From Roseobacter litoralis Och 149 (GTDB lineage: Bacteria; Pseudomonadota; Alphaproteobacteria; Rhodobacterales; Rhodobacteraceae), in NCBI RefSeq assembly GCF_000154785.2, contig NC_015730.1, forward strand, positions 4,425,501-4,489,500: a DNA stretch of 64,000 nucleotides. Direction: 5' to 3'. The position numbers and the translations under genes were made by a program. The notes under the pieces were generated by a model. The model had not been told where the DNA came from. It saw only the letters and a list, made by a program, of their open reading frames with translations, and did not search any database. Of the stretch, positions 1-64,000 are shown piece after piece (the first letter of the stretch is position 1; every line of letters starts with the position of its first letter).

Positions 1-1
1 G

Positions 2-70
2 CGCCTGCAACCCGGCCAATCCATCGAAATTGGTTGGCTGCCAGAAGATTGCCGCGCCTTGGACGCCTGA
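2..70 (+). CDS. C-terminal end of an ABC transporter ATPase (PotA-like), partial
   Basis: Only the last 22 codons are in the window, ending in TGA at 68-70. The peptide (LQPGQSIEIGWLPEDCRALDA) has the shape of the C-terminal TOBE domain of spermidine/putrescine-type ABC ATPases, which often ends in a phrase like 'PEDCxxL'. It lies directly upstream of a matching binding protein and two permeases and would supply the ATPase those genes otherwise lack. The rest of the gene is outside the window, so the assignment rests on this short tail and on context. Confidence 0.6.
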   Translation, partial: RLQPGQSIEIGWLPEDCRALDA

Positions 71-190
71 CAGGTTCTTGGCGCGCGACGTATCGTGCCC
101 TTAGTGGGTCACGATCTCAAAGAGGTGGTGAATAAGTCCGTTGTCACCTGCCTCACATTCGAAACGGGCATATAAATCGGGAGACGATGA

Positions 191-1297
191 ATGAAACTGA
201 CCAAATTGCTTTTGGCCTCAAGCGCGTTGACTATGGCCACCGGAATGGCCATCGCGGAAGAGGAAATGGCGAACGAAATGACCATCGTAAGCTGGGGTGG
301 CGCGTATTCAAACTCGCAACAGCAAGCGTATCACAACCCCTATATGGAAAAGACCGGCGTCAATATCATCAACGATGAAAGCTCGGCCGAAGCGGTGTCA
401 AAACTGCGCGCCATGAACGAGGCGGGCAACATCACATGGGATGTGGTGGACGTCGTTGCCGCTGACGCCTTGCGCCTGTGTGACGAAGGTCTGGCGATGG
501 AAATCGACGCGGACGAAATGCTGGCCGCAGCGCCAGACGGAACACCAGCTTCCGAGGATTTCGGCGACCTGCTTGTGGGCGATTGCTTCATCCCGCAGAT
601 CGTCTACTCCACCACTGTCGGCTACCGCACGGACATGGTTGGTGACACACCGCCCACGTCCATCTGCGCATTGTTTGACACCGAAGGTTATCCGGGAAAG
701 CGCGCGCTGGAAAAGCGCCCGATCAACAACATGGAATGGGCGCTGCTGTGTGACGGGGTTGCAAAAGACGACGTCTACGACGTGCTGGAAACGGACGAAG
801 GTCAACAGCAGGCGTTGGACAAGCTGGACACCATCAAAGATGACGTGATCTGGTGGTCCGCGGGTGCGGACACGCCGCAGCTTTTGGCGGATGGCGAAAT
901 CGTCATGGGTTCGACCTACAACGGTCGCCTGTTCTCGGTCATCGAGGAGCAGAAACAGCCCGTGGGTATGCTCTGGGACGCTCAGGTCTTCGATCTGGAC
1001 GGCTGGATCATTCCCGCAGGTCTGCCCGAAGACCGTCTGGCCCGTGCGCTTGACTATGTATATTTTGCGACCGACACGCAGCGTCTGGCAGACCAGTCCA
1101 AGTGGATCAGCTACGGCCCCGCGCGTGCGTCTTCTGCACCATTGGTTGGCACACATGCCGAATTGGGTATCGAAATGGCACCACACATGCCAACCGATCC
1201 GGAAAACGCCAAGAACACGTTCCTCTATAACTACGAGTTCTGGGCTGACTATCGCGACGATATCGACGCGAAATTCCAGGCTTGGCTGGCCCAATAA
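191..1297 (+). CDS. Polyamine-type ABC transporter substrate-binding protein
   Basis: A 368-residue periplasmic solute-binding protein of the PotD/PotF type (SBP_bac family 2-like). Residues 1-22 form a signal peptide (Lys-rich start, hydrophobic core, Ala-x-Ala cleavage site before EEEM). The mature start 'MTIVSWGGAYSNSQQQAY' is typical of the family, which binds spermidine, putrescine or related cationic or small organic solutes. The ATG at 191 is preferred because it starts the signal peptide; it lies shortly after a GGGAGA stretch at 180-185. It sits between the ATPase tail and two permeases, and a strong hairpin follows the gene. The true substrate cannot be read from the sequence. Confidence 0.88.
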   Translation: MKLTKLLLASSALTMATGMAIAEEEMANEMTIVSWGGAYSNSQQQAYHNPYMEKTGVNIINDESSAEAVSKLRAMNEAGNITWDVVDVVAADALRLCDEGLAMEIDADEMLAAAPDGTPASEDFGDLLVGDCFIPQIVYSTTVGYRTDMVGDTPPTSICALFDTEGYPGKRALEKRPINNMEWALLCDGVAKDDVYDVLETDEGQQQALDKLDTIKDDVIWWSAGADTPQLLADGEIVMGSTYNGRLFSVIEEQKQPVGMLWDAQVFDLDGWIIPAGLPEDRLARALDYVYFATDTQRLADQSKWISYGPARASSAPLVGTHAELGIEMAPHMPTDPENAKNTFLYNYEFWADYRDDIDAKFQAWLAQ

Positions 1298-1320
1298 GCG
1301 CCACTGAGCGTCTGAGATCA

Positions 1321-1345
1321 GGAAGGGCGGTACATCCGCCCTTCC
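1321..1345 (+). promoter_or_regulatory. Intercistronic hairpin after the binding-protein gene
   Basis: A perfect 10-bp inverted repeat (GGAAGGGCGG / CCGCCCTTCC) with a 5-nt loop lies 23 bp after the stop codon of the binding-protein gene. No T-run follows, only CACAAGAATAAAAGG. It therefore looks like an mRNA-stabilising or attenuating stem rather than a full terminator. Such stems commonly keep binding-protein transcripts more abundant than the downstream permease part of the operon; that role here is inferred. Confidence 0.65.
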
Positions 1346-1369
1346 CACAAGAATAAAAGGGGACAAAAA

Positions 1370-1657
1370 ATGCCCAAGGGATACATCATCGGCAACATCA
1401 GTCTGAAGAATGCCGACGCATATAAGCCTTACAGTCTGCGCAACGATGAACTGGTGCCACGCTATGGCGGCCGGTTTCTGGCGCGCGGCGGGCCTTCGGA
1501 AATCCTTGAGGGCGAAAGCCGTCCCCGCCATGTCATTATCGAATTCCCGTCCTATGCAGACGCGCTCGCGTTCTACAATGACCCCGATTATCAGGAAAAC
1601 ATGAAAATCCGGCAGGCAAACGCCGAAGGATCCATCATCGTTGTGGAGGGCGTTTGA
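1370..1657 (+). CDS. DUF1330 family protein
   Basis: A 95-residue protein with the pattern of the DUF1330 dimeric alpha/beta-barrel fold (MPKGYIIGNISLKNADAYKPY, then 'RYGGRFLARGG', 'RPRHVIIEFPSYADALAFYNDPDYQ'). It has the usual length for the family and no signal peptide, so it is probably cytoplasmic. The biochemical role of DUF1330 proteins is not established. A ribosome-binding site (AAAAGGGGA) precedes the ATG. It lies inside the transporter operon, 3 bp before the first permease gene. This suggests a role tied to the imported compound, for instance binding or modifying a small metabolite, but that is inference from position only. Confidence 0.85.
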   Translation: MPKGYIIGNISLKNADAYKPYSLRNDELVPRYGGRFLARGGPSEILEGESRPRHVIIEFPSYADALAFYNDPDYQENMKIRQANAEGSIIVVEGV

Positions 1658-1660
1658 GCC

Positions 1661-3301
1661 ATGACCGATACCGCTGAACACTCCGGCCCGATGCTCGCGG
1701 CAGATGGCCGCCCGCTCAAAGTAAGCCTGAACCGTGCGTTGCGCCGCCAAAAGATGCGCGCGCTGTTGCTGATTGCGCCGCTGTTGCTGTTCGTGCTGGT
1801 CACGTTCATCGCGCCGATCGCGGATATGCTGTTCCGCTCCGTCGAAAACCAGATTGTATCCGACACATTGCCCCGCACCACGAGCGAGCTGGCAGCATGG
1901 GATGCGGACACCGGAGAAATCCCACCGCAGGAAACGTTCAACGCGCTGTTCAAGGACGTCTTTATCGCCGCTGAGCGCAAAGCGCATACGCGTCTGGGCT
2001 CGCGGCTCAACTATGAACTGACGGGTGTTTCATCCCTGTTTCGCAAGTCAGGCCGCAGTGTCGATGACATGGCGGAGGTCTATCAGGACCAGTTCGAAGA
2101 CCTCAACGACTTCTGGAAAGAGGGCGAAAACTGGAGCCAGTTGATGGGCTCAGCCGCATGGCTCACGGCAATGAACGGCTGGAGCGAGGACAGCGGACAG
2201 GCGCAGCCGGTTTTCGAGGTGCGTGACGACATCGCTGCCGCCTTGCCGGAAACGACTGCCATCTACGAGGAATTCGCAACCTTCGTTCAGATCGAGGAAG
2301 AAGAACGCCTTACCACCGAAGACCCGTGGGCGTTGGTTTATGCCGCGCTTTATGAGGACTTATCAGCGGGCGCGGACCTGTCCGGCATCACCGGCACAGG
2401 CAGTGCAGAGCTTCAGGCGGCAGCCAATGCCGCAGCGGTGTTTGAAACCGTCGATTTTACTGCGGCCTTTTTCGAGGTGGACGAAGACTGGCACGACATT
2501 GAAGTCTGGCAGACAATTCAGACCTATACCCCCGATTTCACCTCCGGCTATTTCCTGAACGCGGTTGATATGAAAAAATCTCCCGACGGCCCGGAAATGC
2601 GCCCGGAGAACGAACAGCTGCACATCATGCTGTTCATGCGCACGATGTTCATGTCGCTGGTGATCACCGGGAGCTGTATTCTGCTCGGCTATCCTGTTGC
2701 GTGGATACTGGCCAACCTGCCTGCGCGCACGGCGAACCTGCTGATGATCCTCGTGTTGTTGCCGTTCTGGACATCGCTTTTGGTGCGTACCTCGGCATGG
2801 AAGGTGATGTTGCAACAACAGGGCGTCGTGAATGATACCCTTGTCTGGCTTGGGATAGTTGCGGATGACAGTCGCCTTGCGCTGATCAACAACCAGACCG
2901 GTACGATTATCGCGATGACGCATATTCTGCTGCCATTCATGATCCTGCCGCTTTATTCAGTGATGAAAACGATCCCGCCCAGTTATCTGCGCGCCGCCAA
3001 GTCATTGGGGGCCACGAACTGGACGGCCTTCTGGCGGGTCTATTTCCCGCAGTCCGTGCCCGGTATCGGCGCGGGGTCCATCCTCGTGTTCATCCTGTCC
3101 ATTGGGTACTACATCACGCCAGAGATTGTGGGGGGCACCACCGGTACATTCATTTCCAACCGGATCGCCTATCACATTTCCAGCTCACTGAACTGGGGTC
3201 TGGCCGCAGCACTTGGGGCCATTCTGCTGGTGGTCGTTCTGGCGCTCTATTGGGCTTACGATCGAATTGTTGGCATCGACAACGTGAAATTGGGAGGCTG
3301 A
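1661..3301 (+). CDS. ABC transporter permease, PotB-like, with large insert
   Basis: Inner-membrane permease of 546 residues. Residues about 37-60 form the first membrane helix. A hydrophilic stretch of about 250 residues follows, probably periplasmic, and only then the usual core of five helices (from about residue 325). The EAA loop that contacts the ATPase is visible at about 442-470 (YLRAAKSLGATNWTAFWRVY). PotB homologues are usually about 280-320 residues, so the insert between helix 1 and the core is unusual, although similar long permeases occur in Rhodobacteraceae. The start is 3 bp after the DUF1330 stop, and the next permease begins 3 bp after this stop, indicating one operon. Confidence 0.87.
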   Translation: MTDTAEHSGPMLAADGRPLKVSLNRALRRQKMRALLLIAPLLLFVLVTFIAPIADMLFRSVENQIVSDTLPRTTSELAAWDADTGEIPPQETFNALFKDVFIAAERKAHTRLGSRLNYELTGVSSLFRKSGRSVDDMAEVYQDQFEDLNDFWKEGENWSQLMGSAAWLTAMNGWSEDSGQAQPVFEVRDDIAAALPETTAIYEEFATFVQIEEEERLTTEDPWALVYAALYEDLSAGADLSGITGTGSAELQAAANAAAVFETVDFTAAFFEVDEDWHDIEVWQTIQTYTPDFTSGYFLNAVDMKKSPDGPEMRPENEQLHIMLFMRTMFMSLVITGSCILLGYPVAWILANLPARTANLLMILVLLPFWTSLLVRTSAWKVMLQQQGVVNDTLVWLGIVADDSRLALINNQTGTIIAMTHILLPFMILPLYSVMKTIPPSYLRAAKSLGATNWTAFWRVYFPQSVPGIGAGSILVFILSIGYYITPEIVGGTTGTFISNRIAYHISSSLNWGLAAALGAILLVVVLALYWAYDRIVGIDNVKLGG

Positions 3302-3304
3302 CAC

Positions 3305-4483
3305 ATGGTAGCCCTGACACCTGTATCCCGGACTGAACCGTCCTTTTATGTCCCGGTTGTGGCCGCGTTCGGTGCCTTTGCCGGCCTTTTGGTCGGCACG
3401 GCGCAGGGCAGTTCTCTGCTCGGCGTTATCATTGGCGCGGCGCTGATGGGTGCTGTTTCCTTTGTTCTGACCAAGGTTATCAAAAACGAAAAGATCTGTG
3501 TCTGGGGCCTTGTCATTCTGCTGGGTATAACCGGGTTCCTGATGGGCGGTATTCCGGCGGGTCTGATCGGGGCGGCATTCGGATGGTTTTTTGCCTGGCT
3601 GAGCTTTTGGCTCTACGAGTCGCGCTATCGTCAGCATCTCGTGCCCTACCTCACACCGGGGCAGGTCCTGTGGCATTACACCTTCCGTGTGATCTGCGGC
3701 GCGATCCTCGTGTTTCTCATCACGCCGATCCTTGTGGTCATGCCGCTGAGTTTCAACGCGCAGAACTTCTTTACCTTCACGCCTGAAATGCTGCGTTTTG
3801 ATCCGGCGGGCTATTCGCTGAAACACTACGAGGATTTCTTTACCAATTCGGACTGGCAAGGTGCCTTGGCCAATTCGGTCAAGATCGCCCCGGCCGCGAC
3901 ATTGCTCTCGGTGACCTTCGGTACATTGGCGGCCATCGGCCTTAGCCAGCCGCATGTTCCGTTCCGCCGCGCCATCATGGCCATTCTCATTTCACCCATG
4001 ATCGTGCCCCTGATTATTTCAGCTGCGGGTATGTACTTTTTCTACAGCCGCATCGGCCTGCAGGGCACCTATATGGGCGTTGTGCTCGCGCATGCGGCCT
4101 TGGGTATCCCCTTTGTCATCATCACGGTGACTGCAACGCTGGTGGGTTTTGACAACTCGCTGACGCGCGCTGCGGCCAATATGGGCGCGAACCCTGTCAC
4201 AACATTCTTTCGGGTGCAGATGCCGCTTATTCTGCCGGGTGTCATATCGGGTGGCCTTTTCGCGTTTATCACCTCCTTTGACGAAGTGGTCGTGGTGTTG
4301 TTTGTCGGCTCTGCCGGTCAGAAAACGCTGCCCTGGCAAATGTTCACAGGTCTGCGCGAACAGATCAGCCCGACGATCCTCGCCGTGGCGACGATCCTCG
4401 TGTTTATCTCAATCGCCCTGCTGACAGTGGTGGAATTGCTGCGTCGGCGGTCTGAACGACTACGCGGGATGAGCCCCGCGTAG
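3305..4483 (+). CDS. ABC transporter permease, PotC-like
   Basis: Second inner-membrane permease (392 residues) of the polyamine-type transporter. The C-terminal 260 residues carry the PotC-like core with an EAA loop at about 286-312 (LTRAAANMGANPVTTFFRV). The first 115 residues contain three or four additional hydrophobic segments rich in Gly and Ala, absent from ordinary PotC proteins of about 260 residues. With the long first permease this makes an enlarged transporter variant. It is the last gene of the operon; the next gene is convergent. Confidence 0.87.
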   Translation: MVALTPVSRTEPSFYVPVVAAFGAFAGLLVGTAQGSSLLGVIIGAALMGAVSFVLTKVIKNEKICVWGLVILLGITGFLMGGIPAGLIGAAFGWFFAWLSFWLYESRYRQHLVPYLTPGQVLWHYTFRVICGAILVFLITPILVVMPLSFNAQNFFTFTPEMLRFDPAGYSLKHYEDFFTNSDWQGALANSVKIAPAATLLSVTFGTLAAIGLSQPHVPFRRAIMAILISPMIVPLIISAAGMYFFYSRIGLQGTYMGVVLAHAALGIPFVIITVTATLVGFDNSLTRAAANMGANPVTTFFRVQMPLILPGVISGGLFAFITSFDEVVVVLFVGSAGQKTLPWQMFTGLREQISPTILAVATILVFISIALLTVVELLRRRSERLRGMSPA

Positions 4484-4523
4484 CCTGAACGACGCCAATG
4501 CTTTTTCTATTGCGCGGTAAACC

Positions 4524-5879
4524 TCACCGCAGTTTTTGCAGCAAAGCTGACGAGGCATAGCCATCAGGAACCAGACCACGGTTGCGTTGAAAGGCGCGGA
4601 TTGCGTCAATCGTGTTTGGACCAATACGCCCGTCAACGCCTTGTGTGTTGAACCCTGCGCGGGTCAACCGCTGCTGTATTTCCTTGCGTTCCGCAAAAGT
4701 CAGCGCTCTTTCGTCCGTGGGCCAGCTTGACCGGATCGGGCCGCCCCCTTTGATACGGTCGCTCAGATGGCCCACCCCGATGACATAGGCATCCGCGGCA
4801 TTATACCGTTCGATGGCGGCGAAATTATCAAAGATCATGAAGGCTGCACCCCCCGCACCCGCAGGCAGTAGAATGGCCGCGCGCCCGTGATTGGCCACTT
4901 TGCGACCGCTCATGTCTCTGACACCCAAGCGCGCCCATGCACCGGGCGTCTTCTTGGTGCTCCGGTTGGCCTGCGCATAGTCAAACCCTTGCGGCAGTTG
5001 CACTTCAACGCCCCAGGGCTGGCCGGTTTTCCAGCCTGCGTTTTTCAGATAGGCTGCGGTGGAAGCCAGCGCGTCGGTTGGATCCTCCGACCAGATGTCG
5101 CGCCGCCCATCGCCCGTGAAATCAACGGCATAGGCAAGGTAAGACGTGGGAATAAACTGCGTATGCCCCATGGCCCCGGCCCAGCTGCCGGTCATATTGC
5201 GCGGGGCCGTGTCCCCGTTTTGCAGGATTTTCAGCGCCGCGATTAGTTGCTCTTCGAAAAACGCGCCGCGCCGTCCTTCATAGGCCAAAGTCGACAGCGA
5301 GCGGATCACATCATTTGAGCCACGATACGCGCCATAGCCGCTTTCCAGCCCCCAGACCGCGACGACGACTTCTTTTTCGACCCCGTAGCGCCGCTCAATC
5401 GCCTCCAGCGTTGTGCGATGTTTTGCCAGTGCCGCCTTGCCATTCGCGATGCGCCGATCCGAGGCCGCGCTTGCAAGATACTGCCAAATCGTCTTGGTAA
5501 ATTCCGACTGATTTCTGTCCCGCCGGATGACATCACTGTCAAACGTCACACCGCGAAATGCCGGGTCCAGCGTTGCCGATCTGATCCCTTGCCGGGTGGC
5601 GCGCTGTTTGAAGCCTGATACCCAAGCGTCAAACCCGGCGGCGGAAGTGGCCAGCGCAAGAGCAGTTTCGGCTTGGCCCTTGATGGTATCCGACCTCAGT
5701 TTGGGTCGCATCACCTGCTCAATCGCGGTGCCTGACGCGGCTACGTCGACTATGTTTAGCGGCGGCGCAACGGCCGGGCGCACTACGGGCCGTAAGGATT
5801 GCCCGGACGTCTGGGCAAAAGCACCATTTGCCCCCAACACCAAGCCAAGCATACCCGACCAAAAGATCATGCGTTTCAT
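4524..5879 (-). CDS. Lytic murein transglycosylase (MltB-like) with peptidoglycan-binding domain
   Basis: A 451-residue exported enzyme that would cleave the MurNAc-GlcNAc bond of peptidoglycan with formation of 1,6-anhydro-MurNAc. A signal peptide covers residues 1-22 (…GANGAFA/QTS). The SLT_2/MltB domain spans about 75-375 and contains the catalytic Glu (E179) in 'WGLESGYG', plus 'AGAMGHTQFIPTSYLAYAVDFTGDGRRD'. A PG_binding_1 domain occupies about 400-451 ('GVDGRIGPNTIDAIRAFQ'). Length and domain order match alphaproteobacterial MltB-family proteins. No lipobox Cys is seen, so it is likely soluble in the periplasm. It is convergent with the transporter operon. Confidence 0.93.
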   Translation of the reverse strand: MKRMIFWSGMLGLVLGANGAFAQTSGQSLRPVVRPAVAPPLNIVDVAASGTAIEQVMRPKLRSDTIKGQAETALALATSAAGFDAWVSGFKQRATRQGIRSATLDPAFRGVTFDSDVIRRDRNQSEFTKTIWQYLASAASDRRIANGKAALAKHRTTLEAIERRYGVEKEVVVAVWGLESGYGAYRGSNDVIRSLSTLAYEGRRGAFFEEQLIAALKILQNGDTAPRNMTGSWAGAMGHTQFIPTSYLAYAVDFTGDGRRDIWSEDPTDALASTAAYLKNAGWKTGQPWGVEVQLPQGFDYAQANRSTKKTPGAWARLGVRDMSGRKVANHGRAAILLPAGAGGAAFMIFDNFAAIERYNAADAYVIGVGHLSDRIKGGGPIRSSWPTDERALTFAERKEIQQRLTRAGFNTQGVDGRIGPNTIDAIRAFQRNRGLVPDGYASSALLQKLR

Positions 5880-6073
5880 GAAAATATCCTGCTACGGTTT
5901 TTTATTATTAATGACAGTGTAGCGCGACTTTGCTTTCGGAAAAAGAACTCTGTGTCTTTATCGCGGCCTGTCGCCGACAGCGAAAGGGATTGGTCGTTCT
6001 ACGCAGCGCTTGTTGCACCGGCACAGATGAGTTGTCTAACATGCGCTGAGCATTGCACGTCACGCAGGATTGA

Positions 6074-6769
6074 ATGATGATCAAACTATTGACCTTTCCA
6101 CCGGCGTTCGGGCTCTTTGCGGCGAGCCCGTTCTGCGTCAAAGCTGCCTATCTCTTGAATATGTCCGGCCAGAAATGGGAGCGTGAGGATATTCTGGACC
6201 CGCGCAAAATGCCCTACGGAAAGCTGCCTGCCATCCGCGCAGGGGACCGGTTGATTGCAGACAGCGACCGTATTCAGGCATACCTTGAAAGCGAGGGTGC
6301 GGATTTCAACAAAGGGTTATCGGACCTCGACAAGGCCAATGCCCGCGCCTTTATTCGCATGTCTGAGGAACATTTGTATTTCCATCTGGTGCTCGACCGA
6401 TGGGCCGATGACGCCATTTGGCCCAAGGTGCGCGATGTCTATTTTTCGCAAGTCCCGCCCGGCCTGCGCCATGTCATCGCAGCCAGTGTGCGCAGAAAGA
6501 CCCTGAGTGGGCTGCACGCACAGGGCCTCGGTCGGCTCAGCCAAGAGGAACGTTTGGCGAGAATAGAGCCTGATATAGATGCGATCACCGTGCGTTTACG
6601 GCACAGTAAATTCCTGTTTGGGGACCAGCCAACCGCCGCCGATGCCTCTGTCGCGCCCATGTTGGCGGCCGCAACCGCATCGCCGGGAGTAACGCCGATG
6701 GGCCGGATGATCTCAGGGAATGAGGTCTTGATGACGTATATCGCAGGGGTCGAGGAAAGCTGCGGTTAG
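6074..6769 (+). CDS. Glutathione S-transferase family protein
   Basis: A 231-residue protein with an N-terminal thioredoxin-like GST domain (residues 1-75: 'SPFCVKAAYLLN', the cis-Pro 'GKLPAI', and 'IADSDRIQAYLES') and an all-helical C-terminal domain. The pattern is that of the proteobacterial GSTs resembling metaxin/FAXC. The substrate is unknown. It is convergent with rnr and the two coding regions overlap by 4 bp. No operon partner is evident. Confidence 0.85.
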   Translation: MMIKLLTFPPAFGLFAASPFCVKAAYLLNMSGQKWEREDILDPRKMPYGKLPAIRAGDRLIADSDRIQAYLESEGADFNKGLSDLDKANARAFIRMSEEHLYFHLVLDRWADDAIWPKVRDVYFSQVPPGLRHVIAASVRRKTLSGLHAQGLGRLSQEERLARIEPDIDAITVRLRHSKFLFGDQPTAADASVAPMLAAATASPGVTPMGRMISGNEVLMTYIAGVEESCG

Positions 6770-9021
6770 CTCCGGCTGCGTTTCACCTTGCGTTTGATTT
6801 TATCCGCCTTGCGCTTGGCTTTGACACCGCGCTTGCGCGGCGTGCGTCCCGCAGGTGATCTGCGCCCCTGCGCCAGTTTCGCGCCCTCAAGTTCCAGCAG
6901 CTCAAGCGCGATCCCGCCGGTGATGGGTGCCGCCTCTGCCAGACGGACGGTGGCGCGCTGTCCAAGACCAATGATCTGACCGCTGTCTGCGCCCATCAGG
7001 GTCATGGTTTCCGCGTCGAAATGAAAATACTCGTTGCCGATGGAACGCATCGGCACCAAACCATCCGCCCCCGTCTCGTCCAGCTTAACAAAGATGCCAA
7101 AGCGCGCGATGCCACTGACGCGCCCGGTAAATTCGCTGCCAACCCGTTCGCTTAGATAGGAGGCAAGGTAACGGTCGGTCGTGTCGCGTTCCGCAACCAT
7201 CGAACGACGCTCGGTGTCCGAGATATGCGTGCCGGTGTCTTCGAGGCCGTCTGCGTCTTCGGGCCGCAAACCGTCCTTGCCCCACCCATGGGCAGAAATC
7301 AAAGCGCGGTGCACGATCAGATCGGCATAGCGCCGAATGGGGGAGGTGAAATGCGCATAGCGCGGCAAGGCCAGTCCGAAATGGCCCAGATTGATCGGCC
7401 CATAATAGGCCTGCGTCATCGAACGCAGGGTGGAGATGTTGATCAGCTCCGCCTCGTCACTGCCCGCAGCCTCCTGCAACAAGCGATTCAGATGCGCGGT
7501 CTTGAGCACCTGACCCTTGGCCAGATTATACCCGCTGGCGCGGGCGGTTTCGCGCAGCGCATCCAGTTTCTCCGGGCTTGGTTCTTCATGAACGCGGAAC
7601 AGCAGCGGGGATTTCTTTTCGATCAGCGTCTCGGCGGCGGCGACATTCGCCAGCACCATGAATTCTTCGATCAGGCGATGCGCATCGAGCCGCTCTTTGA
7701 AGCTGACGGAGGTGACGGTGCCATCCTCCGCCAATTCGATGCGCCGCTCTGGCAAATCCAGCTCAAGCGGTTGACGCCGGGCGCGCGCCGTCACAAGGGC
7801 AGCGTAAGCGGCGTAGAGCGGTTTTAAAACAGGCTCCAACAGGGGCTGTGTGCGTTCATTCGCCGTGCCGTCGATGGCGGCTTGCACCTCTTCATAGTGC
7901 AGGGAGGCAGGTGATTGCATCAAGGCGCGGTAAAAGCGGTGGCGCAGTTTGTTTCCGTCGGCATCAAGGACCATCTCGACCGCGATGCAGGCCCGTGGCA
8001 CCCCTTCGTGCAGAGAACACAGATCACCGGACAACCGGTCCGGCAGCATCGGCACCACGCGGTCCGGGAAATAGGTGGAGTTGCCCCGCTTGCGCGCCTC
8101 GCGATCCAGTGCGCTCCCCGGCGTCACATAGGCTGCAACATCCGCAATCGCGACCCAGACCACATGCCCGCCCTCGTTTTTCGGGTCCTCATCTGCATGC
8201 GCGAAACAGGCGTCATCATGATCCCGCGCATCCGACGGGTCGATGGTGATCAACGGAAGGTCGCGCAAATCCTTGCGACCTTCAGGGCCAACGGGTTTTG
8301 CGGCATCTGCCGCTGCGATCACATCATCGGGAAAGCTGTCTGGGATACCATGCTGGTGGATCGCAATCAGCGATACCGCCTTGGGCGCCGATGGATCGCC
8401 CAAGCGTTCAACGATCCGCGCGCGCGGCAATCCCATCCGTGCCTTGGGTCCGGCTTGTTCTGCCTCGACCAGTTCGCCGTCCTTGGCACCATGTGTTGCC
8501 CCGCTGGCAACCTGCCATTCCTTGTCCGACCCTTTATCAATCGGCTGGATGCGCCCACCCTCAGCCGTCTGGCGGAACACGCCGACAACACGGCGTGGGT
8601 TCGTGCCGATGCGGCGGATCAGGCGCGCCTCATAGTGATGTGTATCGTTCTTGACCAACGTCAGACGCGCGAGGATACGATCCCCCGCGCCCATCGCCGG
8701 ATCGGACGCACGAGGTATCAGCAGGACGATGGGTTCCTGCCCGGTGCCGTGCCATTCCATGGGTTTGGCATACAGATCACCGTCGTCATCCGGCCCGGTG
8801 ATCTGCAAGACGCTGACCGGCGGCAGGCGTTCGGGGTCCTGATAGCTGCGGTTGCGCTTTTCAAGGTGGCCATCGGCCTCAAGTTCCTTGAGCACGCGCT
8901 TGAGATCAATCCGCGCGGCCCCCTTGATGCCGAACGCCTTGGCGATGTCGCGCTTGGCGGTCAGGGTCGGGTTTTGTTCAATCCACTCAAGGATGTCGTT
9001 TTTTGTGGGCAGGCTGCTCAT
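6766..9021 (-). CDS. rnr: Ribonuclease R
   Basis: A 3'-5' exoribonuclease of the RNase II/RNB family, 751 residues, acting on structured RNA and in rRNA/mRNA turnover. An N-terminal winged-helix region (about 1-60) is followed by cold-shock domains (about 65-200). The RNB catalytic domain starts near residue 255; its metal-binding aspartates lie in 'DPSDARDHDDACF' (261-273). An S1 RNA-binding domain (about 640-715) and a basic Lys/Arg-rich tail complete the protein, as in RNase R rather than RNase II. It starts 5 bp after the end of the upstream gene, suggesting co-transcription with the DUF2064 gene and dapE. Confidence 0.96.
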   Translation of the reverse strand: MSSLPTKNDILEWIEQNPTLTAKRDIAKAFGIKGAARIDLKRVLKELEADGHLEKRNRSYQDPERLPPVSVLQITGPDDDGDLYAKPMEWHGTGQEPIVLLIPRASDPAMGAGDRILARLTLVKNDTHHYEARLIRRIGTNPRRVVGVFRQTAEGGRIQPIDKGSDKEWQVASGATHGAKDGELVEAEQAGPKARMGLPRARIVERLGDPSAPKAVSLIAIHQHGIPDSFPDDVIAAADAAKPVGPEGRKDLRDLPLITIDPSDARDHDDACFAHADEDPKNEGGHVVWVAIADVAAYVTPGSALDREARKRGNSTYFPDRVVPMLPDRLSGDLCSLHEGVPRACIAVEMVLDADGNKLRHRFYRALMQSPASLHYEEVQAAIDGTANERTQPLLEPVLKPLYAAYAALVTARARRQPLELDLPERRIELAEDGTVTSVSFKERLDAHRLIEEFMVLANVAAAETLIEKKSPLLFRVHEEPSPEKLDALRETARASGYNLAKGQVLKTAHLNRLLQEAAGSDEAELINISTLRSMTQAYYGPINLGHFGLALPRYAHFTSPIRRYADLIVHRALISAHGWGKDGLRPEDADGLEDTGTHISDTERRSMVAERDTTDRYLASYLSERVGSEFTGRVSGIARFGIFVKLDETGADGLVPMRSIGNEYFHFDAETMTLMGADSGQIIGLGQRATVRLAEAAPITGGIALELLELEGAKLAQGRRSPAGRTPRKRGVKAKRKADKIKRKVKRSRS

Positions 9022-9026
9022 CCCTG

Positions 9027-9626
9027 TCAGGTAGCACGCTGCCCCCGTGCCGTCATGCGCAAATCAGCGGTTGTGTCCACATCCTGCAGTTTATCTACGT
9101 AAGCCACTGAAAAATCACCGAGCGAGCGTAACGTATCGGCCAGCGCAAATTCTGTTGACCAGCGCACCGATTGAAACAATTGCGGCCGGGCAGGGCGCGC
9201 ATTCTTCAGACCGATCAACCAGTAGCCGCCATCATAGGCAGGCCCCAGAACCGCATCCGCATGGCCAAGCGCCCTGAACGCCCGCGCAATATGACGCCGC
9301 TCAATCCCCGGAATGTCGGCACCGATGACGCAGACCGGACCGGGTCCTTGCCCCCGCAACGCGCGCTTCATGCGGGTGCCCAGATCACCCTTTCCTTGGG
9401 GGACGCGGCGCAGACCACGGGGCCAGACGCGGCTTTTTAGCCCTTCGTTGTCCGGGGAGACCATCAGAACGACATCCCAGCGTGGGTCCTGCAGCCGCCG
9501 GATCAGCGCGGTTGCCTGATGGCGAAACCACCAGGCCGCATTGGTCATGCCGATCTCGTGGCCCAAACGGGTCTTGACCCGACCGGGGCGCGGCTCCTTA
9601 AGCATGATCGCAAGGGTGCGTCTCAT
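9027..9626 (-). CDS. DUF2064 / TIGR04282-type glycosyltransferase-like protein
   Basis: A 199-residue protein of the TIGR04282 (DUF2064) family, related to GT-A nucleotide-diphospho-sugar transferases. Visible features are the N-terminal '[14 protein letters not shown]', '[11 protein letters not shown]', 'VIGADIPGI' (the DxD-like position) and '[15 protein letters not shown]'. Some relatives are annotated in arsenosugar synthesis, but function in this organism is not established and no arsenic genes are nearby. Its ATG overlaps the dapE stop by 4 bp, so translation is probably coupled to dapE. Confidence 0.85.
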
Positions 9627-10768
9627 GCAAAATAGTCGGTGAGTATTCTCGAATAGATCGCTTTCAGCTCGACGATGTGATCGGTTTTGACGTGCTCATC
9701 GACCTGATGCATGGATTGACCGACCAGACCGAACTCAACCACCGGGCAGTGATCTTTGACAAAGCGCGCATCTGATGTGCCCCCCGTGGTGCTGAGCACC
9801 GGCTCGATACCGGTTTGCGCTTTCACCGCCTTGCTGACGAGCGCGGACAGGGGGCCGGGCGGGGTCAGAAAACTCTCCCCCGAAATCTTGATCCGCAGGC
9901 CGGTCTGGACCCCGAATTCAGCCTCTATCTTGGACAGTTCTGTCTTGATCCACTCGGTCAGGGATGCACCGCTATGTGCATCATTGAACCGGATATTCAC
10001 CGTGCCGGAGCAACTTGCGGGAATGACGTTCGTGGCAGGGTTACCGGTATCCACCGTGACAATTGCCAGCGTCGAGGGGTCAAAAAACTCGGTGCCCTCA
10101 TCGAGCTTATGGCTGGCCAGCCGGTCCATCAGGCGCATAAGTGCGGGCAGCGGGTTGCATGCGCGGTGGGGGTAGGCGGCATGCCCCTGCTTGCCGGTCA
10201 CTGTGATCCATGCGGTCATTGATCCACGGCGTCCGATCTTGATCATCTCGCCCATGCGATCCGGGCATGTGGGCTCTCCGACGAGACAGGCGCTCATCTG
10301 TTCGTCCTGCGCCGCCATATAGGCCAACAACGCAGTCGTGCCGTCGATTGCATCACCCTCTTCGTCCCCGGTGATGGCCAGCACAATCGCCCCATCGGGG
10401 GGCGTGTCGCGCACGAAATCCAGCGCAGCGGCGGCAAAAGCCGCAACGCCTGATTTCATATCCGTGGTGCCACGCCCGTACATGATGCCATCTTTGACCT
10501 CAGCGCCAAAAGGCGGCATGGACCAGTCATCCGCATTGCCAATCGGCACAACATCCGTATGCCCGTTAAAGCCAAAAGTCTTAGGGTGCCCCTTGCTGCC
10601 CCAGCGCGCGAAGAGGTTGCGAATGCCGCCGCGGTCGGCCCATGCACAGTCAAACCCCGCATCGCTGAGCACGTCGTGGAGGATATCCAGCGCGCCCTCA
10701 TCGGCAGGCGTCACGGATGCGCAACGGACCAGATCAGCGGTCAGACGAACAGGATCAACAGCGGTCAT
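9623..10768 (-). CDS. dapE: Succinyl-diaminopimelate desuccinylase
   Basis: A 381-residue M20-family zinc hydrolase that removes succinate from N-succinyl-LL-diaminopimelate in the succinylase branch of lysine/meso-DAP synthesis. Metal-binding and catalytic residues are evident: H70 and D72 in 'FNGHTDVVP', D103 in 'RGTTDMKSG', and E136/E137 in '[12 protein letters not shown]'. The length is normal. dapD, the preceding enzyme of the same branch, is about 1.4 kb upstream on the same strand with two unknown genes between. dapE is followed by two coupled genes. Confidence 0.96.
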
Positions 10769-10835
10769 GGTGTATTCTCGTATCTAACAAAGCCCTATTC
10801 CTACAGGTGCGAGCGAAAGCTGCAAGGGCGGCAGT

Positions 10836-11189
10836 TTATTCCGCCTCTTCGGTTTGAAACGTCCCGTAGAAAGGCTCCATCTGCGCGACAATAACGGCGT
10901 TTTCATCAAGCGCGCGCTGCATCAGCACGCGTTCCTCATCGCTGATTTCATGACCCTCGGACAGGCGTTCTTGCAAGGTACCATATCCTGTCACATCCAG
11001 AGGGGCCGTATCCGCCTGTTTGAGAATGGCCACGGTTTCGCGCACGGCCTCTGCTTCGTCGATGCCGCTGGCATAGATCACGAGGGCCGCGCCGGTTGCC
11101 TTTTTCGGCAGCCCGTCGCCTTCCTTGCGGCCAATCTGGACGACAAGCGTATAGACCTGCTGGCGCGAGGGTTTCTTTTCCTTTGTCAT
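10836..11189 (-). CDS. Conserved hypothetical protein, 117 residues
   Basis: A small, probably cytoplasmic protein without signal peptide or membrane segment. The N-terminus is basic (MTKEKKPSRQQVYTL), the middle has an alpha/beta pattern ('GAALVIYASGIDEAEAVRETVAILKQADTAPLDVTGYGT'), and the C-terminus is acidic. I do not recognise a family. It lies between dapE and another unknown gene on the same strand, 9 bp after it, so it may be co-transcribed with them and with dapD. Codon use resembles its neighbours, so it looks like a real gene. Confidence 0.7.
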   Translation of the reverse strand: MTKEKKPSRQQVYTLVVQIGRKEGDGLPKKATGAALVIYASGIDEAEAVRETVAILKQADTAPLDVTGYGTLQERLSEGHEISDEERVLMQRALDENAVIVAQMEPFYGTFQTEEAE

Positions 11190-11198
11190 GTTCCCTAG

Positions 11199-12110
11199 TT
11201 AGGGCTTGGCAAAGGGCATCACAATGGCTTTATCAAGGCGCTGCTCGACGGGCCAGTCGGCATAGGGTTCCCAATCCGCTTCCATCTCGTGCAGATGCCG
11301 CAGGCCCGCCAAGAGCGGGATGCGCAGTTCTGTTGGCAACATGATGTAATCGTCTGCCTGTTTTTCATAACGTAGCGCCATTTTACCGGTGCAATCACGC
11401 GTCGCGATCGCATCAAGGATCATAAGTGCGGTGGCCGCCGCGTAAGATGGGTGCACAGGGTCCAATGATACCCGTTCGATCACCTCGGAGGGGAACCACC
11501 CGCCGAACTCTGACAAAATGCAGCTGCCTTTCAGGCAGTTGTCCAGCGCTTTGCGGTGCACTTCGCGGGTCTCCTGGGGGGCCAGCGTGCAGACGACGTC
11601 CCGCATGTCTTCCGTCATGGAACGTGCAATGATCTTGAGAAGCCGGGTCAGATCTGTTTCGTCGTAGGTGCGCAGGTCCGTGCCCTTGGGCAGTTGGTCC
11701 AGCTTGACGAGACCCAGCGTATCCGCCCGGCGAAACCCATTCATCAATGCCGCGCGCACGGGGGAGGGCGCTTCGCGGAACCGGTCGCGAAAGGCGCTCC
11801 AGTTCCAGAAAAGATCGTCCTCTCCGGCGCCATAGTTCAGGCGGTCCGCCAGCAGGATGATTGTTGCCGTCATGAAAGCCGGGTGGTTCTGGTTGGGCAT
11901 CGACGCAACCATCATCAGTTCGGCATGCAGCGCTTCGACATCCGCCGTGGACATCCTGCATTCCTGATCGAACACCAGACGCTTGAGATCTTCGCGCAGG
12001 CGCGGGCTAAGCTGCAATGCCAATTCCGAACACCCGGCTACCGCAGCGCTCTGCAGGTCAGACAAGATCTGAAGCATGGTGAAAGTTTTTGGGGCGGCTA
12101 TTTTCCTCAT
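11199..12110 (-). CDS. Conserved hypothetical protein, 303 residues
   Basis: Predicted mostly helical soluble protein of unknown function. It has no signal peptide or membrane helices and is rich in Leu, Asp and Arg ('LVFDQECRMSTADVEALHAELMMVASMPNQNHPAF', 'DLFWNWSAFRDRFREAPSPVRAALMNGFRRADTLG'). The start is uncertain: ATG at 12110 gives the longest form, and an in-frame ATG at 12077 starts at 'MLQILSDLQSAAV'. It sits between dapD and a small unknown gene in one orientation. A role in DAP metabolism cannot be claimed from position alone. Confidence 0.7.
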   Translation of the reverse strand: MRKIAAPKTFTMLQILSDLQSAAVAGCSELALQLSPRLREDLKRLVFDQECRMSTADVEALHAELMMVASMPNQNHPAFMTATIILLADRLNYGAGEDDLFWNWSAFRDRFREAPSPVRAALMNGFRRADTLGLVKLDQLPKGTDLRTYDETDLTRLLKIIARSMTEDMRDVVCTLAPQETREVHRKALDNCLKGSCILSEFGGWFPSEVIERVSLDPVHPSYAAATALMILDAIATRDCTGKMALRYEKQADDYIMLPTELRIPLLAGLRHLHEMEADWEPYADWPVEQRLDKAIVMPFAKP

Positions 12111-12176
12111 GCGACCTGACTAAAATGACATCCGGGCAGGATTGCATCGTAATCAGGTCATCATGCGGATATTACT

Positions 12177-12192
12177 GGGGCGAAACCGCCCC
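12177..12192 (-). terminator. GC hairpin downstream of dapD
   Basis: A 6-bp perfect stem (GGGGCG / CGCCCC) with a 4-nt loop lies just after the dapD stop codon in the dapD direction. There is no clear T-run, so it may be a weak terminator or a stabilising stem. Position and symmetry are the only evidence. Confidence 0.4.
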
Positions 12193-12214
12193 AAGCAATA
12201 ACATTCAGTAAAAA

Positions 12215-13042
12215 TCAGTCGCGCAGCAACTCATTGATGGATGTTTTGGACCGTGTTTGCGCATCCACTTTTTTGACGATTACGGCACAATAGAGGTTCA
12301 CACCGTTTTTTGATGGCATGGACCCCGCGACAACCACAGAGCCTGACGGGACTTCGCCATAGGTGAATTCGCCGGTTTCACGGTCGACAATTTTCGTGGA
12401 TTTGCCGATGAAAACGCCCATCCCCAAAACCGAGCCTTCGCGCACGATGCAGCCTTCGACAACTTCGGAGCGCGCGCCGATGAAGCAGTTGTCTTCGATG
12501 ATCGTCGGGCCTGCCTGCATAGGTTCAAGCACACCGCCAATGCCGACGCCACCCGACAGGTGCACGTTCTTGCCAATTTGTGCGCAGGAGCCGACGGTGG
12601 CCCATGTGTCAACCATCGTGCCTTCGTCCACGTAGGCACCAAGGTTCACAAAGGACGGCAACAGGACAACGCCCGGCGCGATATAGGCTGATTTGCGCAC
12701 GACACAGTTTGGCACGGCGCGGAAACCGGCGTCTTTCCAATCTGCCTCACCCCAACCGGCGAATTTGCTGTCCACTTTGTCCCACCAGCCGCCGCCTTGC
12801 GCACCACCGGATTGCATCTCCATGTCCTTGATCCGAAACCCGAGCAAGACGGCTTTCTTGGCCCATTGGTTCACATGCCAGTTGCCATCGCTTTGGCGCT
12901 CAGCCACGCGCAAACCACCGCCATCAAGCGCTGCAAGCGTGGCTTCGATTGCGTCGCGCTGGGCCCCTTTGGTTGCGGGCGTAATGCTGTCGCGCGCCTC
13001 CCATGCGGCCTCGATCGCGGTTTCCAGCTCAGCATTTGACAT
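12215..13042 (-). CDS. dapD: 2,3,4,5-tetrahydropyridine-2,6-dicarboxylate N-succinyltransferase
   Basis: A 275-residue trimeric acyltransferase of the left-handed beta-helix (hexapeptide repeat) type that transfers succinyl from succinyl-CoA to tetrahydrodipicolinate in lysine/DAP synthesis. The N-terminal helical domain (about 1-95) is followed by hexapeptide turns from about 100 to 235 ('[44 protein letters not shown]', '[12 protein letters not shown]'). The length is that of canonical DapD. A purine-rich stretch (CCTGAGGGGAGAA) precedes the start. The pathway partner dapE lies downstream on the same strand. Confidence 0.97.
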
Positions 13043-13213
13043 CGGATTCTCCCCTCAGGTGACAGTGTTCCACGCGCCTATACAAGCCACGCAGCGCCCG
13101 TGCAATCCGTTCACGAAAGTTGAACAACCTCGGGTTAGGTAGGAAAGGCCGTTGCATATCGGCGCACATCATGCGCCCCTGCACGCAAAGCGATTGATCA
13201 AAGAGGACTATCC

Positions 13214-14050
13214 ATGAACCGACGCCACCCTTTGCGCCACGCCTCTGCCGACCGAAAAGCCATTCGCGAGGTCCCGGACACACCGCAGACCCGCGCGCCG
13301 CAGTATCGGCTCGCCTTTGCGGATGATGACTTTTTGTGCCGTGAGGAATTGCGCCCGGTCCGGCTGCAACTGGAATTGCTGAAACCTCAGATGCATCTGG
13401 ACGCGCTTGGCATCAACAGCACCATCGTGCTTTTTGGCGGCGCGCGTATCCCGAGCCCGTCGAGCAAGGATAGCGCTGCGACTAAAACACTGGCTGATTT
13501 ATCGCATTTCTACGACGAAGCGCGGGAGTTTGCGCGGCTGATGACCCTCAAGAGCATGGAAGCCGAGGGCAAGGAACATGTGATCGTGACCGGGGGTGGC
13601 CCCGGCGTGATGGAAGCGGGCAACCGCGGTGCAATGGACGCGGGCGGGCGGTCCATCGGTCTGAACATTGTGCTGCCGCACGAACAGGCCCCGAATTCCT
13701 ATGTGACGCCTGAATTATGCTTTAATTTCCACTATTTCGCGATCCGCAAGATGCATTTCCTGATGCGGGCCAGCGCCATCTGCGTCTTTCCCGGCGGCTT
13801 TGGCACGTTGGATGAGCTGTTCGAGGCGCTGACGTTGATACAGACCGGACGCATGCAGCCCGTCCCGGTTCTGCTTTTTGGGCGCAAGTTCTGGGACAGT
13901 ATCATCAACTGGGATGCGCTGGCCGATGCGGGCACGATTTCTGCGGAAGACCTTGAGCTGTTCAGTTTCGTGGAAAGTGCAACTGAGGCGATGGAAGTAA
14001 TTGACCGCTGGCAGGACACGCCGACCCGCGCCACAATGCCGGGTCGTTAA
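13214..14050 (+). CDS. LOG family (TIGR00730-type) nucleotide 5'-monophosphate phosphoribohydrolase-like protein
   Basis: A 278-residue Rossmann-fold protein of the Lonely Guy/YgdH group. Diagnostic motifs are visible: 'IVLFGGARIPSP', 'VIVTGGGPGVMEAGNRGAMDAGG' (the PGGxGTxxE-type site region) and 'CVFPGGFGTLDELFEALTLIQTG'. Such proteins cleave nucleoside 5'-monophosphates, and some activate cytokinins; the physiological substrate in bacteria is often unknown. An AAAGAGGA ribosome site precedes ATG 13214. It is divergent from dapD across a 171-bp gap that should hold both promoters. Confidence 0.9.
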   Translation: MNRRHPLRHASADRKAIREVPDTPQTRAPQYRLAFADDDFLCREELRPVRLQLELLKPQMHLDALGINSTIVLFGGARIPSPSSKDSAATKTLADLSHFYDEAREFARLMTLKSMEAEGKEHVIVTGGGPGVMEAGNRGAMDAGGRSIGLNIVLPHEQAPNSYVTPELCFNFHYFAIRKMHFLMRASAICVFPGGFGTLDELFEALTLIQTGRMQPVPVLLFGRKFWDSIINWDALADAGTISAEDLELFSFVESATEAMEVIDRWQDTPTRATMPGR

Positions 14051-14150
14051 GAGCGTCTGACGAAATACCTGAAACATCAAGTGTCACGTAACCCGTTGAA
14101 ATTCTTGATTTCAGACGGCGGTGGGTGAGTCAGGTTTTTCGCATGACGCT

Positions 14151-14897
14151 TTAGGCGCAAACCGTCTGCGGTTGCGACCTTTCGATCTCGATCAGCTTGG
14201 TGAGGTCCGCGTCATTGATGGCACCGATCACGAGGGTCCGCCCCACCATCGTGCCGGGCGTTCCCGGTATGCCCAGCCGTCGACCCAGATCCATGCTGGT
14301 GGCCAAGGCCCGTGCCACCCGCGGTCCTGATACCTCCTGGGTGAATGCATCAGGGGGCAGGTCAAGCGCATCCGCCATTGTTTGCAACGCTGCAGGACCC
14401 GGGCGCAGGAACCGCTGCGAAAGATAGGCGCGCCCGGCCTCCTCTGCATCGAGAAATCGCGCCGCCAGAACCGCCTGTGCACTGCGCCGCGACGCAGCCC
14501 CCAACAGCGGCATTTCATGCCAGATCAGTCGCACAGGCGCGCCAGCGTCCCGGCGCTCCATCAAGCGCTGTTCAAGCACTTTGCAATAGGGGCAGTTGAA
14601 ATCACTGAAAATAGCGATTGGCACGACATCGGGCTGCCAGCCCTCTGGCCCGAAAAGAGCCAGACAGGGCGATGCCGCCCGTTCGGGTGATGGCGCGACG
14701 TTCGTTGAGCCCTGCGCATCAAGGCCGAAAAACGGATCAATGCCCCCGGATATGCTGCCGCCAGTGATCCGGCGAAACCCGGCAAACCCGGGCAGCGGTT
14801 CGAATTCGAAATCGGCCGGGATACGCCGCAGTATCGGTGGAATAGCAACGGCAACGGCGACGATGCCGCCCACGACGAGCACATCACGACGGCGCAC
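14151..14897 (-). CDS. DsbA/thioredoxin-fold protein with CPYC motif
   Basis: A 248-residue protein with an N-terminal hydrophobic segment (about 5-24) after 'MRRRD', probably a membrane anchor or uncleaved signal. Then comes a DsbA-like thioredoxin domain with the redox pair C102-P-Y-C105 in 'DFNCPYC' and a cis-Pro region near 'GIPGTPGTMVG'. It would act as a thiol-disulfide oxidoreductase in the periplasm. The start is GTG: the rlmN stop codon TAG and this GTG share one base (…ATAGTG…), so the two genes are translationally coupled. The C-terminal 'IGAINDADLTKLIEIERSQ' is typical of the group. Confidence 0.88.
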   Translation of the reverse strand: MRRRDVLVVGGIVAVAVAIPPILRRIPADFEFEPLPGFAGFRRITGGSISGGIDPFFGLDAQGSTNVAPSPERAASPCLALFGPEGWQPDVVPIAIFSDFNCPYCKVLEQRLMERRDAGAPVRLIWHEMPLLGAASRRSAQAVLAARFLDAEEAGRAYLSQRFLRPGPAALQTMADALDLPPDAFTQEVSGPRVARALATSMDLGRRLGIPGTPGTMVGRTLVIGAINDADLTKLIEIERSQPQTVCA

Positions 14898-16081
14898 TAT
14901 GCGCCCGCCAGACCTGCCTCTGCCGCGATCTGTTTGCGGGATTTGCGCGCGCGCTCGGTTGCAGACTTCAACTGCCCGCAGGCCGCCATGATGTCTTCAC
15001 CGCGCGGCGTTCGGATCGGCGATGCATACCCGGCCTTGTAGATGATATCGGCAAAGGCCCGGATGCGATTGTTGGAGGAGCGTTTGTAGGGCGCGCCGGG
15101 CCATTCGTTGAAAGGGATCAGGTTGATCTTGGCGGGAATGCCCTCAATCAGTTTGACGAGGCGGCGGGCGTCTTCGTCGCTGTCATTGACGCCGTGCAGC
15201 ATCACATATTCAAAGGTGATCCGTTCCGAATTGGACACTTTTGGATAGACCCGTAAGGCCTCCAAAAGCACCTCGATGTTCCAGCGTTTGTTGATCGGGA
15301 CCAACTTGTCACGCACGTCATCGGTCGTTGCATGAAAGCTGATGGCCAGTTGGCAGCCGATTTCAACAGCGGTGCGCGCGATTTCCGGCACGACACCGGA
15401 TGTGGACAGGGTAATGCGCCGCCGGGAAAGTTGAATACCCTCCGGGTCCATCGCGATTTTCATCGCATCGCGGACGTTTTCAAAATTATAAAGCGGCTCG
15501 CCCATGCCCATCAGGACGATGTTGCTCAGCAGGCGCGTTTCGTCTTTGGGCGCACCGATTTCCGGCCACTCGCCCAGATCATCCCGCGCGATGATCACCT
15601 GACCGATGATTTCGGCGGCGGTGAGGTTGCGCACCAGCTTTTGCGTGCCTGTATGGCAGAACGAACAGGTCAGCGTGCACCCCACCTGACTGGAGACACA
15701 CAAGGTGCCGCGCCCGTCTTCGGGAATATAGACGACCTCAACCTCGTGACCGCCGGCGATGCGCACAAGGTATTTGCGCGTGCCGTCCTCGCTGACCTGA
15801 CGGGTGACGACCTCCGGGACTTCGACGACGAATTTTTCCTTGAGTTCCGCGCGATAGGCCTTGGACAGGTTGGTCATCAGATCAAAGTCGCGCACGCCCC
15901 ATTGATAGATCCATTGCCAGATTTGCCCCACACGCATCTTTGCCTGCTTTTCGGGCGTGCCCTCGGCAATCAACACGTCGCGCATGGCTGCACGGGTCAA
16001 CCCAACCAGATTGACGGGACCGTCCGGCAATTTGCGCGGAATGGTGTGGACATCTTGCGTGATGGGCGCGTTGGCGGACAT
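14897..16081 (-). CDS. rlmN: 23S rRNA A2503 / tRNA A37 C2-methyltransferase RlmN
   Basis: Radical-SAM dual-specificity methyltransferase. The [4Fe-4S]-binding CxxxCxxC is 'GCTLTCSFC' (C135, C139 and C142 counted from ATG 16081), and the C-terminal methyl-carrier Cys lies in 'MAACGQLK'. Other family motifs include '[12 protein letters not shown]' and '[21 protein letters not shown]'. A longer reading starts at 16096, but ATG 16081 ([11 protein letters not shown]) is preferred because GAGAG precedes it at a good spacing. Length 394 fits alphaproteobacterial RlmN. It is coupled to the downstream DsbA-like gene. Confidence 0.96.
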
Positions 16082-16138
16082 AAGAACGACTCTCAAATGG
16101 CTGAATGCCGCTCTATATAGGGTTTTCCAAACAGATCA

Positions 16139-16167
16139 AAACAAAAAGCCCCACCCGCGGGCAGGGC
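16139..16167 (-). terminator. Rho-independent terminator for the IalB-like gene
   Basis: Reading on the minus strand, GCCCTGCC and GGTGGGGC form a GC-rich stem around CGCG and are followed directly by TTTTTGTTTT. It starts about 22 bp after the stop codon of the upstream gene. The stem plus T-run is the classical intrinsic terminator arrangement. Confidence 0.75.
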
Positions 16168-16189
16168 GATGCCTCACATGCACTCAGTG

Positions 16190-16720
16190 TCAGCCCGCGC
16201 AGCGTTTTTCGGCGTCTTCGGTTGCCGCCGTAAACCCGAGCAGCGAGAACGTGTCCTTGGTGGTTGTCCCCCGGCTGGAAATCCCGGTCACAACCGCGTC
16301 TGCCCCACGTTTCATGGCCGCCACGATCTTGGCATCATCCGCCGCACTTGCCGGCCATGCCCAATCGCCATCGGTAAACAGGGAATACTCAGTGCCACTG
16401 ATCGCCATCGTTACCTGACTGCCGTCCCGGAACGGATAACCGCCGGTAAAGGCCACCTGACCATTGGCATTGGCCGAGGGGTGGAAAGAGACCATCAGCA
16501 ATATGTCGCCCCGGGTGGCCGCAACAACACGCCCCTCGCGGGTATTTACCGTCTCCGTCGGGACAGAAACGCTCCAGCATTCTTTTGGATCGTTTTCTAC
16601 AAAAACGCTCCAGTCGGTCTCGGCGGCGACCCGGTTGCTGCTCACGTCTTGCGCAGCGGCGTATGATCCGATGAGCAGCGTTGCACTGGCCAACCCCAGA
16701 AAACTCTTGGTAATTCGCAT
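16190..16720 (-). CDS. Invasion-associated locus B (IalB) family protein
   Basis: A 176-residue exported protein of the IalB family (PF06776), widespread in Rhizobiales and Rhodobacterales. The signal peptide is residues 1-23 (…LIGSYAAA/QDV). Family hallmarks follow: 'TDWSVFVENDPKECWSVS', 'RGDILLMVSFHPSANANGQVAFTGGYPF' and the C-terminal 'GFTAATEDAEKRCAG' with a conserved Cys. The molecular function is unknown. The gene is monocistronic with a good terminator. Confidence 0.9.
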   Translation of the reverse strand: MRITKSFLGLASATLLIGSYAAAQDVSSNRVAAETDWSVFVENDPKECWSVSVPTETVNTREGRVVAATRGDILLMVSFHPSANANGQVAFTGGYPFRDGSQVTMAISGTEYSLFTDGDWAWPASAADDAKIVAAMKRGADAVVTGISSRGTTTKDTFSLLGFTAATEDAEKRCAG

Positions 16721-16894
16721 GTTTTACAGCCTCCAGCTGTGCTAACCTCAATCTGTCCTTCTGTTACGGCGGGTCTTTTTTACACCACTCTTTACAACAG
16801 ACGACCTTGTTTCTCGATAAAAGTAACAGTAGCGCAATCTTGACAGTAGGCGAAAGCCTGATTGGCAAGAATTCGCTAAAACGTGAGGAAAAAA

Positions 16895-17875
16895 ATGTCA
16901 CAACCGGTTCCAATGGTCGAAATCTGGCGCGGTCCGTTTCTGGAGAGTATGCACACAGGCCATGCGGTGATCTGTGACGGAGCAGGCGAAATCATCGATG
17001 CCTGGGGCGATCCGGATCAGGTGATGTTGTCGCGCAGCTCATCGAAAATGATTCAAGCGCTACCATTGGTTGAGTCTGGTGCCGCAGATGCCATGGGCCT
17101 TACATCGCAACATCTGGCGCTGGCCTGTTCGTCGCATGAGGGCGCCCCCATGCACACGCAGCGCGTCCGCGCATGGCTATCGACGCTTGATCTGACAGAT
17201 GATGCACTGCGCTGCGGGTCGCATATGCCCTACGATCAGACGACGCATGATCAGATGCTCATTGCGGCTGAGAAGCCGTGCCAGTTCCACAACAATTGCT
17301 CTGGTAAGCATACCGGCTTTTTGACGCTGTCCAAACACCTCGGTGGCAATGCGGAGTATCTCGAAACAGATCACCCGGTGCAAAAGGCTGTGTTGGAGGC
17401 GTTTGAAAGGGTCACATCCGAAACATCGCCCGGCTTTGGCATCGACGGGTGTTCGGCTCCGAATTTTGCGGGCACTTTGCACGGGATGGCCCGCGCGATG
17501 TCACGCTTTGCAGCCAGCCCAGAGGACAGTGCCGAGGCGCGCCTGCACCGGGCCATGCGGCTGCATCCTGAACTGGTGGCGGGTGAAAATTGCGCCTGTA
17601 CGGATTTAATGCGGGCGACCGACGGCAAAGCAGTTGTCAAAACCGGGGCCGAAGGATTCTTCAACGTGATTATACCGGAACAGAAGGTCGGCATCGCGCT
17701 GAAGATCACCGATGGGACGACGCGCGCGTCCGAATGTGCGATTGCGGCGATTTTGGTCAAACTGGGCGTTCTGGCGGCAGATCACCCCGCGACGATGAAA
17801 TATGTGAATGCCCCCATTCTGAACCGCAGGGGGCTCACCACAGGCTATATGCGCGCCGCACCCGCGCTGCTGTAG
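16895..17875 (+). CDS. Asparaginase (L-asparaginase II family)
   Basis: A 326-residue protein of the asparaginase II family (PF06089), hydrolysing asparagine to aspartate and ammonia. Conserved parts are 'VEIWRGPFLESMHTGHAVICDGAGEII', 'SRSSSKMIQALPLVESGAA', 'CSSHEGAPMHTQRV', 'NNCSGKHTGFL' and 'GIDGCSAPNF'. There is no signal peptide, so it should be cytoplasmic. ATG 16895 is chosen because GAGG lies 6 bp upstream; a GTG at 16883 overlaps that ribosome site. It is convergent with serB with a 7-bp gap. Confidence 0.92.
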   Translation: MSQPVPMVEIWRGPFLESMHTGHAVICDGAGEIIDAWGDPDQVMLSRSSSKMIQALPLVESGAADAMGLTSQHLALACSSHEGAPMHTQRVRAWLSTLDLTDDALRCGSHMPYDQTTHDQMLIAAEKPCQFHNNCSGKHTGFLTLSKHLGGNAEYLETDHPVQKAVLEAFERVTSETSPGFGIDGCSAPNFAGTLHGMARAMSRFAASPEDSAEARLHRAMRLHPELVAGENCACTDLMRATDGKAVVKTGAEGFFNVIIPEQKVGIALKITDGTTRASECAIAAILVKLGVLAADHPATMKYVNAPILNRRGLTTGYMRAAPALL

Positions 17876-17882
17876 CAGGCCA

Positions 17883-18758
17883 TTATGCCGGGTGCACGAA
17901 GTCGCCTTCGCCATAGCCTTGCAGATACAATAATGCGGTCAGATCACCGTGATTGATGCGGATATCACATTGGGCGGCAACGCTTGGCTTGGCATGCAGG
18001 GCGACACCGGTGCCCGCAGCTTTCAGCATGCCCAGATCATTCGCACCGTCCCCAACCGCAAGTACGTCGCTTGTTGAGATGCCCAGACGCTGCGTGATTT
18101 CATTCAACGCATCGACTTTGGCTTGCTGGCCCAGAATGGGCGTGCCGACCTCTCCGGTGAGGGTGTCGTTTTTGGTAAGCAACGTATTGGCACGGTTTTC
18201 GTCAAAGCCGAGCTTGCTGGCGACCGACTGAGTGAAGGCCGTGAAGCCACCGGACACCAGCGCGGCATGCGCGCCATTGGCCTTCATCGTCGACAAAAGC
18301 ACTGGACCGCCCGGCATCAGAGTGATGCGCGATGACAGCACATGATCAATGGTTGCAAGCGGCAACCCCTTGAGAAGGCCGACGCGTTCCCGCAGGGCGG
18401 CATCGAAATCCAGCTCGCCATTCATGGCCCGTGCCGTGATCCCTTTGACATGCTCCCCGACGCCAGCCTCGTCAGCAAGTTCGTCGATGCATTCCTGCTG
18501 GATCATTGTGCTGTCCATGTCAGCCAACAGCATTTTCTTGCGCCGCCCTGTCGCAGATTGTGCGACCAGGTCAACCCCCAGCGCCTGCACTTCAGCCCAG
18601 ACCTCCCAGAGGTTTACCGGCTTTTGTGCAACCTCAAATTCGGCGGCACCGCGCGGTGACAACCACGTAATATCCCCACCGCCCCACGCATTTCGCAAGG
18701 CATCAACCAAAGCGAGGTCAAGCATCTCAGGCTTTGCAATGAGGGTGATTGAAAACAT
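17883..18758 (-). CDS. serB: Phosphoserine phosphatase
   Basis: HAD-family phosphatase for the last step of serine synthesis. The nucleophile motif D80-M-D82-S-T is in 'LLADMDSTMIQQECIDELA', motif II is 'ALVSGGFTAF' and motif III is 'AVGDGANDLGMLKAAG'. An open frame continues upstream to 18986, but ATG 18758 (MFSITLIAKPEML) gives 291 residues, the usual length, and the upstream peptide is not conserved-looking. serC/serA, often adjacent in this group, are not in the window. Confidence 0.95.
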   Translation of the reverse strand: MFSITLIAKPEMLDLALVDALRNAWGGGDITWLSPRGAAEFEVAQKPVNLWEVWAEVQALGVDLVAQSATGRRKKMLLADMDSTMIQQECIDELADEAGVGEHVKGITARAMNGELDFDAALRERVGLLKGLPLATIDHVLSSRITLMPGGPVLLSTMKANGAHAALVSGGFTAFTQSVASKLGFDENRANTLLTKNDTLTGEVGTPILGQQAKVDALNEITQRLGISTSDVLAVGDGANDLGMLKAAGTGVALHAKPSVAAQCDIRINHGDLTALLYLQGYGEGDFVHPA

Positions 18759-19148
18759 ATGCGTGGCATCCCATCGGATAGAAGTATGGGACGAAGTACA
18801 CAGCTGCGCCCCTGCTCTGCAACCTCGGAACGCCTGATTTTTCGCAGGATGTATCATGGTCGACCATCTTGGATGGGCGCTCTTGGCTACTCGCAGAGTG
18901 GCACAGCCAGACTGACGGCGTAAGCGCAGGGCCTGAGTGTTGCACGGTTTCGGCGTGTTTCCGATTGTGAACAGGCGGGCCGCCAAAACCGCAGATTCAC
19001 GCGATATCTTTCCAGAAGCGGGTTGTGCCAGCCGGCCGCGTGAATTATCCGCATCCGTGGGACACCCTTCCCCAACGAAGGGTCCAAGTCATTTTTATAT
19101 TTCCTTTTAATTACAGTTACTTGTTTGATTTATTGCTTGGGCTTGTGT
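18759..19148. other. Gap upstream of serB
   Basis: About 390 bp without a supported gene. It should contain the serB promoter and leader. The right part (from about 19,090) is AT-richer and leads into a broken integrase gene, so the change from core to accessory DNA lies here. No tRNA or attachment-site repeat was recognised. Confidence 0.5.
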
Positions 19149-19527
19149 CTATTTTGTGCCAAAAAGCACATCTATGACGGTCGGATCATCCATCGCATGA
19201 GCATAAAATTTCATAACTGTTCCTACGTCTTTCCAGCCACCGCGTACCGCAACAGTCTTTGGGTCTATCCCTGCCTGCAGCATCGAAGTTGTAAATCCGT
19301 GGCGGCAACAGTGGGGCGATAGCTTTTCGATACCCGCTCGCTCAATGACGTTATTCCAGACCTGCCCCACGCTTTCGCCAGAGGCATACTGGAACACCAG
19401 ACTGTCAAGTTTGCGGTTTGAAGGAATGTTCGCCAATGCCGCGATGACTGGCGGCGACAGGTGCGCGACGCGTTGGTCATCGATTTTGGTTTGATTGATC
19501 ACTGCCTTCTTTTGAAAGAGCTCAACG
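19149..19527 (-). pseudogene. Tyrosine recombinase/integrase, C-terminal fragment
   Basis: The last 126 codons of a phage-type integrase. The catalytic box II is visible as H-C-C-R ('LSPHCCRHGFTTSML'), followed by 'GGWKDVGTVMKFYAHAMDD' with the nucleophilic Tyr. The N-terminal half, including the first catalytic Arg, is missing because an IS6-family element begins at 19,528. The first residues of the open frame come from the IS end. This marks the edge of an integrated element next to serB, with the rest of that element lost or rearranged. Confidence 0.85.
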
Positions 19528-20348
19528 GGGACTGTTGCATTAATCAACTTGCTTGGCCACGGTTAAGCTTTTGAGGTTAGCCATGCCACGCGAATCGCCC
19601 TTCAAGTACCACCGCTTTCCACGCGAAATCATTCTTTGTGCGGTGCGCTGGTACCTGCGCTATGCTCTGCCTTATCAAGATGTCGTCGATTTGCTCGCAG
19701 AGCGCGGGATCCACGCTGATCGTTCGACCGTCTATCGCTGGGTTCATAAGTTTGCTCCGGAGATCACCAAAAGAACCGAAAAACACTTGCGCCGGGCCAG
19801 TGTCGAATGGCATGTCGATGAAACCTATATCCGCGTTGGTGGCAAATGGCGCTACCTATGGCATGCCATCGACGCAAACGGGCAGATGATCGACTTCCGT
19901 TTGACCGCGCGGAGGGATGCCAAGGCAGCTAAGGCCTTTCTTAACAAAGCGATTGAGCGTGTACGGCTCCATCGTCCGGTCATCATCGTGACAGACAAAG
20001 CCCCGACCTATCGCCGCGTCATCCGAGAGATCAACCACCGCTACGATCCGCATTTTGACAGTACCCGACACATCGACCGAAAGTGGCGCAATAACCTCAT
20101 TGAGAGCGATCATGCGGCGATGAAGCGGATCCTTGGATATCGTCAGAGCTTTCGATCTTTACGATCGGCAAAGGCAACCTTGAGCGGTATAGAAACTATC
20201 CGAACGATCAAACGCGGCCACATCCAGCACAGACAACCCGGCGTCCTGGGCGAGATCGCGTTTATCGATGCCCTCTTCTATGGCTCCGCATGAATTCTGG
20301 TCATATGAGGGCCCATGCATGTCGTCATCGGATTAATGCAACAGTCCC
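19528..20348 (+). mobile_element. IS6-family insertion sequence, copy 1
   Basis: An 821-bp element bounded by inverted ends GGGACTGTTGCATTAAT (left) and its complement at 20,332-20,348. It contains one intact transposase gene. A copy encoding an identical protein lies inverted at 28,729-29,549. The 8-bp flanks (GCTCAACG left, GTCTCATC right) do not match, so there is no simple target duplication. This suggests recombination or deletion after insertion. On its right it cuts into an older, different IS6-type transposase relic. Confidence 0.93.
19583..20293 (+). CDS. IS6-family transposase
   Basis: DDE transposase of 236 residues counted from ATG 19583 (MPRESPFKYH); an upstream in-frame start at 19553 would add ten residues read from the IS end. 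A helix-turn-helix region lies at about 30-60. The catalytic triad is D79 ('EWHVDETYIRV'), D138 ('IIVTDKAPTYR') and E174 ('NLIESDHAAMKR'), and the final 'GIETIRTIKRG' is typical of IS6. The gene is intact and its product is identical to that of the second copy, implying recent activity. Confidence 0.95.
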   Translation: MPRESPFKYHRFPREIILCAVRWYLRYALPYQDVVDLLAERGIHADRSTVYRWVHKFAPEITKRTEKHLRRASVEWHVDETYIRVGGKWRYLWHAIDANGQMIDFRLTARRDAKAAKAFLNKAIERVRLHRPVIIVTDKAPTYRRVIREINHRYDPHFDSTRHIDRKWRNNLIESDHAAMKRILGYRQSFRSLRSAKATLSGIETIRTIKRGHIQHRQPGVLGEIAFIDALFYGSA

Positions 20349-20510
20349 GTCTCATCTTTTACCCGGCAGTCGATCACGAAGTGATCTACCGAGAGGGCAC
20401 ATGCCATTGAATCCCCCGCCATGCGCGGTGCTGGCCGTATGCGTGCTTGCGGATCTCCAGCCCGAATTTCTGCACCCAATGGTAGGGTACAGTGACGGTA
20501 GGTCTGAGCG
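20349..20510 (-). pseudogene. Relic of a second IS6-type transposase, interrupted by a palindromic element
   Basis: On the minus strand, codons read 'YHWVQKFGLEIRKHAYGQHRAW', then 'RGIQWHV', then a 41-bp palindromic insertion (20,357-20,397), then 'DET' at 20,349-20,356. Joined together this is the well-known IS6 stretch QWHVDET containing the first catalytic Asp. The gene is then cut at the Thr codon by IS6 copy 1. It is a different subtype from the intact copies. The 5' part beyond about 20,510 is not recognisable. Confidence 0.75.
20357..20397 (-). repeat. Palindromic element, copy E5
   Basis: A 41-bp insertion with hairpin arms GATCAC/GTGATC around GAA, flanked by CCCGGCAG on one side and CTACCGAGAGGG on the other. 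It matches the copies at 27,705, 36,766, 62,483 and 63,107. Removal joins CAT-GTG to GAT-GAG on the minus strand, giving uninterrupted IS6 transposase codons without any duplication. It directly follows CATC. Confidence 0.8.
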
Positions 20511-20792
20511 CTGAGAACTATCTCTCGATCATACGCACATCGCGCGCAACTGCGACAAGTGACCTATAGGATCTGGTTAATACCGGAGCGGTTACGCGTA
20601 CGGGTGAGCGGCGCTACTCACGCTATATGCTCAAGTTGGAGGCCACATCTGCATAGTATTTTGGGACCTTTTGGCGGAAACCGGACTTTCGTTATAGTCT
20701 GAATCGCAGTCAGCGCTGCGGGTAAAGCGCTGTTTCATCGTGGCTGCTCCTTCGGCAGCTTTTGGAGATCATGCACAGCCTAAAACGTTCGT
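20511..20792. other. Intergenic DNA downstream of the TetR gene
   Basis: No gene, repeat or IS relic could be recognised here. An imperfect inverted repeat near 20,735-20,765 (GTGGCTGCTCCTTCGGCAGC) might form a stem at the 3' side of the tetR-like gene, but it lacks a clear T-run. Confidence 0.4.
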
Positions 20793-21431
20793 TCATGGAT
20801 CGACCCGGTTACACAAATCAGAAGCAATCAGTTGACCGAACGCCAGTGTTTGTGCTGCGACCCGCGTCCGTAGGACGTCCAATTGCATATCGTCCTGTGT
20901 GACAAATTCCAAAAACATTTGGTTAAGGTTGTTGAAAAGTAAAATGCCAACCAGTCCGGGATCAATATCGCGCCGTACTGAGCCGCGGTTTTGCAACTCA
21001 GCAACAAGGTCGCTCATTTGCGCGGCAAGGCGCTGGTCCATCTCAAAGTAGCGTCGCCCGTTGGGTGTGCCGGGGGCCTCTATCGCCAGTGCCATCGCGC
21101 TGCGCCACATTTCTTTAGACAGATATTTTAGGGAGTGATCGTAGTATGAAAATATCAAAGCGAGCAATGCGTCACCAACAGCCTCGGGTGGATCGGCTAA
21201 TATCGCGAGGCCAGCTTCAAGGACCTCTTCGACCTCCATTGTGACGGTGGCCATCAGTATATCGCCCTTGGTCTGGTAATAATTGTAAACGGTGCCGACA
21301 GAGACTTCCGCCATCTCGGCTAAGTCCTCGATTCTTACGGCGCGATAACCATCTGCCCGAAACTTAGTCACCGCTGCCTGCAAAATGCGCCTTTCGCGGT
21401 CTGCTTTCTGTTTCTCACGCAATCCGGCCAT
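20793..21431 (-). CDS. TetR/AcrR family transcriptional regulator
   Basis: A 212-residue repressor-type protein. The N-terminal TetR helix-turn-helix is clear (about 10-56: 'RERRILQAAVTKFRADGYRAVRIEDLAEMAEVSVGTVYNYYQTKGDIL'). The C-terminal ligand domain is helical and not assignable to a ligand. It is divergent from a polyamine-type ABC transporter operon whose first gene starts 130 bp away, so it probably controls that operon in response to the transported compound or a metabolite. Confidence 0.92.
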   Translation of the reverse strand: MAGLREKQKADRERRILQAAVTKFRADGYRAVRIEDLAEMAEVSVGTVYNYYQTKGDILMATVTMEVEEVLEAGLAILADPPEAVGDALLALIFSYYDHSLKYLSKEMWRSAMALAIEAPGTPNGRRYFEMDQRLAAQMSDLVAELQNRGSVRRDIDPGLVGILLFNNLNQMFLEFVTQDDMQLDVLRTRVAAQTLAFGQLIASDLCNRVDP

Positions 21432-21560
21432 CTGTTTTTACTCGTCCTCTTGTCGCGTCAAAAATATTTAGTGTTGACTATAAAGATGAATGACTTCAAC
21501 TTTTTTATCAAGAGTTCCGCGATAAGCGGTCAAACTCCACATCGAAAAGGAATCTTGGAC
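21432..21560. promoter_or_regulatory. Divergent promoter/operator region, TetR gene versus ABC operon
   Basis: An AT-rich 129-bp gap between divergent genes. TTGACT at 21,474-21,479 could be a -35 element for the operon, but no convincing -10 at 17 bp is seen. GTTGA (21,473) and TCAAC (21,496) form spaced inverted half-sites that could bind the TetR dimer. AAAGGAATC before ATG 21,561 is a good ribosome site. The operator assignment is speculative. Confidence 0.35.
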
Positions 21561-22616
21561 ATGAAAAATCTGACTTCTGCATTGTTGGCCACAACTGTTT
21601 TGACCTGCGCGGCAGGTGCTGTGGCCGCACAAGAGCAGATGAATGCTCTGGTTTGGTGCGATCATATGGATCCCGAATTGATTGCCCCGTTTGAGGCGAT
21701 GCATAACGTCACCGTCAATTTGCGCGAATACGAAGGGACTGGCGCGGCACTCGCACTGCTGGACCAATCGCGCCCCGGAGATTGGGATGTCCTCGTCATC
21801 GACGGCATCGACGTTTTCCGCGCGGTGGAGGCGGGCATCTTGGCACCTCTGGATGCGGATCAACTTCCTATCGATGATTTTTTCCCTGAGGTCGTCATGG
21901 AAGACGTCAACACAGTTGATGGCGTGACCTATGCCGTGACCGAAAAGTTCGGCTACAACACCATTTCGTATAATACGAGTAAGGTTGACCCAGCGGACAT
22001 GGAATCGCTAGCAACTGTCTGGTCCGAAAAGTATCAGGACCGGATTTCGATCTATGACTACTACCTCCCTGTGATGGGACTTGCTGCGATGTCGCAAGGG
22101 ATCGCTACAGCGGACATTGGTGGTGATAATCTAGATGCAATTGGTAGCGTCATGACAACGATGCGGTCGCGTGCTGCATCTGTTGCCGGCGTAGTCGCCG
22201 CGCAAACAGCGCTGGCAACAGGTGAAGTCGATATTGTCGTCGGCGGGGGTGAATGGCTGACTGCTGTGCTGGCCGAAGAACAACCTGAACTGACGTGGAC
22301 GATCCCGTCCGAAGGTGCGGTGCGGTGGACCCAGTCGATCGGTGTCGTTGAAGGCACACAACAGCCCGATCTGGCGCTTGAGTTCATTAAATATATTGTC
22401 AGCCCCGAAGGGCAGGCACGGTTGGCGACGTCGTCGTGTTTTTGGGGAATGCCAGCAAATGAGAGCGCTGGTGATGTTCTGACTGACGATCAGAAAGCTG
22501 TGCTGCGGTGGGACCAGCAACCCGATTATCTGGCCCGCACTCAGCTTTACCCAGCACCCGACGATGCGCTGGATTCTGATATGCAGGACCTGTGGCTGAA
22601 TACATTATCACAGTAG
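21561..22616 (+). CDS. Polyamine-type ABC transporter substrate-binding protein (second system)
   Basis: A 351-residue PotD-like periplasmic binding protein. The signal peptide is residues 1-22 of the ATG at 21,561 (MKNLTSALLATTVLTCAAGAVAA/QEQ); the open frame extends upstream to 21,450, but only this start gives a signal peptide and follows AAAGGA. The mature protein has 'LVWCDHMDPELIAPFEAMHNVTVNLREYEG' and 'DWDVLVIDGIDVFRAVEAGIL', a bilobal binding-protein pattern. The substrate is not readable. First gene of a five-gene operon. Confidence 0.9.
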   Translation: MKNLTSALLATTVLTCAAGAVAAQEQMNALVWCDHMDPELIAPFEAMHNVTVNLREYEGTGAALALLDQSRPGDWDVLVIDGIDVFRAVEAGILAPLDADQLPIDDFFPEVVMEDVNTVDGVTYAVTEKFGYNTISYNTSKVDPADMESLATVWSEKYQDRISIYDYYLPVMGLAAMSQGIATADIGGDNLDAIGSVMTTMRSRAASVAGVVAAQTALATGEVDIVVGGGEWLTAVLAEEQPELTWTIPSEGAVRWTQSIGVVEGTQQPDLALEFIKYIVSPEGQARLATSSCFWGMPANESAGDVLTDDQKAVLRWDQQPDYLARTQLYPAPDDALDSDMQDLWLNTLSQ

Positions 22617-22626
22617 GGCATGGCGA

Positions 22627-23478
22627 ATGAGCGCTACCGGTCGGCGCGGGCAGGGCTGGGGTTTTGTAGCCCCGGCTTTGATGTGGACGCTTGCATTTTT
22701 CATCGTGCCCTTCATCGTCATGGGCGCAATGAGCCTTGCAACGCTCGATGGACGCACGCTGATCTGGGGGCTGTCTTTACAGAACTATGCAGAACTTGCC
22801 GAAAAGCGTTTCTTGTGGCGTGCGATTGTTGTGTCGCTCGAAATTACGATCACCGTGACCGTGGTTTCGGTCTTGCTGGCCTATCCGCTGGCATGGATCA
22901 TTGCGTTTAATGTCCCCAAGCGCTGGCAGCGACTGGTGCTATTGTTGGCGATCTTGCCGTTCTGGACATCTTATGTTGTGCGATCATATGCGTGGCTGTT
23001 GGTGCTGGCGCGTGATGGGGTGGTCAATCAAACCATGATGAATATTGGCCTGATCGCAGAACCTTTGACGCTGGCCAATACCCGCTTTGCGACGGTTACA
23101 GGTTTTGTACATTTCTTTGTGATGCTCCTGACGCTCACGATCTATGCCAATCTGGTACAACTCTCGCCCAATTACCGGCGTGCTGCGCAAGATCTGGGCG
23201 CAAGCGCAATTCAAACCTTTCGACATGTGATCCTGCCGTTGACCCTGCCCGGGATCGTGACGGGGGCTTTCCTAACCTTCGTGCTTTGCATTGGTGACTA
23301 CGTCACCCCGCAGATCTTGGGTGGCAATACAGAATTAACAGTGCCGCAAGTCATTATGGTGCAACTGGGCCGACGCGCTGATTTCCCGCTGGCCGCTGCA
23401 TTGGCGATCGTTCTGATGGGCATCGTGACGCTGGTGTATATTGCAGCTGTGCGCTGGTTGCGATTGGACCGGCTATGA
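22627..23478 (+). CDS. ABC transporter permease, PotB-like (second system)
   Basis: A 283-residue inner-membrane permease of normal PotB length with about six helices and an EAA loop ('NYRRAAQDLGASAIQTFRHVILPLTLPG'). It starts 10 bp after the binding-protein stop. Its stop overlaps the next permease start by 4 bp (ATGA), showing translational coupling. It lacks the 250-residue insert seen in the first system's permease. Confidence 0.93.
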   Translation: MSATGRRGQGWGFVAPALMWTLAFFIVPFIVMGAMSLATLDGRTLIWGLSLQNYAELAEKRFLWRAIVVSLEITITVTVVSVLLAYPLAWIIAFNVPKRWQRLVLLLAILPFWTSYVVRSYAWLLVLARDGVVNQTMMNIGLIAEPLTLANTRFATVTGFVHFFVMLLTLTIYANLVQLSPNYRRAAQDLGASAIQTFRHVILPLTLPGIVTGAFLTFVLCIGDYVTPQILGGNTELTVPQVIMVQLGRRADFPLAAALAIVLMGIVTLVYIAAVRWLRLDRL

Positions 23479-24248
23479 CGCGCATATTGCCATGGATATA
23501 TCTGGCGGCCGCTTTTGTTTTTATCTACCTGCCCGTTGGTACGCTGGTCTTGTTCTCCTTTCAGGACGGACAATTGCCTGTACCGCCGTTCAACGGTCCA
23601 TCTTTGCGCTGGTATGCTGATGTTCTGGGTGACACCCGGCTCACGGCTGCTTTGGGCAATTCAGTGCTGGTGGCGTTCATCTCGTCTTTGATTGCGGTCA
23701 GCCTCGGGTTCTTGGCGGCCTACGGGCTGGCAAGACATGTCGTACCGGGATCTGCCCTTGTCAGGGGACTATTGATCGCGCCGCTGACGGTCAGCTACCT
23801 GATTGTAGGTTTGGGGCTGCTGATTGTCCTGACGCAGGCAGGTTTGGGCCTGTCTCTGATGACTGCCGGAATCGGCCACGTCGTCATCAACTTGCCGCTC
23901 GCGTTTGCAATTATCTACGCGGCGATGGGCGCGCAGCAACAAAATGCTGAACGTGCCGCCCGTGATTTGGGCGCAAACGAAGCGCAGGTTATCGTGCTGG
24001 TGACTGTTCCAATGCTGGCGCCTGCCATTGGTGCGGCGTTTTTCCTGTCGATGACGTTCAGTTGGGACGAGTTCATCATCGCGTTCCTGCTGACGCGTTT
24101 TGACGTGACTTTGCCAGTGGAAATCTGGTCGATGCTCCGGTCCGGCCTGTCACCGCGGTTGAATGCGATCGGCAGCATTGTGTTTCTTGTTTCTATTGCC
24201 GTTGTTCTCATCCTTGAACTTCTTGTTTTTCGAAAGCGCCAGTCATGA
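23475..24248 (+). CDS. ABC transporter permease, PotC-like (second system)
   Basis: A 257-residue inner-membrane permease with a standard PotC fold and EAA loop ('NAERAARDLGANEAQVIVLVTVPMLAPAIG'). It overlaps the genes on both sides by 4 bp (ATGA at both ends), a tightly packed operon. With the upstream permease it would form the heterodimeric channel. Confidence 0.93.
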   Translation: MTRILPWIYLAAAFVFIYLPVGTLVLFSFQDGQLPVPPFNGPSLRWYADVLGDTRLTAALGNSVLVAFISSLIAVSLGFLAAYGLARHVVPGSALVRGLLIAPLTVSYLIVGLGLLIVLTQAGLGLSLMTAGIGHVVINLPLAFAIIYAAMGAQQQNAERAARDLGANEAQVIVLVTVPMLAPAIGAAFFLSMTFSWDEFIIAFLLTRFDVTLPVEIWSMLRSGLSPRLNAIGSIVFLVSIAVVLILELLVFRKRQS

Positions 24249-25285
24249 CCGCACCTGTCACACTCAAGGAATTGAACCATTGGTTCGGCACATTCCAAGC
24301 GCTCAAGGACATCGACCTGATGATTGAGGCCGGCGAATATGTTGCTCTTCTGGGGCCGTCTGGCTGCGGGAAAACCACGCTTCTTTCAGTGTTGGGCGGT
24401 TTCATCGCGCCCAGCCAAGGCAGCGTTATGATCGGGGAGCGTGATATGACACGGGTCGCTCCGGCCAAGCGCCCGACAACCACGATGTTTCAGGACTACG
24501 CGTTGTTCCCGCATATGAGCTTGCGCGACAACGTCGGATTTGGGTTGCGCATGGGCGGTATGGGCCGTGCAGAACGCCACCGAAAGGCGGAGGCGCAGCT
24601 TGCGCTGGTCGGGCTTGCTGATGCCGCATCAAAGCGCCCACATGAATTATCCGGTGGCCAGCGTCAAAGGGTGGCACTTGCCCGCGCTCTGGCAGTGGGC
24701 CCGGACGTATTGTTGCTGGATGAACCGCTTGGCGCGCTTGACCTAAAGCTCCGCCGCGCAATGCAGGACGAATTGAAGGTTATCCAAAGGCAAGTCGGCA
24801 CCACCTTTGTCCATGTAACGCATGATCAGGAAGAAGCGATGGCGATTGCAGACCGCATCGTCGTGATGAATGCCGGAAAGATCGAGGATCAGGGCCCGCC
24901 CGCGCGCGTCTACCGCCAGCCCGCCAGCTTGTTTGCCGCCGACTTCATGGGTGAGATGAACCATGTTCCGGCACAGGTCACAGGGCAGCGGGTTGAGACG
25001 CCCCTTGGCCCCTTACCCGTAAACGCGCCATTCCTGGGCTCTGCGACATTATGCCTGCGTCCAGAGGCGATAAGCACACACAAAGCTGAAATCACGCTGG
25101 GGAGCGCCCGTGTGCGCGATGCCGCTTTCTTCGGAACGCATATTCGCGCGCATCTGGTACCGGATGTCGCGCCAAATTTAGTATTGATCGCGCATCTGCC
25201 ACCCGGTGAGATGCCGGCAGCCGGTGCGATGCTAACCTTGTCGGTAAGCGCCGACACAATCAGTGTCTTCCCAAAGGAGCTATAA
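24245..25285 (+). CDS. ABC transporter ATP-binding protein, PotA-like (second system)
   Basis: A 346-residue ATPase energising the transporter. Walker A is at 37-45 ('GPSGCGKTT'), the signature LSGGQ at 135-139, and Walker B at 156-160 ('LLLDE') followed by the D-loop. The switch His lies in 'VTHDQEEAMAIADR'. The C-terminal 110 residues form the TOBE regulatory domain ('PLPVNAPFLGSATLCLRPEAIS'). The start overlaps the permease stop by 4 bp; the hydrolase gene follows 2 bp after this stop. Confidence 0.95.
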   Translation: MTAPVTLKELNHWFGTFQALKDIDLMIEAGEYVALLGPSGCGKTTLLSVLGGFIAPSQGSVMIGERDMTRVAPAKRPTTTMFQDYALFPHMSLRDNVGFGLRMGGMGRAERHRKAEAQLALVGLADAASKRPHELSGGQRQRVALARALAVGPDVLLLDEPLGALDLKLRRAMQDELKVIQRQVGTTFVHVTHDQEEAMAIADRIVVMNAGKIEDQGPPARVYRQPASLFAADFMGEMNHVPAQVTGQRVETPLGPLPVNAPFLGSATLCLRPEAISTHKAEITLGSARVRDAAFFGTHIRAHLVPDVAPNLVLIAHLPPGEMPAAGAMLTLSVSADTISVFPKEL

Positions 25286-25287
25286 AG

Positions 25288-26016
25288 ATGGACCATGCAC
25301 GCCCTGAGGACTGGTATCGCCTCCAAACCAAGGCCGACGGCGTTACCTTGATAGACGAGCCTTTCATCCAACCATTTTATCGCTGCAACATGTGGCACAT
25401 CCGCGGGCGTGACCAGGATTTACTCGTGGATAGCGGCATGGGGGTGGTGTCCTTGCGTGATTGGGTGCCGCTGGTCACCGAACGTGCGCTAACGGCCGTC
25501 GCCAGCCATACCCATTTCGATCATATCGGATGCCACCATGAATTTGACAATCGGTGCGTCCACCGGACAGAGGCGAATTTGCTGGCAAATCCTACACGTG
25601 CAGCAACCTTGGCTGACCCCTATGTTACTGACGATATTTTTGACCGCTTACCGCCTGCACCCTATCAATCTGCGACCTATAAGGTGAAGTCTGCCCCAGC
25701 TACGCGCCTGGTGGACGATGGCGATGTGATCGATCTGGGCGACCGGCAATTCGAAGTGATCCACACGCCCGGGCATTCGCCGGGTGGAATAGCACTATGG
25801 GAAGCTGCAACGGAGACTCTGTTTTCAGGTGACATCGTTTATGACGGCCCTCTGATCGAAGACACCTATCACGCCGATCTCATAGACTATCACCGCTCAA
25901 TGGCGAGGCTTTACGATTTGCCGGTGCGTGTGGTGCATGGAGGGCATTTTCCCAGTTATGACGGCGCGCGGCACAAAGCGATCATCAGCGCTTGGCTTGC
26001 TGCGCACGATGTATAG
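25288..26016 (+). CDS. Metallo-beta-lactamase-fold hydrolase
   Basis: A 242-residue MBL-fold protein without signal peptide. Zinc ligands are visible: H74-T-H76-F-D78-H79 ('SHTHFDHIG'), H163 ('HTPGHSPGG') and D182 ('FSGDIVYDG'). The fold covers thiolesterases, lactonases, phosphodiesterases and others, so the reaction is unknown. It starts 2 bp after the ABC ATPase stop and is preceded by AAAGGAGC, so it belongs to the transporter operon. It may act on the imported compound; that is inference from context. Confidence 0.88.
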   Translation: MDHARPEDWYRLQTKADGVTLIDEPFIQPFYRCNMWHIRGRDQDLLVDSGMGVVSLRDWVPLVTERALTAVASHTHFDHIGCHHEFDNRCVHRTEANLLANPTRAATLADPYVTDDIFDRLPPAPYQSATYKVKSAPATRLVDDGDVIDLGDRQFEVIHTPGHSPGGIALWEAATETLFSGDIVYDGPLIEDTYHADLIDYHRSMARLYDLPVRVVHGGHFPSYDGARHKAIISAWLAAHDV

Positions 26017-26060
26017 AGGCGTGAGAGAATTTGCCTGAGCTTTTCTACTCCCCGGTGACC

Positions 26061-26230
26061 TCAGGTGCGACCATCTTCGTCACGACAGGCAAATAGTGCG
26101 TTCTTGCAATTGAGGGTAAGCAGTCGGATTAGATTTTCCGGGACTGTTGCTGTCGATCTCGACGCGGCCGTCGGTCAGTCTCTCGCCGAGGCGTGACCTG
26201 GCGGAGATTGCCAAGCGTTGCGCCTGAAGC
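26061..26230 (-). pseudogene. IS66-family transposase (TnpC) C-terminal relic
   Basis: On the minus strand, codons read 'QRLAISARSRLGERLTDGR' then 'VEIDSN', and after a one-base shift 'ENLIRLLTLNCKNALFACRDEDGRT*'. This follows the conserved IS66 TnpC end (…DGRxEIDNNxVENxIRPxALxRKNxLFAGxDEGG…). The frameshift and lost Pro/Gly positions show decay. No other part of the IS is recognisable. Confidence 0.7.
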
Positions 26231-26369
26231 CATTCCCCAAATGCGGCTGTCATGGGGGAGTGGAAAGAATGTGGGGATCAAGCCGCGCGCAGCTGTCCTT
26301 TGTCAAGCCTTCCATCCAGTACCGCTGCTCTGACAGTTGCCACTCGATGTTCTCATGACTTTGGTAGCG

Positions 26370-26510
26370 TTACGCTGCCGCGGTCGGAGACTGATAGACA
26401 CCGCCGGGCGCCATCAAGGCCCAGACGATGCGTGCCATTTTGTTTGCGAGTGCCACGCGTACAAGCGTTGGCTGCTTACGCAAAAGCAAATCACCGAGCC
26501 AAGTTCCCGG
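26370..26510 (-). pseudogene. IS110-family transposase C-terminal relic
   Basis: The minus strand encodes 'WLGDLLLRKQPTLVRVALAN' followed by 'KMARIVWALMAPGGVYQSPTAAA' and TAA at 26,370-26,372. The phrase LLxRKPxxxxxVALANKMARxxWALM is the typical end of IS110/IS1111 transposases. The upstream part is missing. Confidence 0.75.
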
Positions 26511-26581
26511 TTGTGCGTCACGGTGCGTGTGCCGTTTGGCAATGCGGGATCACGATATCTCGCTGCGTCGGGTGCGCAGGC

Positions 26582-26653
26582 CTGGACGACTGCAGCAGGC
26601 GCATCGTCGCGTGGAAACTCTGCCGTTTCATGTCGCCACCTGCTATCGTTTAG
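26582..26653 (+). pseudogene. Short relic of an integrase-core (IS3-like) transposase
   Basis: The plus strand reads 'LDDCSRRIVAWKLCRFM' before a stop at 26,651, resembling the DDE-core phrase 'LDDFSRYIVAWKLCxxM' of IS3/IS481-like transposases. Only about 17 residues match, so the family is uncertain. It abuts the IS110 relic, part of a 600-bp IS graveyard. Confidence 0.5.
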
Positions 26654-26934
26654 GTACCTGCATCTCTGTCATTCTCGGCACCACTGAGCTCACCCGATGA
26701 ATCCTGCGCATCATCCCCGTCGTGACGGCCTGCGTCACCTTCCCACGTTCCTTCGCGACGCACCGCGTCTTTCACTTCGGGCGGCAGTTCGCGAGCAAGG
26801 TCTGCGACCGGTGGGTCGTCGCGATCGATGGGTTCCTTGCTGATCCCGCGATCTTCACCCGGAATGAAAACACTCAGATCTTCTGTTTCGGCTGTCGATT
26901 CAGGCTGCGTGCTGTCGGTGGTTTTGTCGGCCAT
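26650..26934 (-). CDS. Small acidic hypothetical protein, 94 residues
   Basis: Reading from ATG 26,934 (MADKTTDSTQPES) preceded by AAAGGAGAA at good spacing, it gives a hydrophilic protein dominated by Asp, Glu, Gly and Arg ('DLSVFIPGEDRGISKEPIDR' and onward, ending 'DDAQDSSGELSGAENDRDAGT'). It has no membrane segment or signal peptide and is probably intrinsically disordered. I do not recognise a family. The strong ribosome site and the lack of similarity to IS genes support a real gene, but it sits in decayed mobile DNA and its 3' end touches an IS relic. Confidence 0.5.
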   Translation of the reverse strand: MADKTTDSTQPESTAETEDLSVFIPGEDRGISKEPIDRDDPPVADLARELPPEVKDAVRREGTWEGDAGRHDGDDAQDSSGELSGAENDRDAGT

Positions 26935-27176
26935 GTTAATTCTCCTTTGCATCCCTAACTGCTGCGAGATGGAATTGTTCATTCTTGAGACCGGTTAAGG
27001 TAATTTTTTAAAGAGAAGTTCTGCTTGCCGCCTGCTTCTGTACGCTGCTTTTACACCATTTACTGCAAGAGGCTAGGCTTCGATGAGGCCCCTTTTTTGT
27101 GCATTGGCGAGGATGGACCTGTCGCGGTTTGATGCCGCCCCTTTGATAGCATTTACTGCAACAAAGGAGACTGACT

Positions 27177-27452
27177 ATGGGACTGAAACGGACGGACGAA
27201 TTTCGCCAAGATGCGGTGCGTATCGCGCTGACCAGTGGGCTGACACGCAAACAGGTGGCTGACGATCTGGGTGTAGGTATGTCCACACTGAACAAGTGGA
27301 TCACAGCGCATCGAGACACGGATGTGGTGTCAAAAGAGGATATGAGCCTCGTTCAAGAGAATGACCGGCTGCGCCGCGAGAACCGTATTCTCAAGGAGGA
27401 GAGGGAGATCTTAAAAAAGGCCACCCAGTTCTTCGCGGGCCTAAAGCAATGA
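27177..27452 (+). CDS. IS3-family transposase OrfA
   Basis: A 91-residue helix-turn-helix protein that recognises the IS ends ('FRQDAVRIALTSGLTRKQVADDLGVGMSTLNKWITAHRD') with a C-terminal leucine-zipper-like coil ('NDRLRRENRILKEEREILKKA'). Normally a -1 frameshift fuses it to OrfB. It overlaps orfB by 4 bp. The gene itself is intact, but the partner is broken, so the element cannot move on its own. Confidence 0.92.
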   Translation: MGLKRTDEFRQDAVRIALTSGLTRKQVADDLGVGMSTLNKWITAHRDTDVVSKEDMSLVQENDRLRRENRILKEEREILKKATQFFAGLKQ

Positions 27453-28350
27453 GATTTAGGTTCATTGAAGAACACAGCGAGAGCTTCCCCACCAATCGGC
27501 TGTGTGATGTCGTTGGCGTCAGCACACGCGGGCTACGCGCATTTCGAAGCCGGCCAGCCAGTCGCAGACAGCGGTCTGATTTGGTCACGCTGGCGCACAT
27601 CAAAGAACAATCTCGTCTGAGCCTTGGCAGCTATGGCAGGCCGCGCATGACTGAGGAGTTGAAAGAGATTGGCCTGGATATCGGTCACCGCCGTGTTGGC
27701 CGCCCCCTCTCGGCAGATTTGGCTTTGCCAAATCGCCTGTCGGGCAGTGGATGCGCCAGAACGGCATATCAGTGGTCAGAACACGCAAACACAAGGTCAC
27801 GACGGATAGAGATCATAAGTTCAATATAGCACCGAACCTACTGGATCGTGACTGCGCGGCAGATGCGCCAAACCAGAAATGGGCGGGCGACATCAGCTAT
27901 GTCTGGACCCGTGAAGGCTGGGTGTATCTGGCTGTGATCTTGGACCTGCATTCTCGCCGTGTCATCGGCTGGGCCGTCAGTAACCGCATGAAGCGTGATC
28001 TAGCGATACGGGCGTTGAACATGGCCATCGTATTCCGTGCGCCACCAAAGGGCTGCATCCATCACACGGATCGCGGTAGCCAATATTGTTCTCACGACTA
28101 TCAAAAGATTCTGCGCCAACATGGGTTCAAGGTGTCGATGTCTGGGAAGGGCAATTGCTACGACAATGCGGCTGTCGAGACGTTCTTCAAAACCATCAAG
28201 GCCGAGCTGATCTGGCGGCGGTCATGGGAAACCAGGCGGCACGCTGAGATGGCAATCTTTGAATACATCAACGGCTTCTACAGTCCACGCCGCCGTCACT
28301 CAGCACTGGGATGGAAAAGCCCTGTCGCATTCGAACGGAAGGTGGCTTAA
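27449..28350 (+). pseudogene. IS3-family transposase OrfB, interrupted
   Basis: Two frames together give a nearly complete OrfB. 27,449-27,703 encodes the N-terminal part ending '…IGHRRVGR'; 27,751-28,350 encodes the rest beginning 'MRQNGISVVRTRKHKV'. The DDE core is present ('WAGDISYVWT', 'HHTDRGSQYCS', 'NCYDNAAVETFFKTIKAELI'). Between them lies a 45-bp palindromic element that shifts the frame; IS3 homologues read GRLMRQNG here. The catalytic part remains open from the internal ATG, but the N-terminus is separated. Confidence 0.88.
27705..27749 (-). repeat. Palindromic element, copy E1
   Basis: A 45-bp insertion within IS3 orfB. The central hairpin is GATTTGGC-TTT-GCCAAATC, flanked by CCCTCTCGG on the left and CGGGCAGTG on the right. 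On the minus strand it directly follows CATC, as in other copies. Excision leaves the expected Arg-Leu-Met codons except for one missing base. The longer stem distinguishes it from the 41-bp copies. Confidence 0.8.
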
Positions 28351-28388
28351 ACGAGCACTAGGGGCGGCACTAAAACGGGACAGCTCCA

Positions 28389-28728
28389 TTGCGTATTCAT
28401 CGAGTTGTGTTTCTCTTTGCACTTAAATGTCAGAATGTGGTCGTTTCGAAGATTTTTGGCACTTTAATCTGAGACTCATCGATCCCGGGTCTCAGATCAA
28501 CTCTTCCTGTTGGGGTGGTCCCCACCCGATCGCCGGGGTTACCAAATGGTCGGTCGTCATGACAAATCGGTTTTTGTTGTCTCCCATCGTGTGCCCTTGC
28601 AACATTTTCAGCATCGGCGGCCCTGCGTGGTCGATGAATGCCACGCCTGCTAGGGGAGCGGGACAGATGTGTAGCGGCAGAATGGGGTGCTTTGATGAGA
28701 ACGTGAACGCAGCCTCTTTGGTCAAAAG
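28389..28728. other. Relic of an IS21-like element end and adjoining coding tail
   Basis: 28,418-28,490 carries two spaced repeats of the kind found at IS21-family ends (GCACTTAAATGTCAGAATG and GCACTTTAATCTGAGACTC). On the minus strand a frame ending at 28,492 finishes 'DHLVTPAIGWGPPQQEELI'. The same tail, changed, occurs at 61,116-61,190, also next to such repeats, and both share GGTCGTTTCGAA. The coding part is truncated by IS6 copy 2. The protein family of the tail is not recognised. Confidence 0.5.
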
Positions 28729-29549
28729 GGGACTGTTGCATTAATCCGATGACGACATGCATGGGCCCTCATATGACCAGAATTCATGCGGAGCCATAGA
28801 AGAGGGCATCGATAAACGCGATCTCGCCCAGGACGCCGGGTTGTCTGTGCTGGATGTGGCCGCGTTTGATCGTTCGGATAGTTTCTATACCGCTCAAGGT
28901 TGCCTTTGCCGATCGTAAAGATCGAAAGCTCTGACGATATCCAAGGATCCGCTTCATCGCCGCATGATCGCTCTCAATGAGGTTATTGCGCCACTTTCGG
29001 TCGATGTGTCGGGTACTGTCAAAATGCGGATCGTAGCGGTGGTTGATCTCTCGGATGACGCGGCGATAGGTCGGGGCTTTGTCTGTCACGATGATGACCG
29101 GACGATGGAGCCGTACACGCTCAATCGCTTTGTTAAGAAAGGCCTTAGCTGCCTTGGCATCCCTCCGCGCGGTCAAACGGAAGTCGATCATCTGCCCGTT
29201 TGCGTCGATGGCATGCCATAGGTAGCGCCATTTGCCACCAACGCGGATATAGGTTTCATCGACATGCCATTCGACACTGGCCCGGCGCAAGTGTTTTTCG
29301 GTTCTTTTGGTGATCTCCGGAGCAAACTTATGAACCCAGCGATAGACGGTCGAACGATCAGCGTGGATCCCGCGCTCTGCGAGCAAATCGACGACATCTT
29401 GATAAGGCAGAGCATAGCGCAGGTACCAGCGCACCGCACAAAGAATGATTTCGCGTGGAAAGCGGTGGTACTTGAAGGGCGATTCGCGTGGCATGGCTAA
29501 CCTCAAAAGCTTAACCGTGGCCAAGCAAGTTGATTAATGCAACAGTCCC
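28729..29549 (-). mobile_element. IS6-family insertion sequence, copy 2
   Basis: An 821-bp element, same ends and an identical encoded protein as copy 1 but inverted. Flanking octamers are GTCAAAAG (left) and TCTGGTCT (right), not a duplication, and they do not pair with those of copy 1 in the way a simple inversion would predict. It truncates an IS21-like relic on the left and a nucleotide-sugar dehydrogenase gene on the right. With copy 1 it brackets the TetR/ABC/MBL block. Confidence 0.93.
28784..29494 (-). CDS. IS6-family transposase (copy 2)
   Basis: Encodes the same 236-residue protein as 19,583-20,293, with catalytic D79, D138 and E174 intact. Identity over the full protein indicates very recent duplication, or gene conversion between the two copies. 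Confidence 0.95.
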   Translation of the reverse strand: MPRESPFKYHRFPREIILCAVRWYLRYALPYQDVVDLLAERGIHADRSTVYRWVHKFAPEITKRTEKHLRRASVEWHVDETYIRVGGKWRYLWHAIDANGQMIDFRLTARRDAKAAKAFLNKAIERVRLHRPVIIVTDKAPTYRRVIREINHRYDPHFDSTRHIDRKWRNNLIESDHAAMKRILGYRQSFRSLRSAKATLSGIETIRTIKRGHIQHRQPGVLGEIAFIDALFYGSA

Positions 29550-29874
29550 TCTGGTCTTGGGGATAGCGTACAAACGTGACATCGATGATGTGCGGGAGAG
29601 CCCGTCCGTTCTCGTCATGGAACTGTTGCGCAACTGGGGTGCGGACATATCCTACAGTGATCCGCATGTGCAGACTTTTCCTGTAATGCGCGAACATTCA
29701 TTTGATTTGAGCTCCGTGCCGCTGTCGCCGGAAACCCTCGCGCAGCAGGATGCCGTTTTGCTCCTGACGGACCACACGCATTTCGACTATGAGATGATCG
29801 CCGAGCACGCATCATTATTGATCGACACACGTGGCGTTTATCGACGACTGGGCATTACCTTACCCACGGCATAA
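29550..29874 (+). pseudogene. Nucleotide-sugar dehydrogenase, C-terminal fragment (WbpA-like)
   Basis: About 107 codons remain of a UDP-glucose/GDP-mannose dehydrogenase family protein. They cover the end of the central domain ('[25 protein letters not shown]') and the C-terminal UDP-binding domain ('[17 protein letters not shown]…[10 protein letters not shown]'). The pattern is nearer UDP-GlcNAc 6-dehydrogenases (WbpA) than the intact WecC at 57,902. The N-terminal two thirds, with the Rossmann NAD site and catalytic Cys, are lost at the IS6 boundary, so the fragment is non-functional. Confidence 0.85.
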
Positions 29875-29933
29875 AGGGGTTCCGATCACCACGTTCTTCA
29901 CAAGCAAACCAATCAATTTTACACGGGACCGTC

Positions 29934-30104
29934 ATGAAAATCTCTACGACTGTTGGCACGCGCCCACAGTTCATCAAGAGCACACTAATCACTCGCGGTT
30001 TCCAACGGAACGATACGGCAAAAGAAGTTATCATTCGTATTGGTCAGCACTTTGATCAGAACATGTCGGATATCGCACATAGAAAAATGCCGCGTACAAA
30101 GTAA
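29934..30104 (+). pseudogene. UDP-GlcNAc 2-epimerase (WecB-like), N-terminal fragment
   Basis: 56 codons from ATG 29,934 read 'MKISTTVGTRPQFIKSTLIT', then 'IRIGQHFDQNMSDIAHRKM', the conserved start of non-hydrolysing UDP-GlcNAc 2-epimerases (…VGTRPQFIKxxP…TGQHxDxxMSD). The frame then ends and the rest of the gene is absent. It follows the dehydrogenase fragment by 60 bp, so the pair was once a ManNAcA-type cassette. An intact wecB/wecC pair is at 56,788-59,140. Confidence 0.8.
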
Positions 30105-30254
30105 CCCTTCTAGGGCAATGGCTTGCTTTGAAATCAACCGATACCGCCAACAGGCTGTTGCTTGCTTGTTTGAGTATAATGTCGCAAAATGGGGCAACAA
30201 ACAAAAGATCGTTAAAGAACTCTCTTAAGATAAGGTCACGGCTGCTATCATATG

Positions 30255-30316
30255 CCTCGAGTACATTCAGCCTTAGCATGGAAAAACCCCGTGGGGTTGA
30301 GCGAAAAGCGGCTTAA
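30255..30316 (+). pseudogene. IS3-family OrfB, last codons (relic)
   Basis: The plus strand reads 'PRVHSALAWKNPV' and, after a shift, 'GVERKAA*', equivalent to the OrfB end 'RRRHSALGWKSPVAFERKVA*' of the element at 27,114. Only this tail is recognisable. It may have accompanied the loss of the wecB-like gene just upstream. Confidence 0.6.
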
Positions 30317-30741
30317 ACACGCACTTCAAGCGCCATCAAAACGCAACAGTTTCAGAATGATTGAGGTAGCTGCAAACAAAAAATGCTTTTCGTCTGAATG
30401 TCTACCCCAGACAGATTTCTTGACGCTTCAAACCAAGTATAAGCGTGAATTATCGAAATCGCATCTCATGATGTTTAGGCTAATTCTCACTCCAACTCAC
30501 AGATTGCAAAACTGAAATGTTTGGTCCCGAACCAGCAAGTTCATTAGTAAGTAGAAACACTTGATTGGTCTAAACCTGATGCCGACACTTAGTTGGCCTT
30601 TGGCTTATGGGGGGTGTGTCATATCGGCCGTGGTTTCTAGAACTCATCTTGGGTTTGAATCCTGGTGCACCTACCCATGTTGCGGTGCGGCTCAGCGAAA
30701 GGCTGTAGCGAGGTTTCGTCACGGAGCAGGATATCTTTTTT
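30317..30741. other. Intergenic DNA before the polysaccharide locus
   Basis: 425 bp without a convincing gene, AT-rich at first. A stretch at 30,615-30,680 has a T-loop-like GGGTTTGAATCC and complementary outer arms (GGGTGTG / TGCACCT) but is too short for a tRNA. The promoter of the following gene should lie near the right end. Confidence 0.4.
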
Positions 30742-32181
30742 GTGACTGAACCCCTGATCACTCCCCGATCTGGCCGGCTGCGCGAGGCCTGCGAGGCACT
30801 TTGGCTTCTCGAAGACGAGATGGAACTGGTTTCATGGCGCTATGGGGGGCGGGATGGACTGGACCTTTGGCAGGTCCTGCGGTTTTCCTTGTTTATGGGC
30901 GCGCTGCGCCGTGCTGGCATCCTAGAAGCGCATCAGGCCAACCCTGACGAGGTGTCGCGTTCCAGATTTTCATCAAAGCTGCGCCAGCGTATCGATCGGT
31001 ACACAATGACCCCTGGCATGCGACCACCAAAGGCCGAAACGGTGTTCATTGCCAACGCGCGCAAGGTGGACGGTATGGATCCGTTTTTGGGACCGCTGTT
31101 TCAAGGGCTTGGCGGCGCACCTTACTCTGTTTTCGACAGTGACCGTTTGGGGCAGCGGCTGAAAGGTGTCTACGATCTCGATGCTTTCAGCAAGACTGCC
31201 AGAAAGAAAAACCGCGAATGCCTCGAAGCTACTGAGGCGGACAAGCGTCGCGCGAAAGAATTCACTGAACGGTTCGGCGCAGCGCTTGGGGCTGATTTGA
31301 CCGATCTTTTTGCGAATGCGGAAAGAATTGGTACGGACCATCTGCGCATGCGCTCGGCATGGGCGCGATATTTCGATGCCTGTAAAGCACAGCGCTTAAT
31401 TGCGATCGGTGCCTACTTTCGCCAAGCGGCCTTTGCGGGTGCGCGGATGGCGGGCATCCAATCCGTTGAAGTACAGCATGGATTGGTTGCACGTTGCCAG
31501 GTCAATTATTCTTGGCCGGGATCTCCACCGCGGGAGGCATCGCCTACCGACATGTTGTTCTTTGGATCTCACTGGGTCGAAAACGTCACCCATCCGGCCC
31601 AGCTGCGGCCTATCGTGTCAGGATCAGACCAAATCACCCGGCTTGCATCACAGGAAGCGGCCACTGCCAGTGCCAAAGCGGATCGGCGCGCACCTGTCGT
31701 CTTTATGAGCCAGCCAACGGTGAGCCGGGTGCTCTGGGCTTTTGCCGTGGCATTGGCGCGGGCGCGCCCTGAGGTACCGATCCTTTATCGTCCGCATCCA
31801 GGTGAATCCTTAAGTCGTTATGAAAACCTGCTCGCAGCGGAACCGGACCGCCCCGCAAATCTGGCGCTTTCCCGGGGTGCGCCGGGCAGCTATGCATTGA
31901 TGGCCTCGGCCCGCTTGCAGATTGGGGTCTATTCCTTCACGCTCGTCGAAGGACTAGCGTTCGGCTGTCCATCGGTTGTGCTGGACGCACCAGGGGCTGA
32001 ACTTATGGAGGCGGTCATCGCCCGGGGTGACATACCGATGATTTCGACTGTCGAGGAAGCTGCCGCATTCGTGGATGCGCCGCCTGAACCACGAAATGCT
32101 GAAACGTACTTTGCACCGTCCATGCAGCCACAAGATATCGTTGCCGCTCTGAACGCAGGGCGAGGCGACAAAAGGACATAA
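30742..32181 (+). CDS. Putative GT-B-like surface-polysaccharide glycosyltransferase
   Basis: A 479-residue soluble protein starting at GTG 30,742. The N-terminal half is unrecognised. The C-terminal half resembles GT-B enzymes of the CDP-glycerol transferase/capsule type, with 'VEVQHGLVA' and 'LFFGSHWVENV' in the middle, then 'PILYRPHPGES' and 'ASARLQIGVYSFTLVEGLAFGCPSVVLDAPG' as the nucleotide-binding end. It would transfer a sugar or polyol phosphate in capsule or O-antigen assembly at the cytoplasmic membrane. The substrate is unknown. It is convergent with the NeuD-like gene. The 33,229 protein shares the RPHP and hydrophobic-loop pattern but is not a simple duplicate. Confidence 0.6.
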   Translation: MTEPLITPRSGRLREACEALWLLEDEMELVSWRYGGRDGLDLWQVLRFSLFMGALRRAGILEAHQANPDEVSRSRFSSKLRQRIDRYTMTPGMRPPKAETVFIANARKVDGMDPFLGPLFQGLGGAPYSVFDSDRLGQRLKGVYDLDAFSKTARKKNRECLEATEADKRRAKEFTERFGAALGADLTDLFANAERIGTDHLRMRSAWARYFDACKAQRLIAIGAYFRQAAFAGARMAGIQSVEVQHGLVARCQVNYSWPGSPPREASPTDMLFFGSHWVENVTHPAQLRPIVSGSDQITRLASQEAATASAKADRRAPVVFMSQPTVSRVLWAFAVALARARPEVPILYRPHPGESLSRYENLLAAEPDRPANLALSRGAPGSYALMASARLQIGVYSFTLVEGLAFGCPSVVLDAPGAELMEAVIARGDIPMISTVEEAAAFVDAPPEPRNAETYFAPSMQPQDIVAALNAGRGDKRT

Positions 32182-32195
32182 AGGTGGAAAAAGTG

Positions 32196-32834
32196 TTATG
32201 TGCGCATCGGTCGCGCCGGAACGCCAACGACCCGGCTGCGGGGCGACACATCCTTGACCACTGCCGCGCCCGCTCCGACGACAGCATCGCACCCGATCTG
32301 CAGCGGCGCATGGGGGTGTCCGCCGCGTGTCACGGCACCACAGCCGATATAGGCACCAGCGCCAACCGAAACATGCCCGGCCAGCCGCACGCCCGGACCA
32401 AGAAGCGCGTAGTCGCCCACCTCACCGTCATGGCTCACGCTGGCGCCGGTGTTCACAACAGCATGCTGTCCGATCCGTACGCAAGGCCCTACAACGGTCT
32501 GTGGGAAGAGCACCGTGCCTGAACCGAGTACGGCGTCCCGCGCAACCGTCGCTGTCGGATGGCAAAGCGTCACCCAAGTGACACAAGCCCCCCAACGCTC
32601 CGCCACTTTTCGACGGATCGCGGGCTCCCCGATGCCGATCACCGCGCAGCTATGGTCGGGCAAATCTGAAATATTGTCCTCGGGAAATATTTCGACCGCG
32701 CCGAGCCGCTCCCCTGCGGTGGGAGCAGGCGAGAGGAACCCGGCGACACACCAGCCCGCCTCTTGAGCGATCCACGCCAGCTCACGCGCGTGGCCACCCG
32801 TTCCAAAAATGTAAAGGTCGCGCGCGTCTGACAT
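32196..32834 (-). CDS. NeuD/PglD-family sugar acyltransferase
   Basis: A 212-residue protein with an N-terminal Rossmann-like half ('LYIFGTGGHARELAWIAQEAGW') and a C-terminal left-handed beta-helix ('HPTATVARDAVLGSGTVLFPQTVVGPCVRIGQHAVVNTGASVSHDGEVGDYALLGPGV'). The His in 'SVSHDGEVGDY' is the general base known in NeuD/PglD/LegH enzymes. These transfer acetyl to an amino sugar or sialic acid from acetyl-CoA. With the nonulosonate genes 5-12 kb away it is the best candidate for the N-acetylation step (LegH role) or a decorating O-acetylation. The assignment of the exact step is inferred. Confidence 0.85.
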   Translation of the reverse strand: MSDARDLYIFGTGGHARELAWIAQEAGWCVAGFLSPAPTAGERLGAVEIFPEDNISDLPDHSCAVIGIGEPAIRRKVAERWGACVTWVTLCHPTATVARDAVLGSGTVLFPQTVVGPCVRIGQHAVVNTGASVSHDGEVGDYALLGPGVRLAGHVSVGAGAYIGCGAVTRGGHPHAPLQIGCDAVVGAGAAVVKDVSPRSRVVGVPARPMRT

Positions 32835-33228
32835 GACGTTCAGCTACCACATATCTCTTGCGCGCTGTCCTGATCAGGCGACCGACCCAAGACGGCAACG
32901 TTTGATGCGTAAGAAACCAGCTCCCAACCAGTCGCTTCGCGTTTATTTCCTCGCATCTTCATCGGCTGTTATCCCGCTCATTAAAGGCGCAACGTCTTGC
33001 GATCAAGGGCTATGCCATATCCGTGCGCCGGTCCACTAGTTTTGTCCAAACAGCAAACGCAGGCACAGCAAGGGCTGCCAACGCTAGACGCCACGGACTT
33101 CCACGGCTAAACGGAATGGATGATCGAGGATACCAAGACACCTCATTATTGGCGCAGCACATGGGGATATCGCGGTTACAACCGGCGTACTGACGTCAGC
33201 AATTTACAAGCCGGGGAGGCGAAAAGGC
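32835..33228. other. Intergenic DNA between the NeuD-like and 615-residue genes
   Basis: 394 bp between divergent genes, expected to contain both promoters. No gene, IS relic or repeat was recognised. A GGGGAGG stretch at 33,213-33,219 is the likely ribosome site of the next gene. Confidence 0.45.
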
Positions 33229-35076
33229 GTGGACGATGAAGACTGTGAGCCTGTGTTGAAAACGCTACCCCTCATCTGGCTCCATACGTCTAAGCGGAAG
33301 AAAATCAGCCAGGTCAGATTGGCGCGCTTCGCTTTCGATTATCGTGCAAAGCGCAGGATACTGGTTTTTCTGCAGACCGACATTCCGCAGAAACATGCAC
33401 GACAGATTGCGCGCTACAAGCGCCGCGGACTCATTGAAGTGGTGCATATTGATTCTGCCGTTGACCGATACTCCGAGGATGATTTCGTGATTGCCGAACG
33501 AACGCGGAGTGTTGCTCGGGCGCTTGTACAGCTTTATCTGCCTTCCATGCTGGCCAAGTCCGGATACGATTTTTCTTCGTCGGATGTGTTCAACATGTCT
33601 CAAGGAATGGAGCTTAACCTCGCCGACCGGTTATATGAAAAAGTGCGAACGCTCACGGCGGTGTTGGAGGCATGTCGCATAGACCGGGGCGATCTGTGGC
33701 TCGATTTCGGCAATTGGGCCTTTCCAAATCTGCGATGGGGTAGACGATGGTGGTGCATGGCGCAATCGCGGTCGCCTGACTATTTCAACCTGACCGCAAA
33801 GGCGCCCGAGTTCCTGTCGCGCCTGCGCAGAGTTGACCCACCGGGCTTCGAACGGCTTTCGGATAAGGGTCCGCAAACTCTGTTTCTGGGGCGTTCGACA
33901 CGATCGGCCTACCTGACTGCCGCAGAAGCAATCGGTCAGGCCGAAGAACGACTCGGAAAGCGGTTCGGCGTTCTCGTTGACGCTCGATACCCCGTGAAAC
34001 CCAAGCTTTTTAAGCGGGAAGACAGTACTCTTTATATGACGCTGGGTTTCTACGTTAATTCAAAGTATTTCAAACTCAGGTCAGCGTCGCTTGGATTTAC
34101 TTTGCCGGGAAGGACTCGCGGCAAGGTCGTACATGCTACCCTCGACAGATCAGCGTCACAATATGAGCCAAGCTTTGGGCTGAACCCGGAAATATGGTTC
34201 GGTGCCCTGCTCAACGAGACAATCGAAGCCACAAACAGCAGGCTGGGCGCGATCGTCAGTTTCTACGACAGCGTGATGCACCATCCGCATTTTGCGGATG
34301 TTGAGAGCCTGATCTGCTCTCCTAGTCGTTCTGAGTTGTTTGTGCCCATCATCCTTGGTCTGAAAAAAAAGGGTGTTGCGACGATCGAATACCAGGCGCT
34401 GTTCTGGACGGATCACTTTCGATACGAAGTGCGCGACATGGACCTCTTCGTCTGCTCGGATGCAGCGACCATGAAAAGTGTTGAAAGGAAATACAACGCA
34501 ACGGGCTATAAAACCGGTTTGGTTCTGGGGCCTTCCTTCTATATGTCAGAGTTTCTGACTGACTATGCGAAAACGATTTCAGAAGAGCCCTCGGTAGCAG
34601 AGTCTGGATTAATCGGTCTGGCCTTGCAGCCCATAAAGGAAGACGTCTTCGAGGCGGCTTGCCAGATTATTCGCGACGCCGGGTTTGAACTCCTCATTCG
34701 GCCTCATCCGGACCATGACCGCCGCTGGATTGAATCCCGATTCGGAAAATACGGCAAGATAGACAACGGCAGCCTTTTGCATTTCATTCGCGATACATCG
34801 CTCGTTGTCAGCGGTTTTTCCAATGTAGTGCTGCAAGCCGCACAGGTTGGCAAGATTGCCGTGTGTCTGCCCCTGTCAGACCAGCTTGGATTGAACTTCG
34901 CTGATGCATCCGACCGGATTCACATTGCCGAAACAACTGATAATCTTTCCCATTATCTGGCTCTGGCTTCGACGGTCAATGAGCCGTTTGTGTTTCGCGA
35001 TCCTCTCGACGAATGGTGCGAAATTAGACAGATGCAAACGCCCGAGCAATTCTCCGAGAATGACGCGCGCGAATAG
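33229..35076 (+). CDS. Unknown 615-residue protein with GT-B-like C-terminus
   Basis: GTG start after GGGGAGG. No signal peptide or membrane helix. I do not recognise the N-terminal 350 residues ('WCMAQSRSPDYFNLTAKAPEFLSRLRRVDPPGFERLSDKGPQTLFLGRS' lies within). The C-terminal part has 'FELLIRPHPDHDRRWIESRF' and 'DTSLVVSGFSNVVLQAAQVGKIAVCLPLSDQLGLNF', the pattern of GT-B enzymes acting on surface glycans, similar in outline to the 30,742 product. It is probably a cytoplasmic glycosyl- or glycerophospho-transferase for the locus polysaccharide. The length and N-terminus are unusual; a sialyl/nonulosonyl transferase role is possible but unproven. Confidence 0.5.
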   Translation: MDDEDCEPVLKTLPLIWLHTSKRKKISQVRLARFAFDYRAKRRILVFLQTDIPQKHARQIARYKRRGLIEVVHIDSAVDRYSEDDFVIAERTRSVARALVQLYLPSMLAKSGYDFSSSDVFNMSQGMELNLADRLYEKVRTLTAVLEACRIDRGDLWLDFGNWAFPNLRWGRRWWCMAQSRSPDYFNLTAKAPEFLSRLRRVDPPGFERLSDKGPQTLFLGRSTRSAYLTAAEAIGQAEERLGKRFGVLVDARYPVKPKLFKREDSTLYMTLGFYVNSKYFKLRSASLGFTLPGRTRGKVVHATLDRSASQYEPSFGLNPEIWFGALLNETIEATNSRLGAIVSFYDSVMHHPHFADVESLICSPSRSELFVPIILGLKKKGVATIEYQALFWTDHFRYEVRDMDLFVCSDAATMKSVERKYNATGYKTGLVLGPSFYMSEFLTDYAKTISEEPSVAESGLIGLALQPIKEDVFEAACQIIRDAGFELLIRPHPDHDRRWIESRFGKYGKIDNGSLLHFIRDTSLVVSGFSNVVLQAAQVGKIAVCLPLSDQLGLNFADASDRIHIAETTDNLSHYLALASTVNEPFVFRDPLDEWCEIRQMQTPEQFSENDARE

Positions 35077-35139
35077 TTCGGGTCTCAGCTGTTCCGCTAC
35101 ATTTTTTGACGCCTGAAGGCGGCCGTTGTGTGGACGCAA

Positions 35140-35285
35140 CTAAGCTGGGAACCCTGTAAACTGCTGGAACGCAGGAAGTCCAGTGGCATCAGATTGCGGC
35201 TTACGGACCACATGTGCAACCTCAACCCCAGCTAGTGTTGTATCGACAGAGTGAAAGGTCTTGAAGCCAAATATGGGACGCGTGA
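35140..35285 (-). pseudogene. IS6-type transposase C-terminal relic
   Basis: The minus strand encodes 'EPITRPIFGFKTFHSVDTTL' then 'AGVEVAHVVRKPQSDATGLP' and ends TAG at 35,140-35,142. The phrase RPxxGFKxFxxAxxTxAGxExxHxxRKGQ is the end of IS6-family transposases. It is a different subtype from the two intact IS6 copies. The upstream part has decayed. Confidence 0.65.
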
Positions 35286-35809
35286 TCGGCTCATTATCTA
35301 TGACAACCCGATCCTGCACACCATTAGTGGCAATCAGCCGCTGACAAGTCGCCGCGCCGCAACCTTGTCGTGATATTTGAAGAGCGTGAAATTAAGGAAT
35401 TTTCCTGTCTTTCTCGATTGCGCAAGGATAGTGGGTTCACTTTACGTTGACCTTGATACAAGTTCTACCCATGCGCCAAGATAGCAGTGGCAGCTGCTTT
35501 AGCGCTTAGGCCCTTTTCCGGATGAAATGTTGATCGTTTCGTTGTTATCGCAAATTGCCCCAAGATGATCGACAGGGCGGCTTCTGTGGTATCAATGGTT
35601 GCCTAAATTTTCTTCAAAATGCCAACAGTACAATAACGAACGACGACGGCCCGAGATAGGAGTGGACGCTGACCTGCCTTTGTAAGAGATCAATAGATTG
35701 TGTGCAGCTTAGCAAGTCGCTGTTCTGATGGAGTGGATGCCCCTCCCGACGGCATCGAGATTTGCCATGCTGGTACTGTTTTAACAGACCAGAAACTGAG
35801 GAGGCGACA
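35286..35809. other. Intergenic DNA upstream of an IS110 relic
   Basis: About 520 bp with no gene recognised. Its right end (from about 35,730, including a TGTTTTAACAGACC near-palindrome and AACTGAGGAGGCGACA before the ATG) is probably the leader and left end of the IS110-family element that follows. Confidence 0.4.
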
Positions 35810-36876
35810 ATGGACAAGGTTACAATCATCGGAGTGGACTTGGCAAAGCGCAGTTTTCAGGTGCATGGGTCATCAGCTGATGGCAGTGTTCTATTCCGTA
35901 AGAAACTATCCCGTGCGCAAGTTGTGCCATTTTTTGCACAACAGCCAGTTTGCATCGTTGCTATGGAGGCTTGCGCAACCACGCATGACTGGGCGCGCGA
36001 GATCGGGGCGCTCGGCCATTAGGTGAAGCTAATACCGCCTATCTATGTGGAGCCTTTCGTCTAACGGCATAAGAACGATGCTGCTGATGCAGAAGCGATT
36101 CCCGAAGCTGCCTCACGTCCGACGATGCGAACAGTCGCTGTGAAAACCCATGACCAGCAAAGTCGGGCGGTTTTGTTCCGGACACGTGACCTGCTCCTGA
36201 GACAACGCACGCAAATAATCAATGCCCTGCGGGCTCATTTCTCCGAGTTTGGTAAGGTCGCACCTAAGGCTGCGACTAATATCAAACGCCTGAAGGACGT
36301 TCTGGAAGATCCTAAGAATGGTTTGCCACAGATAGTCACAGACATTGGGTCGATCTACATTGACCGAATTGCTACGCATACTGATCAGATCAGCAAGCTT
36401 TAGAAACAGGTGCGTACCGAAGCGACAAAAGACGATGCCGCACGCCGTCTCCAAACCATGCCAGGCATCGGCCCAATCACGGCCATGGCTGTCTTTGCTT
36501 TCGCCCCGCCCATGGAGATCTTTCGTAGGGGTCGGGATTTTGCAGCCTGGGTTGGGCTGGTACCGAAACAGCATTCGACGGGCGGAAAGCAAAGGTTAGG
36601 CCGAACATCGAAGATGGGGCAGAGAGATATCCGCAGGCTCTTGGTCATCGGTGCCATGTCTGTCGTGAAGGTGGCGGTCCACAAAGGTGCCCCTGAAGGA
36701 TCGTGGCTCCAAAGGATGCTTGCAAGGAAATCACGTATGGTCGTCGCTGTTGCGCTCGCAAACATCCCTGTCACACATGCTGTGCATGTTTTGCCGGTCA
36801 GTGGATAGCGCGCCGGTTATGGGCTATGTTGGTGAAATACGAAGATTACAGAGACCCGCCCATCGCCGCCGCGTAA
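35810..36876 (+). pseudogene. IS110-family transposase, broken by three stops and a palindromic element
   Basis: One frame runs from ATG 35,810 ('MDKVTIIGVDLAKRSFQVHG', the DEDD RuvC-like start) to 'LARKSRMVVAVALAN' near 36,763. Premature stops lie at 36,020 (TAG), 36,062 (TAA) and 36,401 (TAG), with no frameshift between them. The C-terminal domain has 'MPGIGPITAMAVFAF' and 'DFAAWVGLVPKQHSTGGKQRLG'. A 38-bp palindromic insertion (36,766-36,803) then interrupts it. Removing that insertion restores '…LANMIARRLWAMLVKYEDYR', ending at TAA 36,874. The element is dead. Confidence 0.88.
36766..36803 (-). repeat. Palindromic element, copy E2
   Basis: A 38-bp insertion in the IS110 transposase. The hairpin ACATGC-TGT-GCATGT is flanked by CCCTGTCAC and GCCGGTCAGTG. 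Excision rejoins AAC-AT with G-ATA-GCG in frame without duplication. On the minus strand it follows TATC. It is the most diverged of the five copies but keeps both ends. Confidence 0.7.
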
Positions 36877-37178
36877 GAGGCGCGGTGGGCGGTACGTCGG
36901 GAATGTGAGGAGGTCTTTGAGTGTAAGGGTAAATGATCGGAAAGATCGGGTTCAGTAAAATCAGGAATTCACAGTGGGATAATCAACCCGCCACTCTGAT
37001 TTGGAACTTAACCGCGTATCTCCATACCGGCCAGTGGCATCTGAAGCGCCGCATCAACAGGCCTGACAAGTGACTGCATCCGTTCACATTCCCAAAGTAC
37101 TCAAAAATAACTTGCATTAACGGGGGCATCCACAGATGTGAATTGGAGACGAGCACCGCGAAGAAGGGTGATAATCTA
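36877..37178. other. Intergenic DNA between the IS110 relic and the oxidoreductase gene
   Basis: About 300 bp. The left part is presumably the right end of the IS110 element; no terminal inverted repeats are expected for that family. No gene or clear terminator for the convergent oxidoreductase gene was found. Confidence 0.4.
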
Positions 37179-38198
37179 TCACGCGAGCGTGTAGGTCGTC
37201 TCGCGATCTGCAGAGGTTAGAGGCAGGTGCACGACGGCGCATCTCTCGATGGCCAAACGGGCGGCGATCATGACTTCCAAGGCAGCGGTCGCCTCGGAGA
37301 GGGTTGCACCGTTGCCATGCTCTCCCGCCGAGAGGTCTTTGAAGACGTCACTCGTATGCTTCACAACGTCTCCAGGTACGAAGTCCGCCAGGGGCACCTC
37401 TTCCAAAGCAGCGCCGTAAAAATGCTTGGGTAGCGCTTGCGTCTCAGCTTTGCGTACGTAGGCTTTCGGAGGATCCGACGTAAAGGGCATCAAAACGCGT
37501 CCGCGCTCGAACCGAAACTCGTAGCCACCGATGACGCCGATGTCGTCTCCGATTTCCAACAACAAGCGCCGTTGGTCCGGATAGCTGACCAGCACCGCAC
37601 CGCCCTTGTCCTCGAAGCGTTCACCGCGCGGGTTAATCGCTTCGGGCTCCGTGCCTATGGCCGCCACGGAGTCTGGAGTGCAGCGGAACATCCAGTTGGA
37701 CAGATCGAAGTAATGCGTACCGAGATTGCCGAGTCCTCCCGCGCCCTGCACAATGACGAATGACTTCAGCCGTCCGAACCGTGTATCGCCGTCAAGTGCC
37801 CGGATCGATTTCAGAACGCTCCAGCAACGATGATTGTGATTGACCATGACGTGGATATCCTGTTCCTGCGCGATACATGTCATCTCCAGACCTTGGGACA
37901 CAGAGCAGGCGACCGGCTTTTCCATCAGAACCGTCTTTATCCCGGCCTTTGCGATGGCTTGGAACAAGGGCGCATGGCTGTCCGCAGTCGTAGAGATCGC
38001 GACCACGTCGGGCGTACGCGCCAGAAAGGTATCCAGCGTATCAACGAGCGTATGTGCAAGTGACGGGTCTTGCGTCACTCCCCAAGGATTTTCCGCAGTA
38101 TCCAGAACCGCAGCCAGATCCAGCCCCGCCGCGCGTCCGGCAAGCACGGTACGATAGCCCATGCGCCCCAGGCCTACGACTCCAAAGGTTTTTGCCAT
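37179..38198 (-). CDS. Gfo/Idh/MocA family oxidoreductase
   Basis: A 339-residue NAD(P)-dependent dehydrogenase. The N-terminal Rossmann fold begins 'FGVVGLGRMGYRTVLAGRAAGLDLAAV'. The conserved 'VLMEKPVA' contains the catalytic EKP motif (about residue 96), and the C-terminal alpha/beta domain follows. Substrates of this family are usually sugars or sugar nucleotides. It is the last gene of a five-gene minus-strand operon for CMP-nonulosonate synthesis, 9 bp after the nucleotidyltransferase gene. A role in modifying a sugar nucleotide or the nonulosonate is likely, but the exact reaction is unknown. Confidence 0.88.
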   Translation of the reverse strand: MAKTFGVVGLGRMGYRTVLAGRAAGLDLAAVLDTAENPWGVTQDPSLAHTLVDTLDTFLARTPDVVAISTTADSHAPLFQAIAKAGIKTVLMEKPVACSVSQGLEMTCIAQEQDIHVMVNHNHRCWSVLKSIRALDGDTRFGRLKSFVIVQGAGGLGNLGTHYFDLSNWMFRCTPDSVAAIGTEPEAINPRGERFEDKGGAVLVSYPDQRRLLLEIGDDIGVIGGYEFRFERGRVLMPFTSDPPKAYVRKAETQALPKHFYGAALEEVPLADFVPGDVVKHTSDVFKDLSAGEHGNGATLSEATAALEVMIAARLAIERCAVVHLPLTSADRETTYTLA

Positions 38199-38207
38199 GA
38201 TACTACC

Positions 38208-39251
38208 CTATTTCTCTTTGGTCTTGCGGCGCAGATGTTCCAAGTCCTCTGGCCGACCAATATCGATCCAATCACCGGTCGTCGGATAGATCCGTGTCCG
38301 TATTTTCTTCTCTCGCAAGACATCGAAAAGCGACGGCATATCAAAAAATTCTGCGCGCGGCACATGTGCAAGAGCGCTTTTGTCTAACACGTAATAACCT
38401 GCGTTGATGAAATGCTTATACGTCGGTTTTTCCCTGAGCGACTTTATCTCGAATCCTTCGGTTTCGACTACGCCGAAGGGGATTTGCATTTCGTATTCCC
38501 GGACAGCCATGGTCGCGTCAGAGTCCTGGTCGAGGTGAAATTCAAGCATGTCCCGAAAATTTGTCGTACACATGATATCAGCGTTGGTCACAAAGAAGTG
38601 GTCGTATTCCGCCACGTCTATCAGCGATAGCGCCCCCCCCGTACCCAGCCGTTTCTTTTCCTCGACATAGTCAATTTTCACCCCGAGCCTGTCGCCTGAT
38701 CCGAAATGCTCCCGGATCATTTCGGCTTTGTAGTTGACACAGAAAATAAAGTCCTTCAGCCCATCGTCGCGGTATCTTTTGATAATCTTTTCGAGAATAG
38801 GTTCCCCATCGACGTCGAGCAGCGGTTTTGGTTTGTGCTTCGTCAGGTCCCCCAAACGTGAGCCGAGCCCGCCGGCCATAACAACCACAGCGACATTGTC
38901 GAGGGTGTTGCCGGGCAAGTGGGCAGACACCGCGACGCCAGTGACCGAACCTGCGTCATCCACGATCGGGGCAAAGTTGATCCTGTGGCGCACCAGAAAA
39001 TTCTGCTGCTCTATACGGGTCGCGCCAGCCTGAAGCCTTCGCGGCGAGGGGTTCATCAGATCAATTGCATGTGTGCTCATCGCTTCACCCCGAAGCAAGG
39101 CGCGTCGCATGTCACCATCGGTGATCGTTCCCAGCAAGCGGTTACCGTCACCAACCACCAGAACGAATCCCAAAGCGGAACTGTCGATAATCTTCAGGAT
39201 ACGTTGGAGTTCATCCTCTGGTGCGGCGAGAATGGATAGAAAATCTTTCAA
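38208..39251 (-). CDS. CBS-domain sugar nucleotidyltransferase (PtmE-like)
   Basis: A 347-residue protein. The N-terminal CBS pair (about 1-115: 'FVLVVGDGNRLLGTITDGDMRRALLRG', 'FAPIVDDAGSVTGVAV') is fused to a GT-A nucleotidyltransferase (about 118-347: 'VVVMAGGLGSRLGDLTKHKPKPLLDV', 'GTGGALSLID', 'FFVTNADIMC'). This architecture is that of Campylobacter PtmE, which makes GDP-glucosamine at the start of legionaminic-acid synthesis. Here it lies next to the CMP-nonulosonate transferase gene (1-bp gap). The GDP preference is inferred from the family. Confidence 0.9.
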   Translation of the reverse strand: MKDFLSILAAPEDELQRILKIIDSSALGFVLVVGDGNRLLGTITDGDMRRALLRGEAMSTHAIDLMNPSPRRLQAGATRIEQQNFLVRHRINFAPIVDDAGSVTGVAVSAHLPGNTLDNVAVVVMAGGLGSRLGDLTKHKPKPLLDVDGEPILEKIIKRYRDDGLKDFIFCVNYKAEMIREHFGSGDRLGVKIDYVEEKKRLGTGGALSLIDVAEYDHFFVTNADIMCTTNFRDMLEFHLDQDSDATMAVREYEMQIPFGVVETEGFEIKSLREKPTYKHFINAGYYVLDKSALAHVPRAEFFDMPSLFDVLREKKIRTRIYPTTGDWIDIGRPEDLEHLRRKTKEK

Positions 39252-39252
39252 A

Positions 39253-39993
39253 CTACTGCCCTCGATCCGCCGTTTGTTTGTCCGCCTTGCGTTCGTCCAG
39301 CAGCTTAGCTGCCAGCTCGGCGAATGCCCAGTCGTCTTGAGTATCTATATCGACCGAATTCAGCGGAGGCATCACGTAAATACCCGTTCTGTCGCAGATC
39401 GACTTTCCCTGAGACAGAAATGCTGACCGCGACCAGACGTAGATCGAGCCGTTCAACTGAAAAACCTCAGGTGCATCCTGGCGTCGCAGCACACCAGCGT
39501 CGAGCGGTTTGGACAGGACATACGTGGCGCTGTGATGATCGAATTCGAGCATATTGAAATAGGGGGAATTTTTTGCAGGCGTAACACTGAGCACGCTGTC
39601 GAACCCGTATTCCTCAAGCTGGGCGACGGACTCCCGTATGTGCCTGCCTTCGCGCAGCGGGGATGTCGCTTGCAGCAGCGTGATTGAGCCATAGCGCCTC
39701 TGCGCTGCCTCTTCGCAGGCCACGAGAGCATGTGCGACCACCTCTATTGAGCCTGCTGTATCACTCGCCAGTTCCGCCGGCCGCTTGAGGCAGCGGGTCG
39801 CGCCGGCCTGTCGTGCAATTTCAAGGTAGGCATCGCTGTCGCTGGACACCGCAACCTCCGCAAAGATGTTGGCGGCGATGGCCTGTTGAACACTATGAGC
39901 GACCAGCGGTTTACCACGGAACTCACGGATGTTTTTATCGGGCAGGCCCTTCGATCCGGCGCGTACGGGAATGACACACAGTCTCTCAGTCAT
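39253..39993 (-). CDS. neuA: Acylneuraminate/nonulosonate cytidylyltransferase
   Basis: A 246-residue CTP-dependent enzyme forming the CMP-activated nonulosonic acid. The N-terminal 'VIPVRAGSKGLPDKNIREFRGKPLVAHSVQQAI' is the NeuA/PseF/LegF CTP-binding loop, with 'LLQATSPLREGRHI' and 'DIDTQDDWAFAEL' as the C-terminal metal site. The start overlaps the synthase stop by 8 bp (ATGACTGA). Which nonulosonate it activates cannot be read from it alone; neighbours favour legionaminic acid (LegF role). Confidence 0.93.
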   Translation of the reverse strand: MTERLCVIPVRAGSKGLPDKNIREFRGKPLVAHSVQQAIAANIFAEVAVSSDSDAYLEIARQAGATRCLKRPAELASDTAGSIEVVAHALVACEEAAQRRYGSITLLQATSPLREGRHIRESVAQLEEYGFDSVLSVTPAKNSPYFNMLEFDHHSATYVLSKPLDAGVLRRQDAPEVFQLNGSIYVWSRSAFLSQGKSICDRTGIYVMPPLNSVDIDTQDDWAFAELAAKLLDERKADKQTADRGQ

Positions 39994-41071
39994 CTATCGG
40001 GTCGCCTTCGGAATATTCGCGTGCCGCTACTTTGCCCAGCTGCTCCCAATAGGCCAAGGGATCGGCCCCCGATATGGCGCGCTTGGTCGTGAGGTTGTCC
40101 AGCGTAAAAGGCGCGCCCTTGGCGATGTCTTGGCCCGCAACCAGTCGCTTGCGTGCGGCCTTTGCGGTGCCGCGTTCCTCTGGCATGCAGCATTTGACCC
40201 CTGAGCCAAGCATCGTCTCCACGTCCCGGATCGCGGCAAAAATCAGCGCCAGTTCGTCAGGTTCGCTCGAGGCTGCGTGATCAGGCCCTTGCAGCGTCTT
40301 GTCCAGCGTCAGGTGTTTTTCTATGCAGCATGCGCCGAGAGCAGCTGCCGCAATCGCTGCGGTTCCGCCAAGCGTGTGATCAGAGTACCCAACCGGCAGG
40401 CCGAAAGCAGAATGAATGGTGCCAAGCGCCCTGAGGTTGGTGGCACCTGCACTGGACGGATAGTTCGACACACAATGCAAAATCGTGACCTTTTCATGCA
40501 GCGCGGCGCGCAAGCTGGCATCGGACCAAGCCATATTCATGTCCTGACGGCGCGGCGCGGTGGGCGGCGTGGAGCTGTATCCCAGTGCCAGCAGACCAAG
40601 CGCGCGTTCGATCTCGCCCAGATCGGACATGCCGGTGGATAAGATGATATCGCATCCGGTTTGCGCTGCCGCATAAAGCAGCGGTCCATTATTGAGATCA
40701 CCAGAGCCAATTTTCAAAAGGCGTTGCTGAAGTCTGTTCGTCAGAAGATCGAGGCTGACAAGATCAAACGGCGTCGACAGAAATCCGATGCCGCGGGATT
40801 GGCATTTTACGATCAGTTTATGATGCGCTGCTTCGTCAAGCTCCAGATCGAGCAGCATGTCGAGTTGTGATTTACCGGGCCCGATCTGTTGTGCCTGATA
40901 GTCAGCCAAGGCGGCTGATTTGGTGACCATCGATTTGGCCGAAAAGGTTTGAAATTTGATCAGATCGGCACCGCCGTCCGCCGCAGCATCGACCAAAGCA
41001 AGGGCTTTTTGAAGATCGCCGTTGTGGTTCACACCTGCCTCGGCAATGAGGGTAATCTTTGTGTTCTGCAC
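39986..41071 (-). CDS. neuB: Nonulosonic acid synthase (NeuB family)
   Basis: A 361-residue enzyme condensing phosphoenolpyruvate with a 6-carbon amino sugar. The TIM barrel begins 'ITLIAEAGVNHNGDLQKALALVDAAADGGADLIKFQTF', with 'KIGSGDLNN', 'ILSTGMSDLGEIERAL' and 'PVGYSDHTLGG'. 'CCIEKHLTLDKTLQGPDHAASSEPDEL' holds the conserved metal and substrate residues. A C-terminal SAF/antifreeze-like domain (from about 300) completes the usual architecture. NeuB, LegI and PseI are hard to tell apart; the neighbouring hydrolysing epimerase and dehydratase suggest LegI. Confidence 0.93.
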   Translation of the reverse strand: MQNTKITLIAEAGVNHNGDLQKALALVDAAADGGADLIKFQTFSAKSMVTKSAALADYQAQQIGPGKSQLDMLLDLELDEAAHHKLIVKCQSRGIGFLSTPFDLVSLDLLTNRLQQRLLKIGSGDLNNGPLLYAAAQTGCDIILSTGMSDLGEIERALGLLALGYSSTPPTAPRRQDMNMAWSDASLRAALHEKVTILHCVSNYPSSAGATNLRALGTIHSAFGLPVGYSDHTLGGTAAIAAAALGACCIEKHLTLDKTLQGPDHAASSEPDELALIFAAIRDVETMLGSGVKCCMPEERGTAKAARKRLVAGQDIAKGAPFTLDNLTTKRAISGADPLAYWEQLGKVAAREYSEGDPIDD

Positions 41072-41083
41072 CGTGCGGACTTT

Positions 41084-42250
41084 CTATCGCAGGCTGACAA
41101 AGCGTTTGGTCAGCAATTGTTTGGATGAATGATCCCCTGATACAGATTGCAAGGCCGCGACGATCTGCTGCGCGCTGTTGCCCGAACCGTAGGGATTGAC
41201 CACCTCCGTTTCTGAAAATGCCGCTGCCGCGTCCATCGCAGCTAGAATCGCTTTCTGGGTACCGGTGCAGTCAAAAACGCTACTCGCGCGCAGCCGCCCT
41301 TTCTGTCGGTCCCCTATATTGACTGTCGGCACTGAAAAGCTAGGCACTTCGTAAAGTCCGCTGGAAGAATTGCCAATCACCATTTGCATTTGACGGACAG
41401 TGTTCAGATACAATGTCTGGCCAAGACTTTGCTTGAAAACAGCACCCTGCCTTTGGCGCGCATAGGCTTGTATAATGGCATTGAATTCACTACCGCCTGC
41501 ATCCGCATTGACCCCCGAAAAGACAATCTGAAGGGGTGGGCGGGCGCTGAACGCAGAGAGTAGGGCGTCCAGTTCACTCCGCCCGAAATCATCCTTCAGG
41601 GTCGTGGGGTGTAGGGTCACCAGCACGGTGGGCGCATCAGCGGAAAGCTCAAGCGCCGCGAAGACCTCCGTCCGTGTCATCTGGGGCACCTTATCAATCG
41701 CATCAAGGCCGGGACTACCTGTTTGCACAACCCGCCACGGCTCTTCGCCCATTTGAATCAGGTTTCGCGCAGCCTCCGCGGTCGAGACGCAATGGAGGTG
41801 ACTGAGTTTGCTGATCGCGTGCCGGAACCCATCGTCATAGGCGCCTTCGGTGATGTCACCGCCGCAAAGGTGGCAGATGGGAATGCGCAACAGCGCTGCT
41901 GCCGTTGCCGCGCCCAGAACCTCGAACCTATCACCGAGGAGCATCACCCAGTCCGGCGCCAGCCGCTCCAAGGCCTGCGCTACACCGATGGCGGCAAGCC
42001 CTGCTCCGATGGCCGGACCACTCGCCGACCCGCTGTCCAGATACATCTCTACGCTTTCATCAATCACAAAGCCGTCGTCACGAATTTCCGAAAGAGTCGA
42101 TCCTTGCGACGCGGCGAGATGTCCGCCACCCGCGACAATGCTGAGCCGCATGCCCTGTGCATCCAAAATCCCCCGCATCGGCCACCGCTGAAGCGAGTAG
42201 TCGGCACGACTGGTTGTTATGCAAGTCACATGCAGGTTGATTCGTGGCAC
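41084..42250 (-). CDS. Hydrolysing UDP(GDP)-sugar 2-epimerase (NeuC/LegG family)
   Basis: A 388-residue GT-B-like epimerase starting at GTG 42,250. Conserved parts are 'CITTSRADYSLQRWPMRGI', 'MLLGDRFEVLGAATAAALLRIPICHLCGGD', 'DGFRHAISKLSHLHC', 'TLHPTTL' and 'VIGNSSSGLYEVPSF'. NeuC releases ManNAc from UDP-GlcNAc; LegG does the same on 2,4-diacetamido-2,4,6-trideoxyglucose nucleotide. With the adjacent 4,6-dehydratase and aminotransferase the LegG role is favoured. It is the first gene of the minus-strand operon; the synthase follows 12 bp later. Confidence 0.9.
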   Translation of the reverse strand: MPRINLHVTCITTSRADYSLQRWPMRGILDAQGMRLSIVAGGGHLAASQGSTLSEIRDDGFVIDESVEMYLDSGSASGPAIGAGLAAIGVAQALERLAPDWVMLLGDRFEVLGAATAAALLRIPICHLCGGDITEGAYDDGFRHAISKLSHLHCVSTAEAARNLIQMGEEPWRVVQTGSPGLDAIDKVPQMTRTEVFAALELSADAPTVLVTLHPTTLKDDFGRSELDALLSAFSARPPLQIVFSGVNADAGGSEFNAIIQAYARQRQGAVFKQSLGQTLYLNTVRQMQMVIGNSSSGLYEVPSFSVPTVNIGDRQKGRLRASSVFDCTGTQKAILAAMDAAAAFSETEVVNPYGSGNSAQQIVAALQSVSGDHSSKQLLTKRFVSLR

Positions 42251-42390
42251 AAAGTCGACCGTGTTGGTTTTGTTTCTGGATCAGTTATAGTATGGAATAC
42301 TTCGCCGCGCTACAGGCCAGGGGACGTTTTCTCCACCGTTTGACGAGGTATGCCTGCGCGAGACGATGCGCTTCACCAACAAAGGAGCCA
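42251..42390. promoter_or_regulatory. Divergent promoter region of the nonulosonate cluster
   Basis: A 140-bp gap between two divergent operons of the same pathway. A TTGGTTTTG… / TTATAGTAT pair around 42,263-42,296 could be a plus-strand promoter. AAAGGAGCC precedes the dehydratase ATG. A shared regulatory region is plausible but not demonstrated. Confidence 0.4.
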
Positions 42391-43626
42391 ATGATGGTGC
42401 AGAGGGACCTGTCAAGCCTTGCCACAGGACGCGAATTGAGCCTGTTCCAAAGCGATATCAATGCCAAACGTCCCGAGATCGCACGTATTGTGAACGGCGC
42501 GCGTGTTCTGGTCATCGGGGGAGCCGGCTCGATCGGCAGTGCGACTGTCAGGGAAATTCTAGGCTTTCGTCCCGCCGCTTTGCACGTTGTCGATCAAAAC
42601 GAAAACGATCTTGCGGAAATGATACGCAGCCTGCGGTCTTCTGACACTTTGCTGGAGATCCCGGATCTGCGTTCCCTACCTTTGGACTACGGATCGGTGC
42701 AGTTCAGGGCGTTCGTGCGGAACGAGGGGCCCTACGACCTCGTGCTTAACTTTGCAGCGATCAAACATGTGCGATCAGAAAAGGACAGTTATTCAGCGCT
42801 TCAGATGTTTGACACCAACATCGTTAAACAGGCCCGATTGATGGCGCTTTTGGATGCGACTGGGTTTCGCGGGCGCTATTTCAGTGTGTCCACCGACAAG
42901 GCCGCCAATCCGACCTCTTTCATGGGCGCCTCCAAACGGGTGATGGAGCATGTGATGTTCGATGCCGGCCTGGCCAGCGGGCTTGGTTGCACGATCACCT
43001 CTGCCCGCTTCGCCAATGTGGCCTTTTCCAATGGCTCGCTGCTGCAGAGTTTCGAGAACCGCCTCAAACAAGACCAGCCCCTCGCCGCGCCAATGCAGAC
43101 GCGCCGCTATTTCGTGTCGCTCAAAGAGAGCGGGCAATTGTGTCTATTGGCGGCAACGACTGCGCCGCACCGTCATATCGTTGTCCCTAATCTCGACCCT
43201 GAGACCGCTTTGATCGATATGCAACAGATCGCCGAAGGCTTCCTTGTCGCCAAGGGCTATGCGCCGCGGCAGTATCGTGACGAGGCGCAGGCCTGTGCGG
43301 CTGTTCTGGCGGACAAGGCATCGGGACACTGGCCGCTCTTATTGACCGAGCTTTCGACCTCCGGCGAAAAACCATATGAGGAATTCGTGGCCCAAGGGGA
43401 AAGCTGTATCGATCTTGGGTATGATGCGCTTTCCGGCGTAGCTTATCTGCCGCTGGCCGACCCCAGGATCATGACAGAGGTGATGGACAGCATGCAAAAA
43501 GTCTTTGAGAACGCCGAACATGCGCCAGTTTCAAAGGAAACCCTCAAGGCTCTGATTGCTCGCGCAGAGCCGGCTTTTCTCCAAAGCCACAAGGAAACCG
43601 GGCTCAACCTGGATCAGAGGGTATAG
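42391..43626 (+). CDS. CapD/FlaA1-type nucleotide-sugar 4,6-dehydratase (LegB-like)
   Basis: A 411-residue SDR protein counted from ATG 42,391, chosen because AAAGGAGCC precedes it; the open frame extends to 42,244. The Rossmann motif is 'VLVIGGAGSIGSATVREIL'. The active-site stretch is 'FSVSTDKAANPTSFMGASKRVMEH', where Met replaces the usual Tyr as in FlaA1/PseB-type dehydratases. Substrate-binding 'TSARFANVAFSNGSLLQSF' follows. It would convert a GlcNAc nucleotide to a 4-keto-6-deoxy sugar, the first step of legionaminic or pseudaminic acid synthesis. The aminotransferase gene follows by 2 bp. Confidence 0.87.
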   Translation: MMVQRDLSSLATGRELSLFQSDINAKRPEIARIVNGARVLVIGGAGSIGSATVREILGFRPAALHVVDQNENDLAEMIRSLRSSDTLLEIPDLRSLPLDYGSVQFRAFVRNEGPYDLVLNFAAIKHVRSEKDSYSALQMFDTNIVKQARLMALLDATGFRGRYFSVSTDKAANPTSFMGASKRVMEHVMFDAGLASGLGCTITSARFANVAFSNGSLLQSFENRLKQDQPLAAPMQTRRYFVSLKESGQLCLLAATTAPHRHIVVPNLDPETALIDMQQIAEGFLVAKGYAPRQYRDEAQACAAVLADKASGHWPLLLTELSTSGEKPYEEFVAQGESCIDLGYDALSGVAYLPLADPRIMTEVMDSMQKVFENAEHAPVSKETLKALIARAEPAFLQSHKETGLNLDQRV

Positions 43627-43628
43627 AT

Positions 43629-44786
43629 ATGCTTCCTTTGTGCGTTCCCAACATTTCCGGAAACGAAGGCAAATACCTTGCGGAATGCGTCTCTTCGACT
43701 TTCGTGTCGTCGGTCGGCCCGTTTGTGGATCGTTTCGAAGCGGAAACGAGGCATGCGACCGGGGCAGCCTGGGCCGTGGCGACATCTGCAGGCACGACCG
43801 CTCTGCACGCAGCACTGCACTTTCTGGGCGTGGGGCCCGGTGACCATGTCATCATCCCCTCGCTGAGCTTTATCGCGACAGCCAATGCGGTTGCCCACTG
43901 TCACGCAACACCAATTATCATTGATGTGGACGTGGCGCGTTGGGGCCTTGATGCGGGTCTTTTGGCGGAACTGCTCGGCCGCAATTGCCACCGAGATTCA
44001 GAGGGGGCTTTGCGCTACACCCCAACAGGCGGGCAGATCAAGGCGATCATGCCCGTCTATGCCATGGGACTGCCTGCTGATATGGATTCCATCATTGAGG
44101 TCGCGCGGCGCTATAATGTGCCAACCGTGTCAGATGCGGCAGCCGCGATCGGTGCAACCTACAAGGGCAGGCAACTTGCACAAATGGGAGCCGATCTGAC
44201 AGCATTGTCATTCAACGGCAATAAGCTCATCACGTCGGGCGGCGGTGGGGCGCTTATTTCTGCCGCAGAGCAGGGCGGGCGCGAGATTAAGCATTTAACG
44301 TCCACGGCACGTGTCGGCGGAGCCTATGACCATGATATCGTAGGCTTTAACTATCGCATGACCAATTTGCAGGCGGCGGTAGGTGTCGCACAGCTGGAAC
44401 GACTGGCAGAGTTTCTCGATGCAAAGGCGAGGATCGCGGCAAGATATGCCCAAAGCTTTGAGGATTTGACCGGAACGCTCAATTTCCCTTCTGTCGACGA
44501 CACCTGCGGCTCGCATTGGCTTTCTGGCGTATATCTACCGCAAGCAACCAGAGAACAGATGGATCATTTGCGCCAGACGCTGGTCGCGAGCGGTATTGAA
44601 GCCCGCAGTTTCTGGAAACCACTTCACATGCAAGCGCCCTATTTGAAATGCCCTCGCATGGTGAACGGCCATGCAGAGATGATCTGGGGGAACGTGCAGC
44701 CCTTGCCCTGCTCCACGCATCTCACCTGCGCTGAGCAGACTCATGTGATTGAGGTCGTTCGATCCGCGATTGAGAAAATGAGTTGA
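43629..44786 (+). CDS. DegT/DnrJ-family aminotransferase (LegC/PseC-like)
   Basis: A 385-residue PLP enzyme transferring an amino group from glutamate to a 4-keto sugar nucleotide. Visible are 'PNISGNEGKYLAECVSSTFVSSVGPFVDRFEAE', 'WAVATSAGTTALHAALHFLGVGPGDHVIIPSLSFIATANAV', 'VSDAAAAIGATYKGR' and the PLP-lysine region 'LSFNGNKLITSGGGGALI' (Lys of NGNK). It directly follows the 4,6-dehydratase gene, fitting LegC in legionaminic synthesis. The length is typical. Confidence 0.93.
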   Translation: MLPLCVPNISGNEGKYLAECVSSTFVSSVGPFVDRFEAETRHATGAAWAVATSAGTTALHAALHFLGVGPGDHVIIPSLSFIATANAVAHCHATPIIIDVDVARWGLDAGLLAELLGRNCHRDSEGALRYTPTGGQIKAIMPVYAMGLPADMDSIIEVARRYNVPTVSDAAAAIGATYKGRQLAQMGADLTALSFNGNKLITSGGGGALISAAEQGGREIKHLTSTARVGGAYDHDIVGFNYRMTNLQAAVGVAQLERLAEFLDAKARIAARYAQSFEDLTGTLNFPSVDDTCGSHWLSGVYLPQATREQMDHLRQTLVASGIEARSFWKPLHMQAPYLKCPRMVNGHAEMIWGNVQPLPCSTHLTCAEQTHVIEVVRSAIEKMS

Positions 44787-44951
44787 GCGGCACTGGCGCT
44801 GCTGCCCTTGCGCGATCGAACACCGCTGCACTTTGACTGACGCAGGACTTCGGGGATCGCCAATAAAATCCAACCGAGCCTCGCATAATCATGCATTCTG
44901 TCTCATCCCATTGCGATCCAGCCTCAGTGCCCTGCTACATTCAGGTACGGA

Positions 44952-45908
44952 TCAGTGATCGCGGCACAGCATCTGAGCAAAGATCTTCATCCGCGCGAGT
45001 TGAGCGCGCATGGAGGGAAGCTGGCGGCCACCATGGTAGATGAAATCCGTAACCATGTCGGGCAGTCCGGGCTTCAACCCGTCCGGATCCTGATCAAAGT
45101 CTACCGAACCTACTGCGAATGTCTCTCGCATCTGCTGGGTCAGGGTTTCCAAGGGCCTGAGCCGAAGCCGTCTGTTGGCCGTGGTGACTTCGACACTCCA
45201 ATTGCCGCCCGACCGCCAGTCTGCAAAGCAAGTATAAAGAGAGCGTTCAGCGATCGTCCCGCAACTTGCGAAACGAGATCCGTCACGATGCCACGGAATA
45301 CTGCCTTGCCGCACCGCACCGGAAATCGACACATCGCTCAGATCATCCGCAGCTTGCCCAAGATAAAACGCCATGTCGAAGACATGGGACGAATTTGCGT
45401 AGGGCAGGTTTGCCAGTACTTCGGGCGGATGAACATCCAAGGCTTCAATTCGGTCAGGCAATTCAGTAAATTCGAAATGAATGCTCTGCGGTCCGCCATC
45501 CAAGGCGATGATCTCACCCGCCTTTTGCGTGGATTTTAGAAACCGTCTGTTGTAGGCAACGCGGATCCGGTCTTGCAAATCACGTACTGCCAGGCCCTGC
45601 ATATCAGCCAAATCAACGCCACCGGGTTTCTCGACCAGGATTGCATGCGCCCGTGCCTCAAGGAGTGCTGCGCAAACGTCGGAGAGCTGGTTGAGGTTTA
45701 CGGCCACGATTACATGCGCGCCGGTGACATCCGTTGCGTTTATTTGATCACGCAGCGGACCAGTCCCGGCCGGAACCCCGATTTCCGCCTCGAACCGTCG
45801 GGCCGACATTTCTCCCCTGCCAAAGCAACGAAAAGGCAAGCCGAAGTGCTGAAGTGTCTTTGCATAGGCAGTCGCCATGCTGCCCGCGCCAATGATTATG
45901 ATGTCCAT
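44952..45908 (-). CDS. Gfo/Idh/MocA family oxidoreductase (second)
   Basis: A 318-residue NAD(P)-dependent oxidoreductase from ATG 45,908 (MDIIIIGAGSMATAYAKTL); the frame opens earlier at 45,974, but the Rossmann fold starts here. 'HAILVEKPGGVDLADMQGL' carries the EKP motif. The C-terminal domain is diverged from that of the 37,179 product. It is alone, convergent with the aminotransferase and divergent from the flippase-like gene. It probably modifies a sugar of the locus polysaccharide; the substrate is unknown. Confidence 0.82.
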   Translation of the reverse strand: MDIIIIGAGSMATAYAKTLQHFGLPFRCFGRGEMSARRFEAEIGVPAGTGPLRDQINATDVTGAHVIVAVNLNQLSDVCAALLEARAHAILVEKPGGVDLADMQGLAVRDLQDRIRVAYNRRFLKSTQKAGEIIALDGGPQSIHFEFTELPDRIEALDVHPPEVLANLPYANSSHVFDMAFYLGQAADDLSDVSISGAVRQGSIPWHRDGSRFASCGTIAERSLYTCFADWRSGGNWSVEVTTANRRLRLRPLETLTQQMRETFAVGSVDFDQDPDGLKPGLPDMVTDFIYHGGRQLPSMRAQLARMKIFAQMLCRDH

Positions 45909-46229
45909 GGTGATCTGCGTTCTCGCATTTGGAACTGTTTTGACCTTGTCACCAGAGCGACCTACCGGGGTCAACTGTAATATGCGTATCGGGCAAGCAA
46001 ACCGTTTAACGGGATTGTTTATACCTGTCGAAACAGCAAGGCTCTACACTCCGGAGTTGAAACCATTCCCAGACTATCAGCAAAAGCGTGGGAATATTAT
46101 CCCCTGCTTTCTTGTTTTAATCTCCTTAAAGTGGTTAAAGGCAGAGAACTTATCTATCCTCCACGTCCAAGCCTGCCGACGGTCTCAGAGGGCGTTCGCA
46201 ATATAAATCGCAACACTTGCATAAAATGA
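45909..46229. promoter_or_regulatory. Divergent intergenic region
   Basis: About 320 bp between the oxidoreductase and the LPG-synthase-like membrane gene. AT-rich around 46,080-46,160. It should contain both promoters; no operator or repeat stood out. Confidence 0.35.
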
Positions 46230-47237
46230 GTGGAAACGAAAACCTTGCCTCGAAACTCTATAGGCCCGTCGCAGAACGCTGGTTTTGAAGCTTCCGAAGA
46301 GATTGTGACCGCCAAACCACGCATGTCTCTGGGGCTGCTGATCCGTGCGGTGCTTACGGTAAGTCTTCTGGCCTGGCTGCTCTATATGTTCGATGTGCCC
46401 GCGTCTTTAAGGCTGCTGACGTGGGATTTCCTGCCAGTCTTTGCGATGAGCGTGGCTCTGGTCCTGGTCTCGCTGCTACTGAATGCACTGCGCTGGTATC
46501 TTCTGATCCCCACAACCGGCGGCAGACTGAGTTTGCAGGTGACTACTGGCGTTACCCTGATCGGTCATTTCTTCAATCAGTTGCTGGTGACATCGGTCGG
46601 TGGCGACGTTGTACGGAGCTGGGAGGCGAAACGGGCTGGGCTAAAGCTTGACCAGGCCGTCATCAGCGTCTTGCTGGACCGGATCGTCGGGTTGGCTGCA
46701 TTGCTCTTGCTGATCATCATAGGGCAGCCGTTTTTGTTGGAGCGCTTCGACGAACCCGGTCTGAGGCTAGCAGCATTTACAATCATTGCAATTGGCGGCT
46801 CCGGGCTGGTTTGCCTCTTTGTACTGCATCGCCTGCCTCTTCCTTTCGAACGCTCACGCATACTCAAGGCTGGCGGTGACTTGTCACGGGCCGCATGGCA
46901 ATTGGTGGAGACACGCGTCATAGCCCTTGCCTGTCTTGGCATCTCATTTGGTGTGCATGGCTCGACCCTGCTGGTCACAACCATCTGCGCCAACGCGTTG
47001 GGGGTCGACATCAGCCTGTTGGATATGGCGTTGATTGTGCCAACTGTCCTGCTGGTATCCTCGCTGCCGATATCCATTGGTGGCTGGGGCGTGCGGGAAG
47101 CAGGGTTGGCAGCCGGGTTTGTTGTGTTCGGCTACCCGCCTTCCATTGCCGTGACCGTTGCGATCATAGTTGGCCTGATCAATCTGATCTGGGCGGTCCC
47201 CGGCGCGCTCCTGTGGGTTTTGCGCAGCCGTGGTTGA
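46230..47237 (+). CDS. Lysylphosphatidylglycerol synthase TM-region / flippase-like membrane protein
   Basis: A 335-residue protein with seven or eight membrane helices of the UPF0104/LPG_synthase_TM type. Typical phrases are 'LLNALRWYLLIPTTGGRLSLQVTTGVTLIGHFFNQLLVTSVGGDVVRSW', 'ISVLLDRIVGLAALLLL', 'LPISIGGWGVREAGLAAGF'. Members are found in surface-polysaccharide loci and are thought to be membrane transport or flippase-related, but function is not established. The start is uncertain: GTG 46,230 lacks a clear ribosome site, and 'MSLGLLIRAVL' 31 codons downstream is an alternative. Confidence 0.82.
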   Translation: METKTLPRNSIGPSQNAGFEASEEIVTAKPRMSLGLLIRAVLTVSLLAWLLYMFDVPASLRLLTWDFLPVFAMSVALVLVSLLLNALRWYLLIPTTGGRLSLQVTTGVTLIGHFFNQLLVTSVGGDVVRSWEAKRAGLKLDQAVISVLLDRIVGLAALLLLIIIGQPFLLERFDEPGLRLAAFTIIAIGGSGLVCLFVLHRLPLPFERSRILKAGGDLSRAAWQLVETRVIALACLGISFGVHGSTLLVTTICANALGVDISLLDMALIVPTVLLVSSLPISIGGWGVREAGLAAGFVVFGYPPSIAVTVAIIVGLINLIWAVPGALLWVLRSRG

Positions 47238-47432
47238 GGGCAGTATCCATGCGCCCCAGCTCGAAAGGTACTTCAACCTTGAAAAGTTTCAGAGCAGAGA
47301 GAAAAATATCAGTTGTTGCGCCGCAAGGATGAGCGTCTGGACACCCATATCAGTTTGTTTTACCGAAACAGCGGTTTGGACCAAAGCCAACAGGTTGAAA
47401 ACCTCATGTTGGTTTGGAAATGAGAGAGTATC

Positions 47433-48503
47433 ATGTCAAAGAAAGTAGCCTTGATTACAGGTGTGACGGGGCAGGACGGCGCATATCTGGCTGAACTGTT
47501 GTTAAACAAGGGTTACGTCGTTCATGGCATAAAAAGAAGATCCTCTTCGTTCAATACCGAACGCATTGATCACCTTTATGTTGATCGGCACGATCAGGAC
47601 GCGCAGATGTTTCTGCATTTTGGCGATATGACGGATGCCACGTCACTGATCCGTGTCATAAACAACACCCGACCGACGGAAATTTATAATCTGGCTGCTC
47701 AAAGCCACGTGCACGTCAGTTTCGAGACGCCCGAATACACTGCGGATTCAGATGCACTGGGGACGATCCGTCTGCTGGAAGCTCTTCGCATTCTGGGTAT
47801 GGAAAAATCCGTCAGAATGTATCAGGCGTCTACGTCCGAACTATACGGAAACACAAAGATACGCCCGCAATCTGAAACCACGCCATTTGAACCACGTAGT
47901 CCCTATGCAGCCGCAAAATTATACGCATTCTGGATCATCCGAAATTATCGCCAAGCTTATGGTATTCACGCGTCCAATGGCATTTTGTTCAATCATGAAA
48001 GCCCTGTTCGCGGAGAAACGTTTGTAACGCGTAAAATTACCCGGGCAGTCGTCGCAATCGAAATGGGACAGCAGGAGAGCATTTTGCTGGGAAACCTCAA
48101 TGCGTCACGCGACTGGGGCCATGCCAGAGACTACGTGGAAGGTATGTGGCGGATGTTGCAGCAGGAGCAGCCGGATGACTATGTTCTCGCGACGGGCATC
48201 AGCCATACGGTACGGGAATTCGTTGAGACAGCCTTTGCACAAGTGGACCGCAAGATCATCTGGGAAGGAAACGGCAAGAATGAGACCGGGCGTGATGCAA
48301 AGACCGGGAGCACGCTGATCCGTGTGGATCCCGAGTATTTCCGCCCCACGGATGTCGATTTTCTGTTGGGGGACGCAAGCAAAGCAAAAGAGTGTCTTGG
48401 TTGGGAGCCTACGACGTCGTTTGAGCAAATGGTCGCGGAAATGGTGTCATCTGACTTCGAGCGGATGCGTCATGAACGACGGGCAATTAATTTACCGCGC
48501 TAG
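47433..48503 (+). CDS. gmd: GDP-mannose 4,6-dehydratase
   Basis: A 356-residue SDR enzyme making GDP-4-keto-6-deoxy-mannose from GDP-mannose. The NADP motif is '[44 protein letters not shown]'. Catalytic residues lie in 'QASTSELYG' and '[12 protein letters not shown]' (YxxxK). The signature '[22 protein letters not shown]' and '[17 protein letters not shown]' match Gmd. GAGAG precedes ATG 47,433. Together with the aminotransferase (53,504) and formyltransferase (52,706) it could supply GDP-perosamine-type sugars; the usual fucose synthetase (Fcl) is absent. Confidence 0.96.
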
Positions 48504-48674
48504 ACTGTCGCGAACTGGTTGGGCAGCACGTGAATGAAAATGTACTGCAGCGCCGGACAACCTCTACGCCAGCCTTTCACCGGGACGTAAGGACGGGGTT
48601 GACCGACGCAAATCGCAGGCGAGTTCACTGCGCGCTATGGCTTAATCGGAACCAAAGGGGACTTCGCGTCTGAA

Positions 48675-50669
48675 ATGGACAAATTGCCAAACCCCATGAG
48701 ACAGCCTGCCCAGGCGGGAAATGTTCTTCTGCCTGTAGCCATGATTGTGATTGTATCGATCATCGTTCTCGCGCCGGAATTGGTGCCTGCCTATCTGGGG
48801 CGGGACGGTCAGATCTGGACCCCGTTCAATTCCAGTAATTACCGCCTGGGTGACATGTATTTCTATGCGCCGATGATCCAGCAGGTGGCAGAAGGTAATA
48901 TCCCGCCCTTGCCTGCCAACCAGCTTCCTGATGGGGTTACATCAAGTCCTGAAGAGTTGCGATGGATGAGCTATGCGGTCGCGGCCATCCCCGCGTTGTT
49001 TTTCTCTGATCCACGAATTCCTCTGCTGTGGGCGATTTGGCTGCCTTGCGTACTGAATTTCCTTTTTGCATTCGTCATTTACCGTAGCCTGAGAGGTAAG
49101 GTTGTGGCTGCAGTGCTTGTCGGTATTCTTGTGACATTCTACTTCCAGTTCTGGCGGGCTATTCCGGTCGGCACATTATCCATGTCGCTGTCCGGCATCG
49201 ATGACTGGATATCGCTCGCGGATCGCCGCCTCGACCGCGCCTTGGACAACGCCAAGGATCCCTACGATTATTACTCCTATAGCGACATGTTCCGGTTCCT
49301 GATGCCGGCCATGTCTTTTGCTTTTCTTACGGTTTTTTTAGCACTGCTCATTCAGGTTGATCGCCATCGAAGCAAAGCGCTCAGTGCTCTGGCGACGGTT
49401 GCTGCCTGTTTGATGGCCTTTACCTACCCGCCACATGCGCTGTTTGCCTATCTGCTGCTTGTCGGCTTTTCTGCAATTCACCTTCTGACCCGCGAATGGC
49501 GCGGTTTCCGGCATTTTCTTTATATTGGACTTGTGACGCTGGCGTTTTTGCTCGCAACAGGCGTCCCCCAAACGTTTCTCTCTGCCTTTGATGAAACGAC
49601 TTTTATTTCTGCCGTCTACAGTGCTAACGGCAGCTTGCTGGCGAATGTGAAACTTTCGGCAGTCCCCGGTACTTTGATGAATAAGTACCTTTTTTCATTT
49701 CTTATCGCTTTGTGGCTCGTATGGGGCAATGCTGTTCTGCGTCGCTTCATTTTGGTCACCGGCTTTGCAGCCTTGCTTGTGAGTTTGTCGTCCCTGCTTC
49801 CGCCGCTATATGCGGACCGTTTCCTGTACAGAGGCATCGACCACATCTGGTTTATGGTGCTTGTCACCGTCTGTTTCCTGCGTCTGGAAAAGAGATCAGT
49901 CGCGCAAACCAAACAGCCGCCCACCAGTGCGTTTCGACAAAAGGTATCACGTTGGAAGCAGCCCCTTTTCATTGCAGGGGCGCTGTTGTTGCCTGTCGTT
50001 GGATTTTCATCGCTTCTGGAACGCAACCTGACCGATGAACGCCGCTTTGTTCCCGCCGGTCAATGGGCGGCCTATAACTGGCTCCGTGAAAATGCTGATC
50101 GTGAGACCGTCGTTGCGTTGAACTGGGCGGATGCTGAATTTATCGCAGTCTATCTTGCCCAAGTCCGCACGGTATTTAGTTCGGCAGATTTGGCCAACCG
50201 CCGCCCCGAGGCCGAAGTGGCACGCTTTGTAGCGACATGGAAGACGTTTGGCCTGCCCCGCGAGACGTTCGAAAGCTGGGTGCGGCGGTCGCTTGAGACA
50301 GAGCGCGATCGCCGCTCTTCCATACGCGCCCAACGTTCGACACCCTTGCTGTCTGAGGATGATTATTATGCGAGCCGTATCGCCCTGGCTCTGATCTACT
50401 TTCCATATGTGCGCCAATTCGATGGCGCGCTGATTGCTGGAACGGGGGAGGATCAATGGAGTGTCACCGAAGAATTCGTGGAGAAAATGCTTGCTGTCTT
50501 TGACCAGACACCTGTAGACGACTTCCTAGAAAAACAGGGCATTCAAACACTTATTGTGTCATCTTTCGAGGAGAAACTGATGGCCGAGAATGCCCTTGCA
50601 AACTGGCAACTGGTCTGGCAATCGAAGGAACGTAGGATTTACAGGCAAAATTCCACAAGTACTCCCTGA
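48675..50669 (+). CDS. Large integral membrane protein, possible GT-C glycosyltransferase
   Basis: A 664-residue protein with about 12 hydrophobic segments between 20 and 450 and a soluble C-terminal domain of about 200 residues. The outline (many helices, an extracytoplasmic loop after helix 1 with 'GRDGQIWTPFNSSNYRLGDMYFYAPMIQQVAEGNIPPLP', soluble tail) resembles GT-C lipid-linked-sugar transferases, but no catalytic motif can be named. It precedes a dolichyl-phosphate-mannose-synthase-like GT2, a common partnership in which the GT2 makes polyprenyl-P-sugar and a GT-C uses it. Function is inferred from context. Confidence 0.6.
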   Translation: MDKLPNPMRQPAQAGNVLLPVAMIVIVSIIVLAPELVPAYLGRDGQIWTPFNSSNYRLGDMYFYAPMIQQVAEGNIPPLPANQLPDGVTSSPEELRWMSYAVAAIPALFFSDPRIPLLWAIWLPCVLNFLFAFVIYRSLRGKVVAAVLVGILVTFYFQFWRAIPVGTLSMSLSGIDDWISLADRRLDRALDNAKDPYDYYSYSDMFRFLMPAMSFAFLTVFLALLIQVDRHRSKALSALATVAACLMAFTYPPHALFAYLLLVGFSAIHLLTREWRGFRHFLYIGLVTLAFLLATGVPQTFLSAFDETTFISAVYSANGSLLANVKLSAVPGTLMNKYLFSFLIALWLVWGNAVLRRFILVTGFAALLVSLSSLLPPLYADRFLYRGIDHIWFMVLVTVCFLRLEKRSVAQTKQPPTSAFRQKVSRWKQPLFIAGALLLPVVGFSSLLERNLTDERRFVPAGQWAAYNWLRENADRETVVALNWADAEFIAVYLAQVRTVFSSADLANRRPEAEVARFVATWKTFGLPRETFESWVRRSLETERDRRSSIRAQRSTPLLSEDDYYASRIALALIYFPYVRQFDGALIAGTGEDQWSVTEEFVEKMLAVFDQTPVDDFLEKQGIQTLIVSSFEEKLMAENALANWQLVWQSKERRIYRQNSTSTP

Positions 50670-50703
50670 GTATTGAATTTGGTCAGGCTCACCGGGTAAG
50701 AAG

Positions 50704-51471
50704 ATGACACAATCAGACAATCAAGCCACTGTTCTACGCGGCCCAAAGATCACAGGCGCGCAGATCAGCATCGTTCTGCCAACCTTTAACGAACGTGAAA
50801 ACATAGTTCTGCTGGTAGAGGATCTTCTGCACAGGTTCGGTGAAATCAACGCGACATGTGAGATCCTTGTGATAGACGACAGATCGCCCGACGGAACGGC
50901 GCAGGCGGTGGAGCAGGCCTTCGCGAGGGAGGCCAGCGTAAAAGTGATTTCGCGACAGGCGGAACCCGGACTGGCTATGTCAATTCGCGACGGAATAGAG
51001 CAAGCCACCGGCGACGTAATTCTCGTAATGGATACCGATTTCAATCACGAACCAAAGGACGCGGTGCTGTTGTTTCAGGTGACACGCTATGTTGACCTAT
51101 GCGTTGGGTCACGGTTCATTTTCGGAGGCGGCATGTCGAGTTTACCGCGGTACTATCTCAGCTATGTATACAATATTTTCATGCGATTGATGCTGGGAAC
51201 ACGTATGGATGACAACCTGAGCGGGTTTTTTGCCATTCGTCGGGAAAAGCTGACCGATCTGGATTTCGACAAGATTTTCTGGGGCTATGGGGACTACTTT
51301 TTCCGGCTTTTACTGCTCTCACAGCGTGCTAAAATGAGACACATTCAGGTTCCCGTTTATTATGGCGAACGGAAGGGCGGCGAGAGTAAGACGCGCTTTA
51401 CCCGAATCTTTGTCAAATACACGCGTGAAGTAATTTCGCTGGCATATAAAAAGGCGATGGGAAAATGGTGA
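50704..51471 (+). CDS. GT2 polyprenol-phosphate sugar transferase (DPM1-like)
   Basis: A 255-residue family-2 glycosyltransferase: 'ISIVLPTFNERENIVLLVEDLLHRF', 'EILVIDDRSPDGTAQAVEQAF', 'ATGDVILVMDTDFNHEPKD' (the DxD motif), 'VGSRFIFGGGM' and the late 'MDDNLSGFFAIRREKL'. This matches dolichol/polyprenol-phosphate mannosyl- or glucosyl-transferases acting at the inner membrane. It overlaps the next gene by 7 bp (ATGGTGA) and is the first of a tightly packed series. Confidence 0.9.
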   Translation: MTQSDNQATVLRGPKITGAQISIVLPTFNERENIVLLVEDLLHRFGEINATCEILVIDDRSPDGTAQAVEQAFAREASVKVISRQAEPGLAMSIRDGIEQATGDVILVMDTDFNHEPKDAVLLFQVTRYVDLCVGSRFIFGGGMSSLPRYYLSYVYNIFMRLMLGTRMDDNLSGFFAIRREKLTDLDFDKIFWGYGDYFFRLLLLSQRAKMRHIQVPVYYGERKGGESKTRFTRIFVKYTREVISLAYKKAMGKW

Positions 51472-52709
51472 CACTGGCTCCTTACCACGAAACTTCACAG
51501 TGCAGGATTTGTCGCTGTGGCGATCTGGCACCCGTGATCGATCTTGGGCTTCAGGCGCTGACAGGTCGCTTTCCGGCAGTAGGTGAGCCTGACCCTGCAT
51601 CAGCGCCACTGGAACTCGTCCGGTGCAAGGACTGCGGGCTTGTGCAGTTGCTGCATTCTGTTGATGTCGGTGAAATGTTCAGTGACGCATACGGCTATCG
51701 CTCGGGCATAAATGCAACCATGACAGATCATCTGTCAGGCATTTCGGGGCAAATTTCGGAACGTGCGGGGCTGGGACAGGGCGATATCGCATTGGACATT
51801 GGTTGCAATGACGGCACCCTTCTCAAAAGCTATCCTGTCGAGGGCATAAAGCGATTGGGAATTGACCCCGTGGCCGAGAATTTCCGCGCCTTCTATTCCG
51901 ATGACATTGAAGTGCACACGGCGTTTTTTAATGCGGACACCTTTCATGCTGCATCTCTGGGACAAAAAGCGCGCGCCATCACGTCGATTTCCATGTTCTA
52001 CGACTTGGAGGACCCGGGCGCTTTTGTCGGTGATATTGCAGGGGTTTTAGCACAGGACGGCATCTGGGTATTGGAGCAAAGCTACCTGCCGACCATGCTG
52101 GAGGCAAATTCCTACGATACGATCTGCCATGAACATCTGGAATATTATGCGCTGGCACAGATCGACCAGCTGGTTTCGGAGAAAACGCTCCGTATCTTTG
52201 ATGTCAGTCTGAACGATATCAATGGCGGAAGCTTCCAGATCTGGGTCTGCCATCAAGACGCAAACTACAAAAACAACGAAGCCTCCCTGTCGGCGTTGCG
52301 CAACCGTGAGAGCCAACTTGGCCTGTCGACCGATGCACCCTTTGCAGCGTTTCGCGAACGTGTCGCACAGAACAACGCCAAGCTGAAAGCCTTCATCGAA
52401 GAGGTCGTGGCCGATGGCAAGAAAGTCTATGTCTACGGCGCATCGACCAAAGGCAATGTGCTGCTGCAGTACCTTGACCTTGGATGCGATTTGCTCAGCG
52501 GATGTGCTGAGAAAAATCCAATTAAATTTGGGCGCCGCACACCGGGCACAGGTATTCCCATTGTCCCAGAAGCCGAAGCCCGCGCTGCGGCGGATTACTT
52601 TCTCGTTCTGCCCTGGCATTTCCGGGATGAATTCATTGCGCGCGAAAGTGAGTTCCTTGAAAACGGCGGTACGCTGATTTTTCCATTGCCGACCTTCGAG
52701 ATCGTTTGA
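51465..52709 (+). CDS. Sugar C-methyltransferase (NDP-hexose type, zinc-binding)
   Basis: A 414-residue SAM-dependent enzyme of the TylC3/NovU architecture. The N-terminal zinc domain contains CRIC (residues about 12-15) and CKDC ('ELVRCKDCGLVQLLH'). The central SAM fold has 'IALDIGCNDGTLLKSYP'. A C-terminal Rossmann-like domain contains 'KVYVYGASTKGNVLLQYL'. Relatives C-methylate 3- or 4-keto NDP-sugars to make branched sugars. Gmd's product is a 4-keto sugar, so a branched GDP-deoxyhexose is possible; this is inference. It overlaps both neighbours. Confidence 0.9.
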   Translation: MVTLAPYHETSQCRICRCGDLAPVIDLGLQALTGRFPAVGEPDPASAPLELVRCKDCGLVQLLHSVDVGEMFSDAYGYRSGINATMTDHLSGISGQISERAGLGQGDIALDIGCNDGTLLKSYPVEGIKRLGIDPVAENFRAFYSDDIEVHTAFFNADTFHAASLGQKARAITSISMFYDLEDPGAFVGDIAGVLAQDGIWVLEQSYLPTMLEANSYDTICHEHLEYYALAQIDQLVSEKTLRIFDVSLNDINGGSFQIWVCHQDANYKNNEASLSALRNRESQLGLSTDAPFAAFRERVAQNNAKLKAFIEEVVADGKKVYVYGASTKGNVLLQYLDLGCDLLSGCAEKNPIKFGRRTPGTGIPIVPEAEARAAADYFLVLPWHFRDEFIARESEFLENGGTLIFPLPTFEIV

Positions 52710-53491
52710 TGGATAAACAAGTTGAAGAGAACAAACTCAGGCGAGTGCGCCGTATTCTCTTTTGCGGGCATGACAATCGCGGGTCACTCTATCTGTTCAA
52801 CGGTGTTCGTCAGGCTTATCCAGATGTCGATTGTGCTGTAATCATCAACGAGGGTATTTATTACCGCAAGTCATTCCTTTCCTCCGTTTGGAAGTTACTA
52901 CGCGAAAGCAGCATCCTATTTTGCGCTGTACGCGCCATGGAAATGTACAGTTATCGTTGGAAGGGCCACACCCTTGAGGCGCAACTTGAAGCGGAGGCCA
53001 TTCCCTTTACCAAGTCGGATGACATCAACGGAGATGATGCGGTTGCCTTCGCGCGTGAATTTGCACCTGACCTATTGGTCTCTTTGTATACGATGCACAT
53101 CTACAAAAAACCGATACTAGACGTCCCAAAGATCGCAGCAATCAACAGTCATCCTGCCATTCTGCCCGACTACCGGGGCCTCGAGGTTTTCTTTTGGGCA
53201 ATGGCCAACGGTGATGAACGGATTGGATCAAGTGTCTTTTATCTGACAGAGCGGGTGGATGACGGTTTGGTGCTTCAGGAACAATGGGTTCCCATAGCAG
53301 CCGACGACAGCATGCACGATGTTTATGATGCCATCACAGAAAGTGCAGCAGAGTTGTTTATGCGCGCTATTGCCGATATTGACGGGGAAACAGTAAAAAC
53401 ACGCAAACCGGCTGGGCTGGGCACGTATTATCCGATGCCCACGCGCGCGGCTGTGCGGGCCTTTCGCAGGCGGGGTCGAAGGTTCTTTTAG
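52706..53491 (+). CDS. Sugar N-formyltransferase (methionyl-tRNA formyltransferase-like)
   Basis: A 261-residue protein with the formyltransferase fold. The active-site series is visible: 'AINSHPAILPDYRGLEVFFW' (Asn-x-His) and 'SVFYLTERVDDGLVLQEQ' (Asp), with a preceding 'PDLLVSLYTMHIYKKPIL'. It is shorter than tRNA formyltransferases and lacks their C-terminal domain, fitting enzymes such as WbkC that N-formylate amino sugars using N10-formyl-tetrahydrofolate. The adjacent aminotransferase and upstream gmd make GDP-perosamine (Brucella-like N-formyl-perosamine) the most economical substrate. It starts by 4-bp overlap with the methyltransferase gene. Confidence 0.85.
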   Translation: MMDKQVEENKLRRVRRILFCGHDNRGSLYLFNGVRQAYPDVDCAVIINEGIYYRKSFLSSVWKLLRESSILFCAVRAMEMYSYRWKGHTLEAQLEAEAIPFTKSDDINGDDAVAFAREFAPDLLVSLYTMHIYKKPILDVPKIAAINSHPAILPDYRGLEVFFWAMANGDERIGSSVFYLTERVDDGLVLQEQWVPIAADDSMHDVYDAITESAAELFMRAIADIDGETVKTRKPAGLGTYYPMPTRAAVRAFRRRGRRFF

Positions 53492-53503
53492 GGCTGATCT
53501 TAT

Positions 53504-54631
53504 ATGACACATTCCTTTCTTCCGTGGGCAAAGCCCAATCTGCTTGGCAACGAGAAAGCCATGCTGATCGACGCGTTGGAATCTTCATGGATTTCGGGCG
53601 GCCCTTATGTCGAGCGGTTGGAGCGCGAACTGGCCGAAGCAATGTATATCGATCACGCGCTTGCAGTCTCAAATGGCACCACGGCTCTTGAACTGGCTCT
53701 GCGCGGCCTTGGCATAGGGCAGGGCGACGAGGTCATTGTGCCTGGTTTCACCTTTGTTGCCGCTGCAAATATGGTTGTGGCAGTTGGTGCGACACCTGTC
53801 GCCTGCGATGTTGATCCGGAAACATGGCTTCTTGACGCCTCCAAGATCGCACCCCTGTGCGGTCCGCGCACCAAAGCAGTCTTGCCGGTGCATCTATACG
53901 GCAACGTGGCCGACATGGATGCAATTTGCGAAAGTGCGGGTTCACTTGGTCTGGCCGTCATAGAGGACACGGCAGAGGCTACCTTTTCGCGCTACAAAAA
54001 CCGCTTTGCCGGCACGTTGGGCGATGTAGGTACCTTTTCCATGCATGCGACCAAGACGATCACAACCGGCGAAGGCGGGCTGGTGGTCACGCATGACGAC
54101 GCACTTGCCGCGGATATGCGCAAGCTGCGTGATCATGGGATGAACCCGACAAAACGATACTGGCATGATGTTGCAGGTCACAACTTCAGACTGACAAACT
54201 TGCAGGCGTCTCTTGGCTGTGCCCAGCTTGAAAAACTTGATGAGATACTAGCCGATCGGAGGCGTATCCATGCCAGCTATCGTGCCCGCCTTAAGGGTGT
54301 CGAGGGTATCCGCCTGCAGCGCTTCAATGCTGAAGTCGACCCAGTTCTGTGGGCAATGACAGTACAGTTGACGGATACGCGTGATCTGGAGACGGTGCGC
54401 GCACGCCGCGATACCATCATGGCCGGTATGGCCGAGCAAGGCATCGAGACCCGGCCCGGATTTTATGCGCTCAGCATGATGTCGCAGTATGAGTGCCTAC
54501 CCTCGCCGCATGCCATGCATGTCAGTGCCAGCATTATCTCTCCCCCGACTTTTCCCGGACTAACGGACGCTGAAATAGACAGAGTTTGCGACAGGCTGAT
54601 CCACTGTCTGAACGCAACGAAGCAAGGATAG
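53504..54631 (+). CDS. DegT/DnrJ-family aminotransferase (perosamine synthetase-like)
   Basis: A 375-residue PLP enzyme: 'LGNEKAMLIDALESSWISGGPYVERLERELA', 'DHALAVSNGTTALELALRGLGIGQGDEVIVPGFTFVAAANMVV', 'VIEDTAEATFSRYKNRFAGTLGDVGTFSMHATKTITTGEGGLVV' (the PLP Lys in ATKT). The tail 'RPGFYALSMMSQYECLPSPHAMHVSASIISPPTFPGLT' is that of perosamine synthetase (RfbE/Per) and QdtB-like enzymes. It would aminate GDP-4-keto-6-deoxymannose from Gmd. 12 bp separate it from the formyltransferase gene and 4 bp from the next methyltransferase. Confidence 0.88.
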   Translation: MTHSFLPWAKPNLLGNEKAMLIDALESSWISGGPYVERLERELAEAMYIDHALAVSNGTTALELALRGLGIGQGDEVIVPGFTFVAAANMVVAVGATPVACDVDPETWLLDASKIAPLCGPRTKAVLPVHLYGNVADMDAICESAGSLGLAVIEDTAEATFSRYKNRFAGTLGDVGTFSMHATKTITTGEGGLVVTHDDALAADMRKLRDHGMNPTKRYWHDVAGHNFRLTNLQASLGCAQLEKLDEILADRRRIHASYRARLKGVEGIRLQRFNAEVDPVLWAMTVQLTDTRDLETVRARRDTIMAGMAEQGIETRPGFYALSMMSQYECLPSPHAMHVSASIISPPTFPGLTDAEIDRVCDRLIHCLNATKQG

Positions 54632-54635
54632 ACCA

Positions 54636-55433
54636 GTGATATTCAAAGATGACTTTCTGCGCCGCTACATTGAACTGGTGCCGACAGCGCTGGCTTTTGA
54701 GCGTGCAATGGAGTGCGATATTCTGAGCGAACATGAATTTGAGCAGCCAATGCTTGATCTTGGTTGTGGAGATGGCATTTTCGCGCATATTCTTTTTCAT
54801 GAAAAAATCGAAACCGGCATTGATCTGGATCCAGAAGAAATCGCCCGCGCAGAGCAGATGAACGCATACGCGGAACTTCTGGCCTGTCCTGGAGACAATA
54901 TCCCCAAACCAGATGGAGCCTACAAGACGATACTGTCGAATTCTGTTCTGGAACACATCCCGGACCTTGTGCCAGTTTTGAAAGAGGCCCATCGGCTTTT
55001 GGCGCCGGGTGGTCGTTTTTACATCACAATCCCTACGGACCGTTTGGAACACAATACAGCGCCCGCCCGACTCCTGCGCGCCCTTGGGCTGAACGGTTTG
55101 GAGGAACGTTATGCTAAATTTCACAATTCATTCTGGCGTCACCACCATGCCCATTCATTGGACGGGTGGCGGTCAATGTTCACCGAAGCGGGACTGGAAG
55201 TCATCGAAGAACGGCCCTATGCATCACCAAATTTCTCGACATTTTACGATATGTTGATCGTTTTTGCCGGGCCGTCGCTTGTGGCAAAAAAAACGGTCGG
55301 CCGTTGGTTGTTTTTCCCCAGGCTTCGCAAACTCTATGCGGGCTTGATATTCGTACTGGTTGGCGGGTTTTATTCCCGGCTCAAAACTGGTGAAGGCAGT
55401 TCACTCGTTTTTTATACACTGACCCGCTCATAA
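54636..55433 (+). CDS. Class I SAM-dependent methyltransferase
   Basis: A 265-residue protein from GTG 54,636, preceded by AAGGA. The SAM motif I is 'MLDLGCGDGIFAHIL', followed by 'ETGIDLDPEEIARAEQM', 'TILSNSVLEHIPDLVPVLKEAHRLLAPGGRFYITIPTDRL' (Methyltransf_11 pattern). The C-terminal part has a hydrophobic stretch near 230-250. It probably O-methylates a glycan residue or a lipid-linked sugar. It is the last intact gene of the coupled operon that starts at 50,704. Confidence 0.87.
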   Translation: MIFKDDFLRRYIELVPTALAFERAMECDILSEHEFEQPMLDLGCGDGIFAHILFHEKIETGIDLDPEEIARAEQMNAYAELLACPGDNIPKPDGAYKTILSNSVLEHIPDLVPVLKEAHRLLAPGGRFYITIPTDRLEHNTAPARLLRALGLNGLEERYAKFHNSFWRHHHAHSLDGWRSMFTEAGLEVIEERPYASPNFSTFYDMLIVFAGPSLVAKKTVGRWLFFPRLRKLYAGLIFVLVGGFYSRLKTGEGSSLVFYTLTRS

Positions 55434-55509
55434 CGAGGTTGCTGAACAAGTTTCGCTTAACCCGAAGATTTCTCTACGCTCTCAGGCCACTTAAACCGGT
55501 TTTATCACA

Positions 55510-55860
55510 TGGACCTGTCGCGGTTTGATGCCGCTCCTTTGATAGCATTTACTGCAACAAAGGAGATTGACTATGGGACTGAAACGGACGGACGAATTCC
55601 GCTAGGATGCGGTGCGTATTGCGCTGACGAGTGGGCTTACGCGTAAGCAGGTGGCTAATGATCTTGGTGTCGGAATGTCGACGCTGAAAAAGTGGATCAC
55701 GGCGCACCGAGACACAGACTTGGTTTCGAAAGAGGATTTAGAGCTCGCCAAAGAGAATGATCGACTTCGACGTGAAGTCCTGCCCCTCAAGAAGGAGAGG
55801 GAAATCTTAAAAAAGGCCACCCAGTTCTTCGCGGGCCTAAAGCAATGAGGTTTAGGTTCA
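55510..55860 (+). mobile_element. IS3-family element, 5' fragment
   Basis: It begins with TGGACCTGTCGCGGTTTGAT, the same left end as the IS at 27,114, and continues through orfA into the first codons of orfB (…TTTAGGTTCATTG), where similarity stops at about 55,860. The rest of the IS has been lost and unrelated coding DNA follows directly. Confidence 0.85.
55573..55848 (+). pseudogene. IS3-family OrfA with nonsense mutation
   Basis: Equivalent to OrfA at 27,177 with many silent changes, but codon 11 is TAG (55,603-55,605) where the intact copy has CAA ('DEFRQDA'). The rest of the frame ('…AVRIALTSGLTRKQVANDLGVGMSTLKKWITAHRDTDL…') is open. A truncated orfB start overlaps its end. Confidence 0.88.
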
Positions 55861-56628
55861 TTGCCCCCAAAGATCCGTTCGCCGCGCGCAGCAAAATGGA
55901 CATCGCCTACACAAGTGGCCTGCACCGGGATCTTTATACGCCTGTCCGGAGTAATATGCCGGAGCAGAACGAACACCTCGGGAATGCCTTTCTGGAACGC
56001 TATCCGCAGTTTGAGCCGCTCCGCGCAGAGTGGTTGGCGTCACGCCCTTGTCTCACGGGCTACCCAAGATTGCCTATGATGCCATTTCCTATCTGAATGA
56101 GAAGGTCCGGCCTGATTTCAAGGTTTTTGAATGGGGCATGGGGGGGCAACGGTTTTCTGGAGCACGCGTGTGCGCGAGATCATTTCTGTAGAACACGATA
56201 CAGAATGGTTTGGCCTGGCCTCCAAAGCCATTACCGCGCTGGGTGAGGGGCAGACACAGCCTACTTTGAAACTTTGCGTGCCTGACCCCGCAGAGGCCCC
56301 GGCCTATGCCTCGGGCCGACAAGAATATTCCGCCCAGTCCCTCGAAACTTACGTCAAGGCCATTGACGATTTTCCAACGGCTTACTTTGATCTGGTGGTT
56401 GTGGATGGCCGCGCCCGCATGGCCTGCCTGCGTAAGAGCGTCGAACGTGTCGCTCCTGGCGGGGTGGTCTTGCTCGACAACTCGGACTACGCAAGGTATC
56501 AGGCAGAACTGGAGCGTATCTGGGCCGAATACCAGCAAACGTTTGAACGTCAGGATTTTCTGTCGCCTACCCCGTTTGCCGCGAACATAGGCAGCCAGAT
56601 TACCATTTTCACACGAAAAGCGATGTGA
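55861..56628 (+). pseudogene. SAM-dependent methyltransferase with two frameshifts
   Basis: Three frames in succession encode one protein. 'MDIAYTSGLHRDLYTPVRSNMPEQNEHLGN…RAEWLASRP' (from about 55,895), 'HGLPKIAYDAISYLNEKVRPDFKVFEWGMGG' (56,054-56,137), then 'GATVFWSTRVREIISVEHDTEWF…' to 56,628. Both breaks are equivalent to one missing base; the second lies in a run of seven G (56,139-56,145) where eight would restore frame. The fold resembles macrocin-O/FkbM-like or sugar O-methyltransferases ('DLVVVDGRARMACLRKSVERVAPGGVVLLDN'). The 5' end abuts the IS3 fragment and may be truncated. Confidence 0.75.
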
Positions 56629-56787
56629 CCCATCCCGCCGTGATACGCTCTGTGCGGTGCGCAACTGTGCTAGGGTTGCACGGGTTTGGACAACCCGCTA
56701 GGTCAATGGTGTAACGTTTCTGCCTGATCCAGCGGCCATATCCAAGCTTTTGCATGGTTGGTTCCAGACACTAAGGAAAATGACGCC

Positions 56788-57909
56788 TTGAGAAAAGTAA
56801 TGTTGGTGTTTGGCACCCGGCCAGAAGCAATCAAGATGGCCCCTGTGGTAAAGGCCTTGCAGGAGGATCCCGGCACGCAGACCTGCGTTTGTGTCACGGG
56901 CCAACATCGTGAAATGCTCGATCAGGTGCTGGATGTCTTTTCCATCGTGCCGGATCACAACCTGCGCATCATGAAATCAGGGCAAACGCTTTTTGATATT
57001 TCCGCGGGCATTCTGACAGGTCTTCAGGCTGTCGTGGCGGAGGAAAAACCCGACGTCATCCTGGTGCATGGGGATACGACGACGACCCTTGCAGCCTCAG
57101 TGGTGGCCTATTACAGCGACATCCCCCTTGGTCATGTCGAGGCGGGATTGCGGACCGGCAATCTGCGCTCTCCCTGGCCCGAAGAAGGAAACAGGCGCGT
57201 CGCAGGGGCGCTCGCGCGCTGGCATTTTGCCTCGACCGAAAGCGCGCGACAAAACCTGCTGCGCGAGAATGTACCGGATACCAACATCCTTGTGACCGGT
57301 AATACAGTCATCGATGCGCTGCTTATGGCGCAGGAGATTCTGGAGACGGACGAGACCATCCGCCAAAGCACAGAACAAAAGCTCAGCGGCATTGACCCGG
57401 GTAAAGAAATTCTGCTTGTGACAGGGCACAGGCGCGAAAGCTTTGGCGGAGGGTTCGAGCGGATTTGCGCAGCATTGGGTCAGATCGCCTCTGATTTTCC
57501 CGATTTGCAAATTGTCTACCCTGTGCACCTCAACCCGAATGTGCGGCAACCGGTGTTCGATCTGTTGGGCGCGCGCAGCAACATCCGCCTGATGGAACCG
57601 CTGGACTATCTGCCCTTTGTTCGTTTGATGGCGCGCTCCAAAATAATTCTGACGGACTCAGGCGGGATTCAGGAAGAGGCGCCCTCGCTCGGCAAACCGG
57701 TTCTTGTGATGCGCGACACAACCGAGCGGCCCGAGGCGATAGAGGCAGGGACCGCGCGGCTTGTTGGAACAGACCCGGAAATGATTGTCAGTACCACATC
57801 AGAGCTTTTGCAGAATGCGACTGCCTATGAGACGATGAGTACCGCCCACAACCCCTATGGGGATGGCAAGGCGTCTGAACGAATAGTAGGGTTCATGAAC
57901 AATGAATGA
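56788..57909 (+). CDS. wecB: UDP-N-acetylglucosamine 2-epimerase (non-hydrolysing)
   Basis: Converts UDP-GlcNAc to UDP-ManNAc. '[24 protein letters not shown]', '[14 protein letters not shown]', '[33 protein letters not shown]', '[13 protein letters not shown]', '[32 protein letters not shown]' are family signatures. TTG 56,788 is the likeliest start (AAGGAAAA upstream); GTG 56,758 would add ten residues. It overlaps wecC by 8 bp, so the products act in sequence to UDP-ManNAcA. Confidence 0.95.
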
Positions 57910-59140
57910 GACGCAGTTTTCTCGGATCTCCGTTGTCGGGCTTGGGTATATTGGCCTTCCCACGGCCGCGATCCTGGCGTCGCGCAAGGTTGAGGTTATT
58001 GGTGTAGACGTCAAACCGTCAGTTGTGGAAACGGTTAACCGCGGGGAGGTCCAGATCTACGAGCCGGATCTGGATATCGTGGTGCGCAGCGTCGTGTCGG
58101 AGGGCTACTTGCGGGCGACGCTTACCCCTGAGCCTGCAGATGCTTTTCTGATCGCTGTCCCCACGCCTTTCGTCGGGGAAAGCAAAGAACCCGATCTTGC
58201 CTGGGTGGAGGCAGCCTGCCGGTCAATCGCACCCGTGCTGGCGGCGGGAAATCTGGTTATTCTGGAAAGTACTTGCCCCGTGGGGGCCACGGAAAAAGTG
58301 GGCAACTGGATTGCCGAAGAACGCCCCGATCTGATTTTGCCGCATACGGATCCCGAAAATTGCACGCTTCATCTTGCGCATTGCCCGGAACGGGTTCTGC
58401 CCGGGCAGGTTTTGCGTGAACTGGTTTCCAATGATCGCATCGTTGCAGGCTTCACTGATACCTGTACGCAGATGGCTATCGATCTCTACCGGATTTTCGT
58501 ACAAGGCCAATGCGTCAGGACCACGCCGCGCACAGCGGAACTGGCCAAGCTGACAGAGAACAGTTTTCGGGATGTGAACATCGCCTTTGCGAATGAACTG
58601 TCCCTGATCTGCGACCGGTTGGATGTGGATGTGAGTGAGCTGATCGCTTTGGCGAATTTGCATCCGCGGGTGAATATCCTGCAGCCGGGGCCTGGTGTCG
58701 GCGGTCACTGCATTGCGGTTGATCCATGGTTCATCGTTGCCAGCGCCCCACAGGAGGCACAGATTATCCGCACGGCGCGTCAGGTGAATGATGGCAAGCC
58801 CGAATGGGTGTTGCGCAAGATCATGGCGGCAGTGGCGGCGCACGAAGGACCAAGCCCGATGACGGTGGCTTGCTACGGGATCGCGTTCAAGCCGAATATC
58901 GACGATATGCGCGAAAGCCCGTCGCTGCATATCGTCAAAGAACTGTTGGATCGCCATAACGGCCCTATCCTGATCGTCGAGCCGAACATCAAGGCGTTGC
59001 CCGAAAGCCTGAGTTCTGCTGACCTGGTGACTTTGGACAAGGCTCGCGAAGGGGCGGACCTGCACGTGGTGCTGGTGGCGCACGAGCCCTTCAAGACGTG
59101 GGATTTCGCCCCGCCTACCCTCTATTTTACCTCACTTTAA
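57902..59140 (+). CDS. wecC: UDP-N-acetyl-D-mannosamine dehydrogenase
   Basis: A 412-residue NAD-dependent enzyme oxidising UDP-ManNAc to UDP-ManNAcA. The NAD site is '[40 protein letters not shown]'. Central '[30 protein letters not shown]' and '[26 protein letters not shown]' contain the catalytic Lys/Asn and Cys (GGHCIAVDP). The C-terminal domain has '[24 protein letters not shown]'. The order wecB-wecC and overlap support one function. The product would feed a polysaccharide containing ManNAcA. Confidence 0.95.
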
Positions 59141-59177
59141 TCAGCGGTACAGAAATGACCGAGCCTGCGAGCCCTTG

Positions 59178-60965
59178 ATGCAGTCAACCACCCCTTCAGA
59201 TACCATGCAGGTCAGCGCTGAGCTTTTGGCGTTTTTATCTGCCATCTACGAGGCTTATATCGCCGCAAAATGGCGCCCGGATGGTCCGCTGCATAAGCGC
59301 CTGCTGCGGCGCGCTTTCATTCTGATTGCGACAAGAAAGCTGCGCAAGCTGGTCCGTCGCGCGCATCACCTGGCCAAAAAGATAGCATCCGCAGATGATC
59401 TTGCAGCGCTGATTGAAGACACGTTTCTGGAACACCGTGTTCTGCGCTCTCCTGTACTGCTGCGACCTGATTATCCGCGACTGGCAGAGACAATTCTCCA
59501 CATCGGAAAAGACATCACCTTAAACCGGAAAAACCCCGAAACAGGGTCTGTTGGCGCCCTTCTTCAAATCTGTGGGTGCGATCCCGCTCAGCTGATTGAG
59601 ACTTATGACAGGCCAAGTATCCGCGGGGTCCTTTCGGACGCTCACCGTATCATGCTGGGCATGGATGGTTTGGAAGTGCGCAACCTGTTGGCGCACAGTG
59701 AACTGCCGACCAAAGCAGTGCGTGGCCGTACTATTGCATATGTGGCGGCGATGACTTTGCCATACCAAACCAACGGGTATTGCAGCCGTACTGAAGGGGT
59801 TGCGTTGGCGTATCAAGCTAATGGTTTTTCTGTTGAAGTTATCAGCAAGCCCGGTTTTCCGCTAAATGTAGCGGGGAATAAAAAGCTGACTTATCCTTCG
59901 GAGGCAGAGACATATAACGGCGTTACGTATCACCGTATATTATCGCCTTTAATGACCAGTCGGGAATTCTGTGCATATGCTGAAAAGGCAGCGGAAGCTC
60001 TATTGCAAAAAATACAAAAATTACAGGCTGGACACGTAATTGCCGCGTCTGACTACAGAAACAGCTTGCCTGCTCTTATTGCCGCGCGTCGTTTGGGATT
60101 GCCTTTCACCTATGAATTGCGTGGTATGTGGGAGATTACCTGGGCATCTGAAAATTCTGGGTATCAAAACACGCGACAGTTCCATGTGGCACAGGAACTA
60201 GAAACTTTCGTTTGTCGTCATGCTGACACTGTTCTAACCCTTACCCAAGGCATGAAGGACAACCTTGTTAGCCGCGGAGTTGACGCTGGAAAGATTGCTT
60301 TGATGCCAAACGGGGTCAGTCCTGAGATGCTCGAGATCCTGCCACGAGATGAAGCGCTCGCCAGTTCCCTTGGCCTTTCGCAGGACACTGTTGTCATTGG
60401 CTATGCGGGGGCGTTCAAGGAATACGAGGGGCTGCAAGATCTCGCCGCTGCCACAGCCCAACTGGCGCAGCAGGGGCTCGACGTCATGTTGCTGATCCTT
60501 GGCGCTGAAAAACCGGATTTTCTTGGTGCTACACCGATCACAGATGAAATTCGGGAGGCTTTCGATCAAACCGGCCAGCGTCAGCGGTTGCTCATAACCG
60601 GGCGCGTGCCTTTTGAGGACATGCCGCGCTATTATTCTGTGATGGACATTTGTCCGGTCACACGGCGGAGCTATGATGTCACTGAGCTGGTCTCACCGAT
60701 CAAACCCGTCGAAGCCATGGCACAGTGCAAGGCGGTTGTATTATCGGATGTAGAAGCCCTGAAATTCTTTAGCCAGAACGAGACGACCGCTCTTTTATTT
60801 CGCAAGGGTGATGTGGATCATCTGGCCGAGCAACTGGCGCGTTTTGTTCAGGATAAGGACCTGCGTGAAAGTTTTGGTCACAAAGGGCGCCATTTTGTCG
60901 AAACGGATCTGCAATGGTCCAGCATCTGCGCGCGCGCGGCAAAGCATATCGGACTTGCTTCATGA
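59178..60965 (+). CDS. Glycosyltransferase family 4, with N-terminal extension
   Basis: A 595-residue protein. The first 190 residues are a helical, Lys/Arg-rich extension without recognised domain. From about 195 a GT-B fold follows ('IAYVAAMTLPYQTNGYCSRTEGVALAYQANGFSVEVIS', 'FTYELRGMWEITW', 'LTLTQGMKDNLVSRGVDAGKIALMPNGVSPEML', 'VVIGYAGAFKEYEGLQDLAAATAQL'). The catalytic region is 'MDICPVTRRSYDVTELVSPIKPVEAMAQCKAVVLSDV', where the second Glu of the usual EX7E site lies at 'PVEAMA'. It transfers a sugar from a nucleotide donor at the cytoplasmic face. ATG 59,178 follows a TTG by one codon. Confidence 0.85.
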   Translation: MQSTTPSDTMQVSAELLAFLSAIYEAYIAAKWRPDGPLHKRLLRRAFILIATRKLRKLVRRAHHLAKKIASADDLAALIEDTFLEHRVLRSPVLLRPDYPRLAETILHIGKDITLNRKNPETGSVGALLQICGCDPAQLIETYDRPSIRGVLSDAHRIMLGMDGLEVRNLLAHSELPTKAVRGRTIAYVAAMTLPYQTNGYCSRTEGVALAYQANGFSVEVISKPGFPLNVAGNKKLTYPSEAETYNGVTYHRILSPLMTSREFCAYAEKAAEALLQKIQKLQAGHVIAASDYRNSLPALIAARRLGLPFTYELRGMWEITWASENSGYQNTRQFHVAQELETFVCRHADTVLTLTQGMKDNLVSRGVDAGKIALMPNGVSPEMLEILPRDEALASSLGLSQDTVVIGYAGAFKEYEGLQDLAAATAQLAQQGLDVMLLILGAEKPDFLGATPITDEIREAFDQTGQRQRLLITGRVPFEDMPRYYSVMDICPVTRRSYDVTELVSPIKPVEAMAQCKAVVLSDVEALKFFSQNETTALLFRKGDVDHLAEQLARFVQDKDLRESFGHKGRHFVETDLQWSSICARAAKHIGLAS

Positions 60966-61396
60966 CCTTGCAATTGTAAAAACCCCAAACGCATGTGAGC
61001 TCCATTCCGATTGCATCGGTTTGCGAGGGTGATGTCACTTAGCGCTTAAAAGTGAGAATGCGGTCGTTTCGAAAGATTTTAGCACTATAAGATGAGAATC
61101 TGTGGGCTCTGTTTCTCATATCAGTTGGAGCTGCCAGGGCGGTCCCCACCCGAGCGCTGGAGTGACCAAATGGTCGGCCGCTGTCACTGTGCCCTAATTA
61201 ATCAGAATTAGGTCTGAAATTATCCCGTATTATCAATGGCCGCCTGTACCCTTAATTTTCATATTGTACCCTTAATTGAAGTACGGTTGGAGCTGTGGAT
61301 AAAATGCCAGACTATTGGGCGAGGGGGGGTGCGTGGTAAACGAGCGTCTTGCGAAACACCGAGCAGCGGTTCTTCGGCCGCTCCCGGACTATTGAA
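60966..61396. other. Gap with IS21-like end relic and direct repeats
   Basis: 61,037-61,105 has two IS21-end-like repeats (GCGCTTAAAAGTGAGAATG, GCACTATAAGATGAGAATC). On the minus strand a coding tail ending at 61,116 reads 'DHLVTPALGWGPPWQLQLI', homologous to the relic at 28,492. TGTACCCTTAATT occurs twice, 20 bp apart, at 61,245 and 61,265. No intact gene is present. Confidence 0.5.
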
Positions 61397-62332
61397 TGTC
61401 ACTGAGAACTGACCCATGTGGACACATTGCCCTGACGGTTTTTGTCGGGGAGACATGGAGTGATAGGCATGGGATTTTTGAGTGTTATTCGACGCTGGGC
61501 GTTGCGTGACAAAATGCCAATTCGTGAGATTGCACGGCGCACTGGTGTTCCAGCCCGGTGAAGCATTCCAGTTCGACTGGAGCGAAGACTGTGCCACGAT
61601 TGGGGGCGAACGCGTCAAACTGCAAGTTGCACACACCAAGCTGTCGCACAGCCGCGCCTTTATTGTGCGGGTCTATCCTTTGCAGACACATGAGATGCTA
61701 TTCGATGCACACTGGCATGCCTTCCGCGCGTTTGGCGGCGTTCCGGGGCGTGGCATCTATGACAATATGAAGACGGCCGTGGATCGTGTTGGGCGTGGTA
61801 GGCAGCGCGATGTCAACGCACGCTTCAAATCGATGGCGAGCCATTACGTCTTTGAACCTGAGTTTTGTAATCCGGCAGCGGGCTGGGAGAAGGGTCAGGT
61901 TGAGAAGAACGTACGGGATGCACGGAACCGGCTGTGGCAGGTCATGCCGGTCTTCCAAGATCTGGGAGAGCTGAACCAGTGGCTGGAAGAACGCTGTATC
62001 GCTCTGTGGGCGGAGACGCCGCACCGGGAATTGCCTGGTTCAATCGCCGATTCTTGGGACGCTGAGAAGCCTATGTTGATGGTTCTGCCACCAGCCTTTG
62101 ACGGGTTTGTTGAACACAGCAAGCGTGTGTCGCCAACATGCTTGATCACCTTTGAACGCAACCGGTACAGCGTGCCCGCCAGTTTTGCGAACCGCCCTGT
62201 CAGCCTTCGTGTTTACCCGGAACGACTTGTGATCGTCGCAGAGGGGCAAACCGTCAGCAGGCATGACCGCATCATTGATCGATCCCACCGCAAGCCAGGC
62301 AAAGTCATCTATGATTGGCGCCATTATCTGGC

Positions 62333-62373
62333 GCTCGCCATTGTCCTCGGACCCATGGCGGACGATGGCTCGC
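62333..62373 (+). repeat. In-frame palindromic insertion in istA (E7)
   Basis: Flanked by GCTCGC direct repeats (62,333 and 62,368). Near-perfect inverted ends CATTGTCC / GGACGATG enclose a CCATGG centre. It adds about 11-12 codons (VLGPMADDGSL) before 'QRKPGALRNG' and keeps the frame open. Family IstA proteins read directly from 'YLAxV' into 'QRKPGALRNGAPF' here. Confidence 0.65.
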
Positions 62374-62482
62374 TCCAACGCAAACCGGGGGCATTACGCA
62401 ATGGTGCACCGTTTACAGAGATGCCCGACATCTTCCGTCGACTACAGGATCACATGTTGCGCAAAGAAGGCGGAGATCGCGA

Positions 62483-62523
62483 CCCTCTCGGGACAATGCT
62501 CCGCAATACCCTGACGGGCAGTG
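62483..62523 (-). repeat. Palindromic element, copy E3
   Basis: A 41-bp insertion in istA with ends CCCTCTCGG and CGGGCAGTG and a degraded central stem (AATGC-TCC-GCAAT). Removal joins CGC-GA with G-ATG-GTT to give the expected 'GGDREMVDIL' exactly. On the minus strand it follows CATC. About 33 of 42 positions match copy E4. Confidence 0.85.
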
Positions 62524-62824
62524 GATGGTTGATATCCTGTCCTTGGTTCTACACCATGATGAAAGCGCTGTTCTGCGAGCAGTGGAACTGGCGCTGGAAG
62601 CCGGGGTGCCGACGAAGACGCATATCCTCAACCTCCTGCACAGGCTGATTGATCCAAAGCGGACAGATCAACCAGAGATCGATCCACCAGATGCCTTGGC
62701 TTTGGAAACAGCCCCAATGGCAAACGTAGATCGGTACGACGATCTGAGACAAGCAGGAGGAAAGCGCCATGCGTCATGATCCTGCAGGAGCCTCAATCGT
62801 CATCATGCTGCGCAGTCTCAAGCT

Positions 62825-62872
62825 GCGTCTCGCCAAAGGCGAGCATCCATAGTCGCGCACCTTTGGTGCGAC
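62825..62872 (+). repeat. Double-hairpin insertion in istB (E6)
   Basis: About 47 bp containing two adjacent hairpins, CTCGCC-AAA-GGCGAG and GTCGCGCACC-TTTG-GTGCGAC, placed between 'LRSLKL' and 'MAHAVDD'. IstB relatives have only one or two residues there. It is unrelated in sequence to the E1-E5 elements. Confidence 0.7.
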
Positions 62873-63106
62873 ATGGCGCACGCGGTTGACGATCTGGTTA
62901 CACAAGGTGTTCCAGCATTTGAGGCGGCCACTCCGATGTTGTCCCAACTGCTCAAGGCGGAAATGGCCGAACGGGAAGTGCGTTCGATTGCCTATCACAC
63001 GAAGGTGGCGCGCTTCCCATCATACAAGGACCTGACGGGCTTTGACTTTACGTCGAGCGACATCAATGAGGCCACGGTCCGACAGCTCCATCGCGGTGAG
63101 TTCATA

Positions 63107-63147
63107 CATTGCCCGGCAGGCGATTGCGAAGCAATCTGCCGAGAGGG
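63107..63147 (+). repeat. Palindromic element, copy E4
   Basis: A 41-bp insertion with perfect GATTGC-GAA-GCAATC hairpin, starting CATTGCCCGGCAGGC and ending CTGCCGAGAGGG. Excision rejoins TTC-ATA with GAG-AAT-GCG, giving '[14 protein letters not shown]' without duplication. It follows CATA. It is the best-preserved copy. Confidence 0.88.
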
Positions 63148-63719
63148 GAGAATGCGGAAAACGTCGTTCTCATTGGTGGACCTGGCACCGGCAAAAGCAC
63201 CGGCAAAAGCCATGTCGCCACAGCTACCGGCGTGCAGGCGATCGAGCATCATCGACGCAAGGTGCGCTTCTACTCCACCGTCGAATTGGTCAACGCGTTG
63301 GAGCAGGAAAAGGCCCTTGGAAAGGCAGGGAAATTGGCTGAGATGCTCACAAAGATCGACTTGGTCATCCTTGACGAACTCGGTTATCTGCCATTCAGTT
63401 CGTCAGGCGGTGCGCTGCTCTTCCATCTACTGAGTAAGCTCTATGAACGCACTAGTGTCATCATAACCACCAACCTCAGCTTCTCAGAATGGGCACAGGT
63501 GTTCGAAGACGCCAAGATGACAACGGCGCTGCTAGATCGCTTAACGCATCGCTGCCACATCCTCGAGACTGGCAACGACAGCTACCGCTTCAAAGCCAGC
63601 GCTGAGGCCGCAAAGAAAACAGGAAAGGAGAAAGCAACATTGACTGCGTCATAGACAAAGACGCATAAACAAGGGGGGGTCAAATCTCGGTGAAAATACC
63701 GGGTCAGTTCTCAGTGACA

Positions 63720-64000
63720 ATTAACAGCCAGGAACGCGTTTGGAAAATGCGATCAGCTTTGGTCGAGTTAAAATCCCCATCGCCAAGTCACTCCACCGGT
63801 CCCGCAGTGTCAATAAGTAATACGGTCCCCATAAGGAATCAAATAGCAGATTCGCAACTAAGCGGCAAGTTAAGTGAGCGTTTAAGATTCTTGATCAGCT
63901 CGTGACCCAAGTTCGACTATACAATCGTAAGGTGTTAGGAATGAAGAGCCATACACCAGATACCGTTGGATTCCACAAAAAAGCACAATATATTGAAGGC
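63720..64000. other. Flank after the IS21 element
   Basis: 281 bp with no recognised gene. A short open stretch after the IS end reads 'LENAISFGRVKIPIAKSLHRSRSVNK*' (63,739-63,816), which could be the tail of a disrupted gene, but no family is recognised. The window ends here. Confidence 0.4.

Follow-up and report, generated by a model that had tools for sequence, protein, structure and literature searches.

IS200/IS605 elements insert without target duplication, with a short fixed sequence 5′ of the insertion. REPs are short multicopy palindromes that have a conserved tetranucleotide next to the hairpin, and they are thought to move as single-stranded DNA (PMC3733652 and PMC8266576, in the sections drawn on here). 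Rickettsia palindromic elements (RPE) are described, in part of PMC10969869, as inserts of about 150 bp located in frame in diverse genes. The palindrome analyzed here was found in the window, i.e., the whole 64,000-nucleotide stretch of Roseobacter litoralis DNA under study, and it has something in common with each of several known systems. Like the REPs of the REP/TnpA-REP/RAYT systems (GTAG and CGTC super-families) it is a short multicopy palindrome, and its CRTC target resembles the CGTC tag. Like RPE it is a palindromic insert within protein genes of alphaproteobacteria. It shares with IS200/IS605-type mini elements the absence of target duplication, a fixed 5′ sequence and hairpin ends, and with MITEs a small size and an apparently non-autonomous nature.

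The differences are as marked. REPs are mainly intergenic, whereas about nine in ten of these elements lie in or beside IS genes. In addition, CRTC is here a host target in front of the insert, 12 fixed bases of the element away from the stem, and the cited sections of PMC3733652 and PMC8266576 do not list a fixed GAGAGGG end as a REP feature. Compared with IS200/IS605 mini elements it has one hairpin only, and neither a parent element nor a flanking Y1 gene was found in the 13 Y1 loci scanned. A search of freely readable texts retrieved no description of this element. We file it as a kind of mobile palindrome that is REP-like in its working but departs from REPs in not being mainly extragenic and in not being matched by a RAYT.

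In the explanation that we favor, and to which we give a somewhat better than even chance, the element is a non-autonomous, REP-like mobile DNA hairpin riding on ISs. The fixed 5′ end, the self-complementary stem-loop and the fixed 3′ end would form one structured unit, which would insert precisely, to about 1 nt, after CRTC and before G without target duplication. The most likely chemistry would be that of IS200/IS605 and REP/TnpA-REP systems, in which single strands are cut and joined, and the moving enzyme, presumably of the corresponding class, would be encoded elsewhere. The insertions would break IS transposase genes, and the elements would persist and spread mainly because loaded ISs (those carrying the element) get copied and exchanged between genomes, probably by hitch-hiking. 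We infer mobility because many sites carry the same stem-loop; element anatomy, covariation, the clean target, the IS bias and transposition of some loaded ISs are directly supported by the data. A structured 40-bp element that resides mainly in genes belonging to mobile elements of other kinds is a parasite of parasites. As a natural test, it bears on whether broken transposases stay in play and on how such small palindromes move when no enzyme is visible, the latter being a question left open for CGTC-type REPs (PMC3733652). Many IS pseudogenes in Roseobacter-group genomes may share one cause.

All five palindrome sites of the initial annotation are present in the window (Table 1), that at 36766 being weak. 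On the minus strand of 36766-36803, model R1 gave no match at E<=10, and CACTGACCGGCA, a short stem and GACAGGG were recognized by eye. R1 was made after the fact from an alignment of 23 distinct copies, which includes three window copies. The strict pattern TGCCNRNCAGN{10,24}CYGAGAGGG matched three times in the window, versus 0.01 matches expected. Transposase matches cover at least about 8% of the window, and four elements fall within these matches or at their edges. The claim that the palindrome is always inside a transposase gene stands for these four; the element at 20357 is beside its IS6 gene and not clearly within it. The IS3 host piece is matched by Pfam family rve. Exact excision restores the frames of istA and istB, and that of IS110 by eye, but IS3 requires the removal of 44 rather than 45 nt; the proposal that four of five excisions restore the frame holds only if a 1-nt boundary shift is allowed. 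Elsewhere in the window, 55510-55529 is a lone IS3-type end (TGGACCTGTCGCGGTTTGAT) for which the pattern finds no partner, perhaps an IS remnant.

Table 1. Elements in the window and the transposase features that surround them
Feature	Position	Strand	Remarks
Divergent element (TTTTACCCGGCAG...GAGAGGG)	20357..20397	+	R1 E=0.039 for 20362-20397; about 65 nt past the open IS6 frame
45-bp element in IS3 orfB	27705..27749	-	R1 E<=1e-8; loaded IS in eight copies in the genome
Divergent element in IS110 transposase	36766..36803	-	Recognized by eye; not reaching the model threshold
41-bp element, antisense within istA of IS21	62483..62523	-	R1 E<=1e-8
41-bp element, sense, in istB of the IS21 that also carries the 62483 element	63107..63147	+	R1 E<=1e-8
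IS6 transposase open frame	19544..20290	+	Pfam DDE_Tnp_IS240
Loaded IS3 copy	27114..28388	+	Ends inferred from copy alignment and left inverted repeat
IS110 transposase match upstream of insert	35804..36763	+	Pfam Transposase_20
istA, part before insert	61482..62480	+	Pfam Mu-transpos_C_2
istB, part after insert	63148..63651	+	Pfam IstB

The family consensus is CACTGCCCGGCA, then a variable, covarying stem-loop closed by G and C/T, and then GAGAGGG. The fixed parts, a 12-nt 5′ end and a 7-nt 3′ end, stay constant while the stems covary. The 297 distinct elements with well-matched ends are 34 to 45 nt long, 146 of them 41 nt and 45 of them 37 nt; the length is a multiple of 3 in 39 and not in 258, which, with hosts that are mostly transposases, sets them apart from the longer, in-frame RPE. 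The 9 stem pairs are formed at 96.0% in the 146 distinct 41-nt elements, compared with 74.5% (SD 1.0) when arms are swapped between elements, and the 45 distinct 37-nt elements give 96.8% versus 74.4% in the swapped-arm control. When four typed elements were folded as single-stranded DNA, only some of the predicted folds contained the expected long hairpin (z of -1.7 to -2.3), and this partial result counts against the mobile-hairpin explanation. A known RNA family was rejected, as Rfam 15 gave no match over the element, at E<=1 in window 62001-64000, and only one sub-threshold match in loci L412, L418, L425 and L432, at L425:2285-2597, away from the element.

Two deviating forms were seen. 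A variant with 5′ T-TTACC(C)GGCAG, often with 3′ GAGAGGC, occurs in L063, L069, L099, L105 and L137 and at window position 20357; it may be a second subfamily rather than decay. The element at L127:1859-1899 is chimeric, and two neighboring elements of L020:1501-1614 look by eye like its sources. It looks like the product of recombination between two elements kept in L020, with deletion of the host DNA between them.

Profile searches of the window's genome and of Rhodobacteraceae indicate that the family is general. In the genome of the window (G000), R1 yields 38 matches at E<=10 and 25 at E<=0.05, and at E<=1e-4 it matches 98 of 295 Rhodobacteraceae genomes. The strict pattern is present in 14/59 relatives, own genome included, with a single match in the reversed control, and in none of the 24 genomes sampled outside the family but within the class. 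Over named genomes the exact pattern occurs in at least 119 stretches; among the 80 matches listed, nearly all are from Rhodobacteraceae; Vreelandella neptunia and Labrenzia are among the exceptions. Five viral contigs also carry the element. One stem-loop was found with up to 22 different flanks, some of which are homologous, diverged sites. The highest load seen is that of G341, the metagenome-assembled Rhodobacteraceae genome of locus L337, with 100 model matches at E<=0.01.

The target was profiled on the 192 of 243 distinct-flank sites that have well-matched ends. It reads CRTC followed by G (C.62, R.85, T.68, C.76, then G.73), with little else. DNA homologues of the empty site (>=70% identity) were available for 264 of 395 sites: 191 without net change, 43 lacking one base, 25 with one base too many and 5 with other outcomes. 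These alignments show that insertion is mostly clean, precise to about 1 nt and without target duplication, unlike that of MITEs. The same codon is used in proteins only about 30% identical that carry different stem-loops, and sites have therefore been re-used.

No mobilizing gene was found. The Y1 transposase domain PF01797 is absent from the element-bearing genomes G031, G020, G016 and G021, where a REP with its RAYT would have one; it is present in G004, G025 and G003 and partial in G000. A Y1/HUH linkage was rejected for lack of strict co-occurrence, and a Y1 helper may have acted in the past. At three Y1 loci of G004 the element directly follows the Y1 match, and we regard Y1 there as another host for this reason. 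Neither intermediates nor fresh insertions were seen among the sites examined; this and the missing mobilizing gene count against the mobile-hairpin explanation.

Many genes carry several inserts. Three to six elements were present in 28 of 124 loci of a wider sample (loci of up to 8 kb, more for viral contigs). In L018, one gene contains four elements (38, 40, 38 and 38 nt), two per orientation, and removal of all four leaves a stop-free 308-aa IS3 OrfB. In L102, a gene with five elements stays in frame as far as the fifth, at which a 1-nt shift is left. Plasmid pP97_b of Phaeobacter porticola P97 carries a four-element IS3, and its distributed annotation has no coding gene under the match. 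Genome G031 harbors six copies of a four-element IS3 and no intact element-free copy; beyond these six, nothing exceeds 36% identity except a fragment of 62 residues that contains two stops. An exact-pattern search for the ends of this IS returned exactly the six pairs and two lone ends, with no further complete pair. Perfect 3-bp duplications flank three of the six copies and are absent from the other three, and in G000 they flank two of seven full-length copies of a one-element IS3, the others being without. Some loaded ISs nevertheless transposed with their inserts in place. In G004, a five-element IS3 is present in at least five copies without any codon difference over the 231 to 251 codons compared; one of the five copies shows four elements in that stretch, and a sixth locus lacked the IS3.

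This multiplication of heavily loaded ISs, with a stop-free frame after removal of the inserts and invariant codons in G004, argues for an alternative in which the insert is tolerated, i.e., cells or ISs remove or bypass it by IES-like DNA excision or by an intron- or bypass-like step, and loaded transposases work. The scarcity of stop codons in the elements points the same way: 245 of 1782 frames of distinct elements contain stops, versus 496 (SD 17) in stem-order shuffles, and 124/297 elements are open in all six frames, though most lengths shift the frame; in both counts, related elements are not independent. We nevertheless consider tolerance unlikely. Of 330 unambiguous sites, 171 regain the frame on exact removal (52%, with one third expected by chance), the other two classes having 90 and 69 sites; the input was 387 sites, 361 with a spanning homologue and 31 of them ambiguous. 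Restoration is clearly above chance but far from universal. The inserts are found in both orientations relative to the host (136 sense and 194 antisense, some of the latter possibly reflecting opposite-strand open frames) and in all three phases, and no RNA- or codon-based step fits this well; an intron or bypass would call for the sense orientation. Translational bypass was rejected, both orientations occurring and no repeated take-off or landing codon being apparent by eye at the few sites viewed.

Changes among loaded copies do not look purifying. The G031 copies differ by 5 nonsynonymous versus 2 synonymous codons, and two loaded G117 copies by 23.2 versus 10.8 (dN/dS of about 0.64); within genomes, the changes are too few or frame-confounded. 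Between IS types, dN/dS is mostly about 0.03 to 0.4 where computable, low values that may predate insertion. Also against tolerance, element-free intact relatives at 93% identity to the IS3 of the window occur elsewhere, several loaded hosts have other lesions and are visibly decayed, and independent insertions with different stem-loops occur at one site. A specific form of tolerance, in which a DNA-level system would recognize the fixed ends, excise the hairpins precisely and keep ISs mobile, making them the bacterial equivalent of ciliate IES, appears quite improbable.

The likeness of elements at homologous sites is relevant to both tolerance and the mobile hairpin. In ISs with 60 to 90% identical flanks, the elements differ by <=4 positions in 55 of 101 rows and by <=2 in 23 of 101, against a random-pair background of 10% and 3.8%, respectively. 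The values are 50/93 and 23/93 when rows repeating one IS pair are collapsed, and 29/72 and 12/72 when one IS5 site group is left out. In 15 pairs chosen for alike elements, these are about 93 to 100% identical, whereas the flanks are mostly 70 to 90% identical right up to the element, as tolerance would have it. Gene conversion was rejected, no conversion tract being found in the 15 pairs. Either the same subfamily returned to the same site, or the insert was inherited and conserved. Simple independent insertion does not predict such likeness, which counts against the mobile-hairpin explanation.

The mobile-hairpin explanation must also account for the location of the elements. All 25 own-genome copies at E<=0.05 are in IS genes, which represent six families (in part named by eye): IS1182 type a (4) and type b (3), IS21 istA (2) and istB (2), the eight-copy IS3 (8), another IS3 (1), IS110 (1), IS66 tnpB (1) and tnpC (1), and IS6 (2). 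The hosts were named from translations, with Pfam support for 9 of 10 pieces scanned, two of the ten from weak window sites; tnpB, the second IS3 and both IS6 hosts were named by eye only, one IS6 piece having been scanned without a match. In the wider sample, tblastn placed 145 of 171 copies in (120) or within 250 bp of (25) a transposase match. These 171 elements passed a boundary filter, viral contigs included; a chance match, L381, was left in and flagged, and L071-L073 were also rejected, by eye, as chance matches. The 26 unmatched copies comprise 5 in transposases by Pfam, 7 IS-like by eye, 8 elsewhere, 5 undecided and L381. In a random 40 of 149 pieces (>=45 aa, from sites chosen for retrieval), 27 have a transposase-type Pfam family, two of these below cut-off; a further piece weakly matches an IS66-associated family, another matches a C5 methylase, and 11 have no Pfam match; other frames at the randomly sampled sites resemble IS genes by eye, L214 being uncertain. 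The concentration in transposase genes noted in the window thus extends far beyond it, and the contrary outcome, mostly intergenic copies without transposase enrichment, is not what was found.

The IS bias is strong yet not total. Eight of the 171 copies are clearly outside IS genes by eye or Pfam: two intergenic, one in a RelE-type gene, one in a tyrosine recombinase, one in an RHS-like fragment, one beside a SnoaL-like gene and two that share an intergenic cluster. Random insertion followed by neutral retention would seem to call for more intergenic copies than this, and the shortfall counts against the mobile-hairpin explanation. It also weighs on the initial suggestion of relaxed selection, taken as the sole cause, in which insertion may occur anywhere but copies survive in dead IS DNA only. 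Inserts that usually break the frame and the additional lesions of several hosts are consistent with that suggestion, but it predicts many neutral intergenic copies; in G341 also, 40 of 53 checked matches are in or near transposase matches. Several loaded ISs have moreover transposed, and some frames are intact after in silico removal, which makes relaxed selection alone improbable. Random insertion in one "factory genome" followed by export by ISs was not supported in G341 either. The other initial suggestion, that insertion into IS genes silences them and is favored, taken here as a directed or favored brake on IS activity, fits the about a dozen host IS families (named from Pfam or by eye) and the five elements in one gene of L102, but we hold it doubtful, as repeated insertion into an already broken gene adds no benefit and loaded ISs multiplied.

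In L034 and L400, the element breaks a RelE-type toxin-antitoxin gene, a non-transposase host identified by Pfam for L400 and by likeness for L034. In G337, four intergenic copies of an identical 36-nt element (L412, L418, L425 and L432, near 1474-1560 in each) are each part of a larger conserved repeat (about 85 nt) situated a short way downstream of genes; they perhaps represent a different, extragenic use of the same hairpin.
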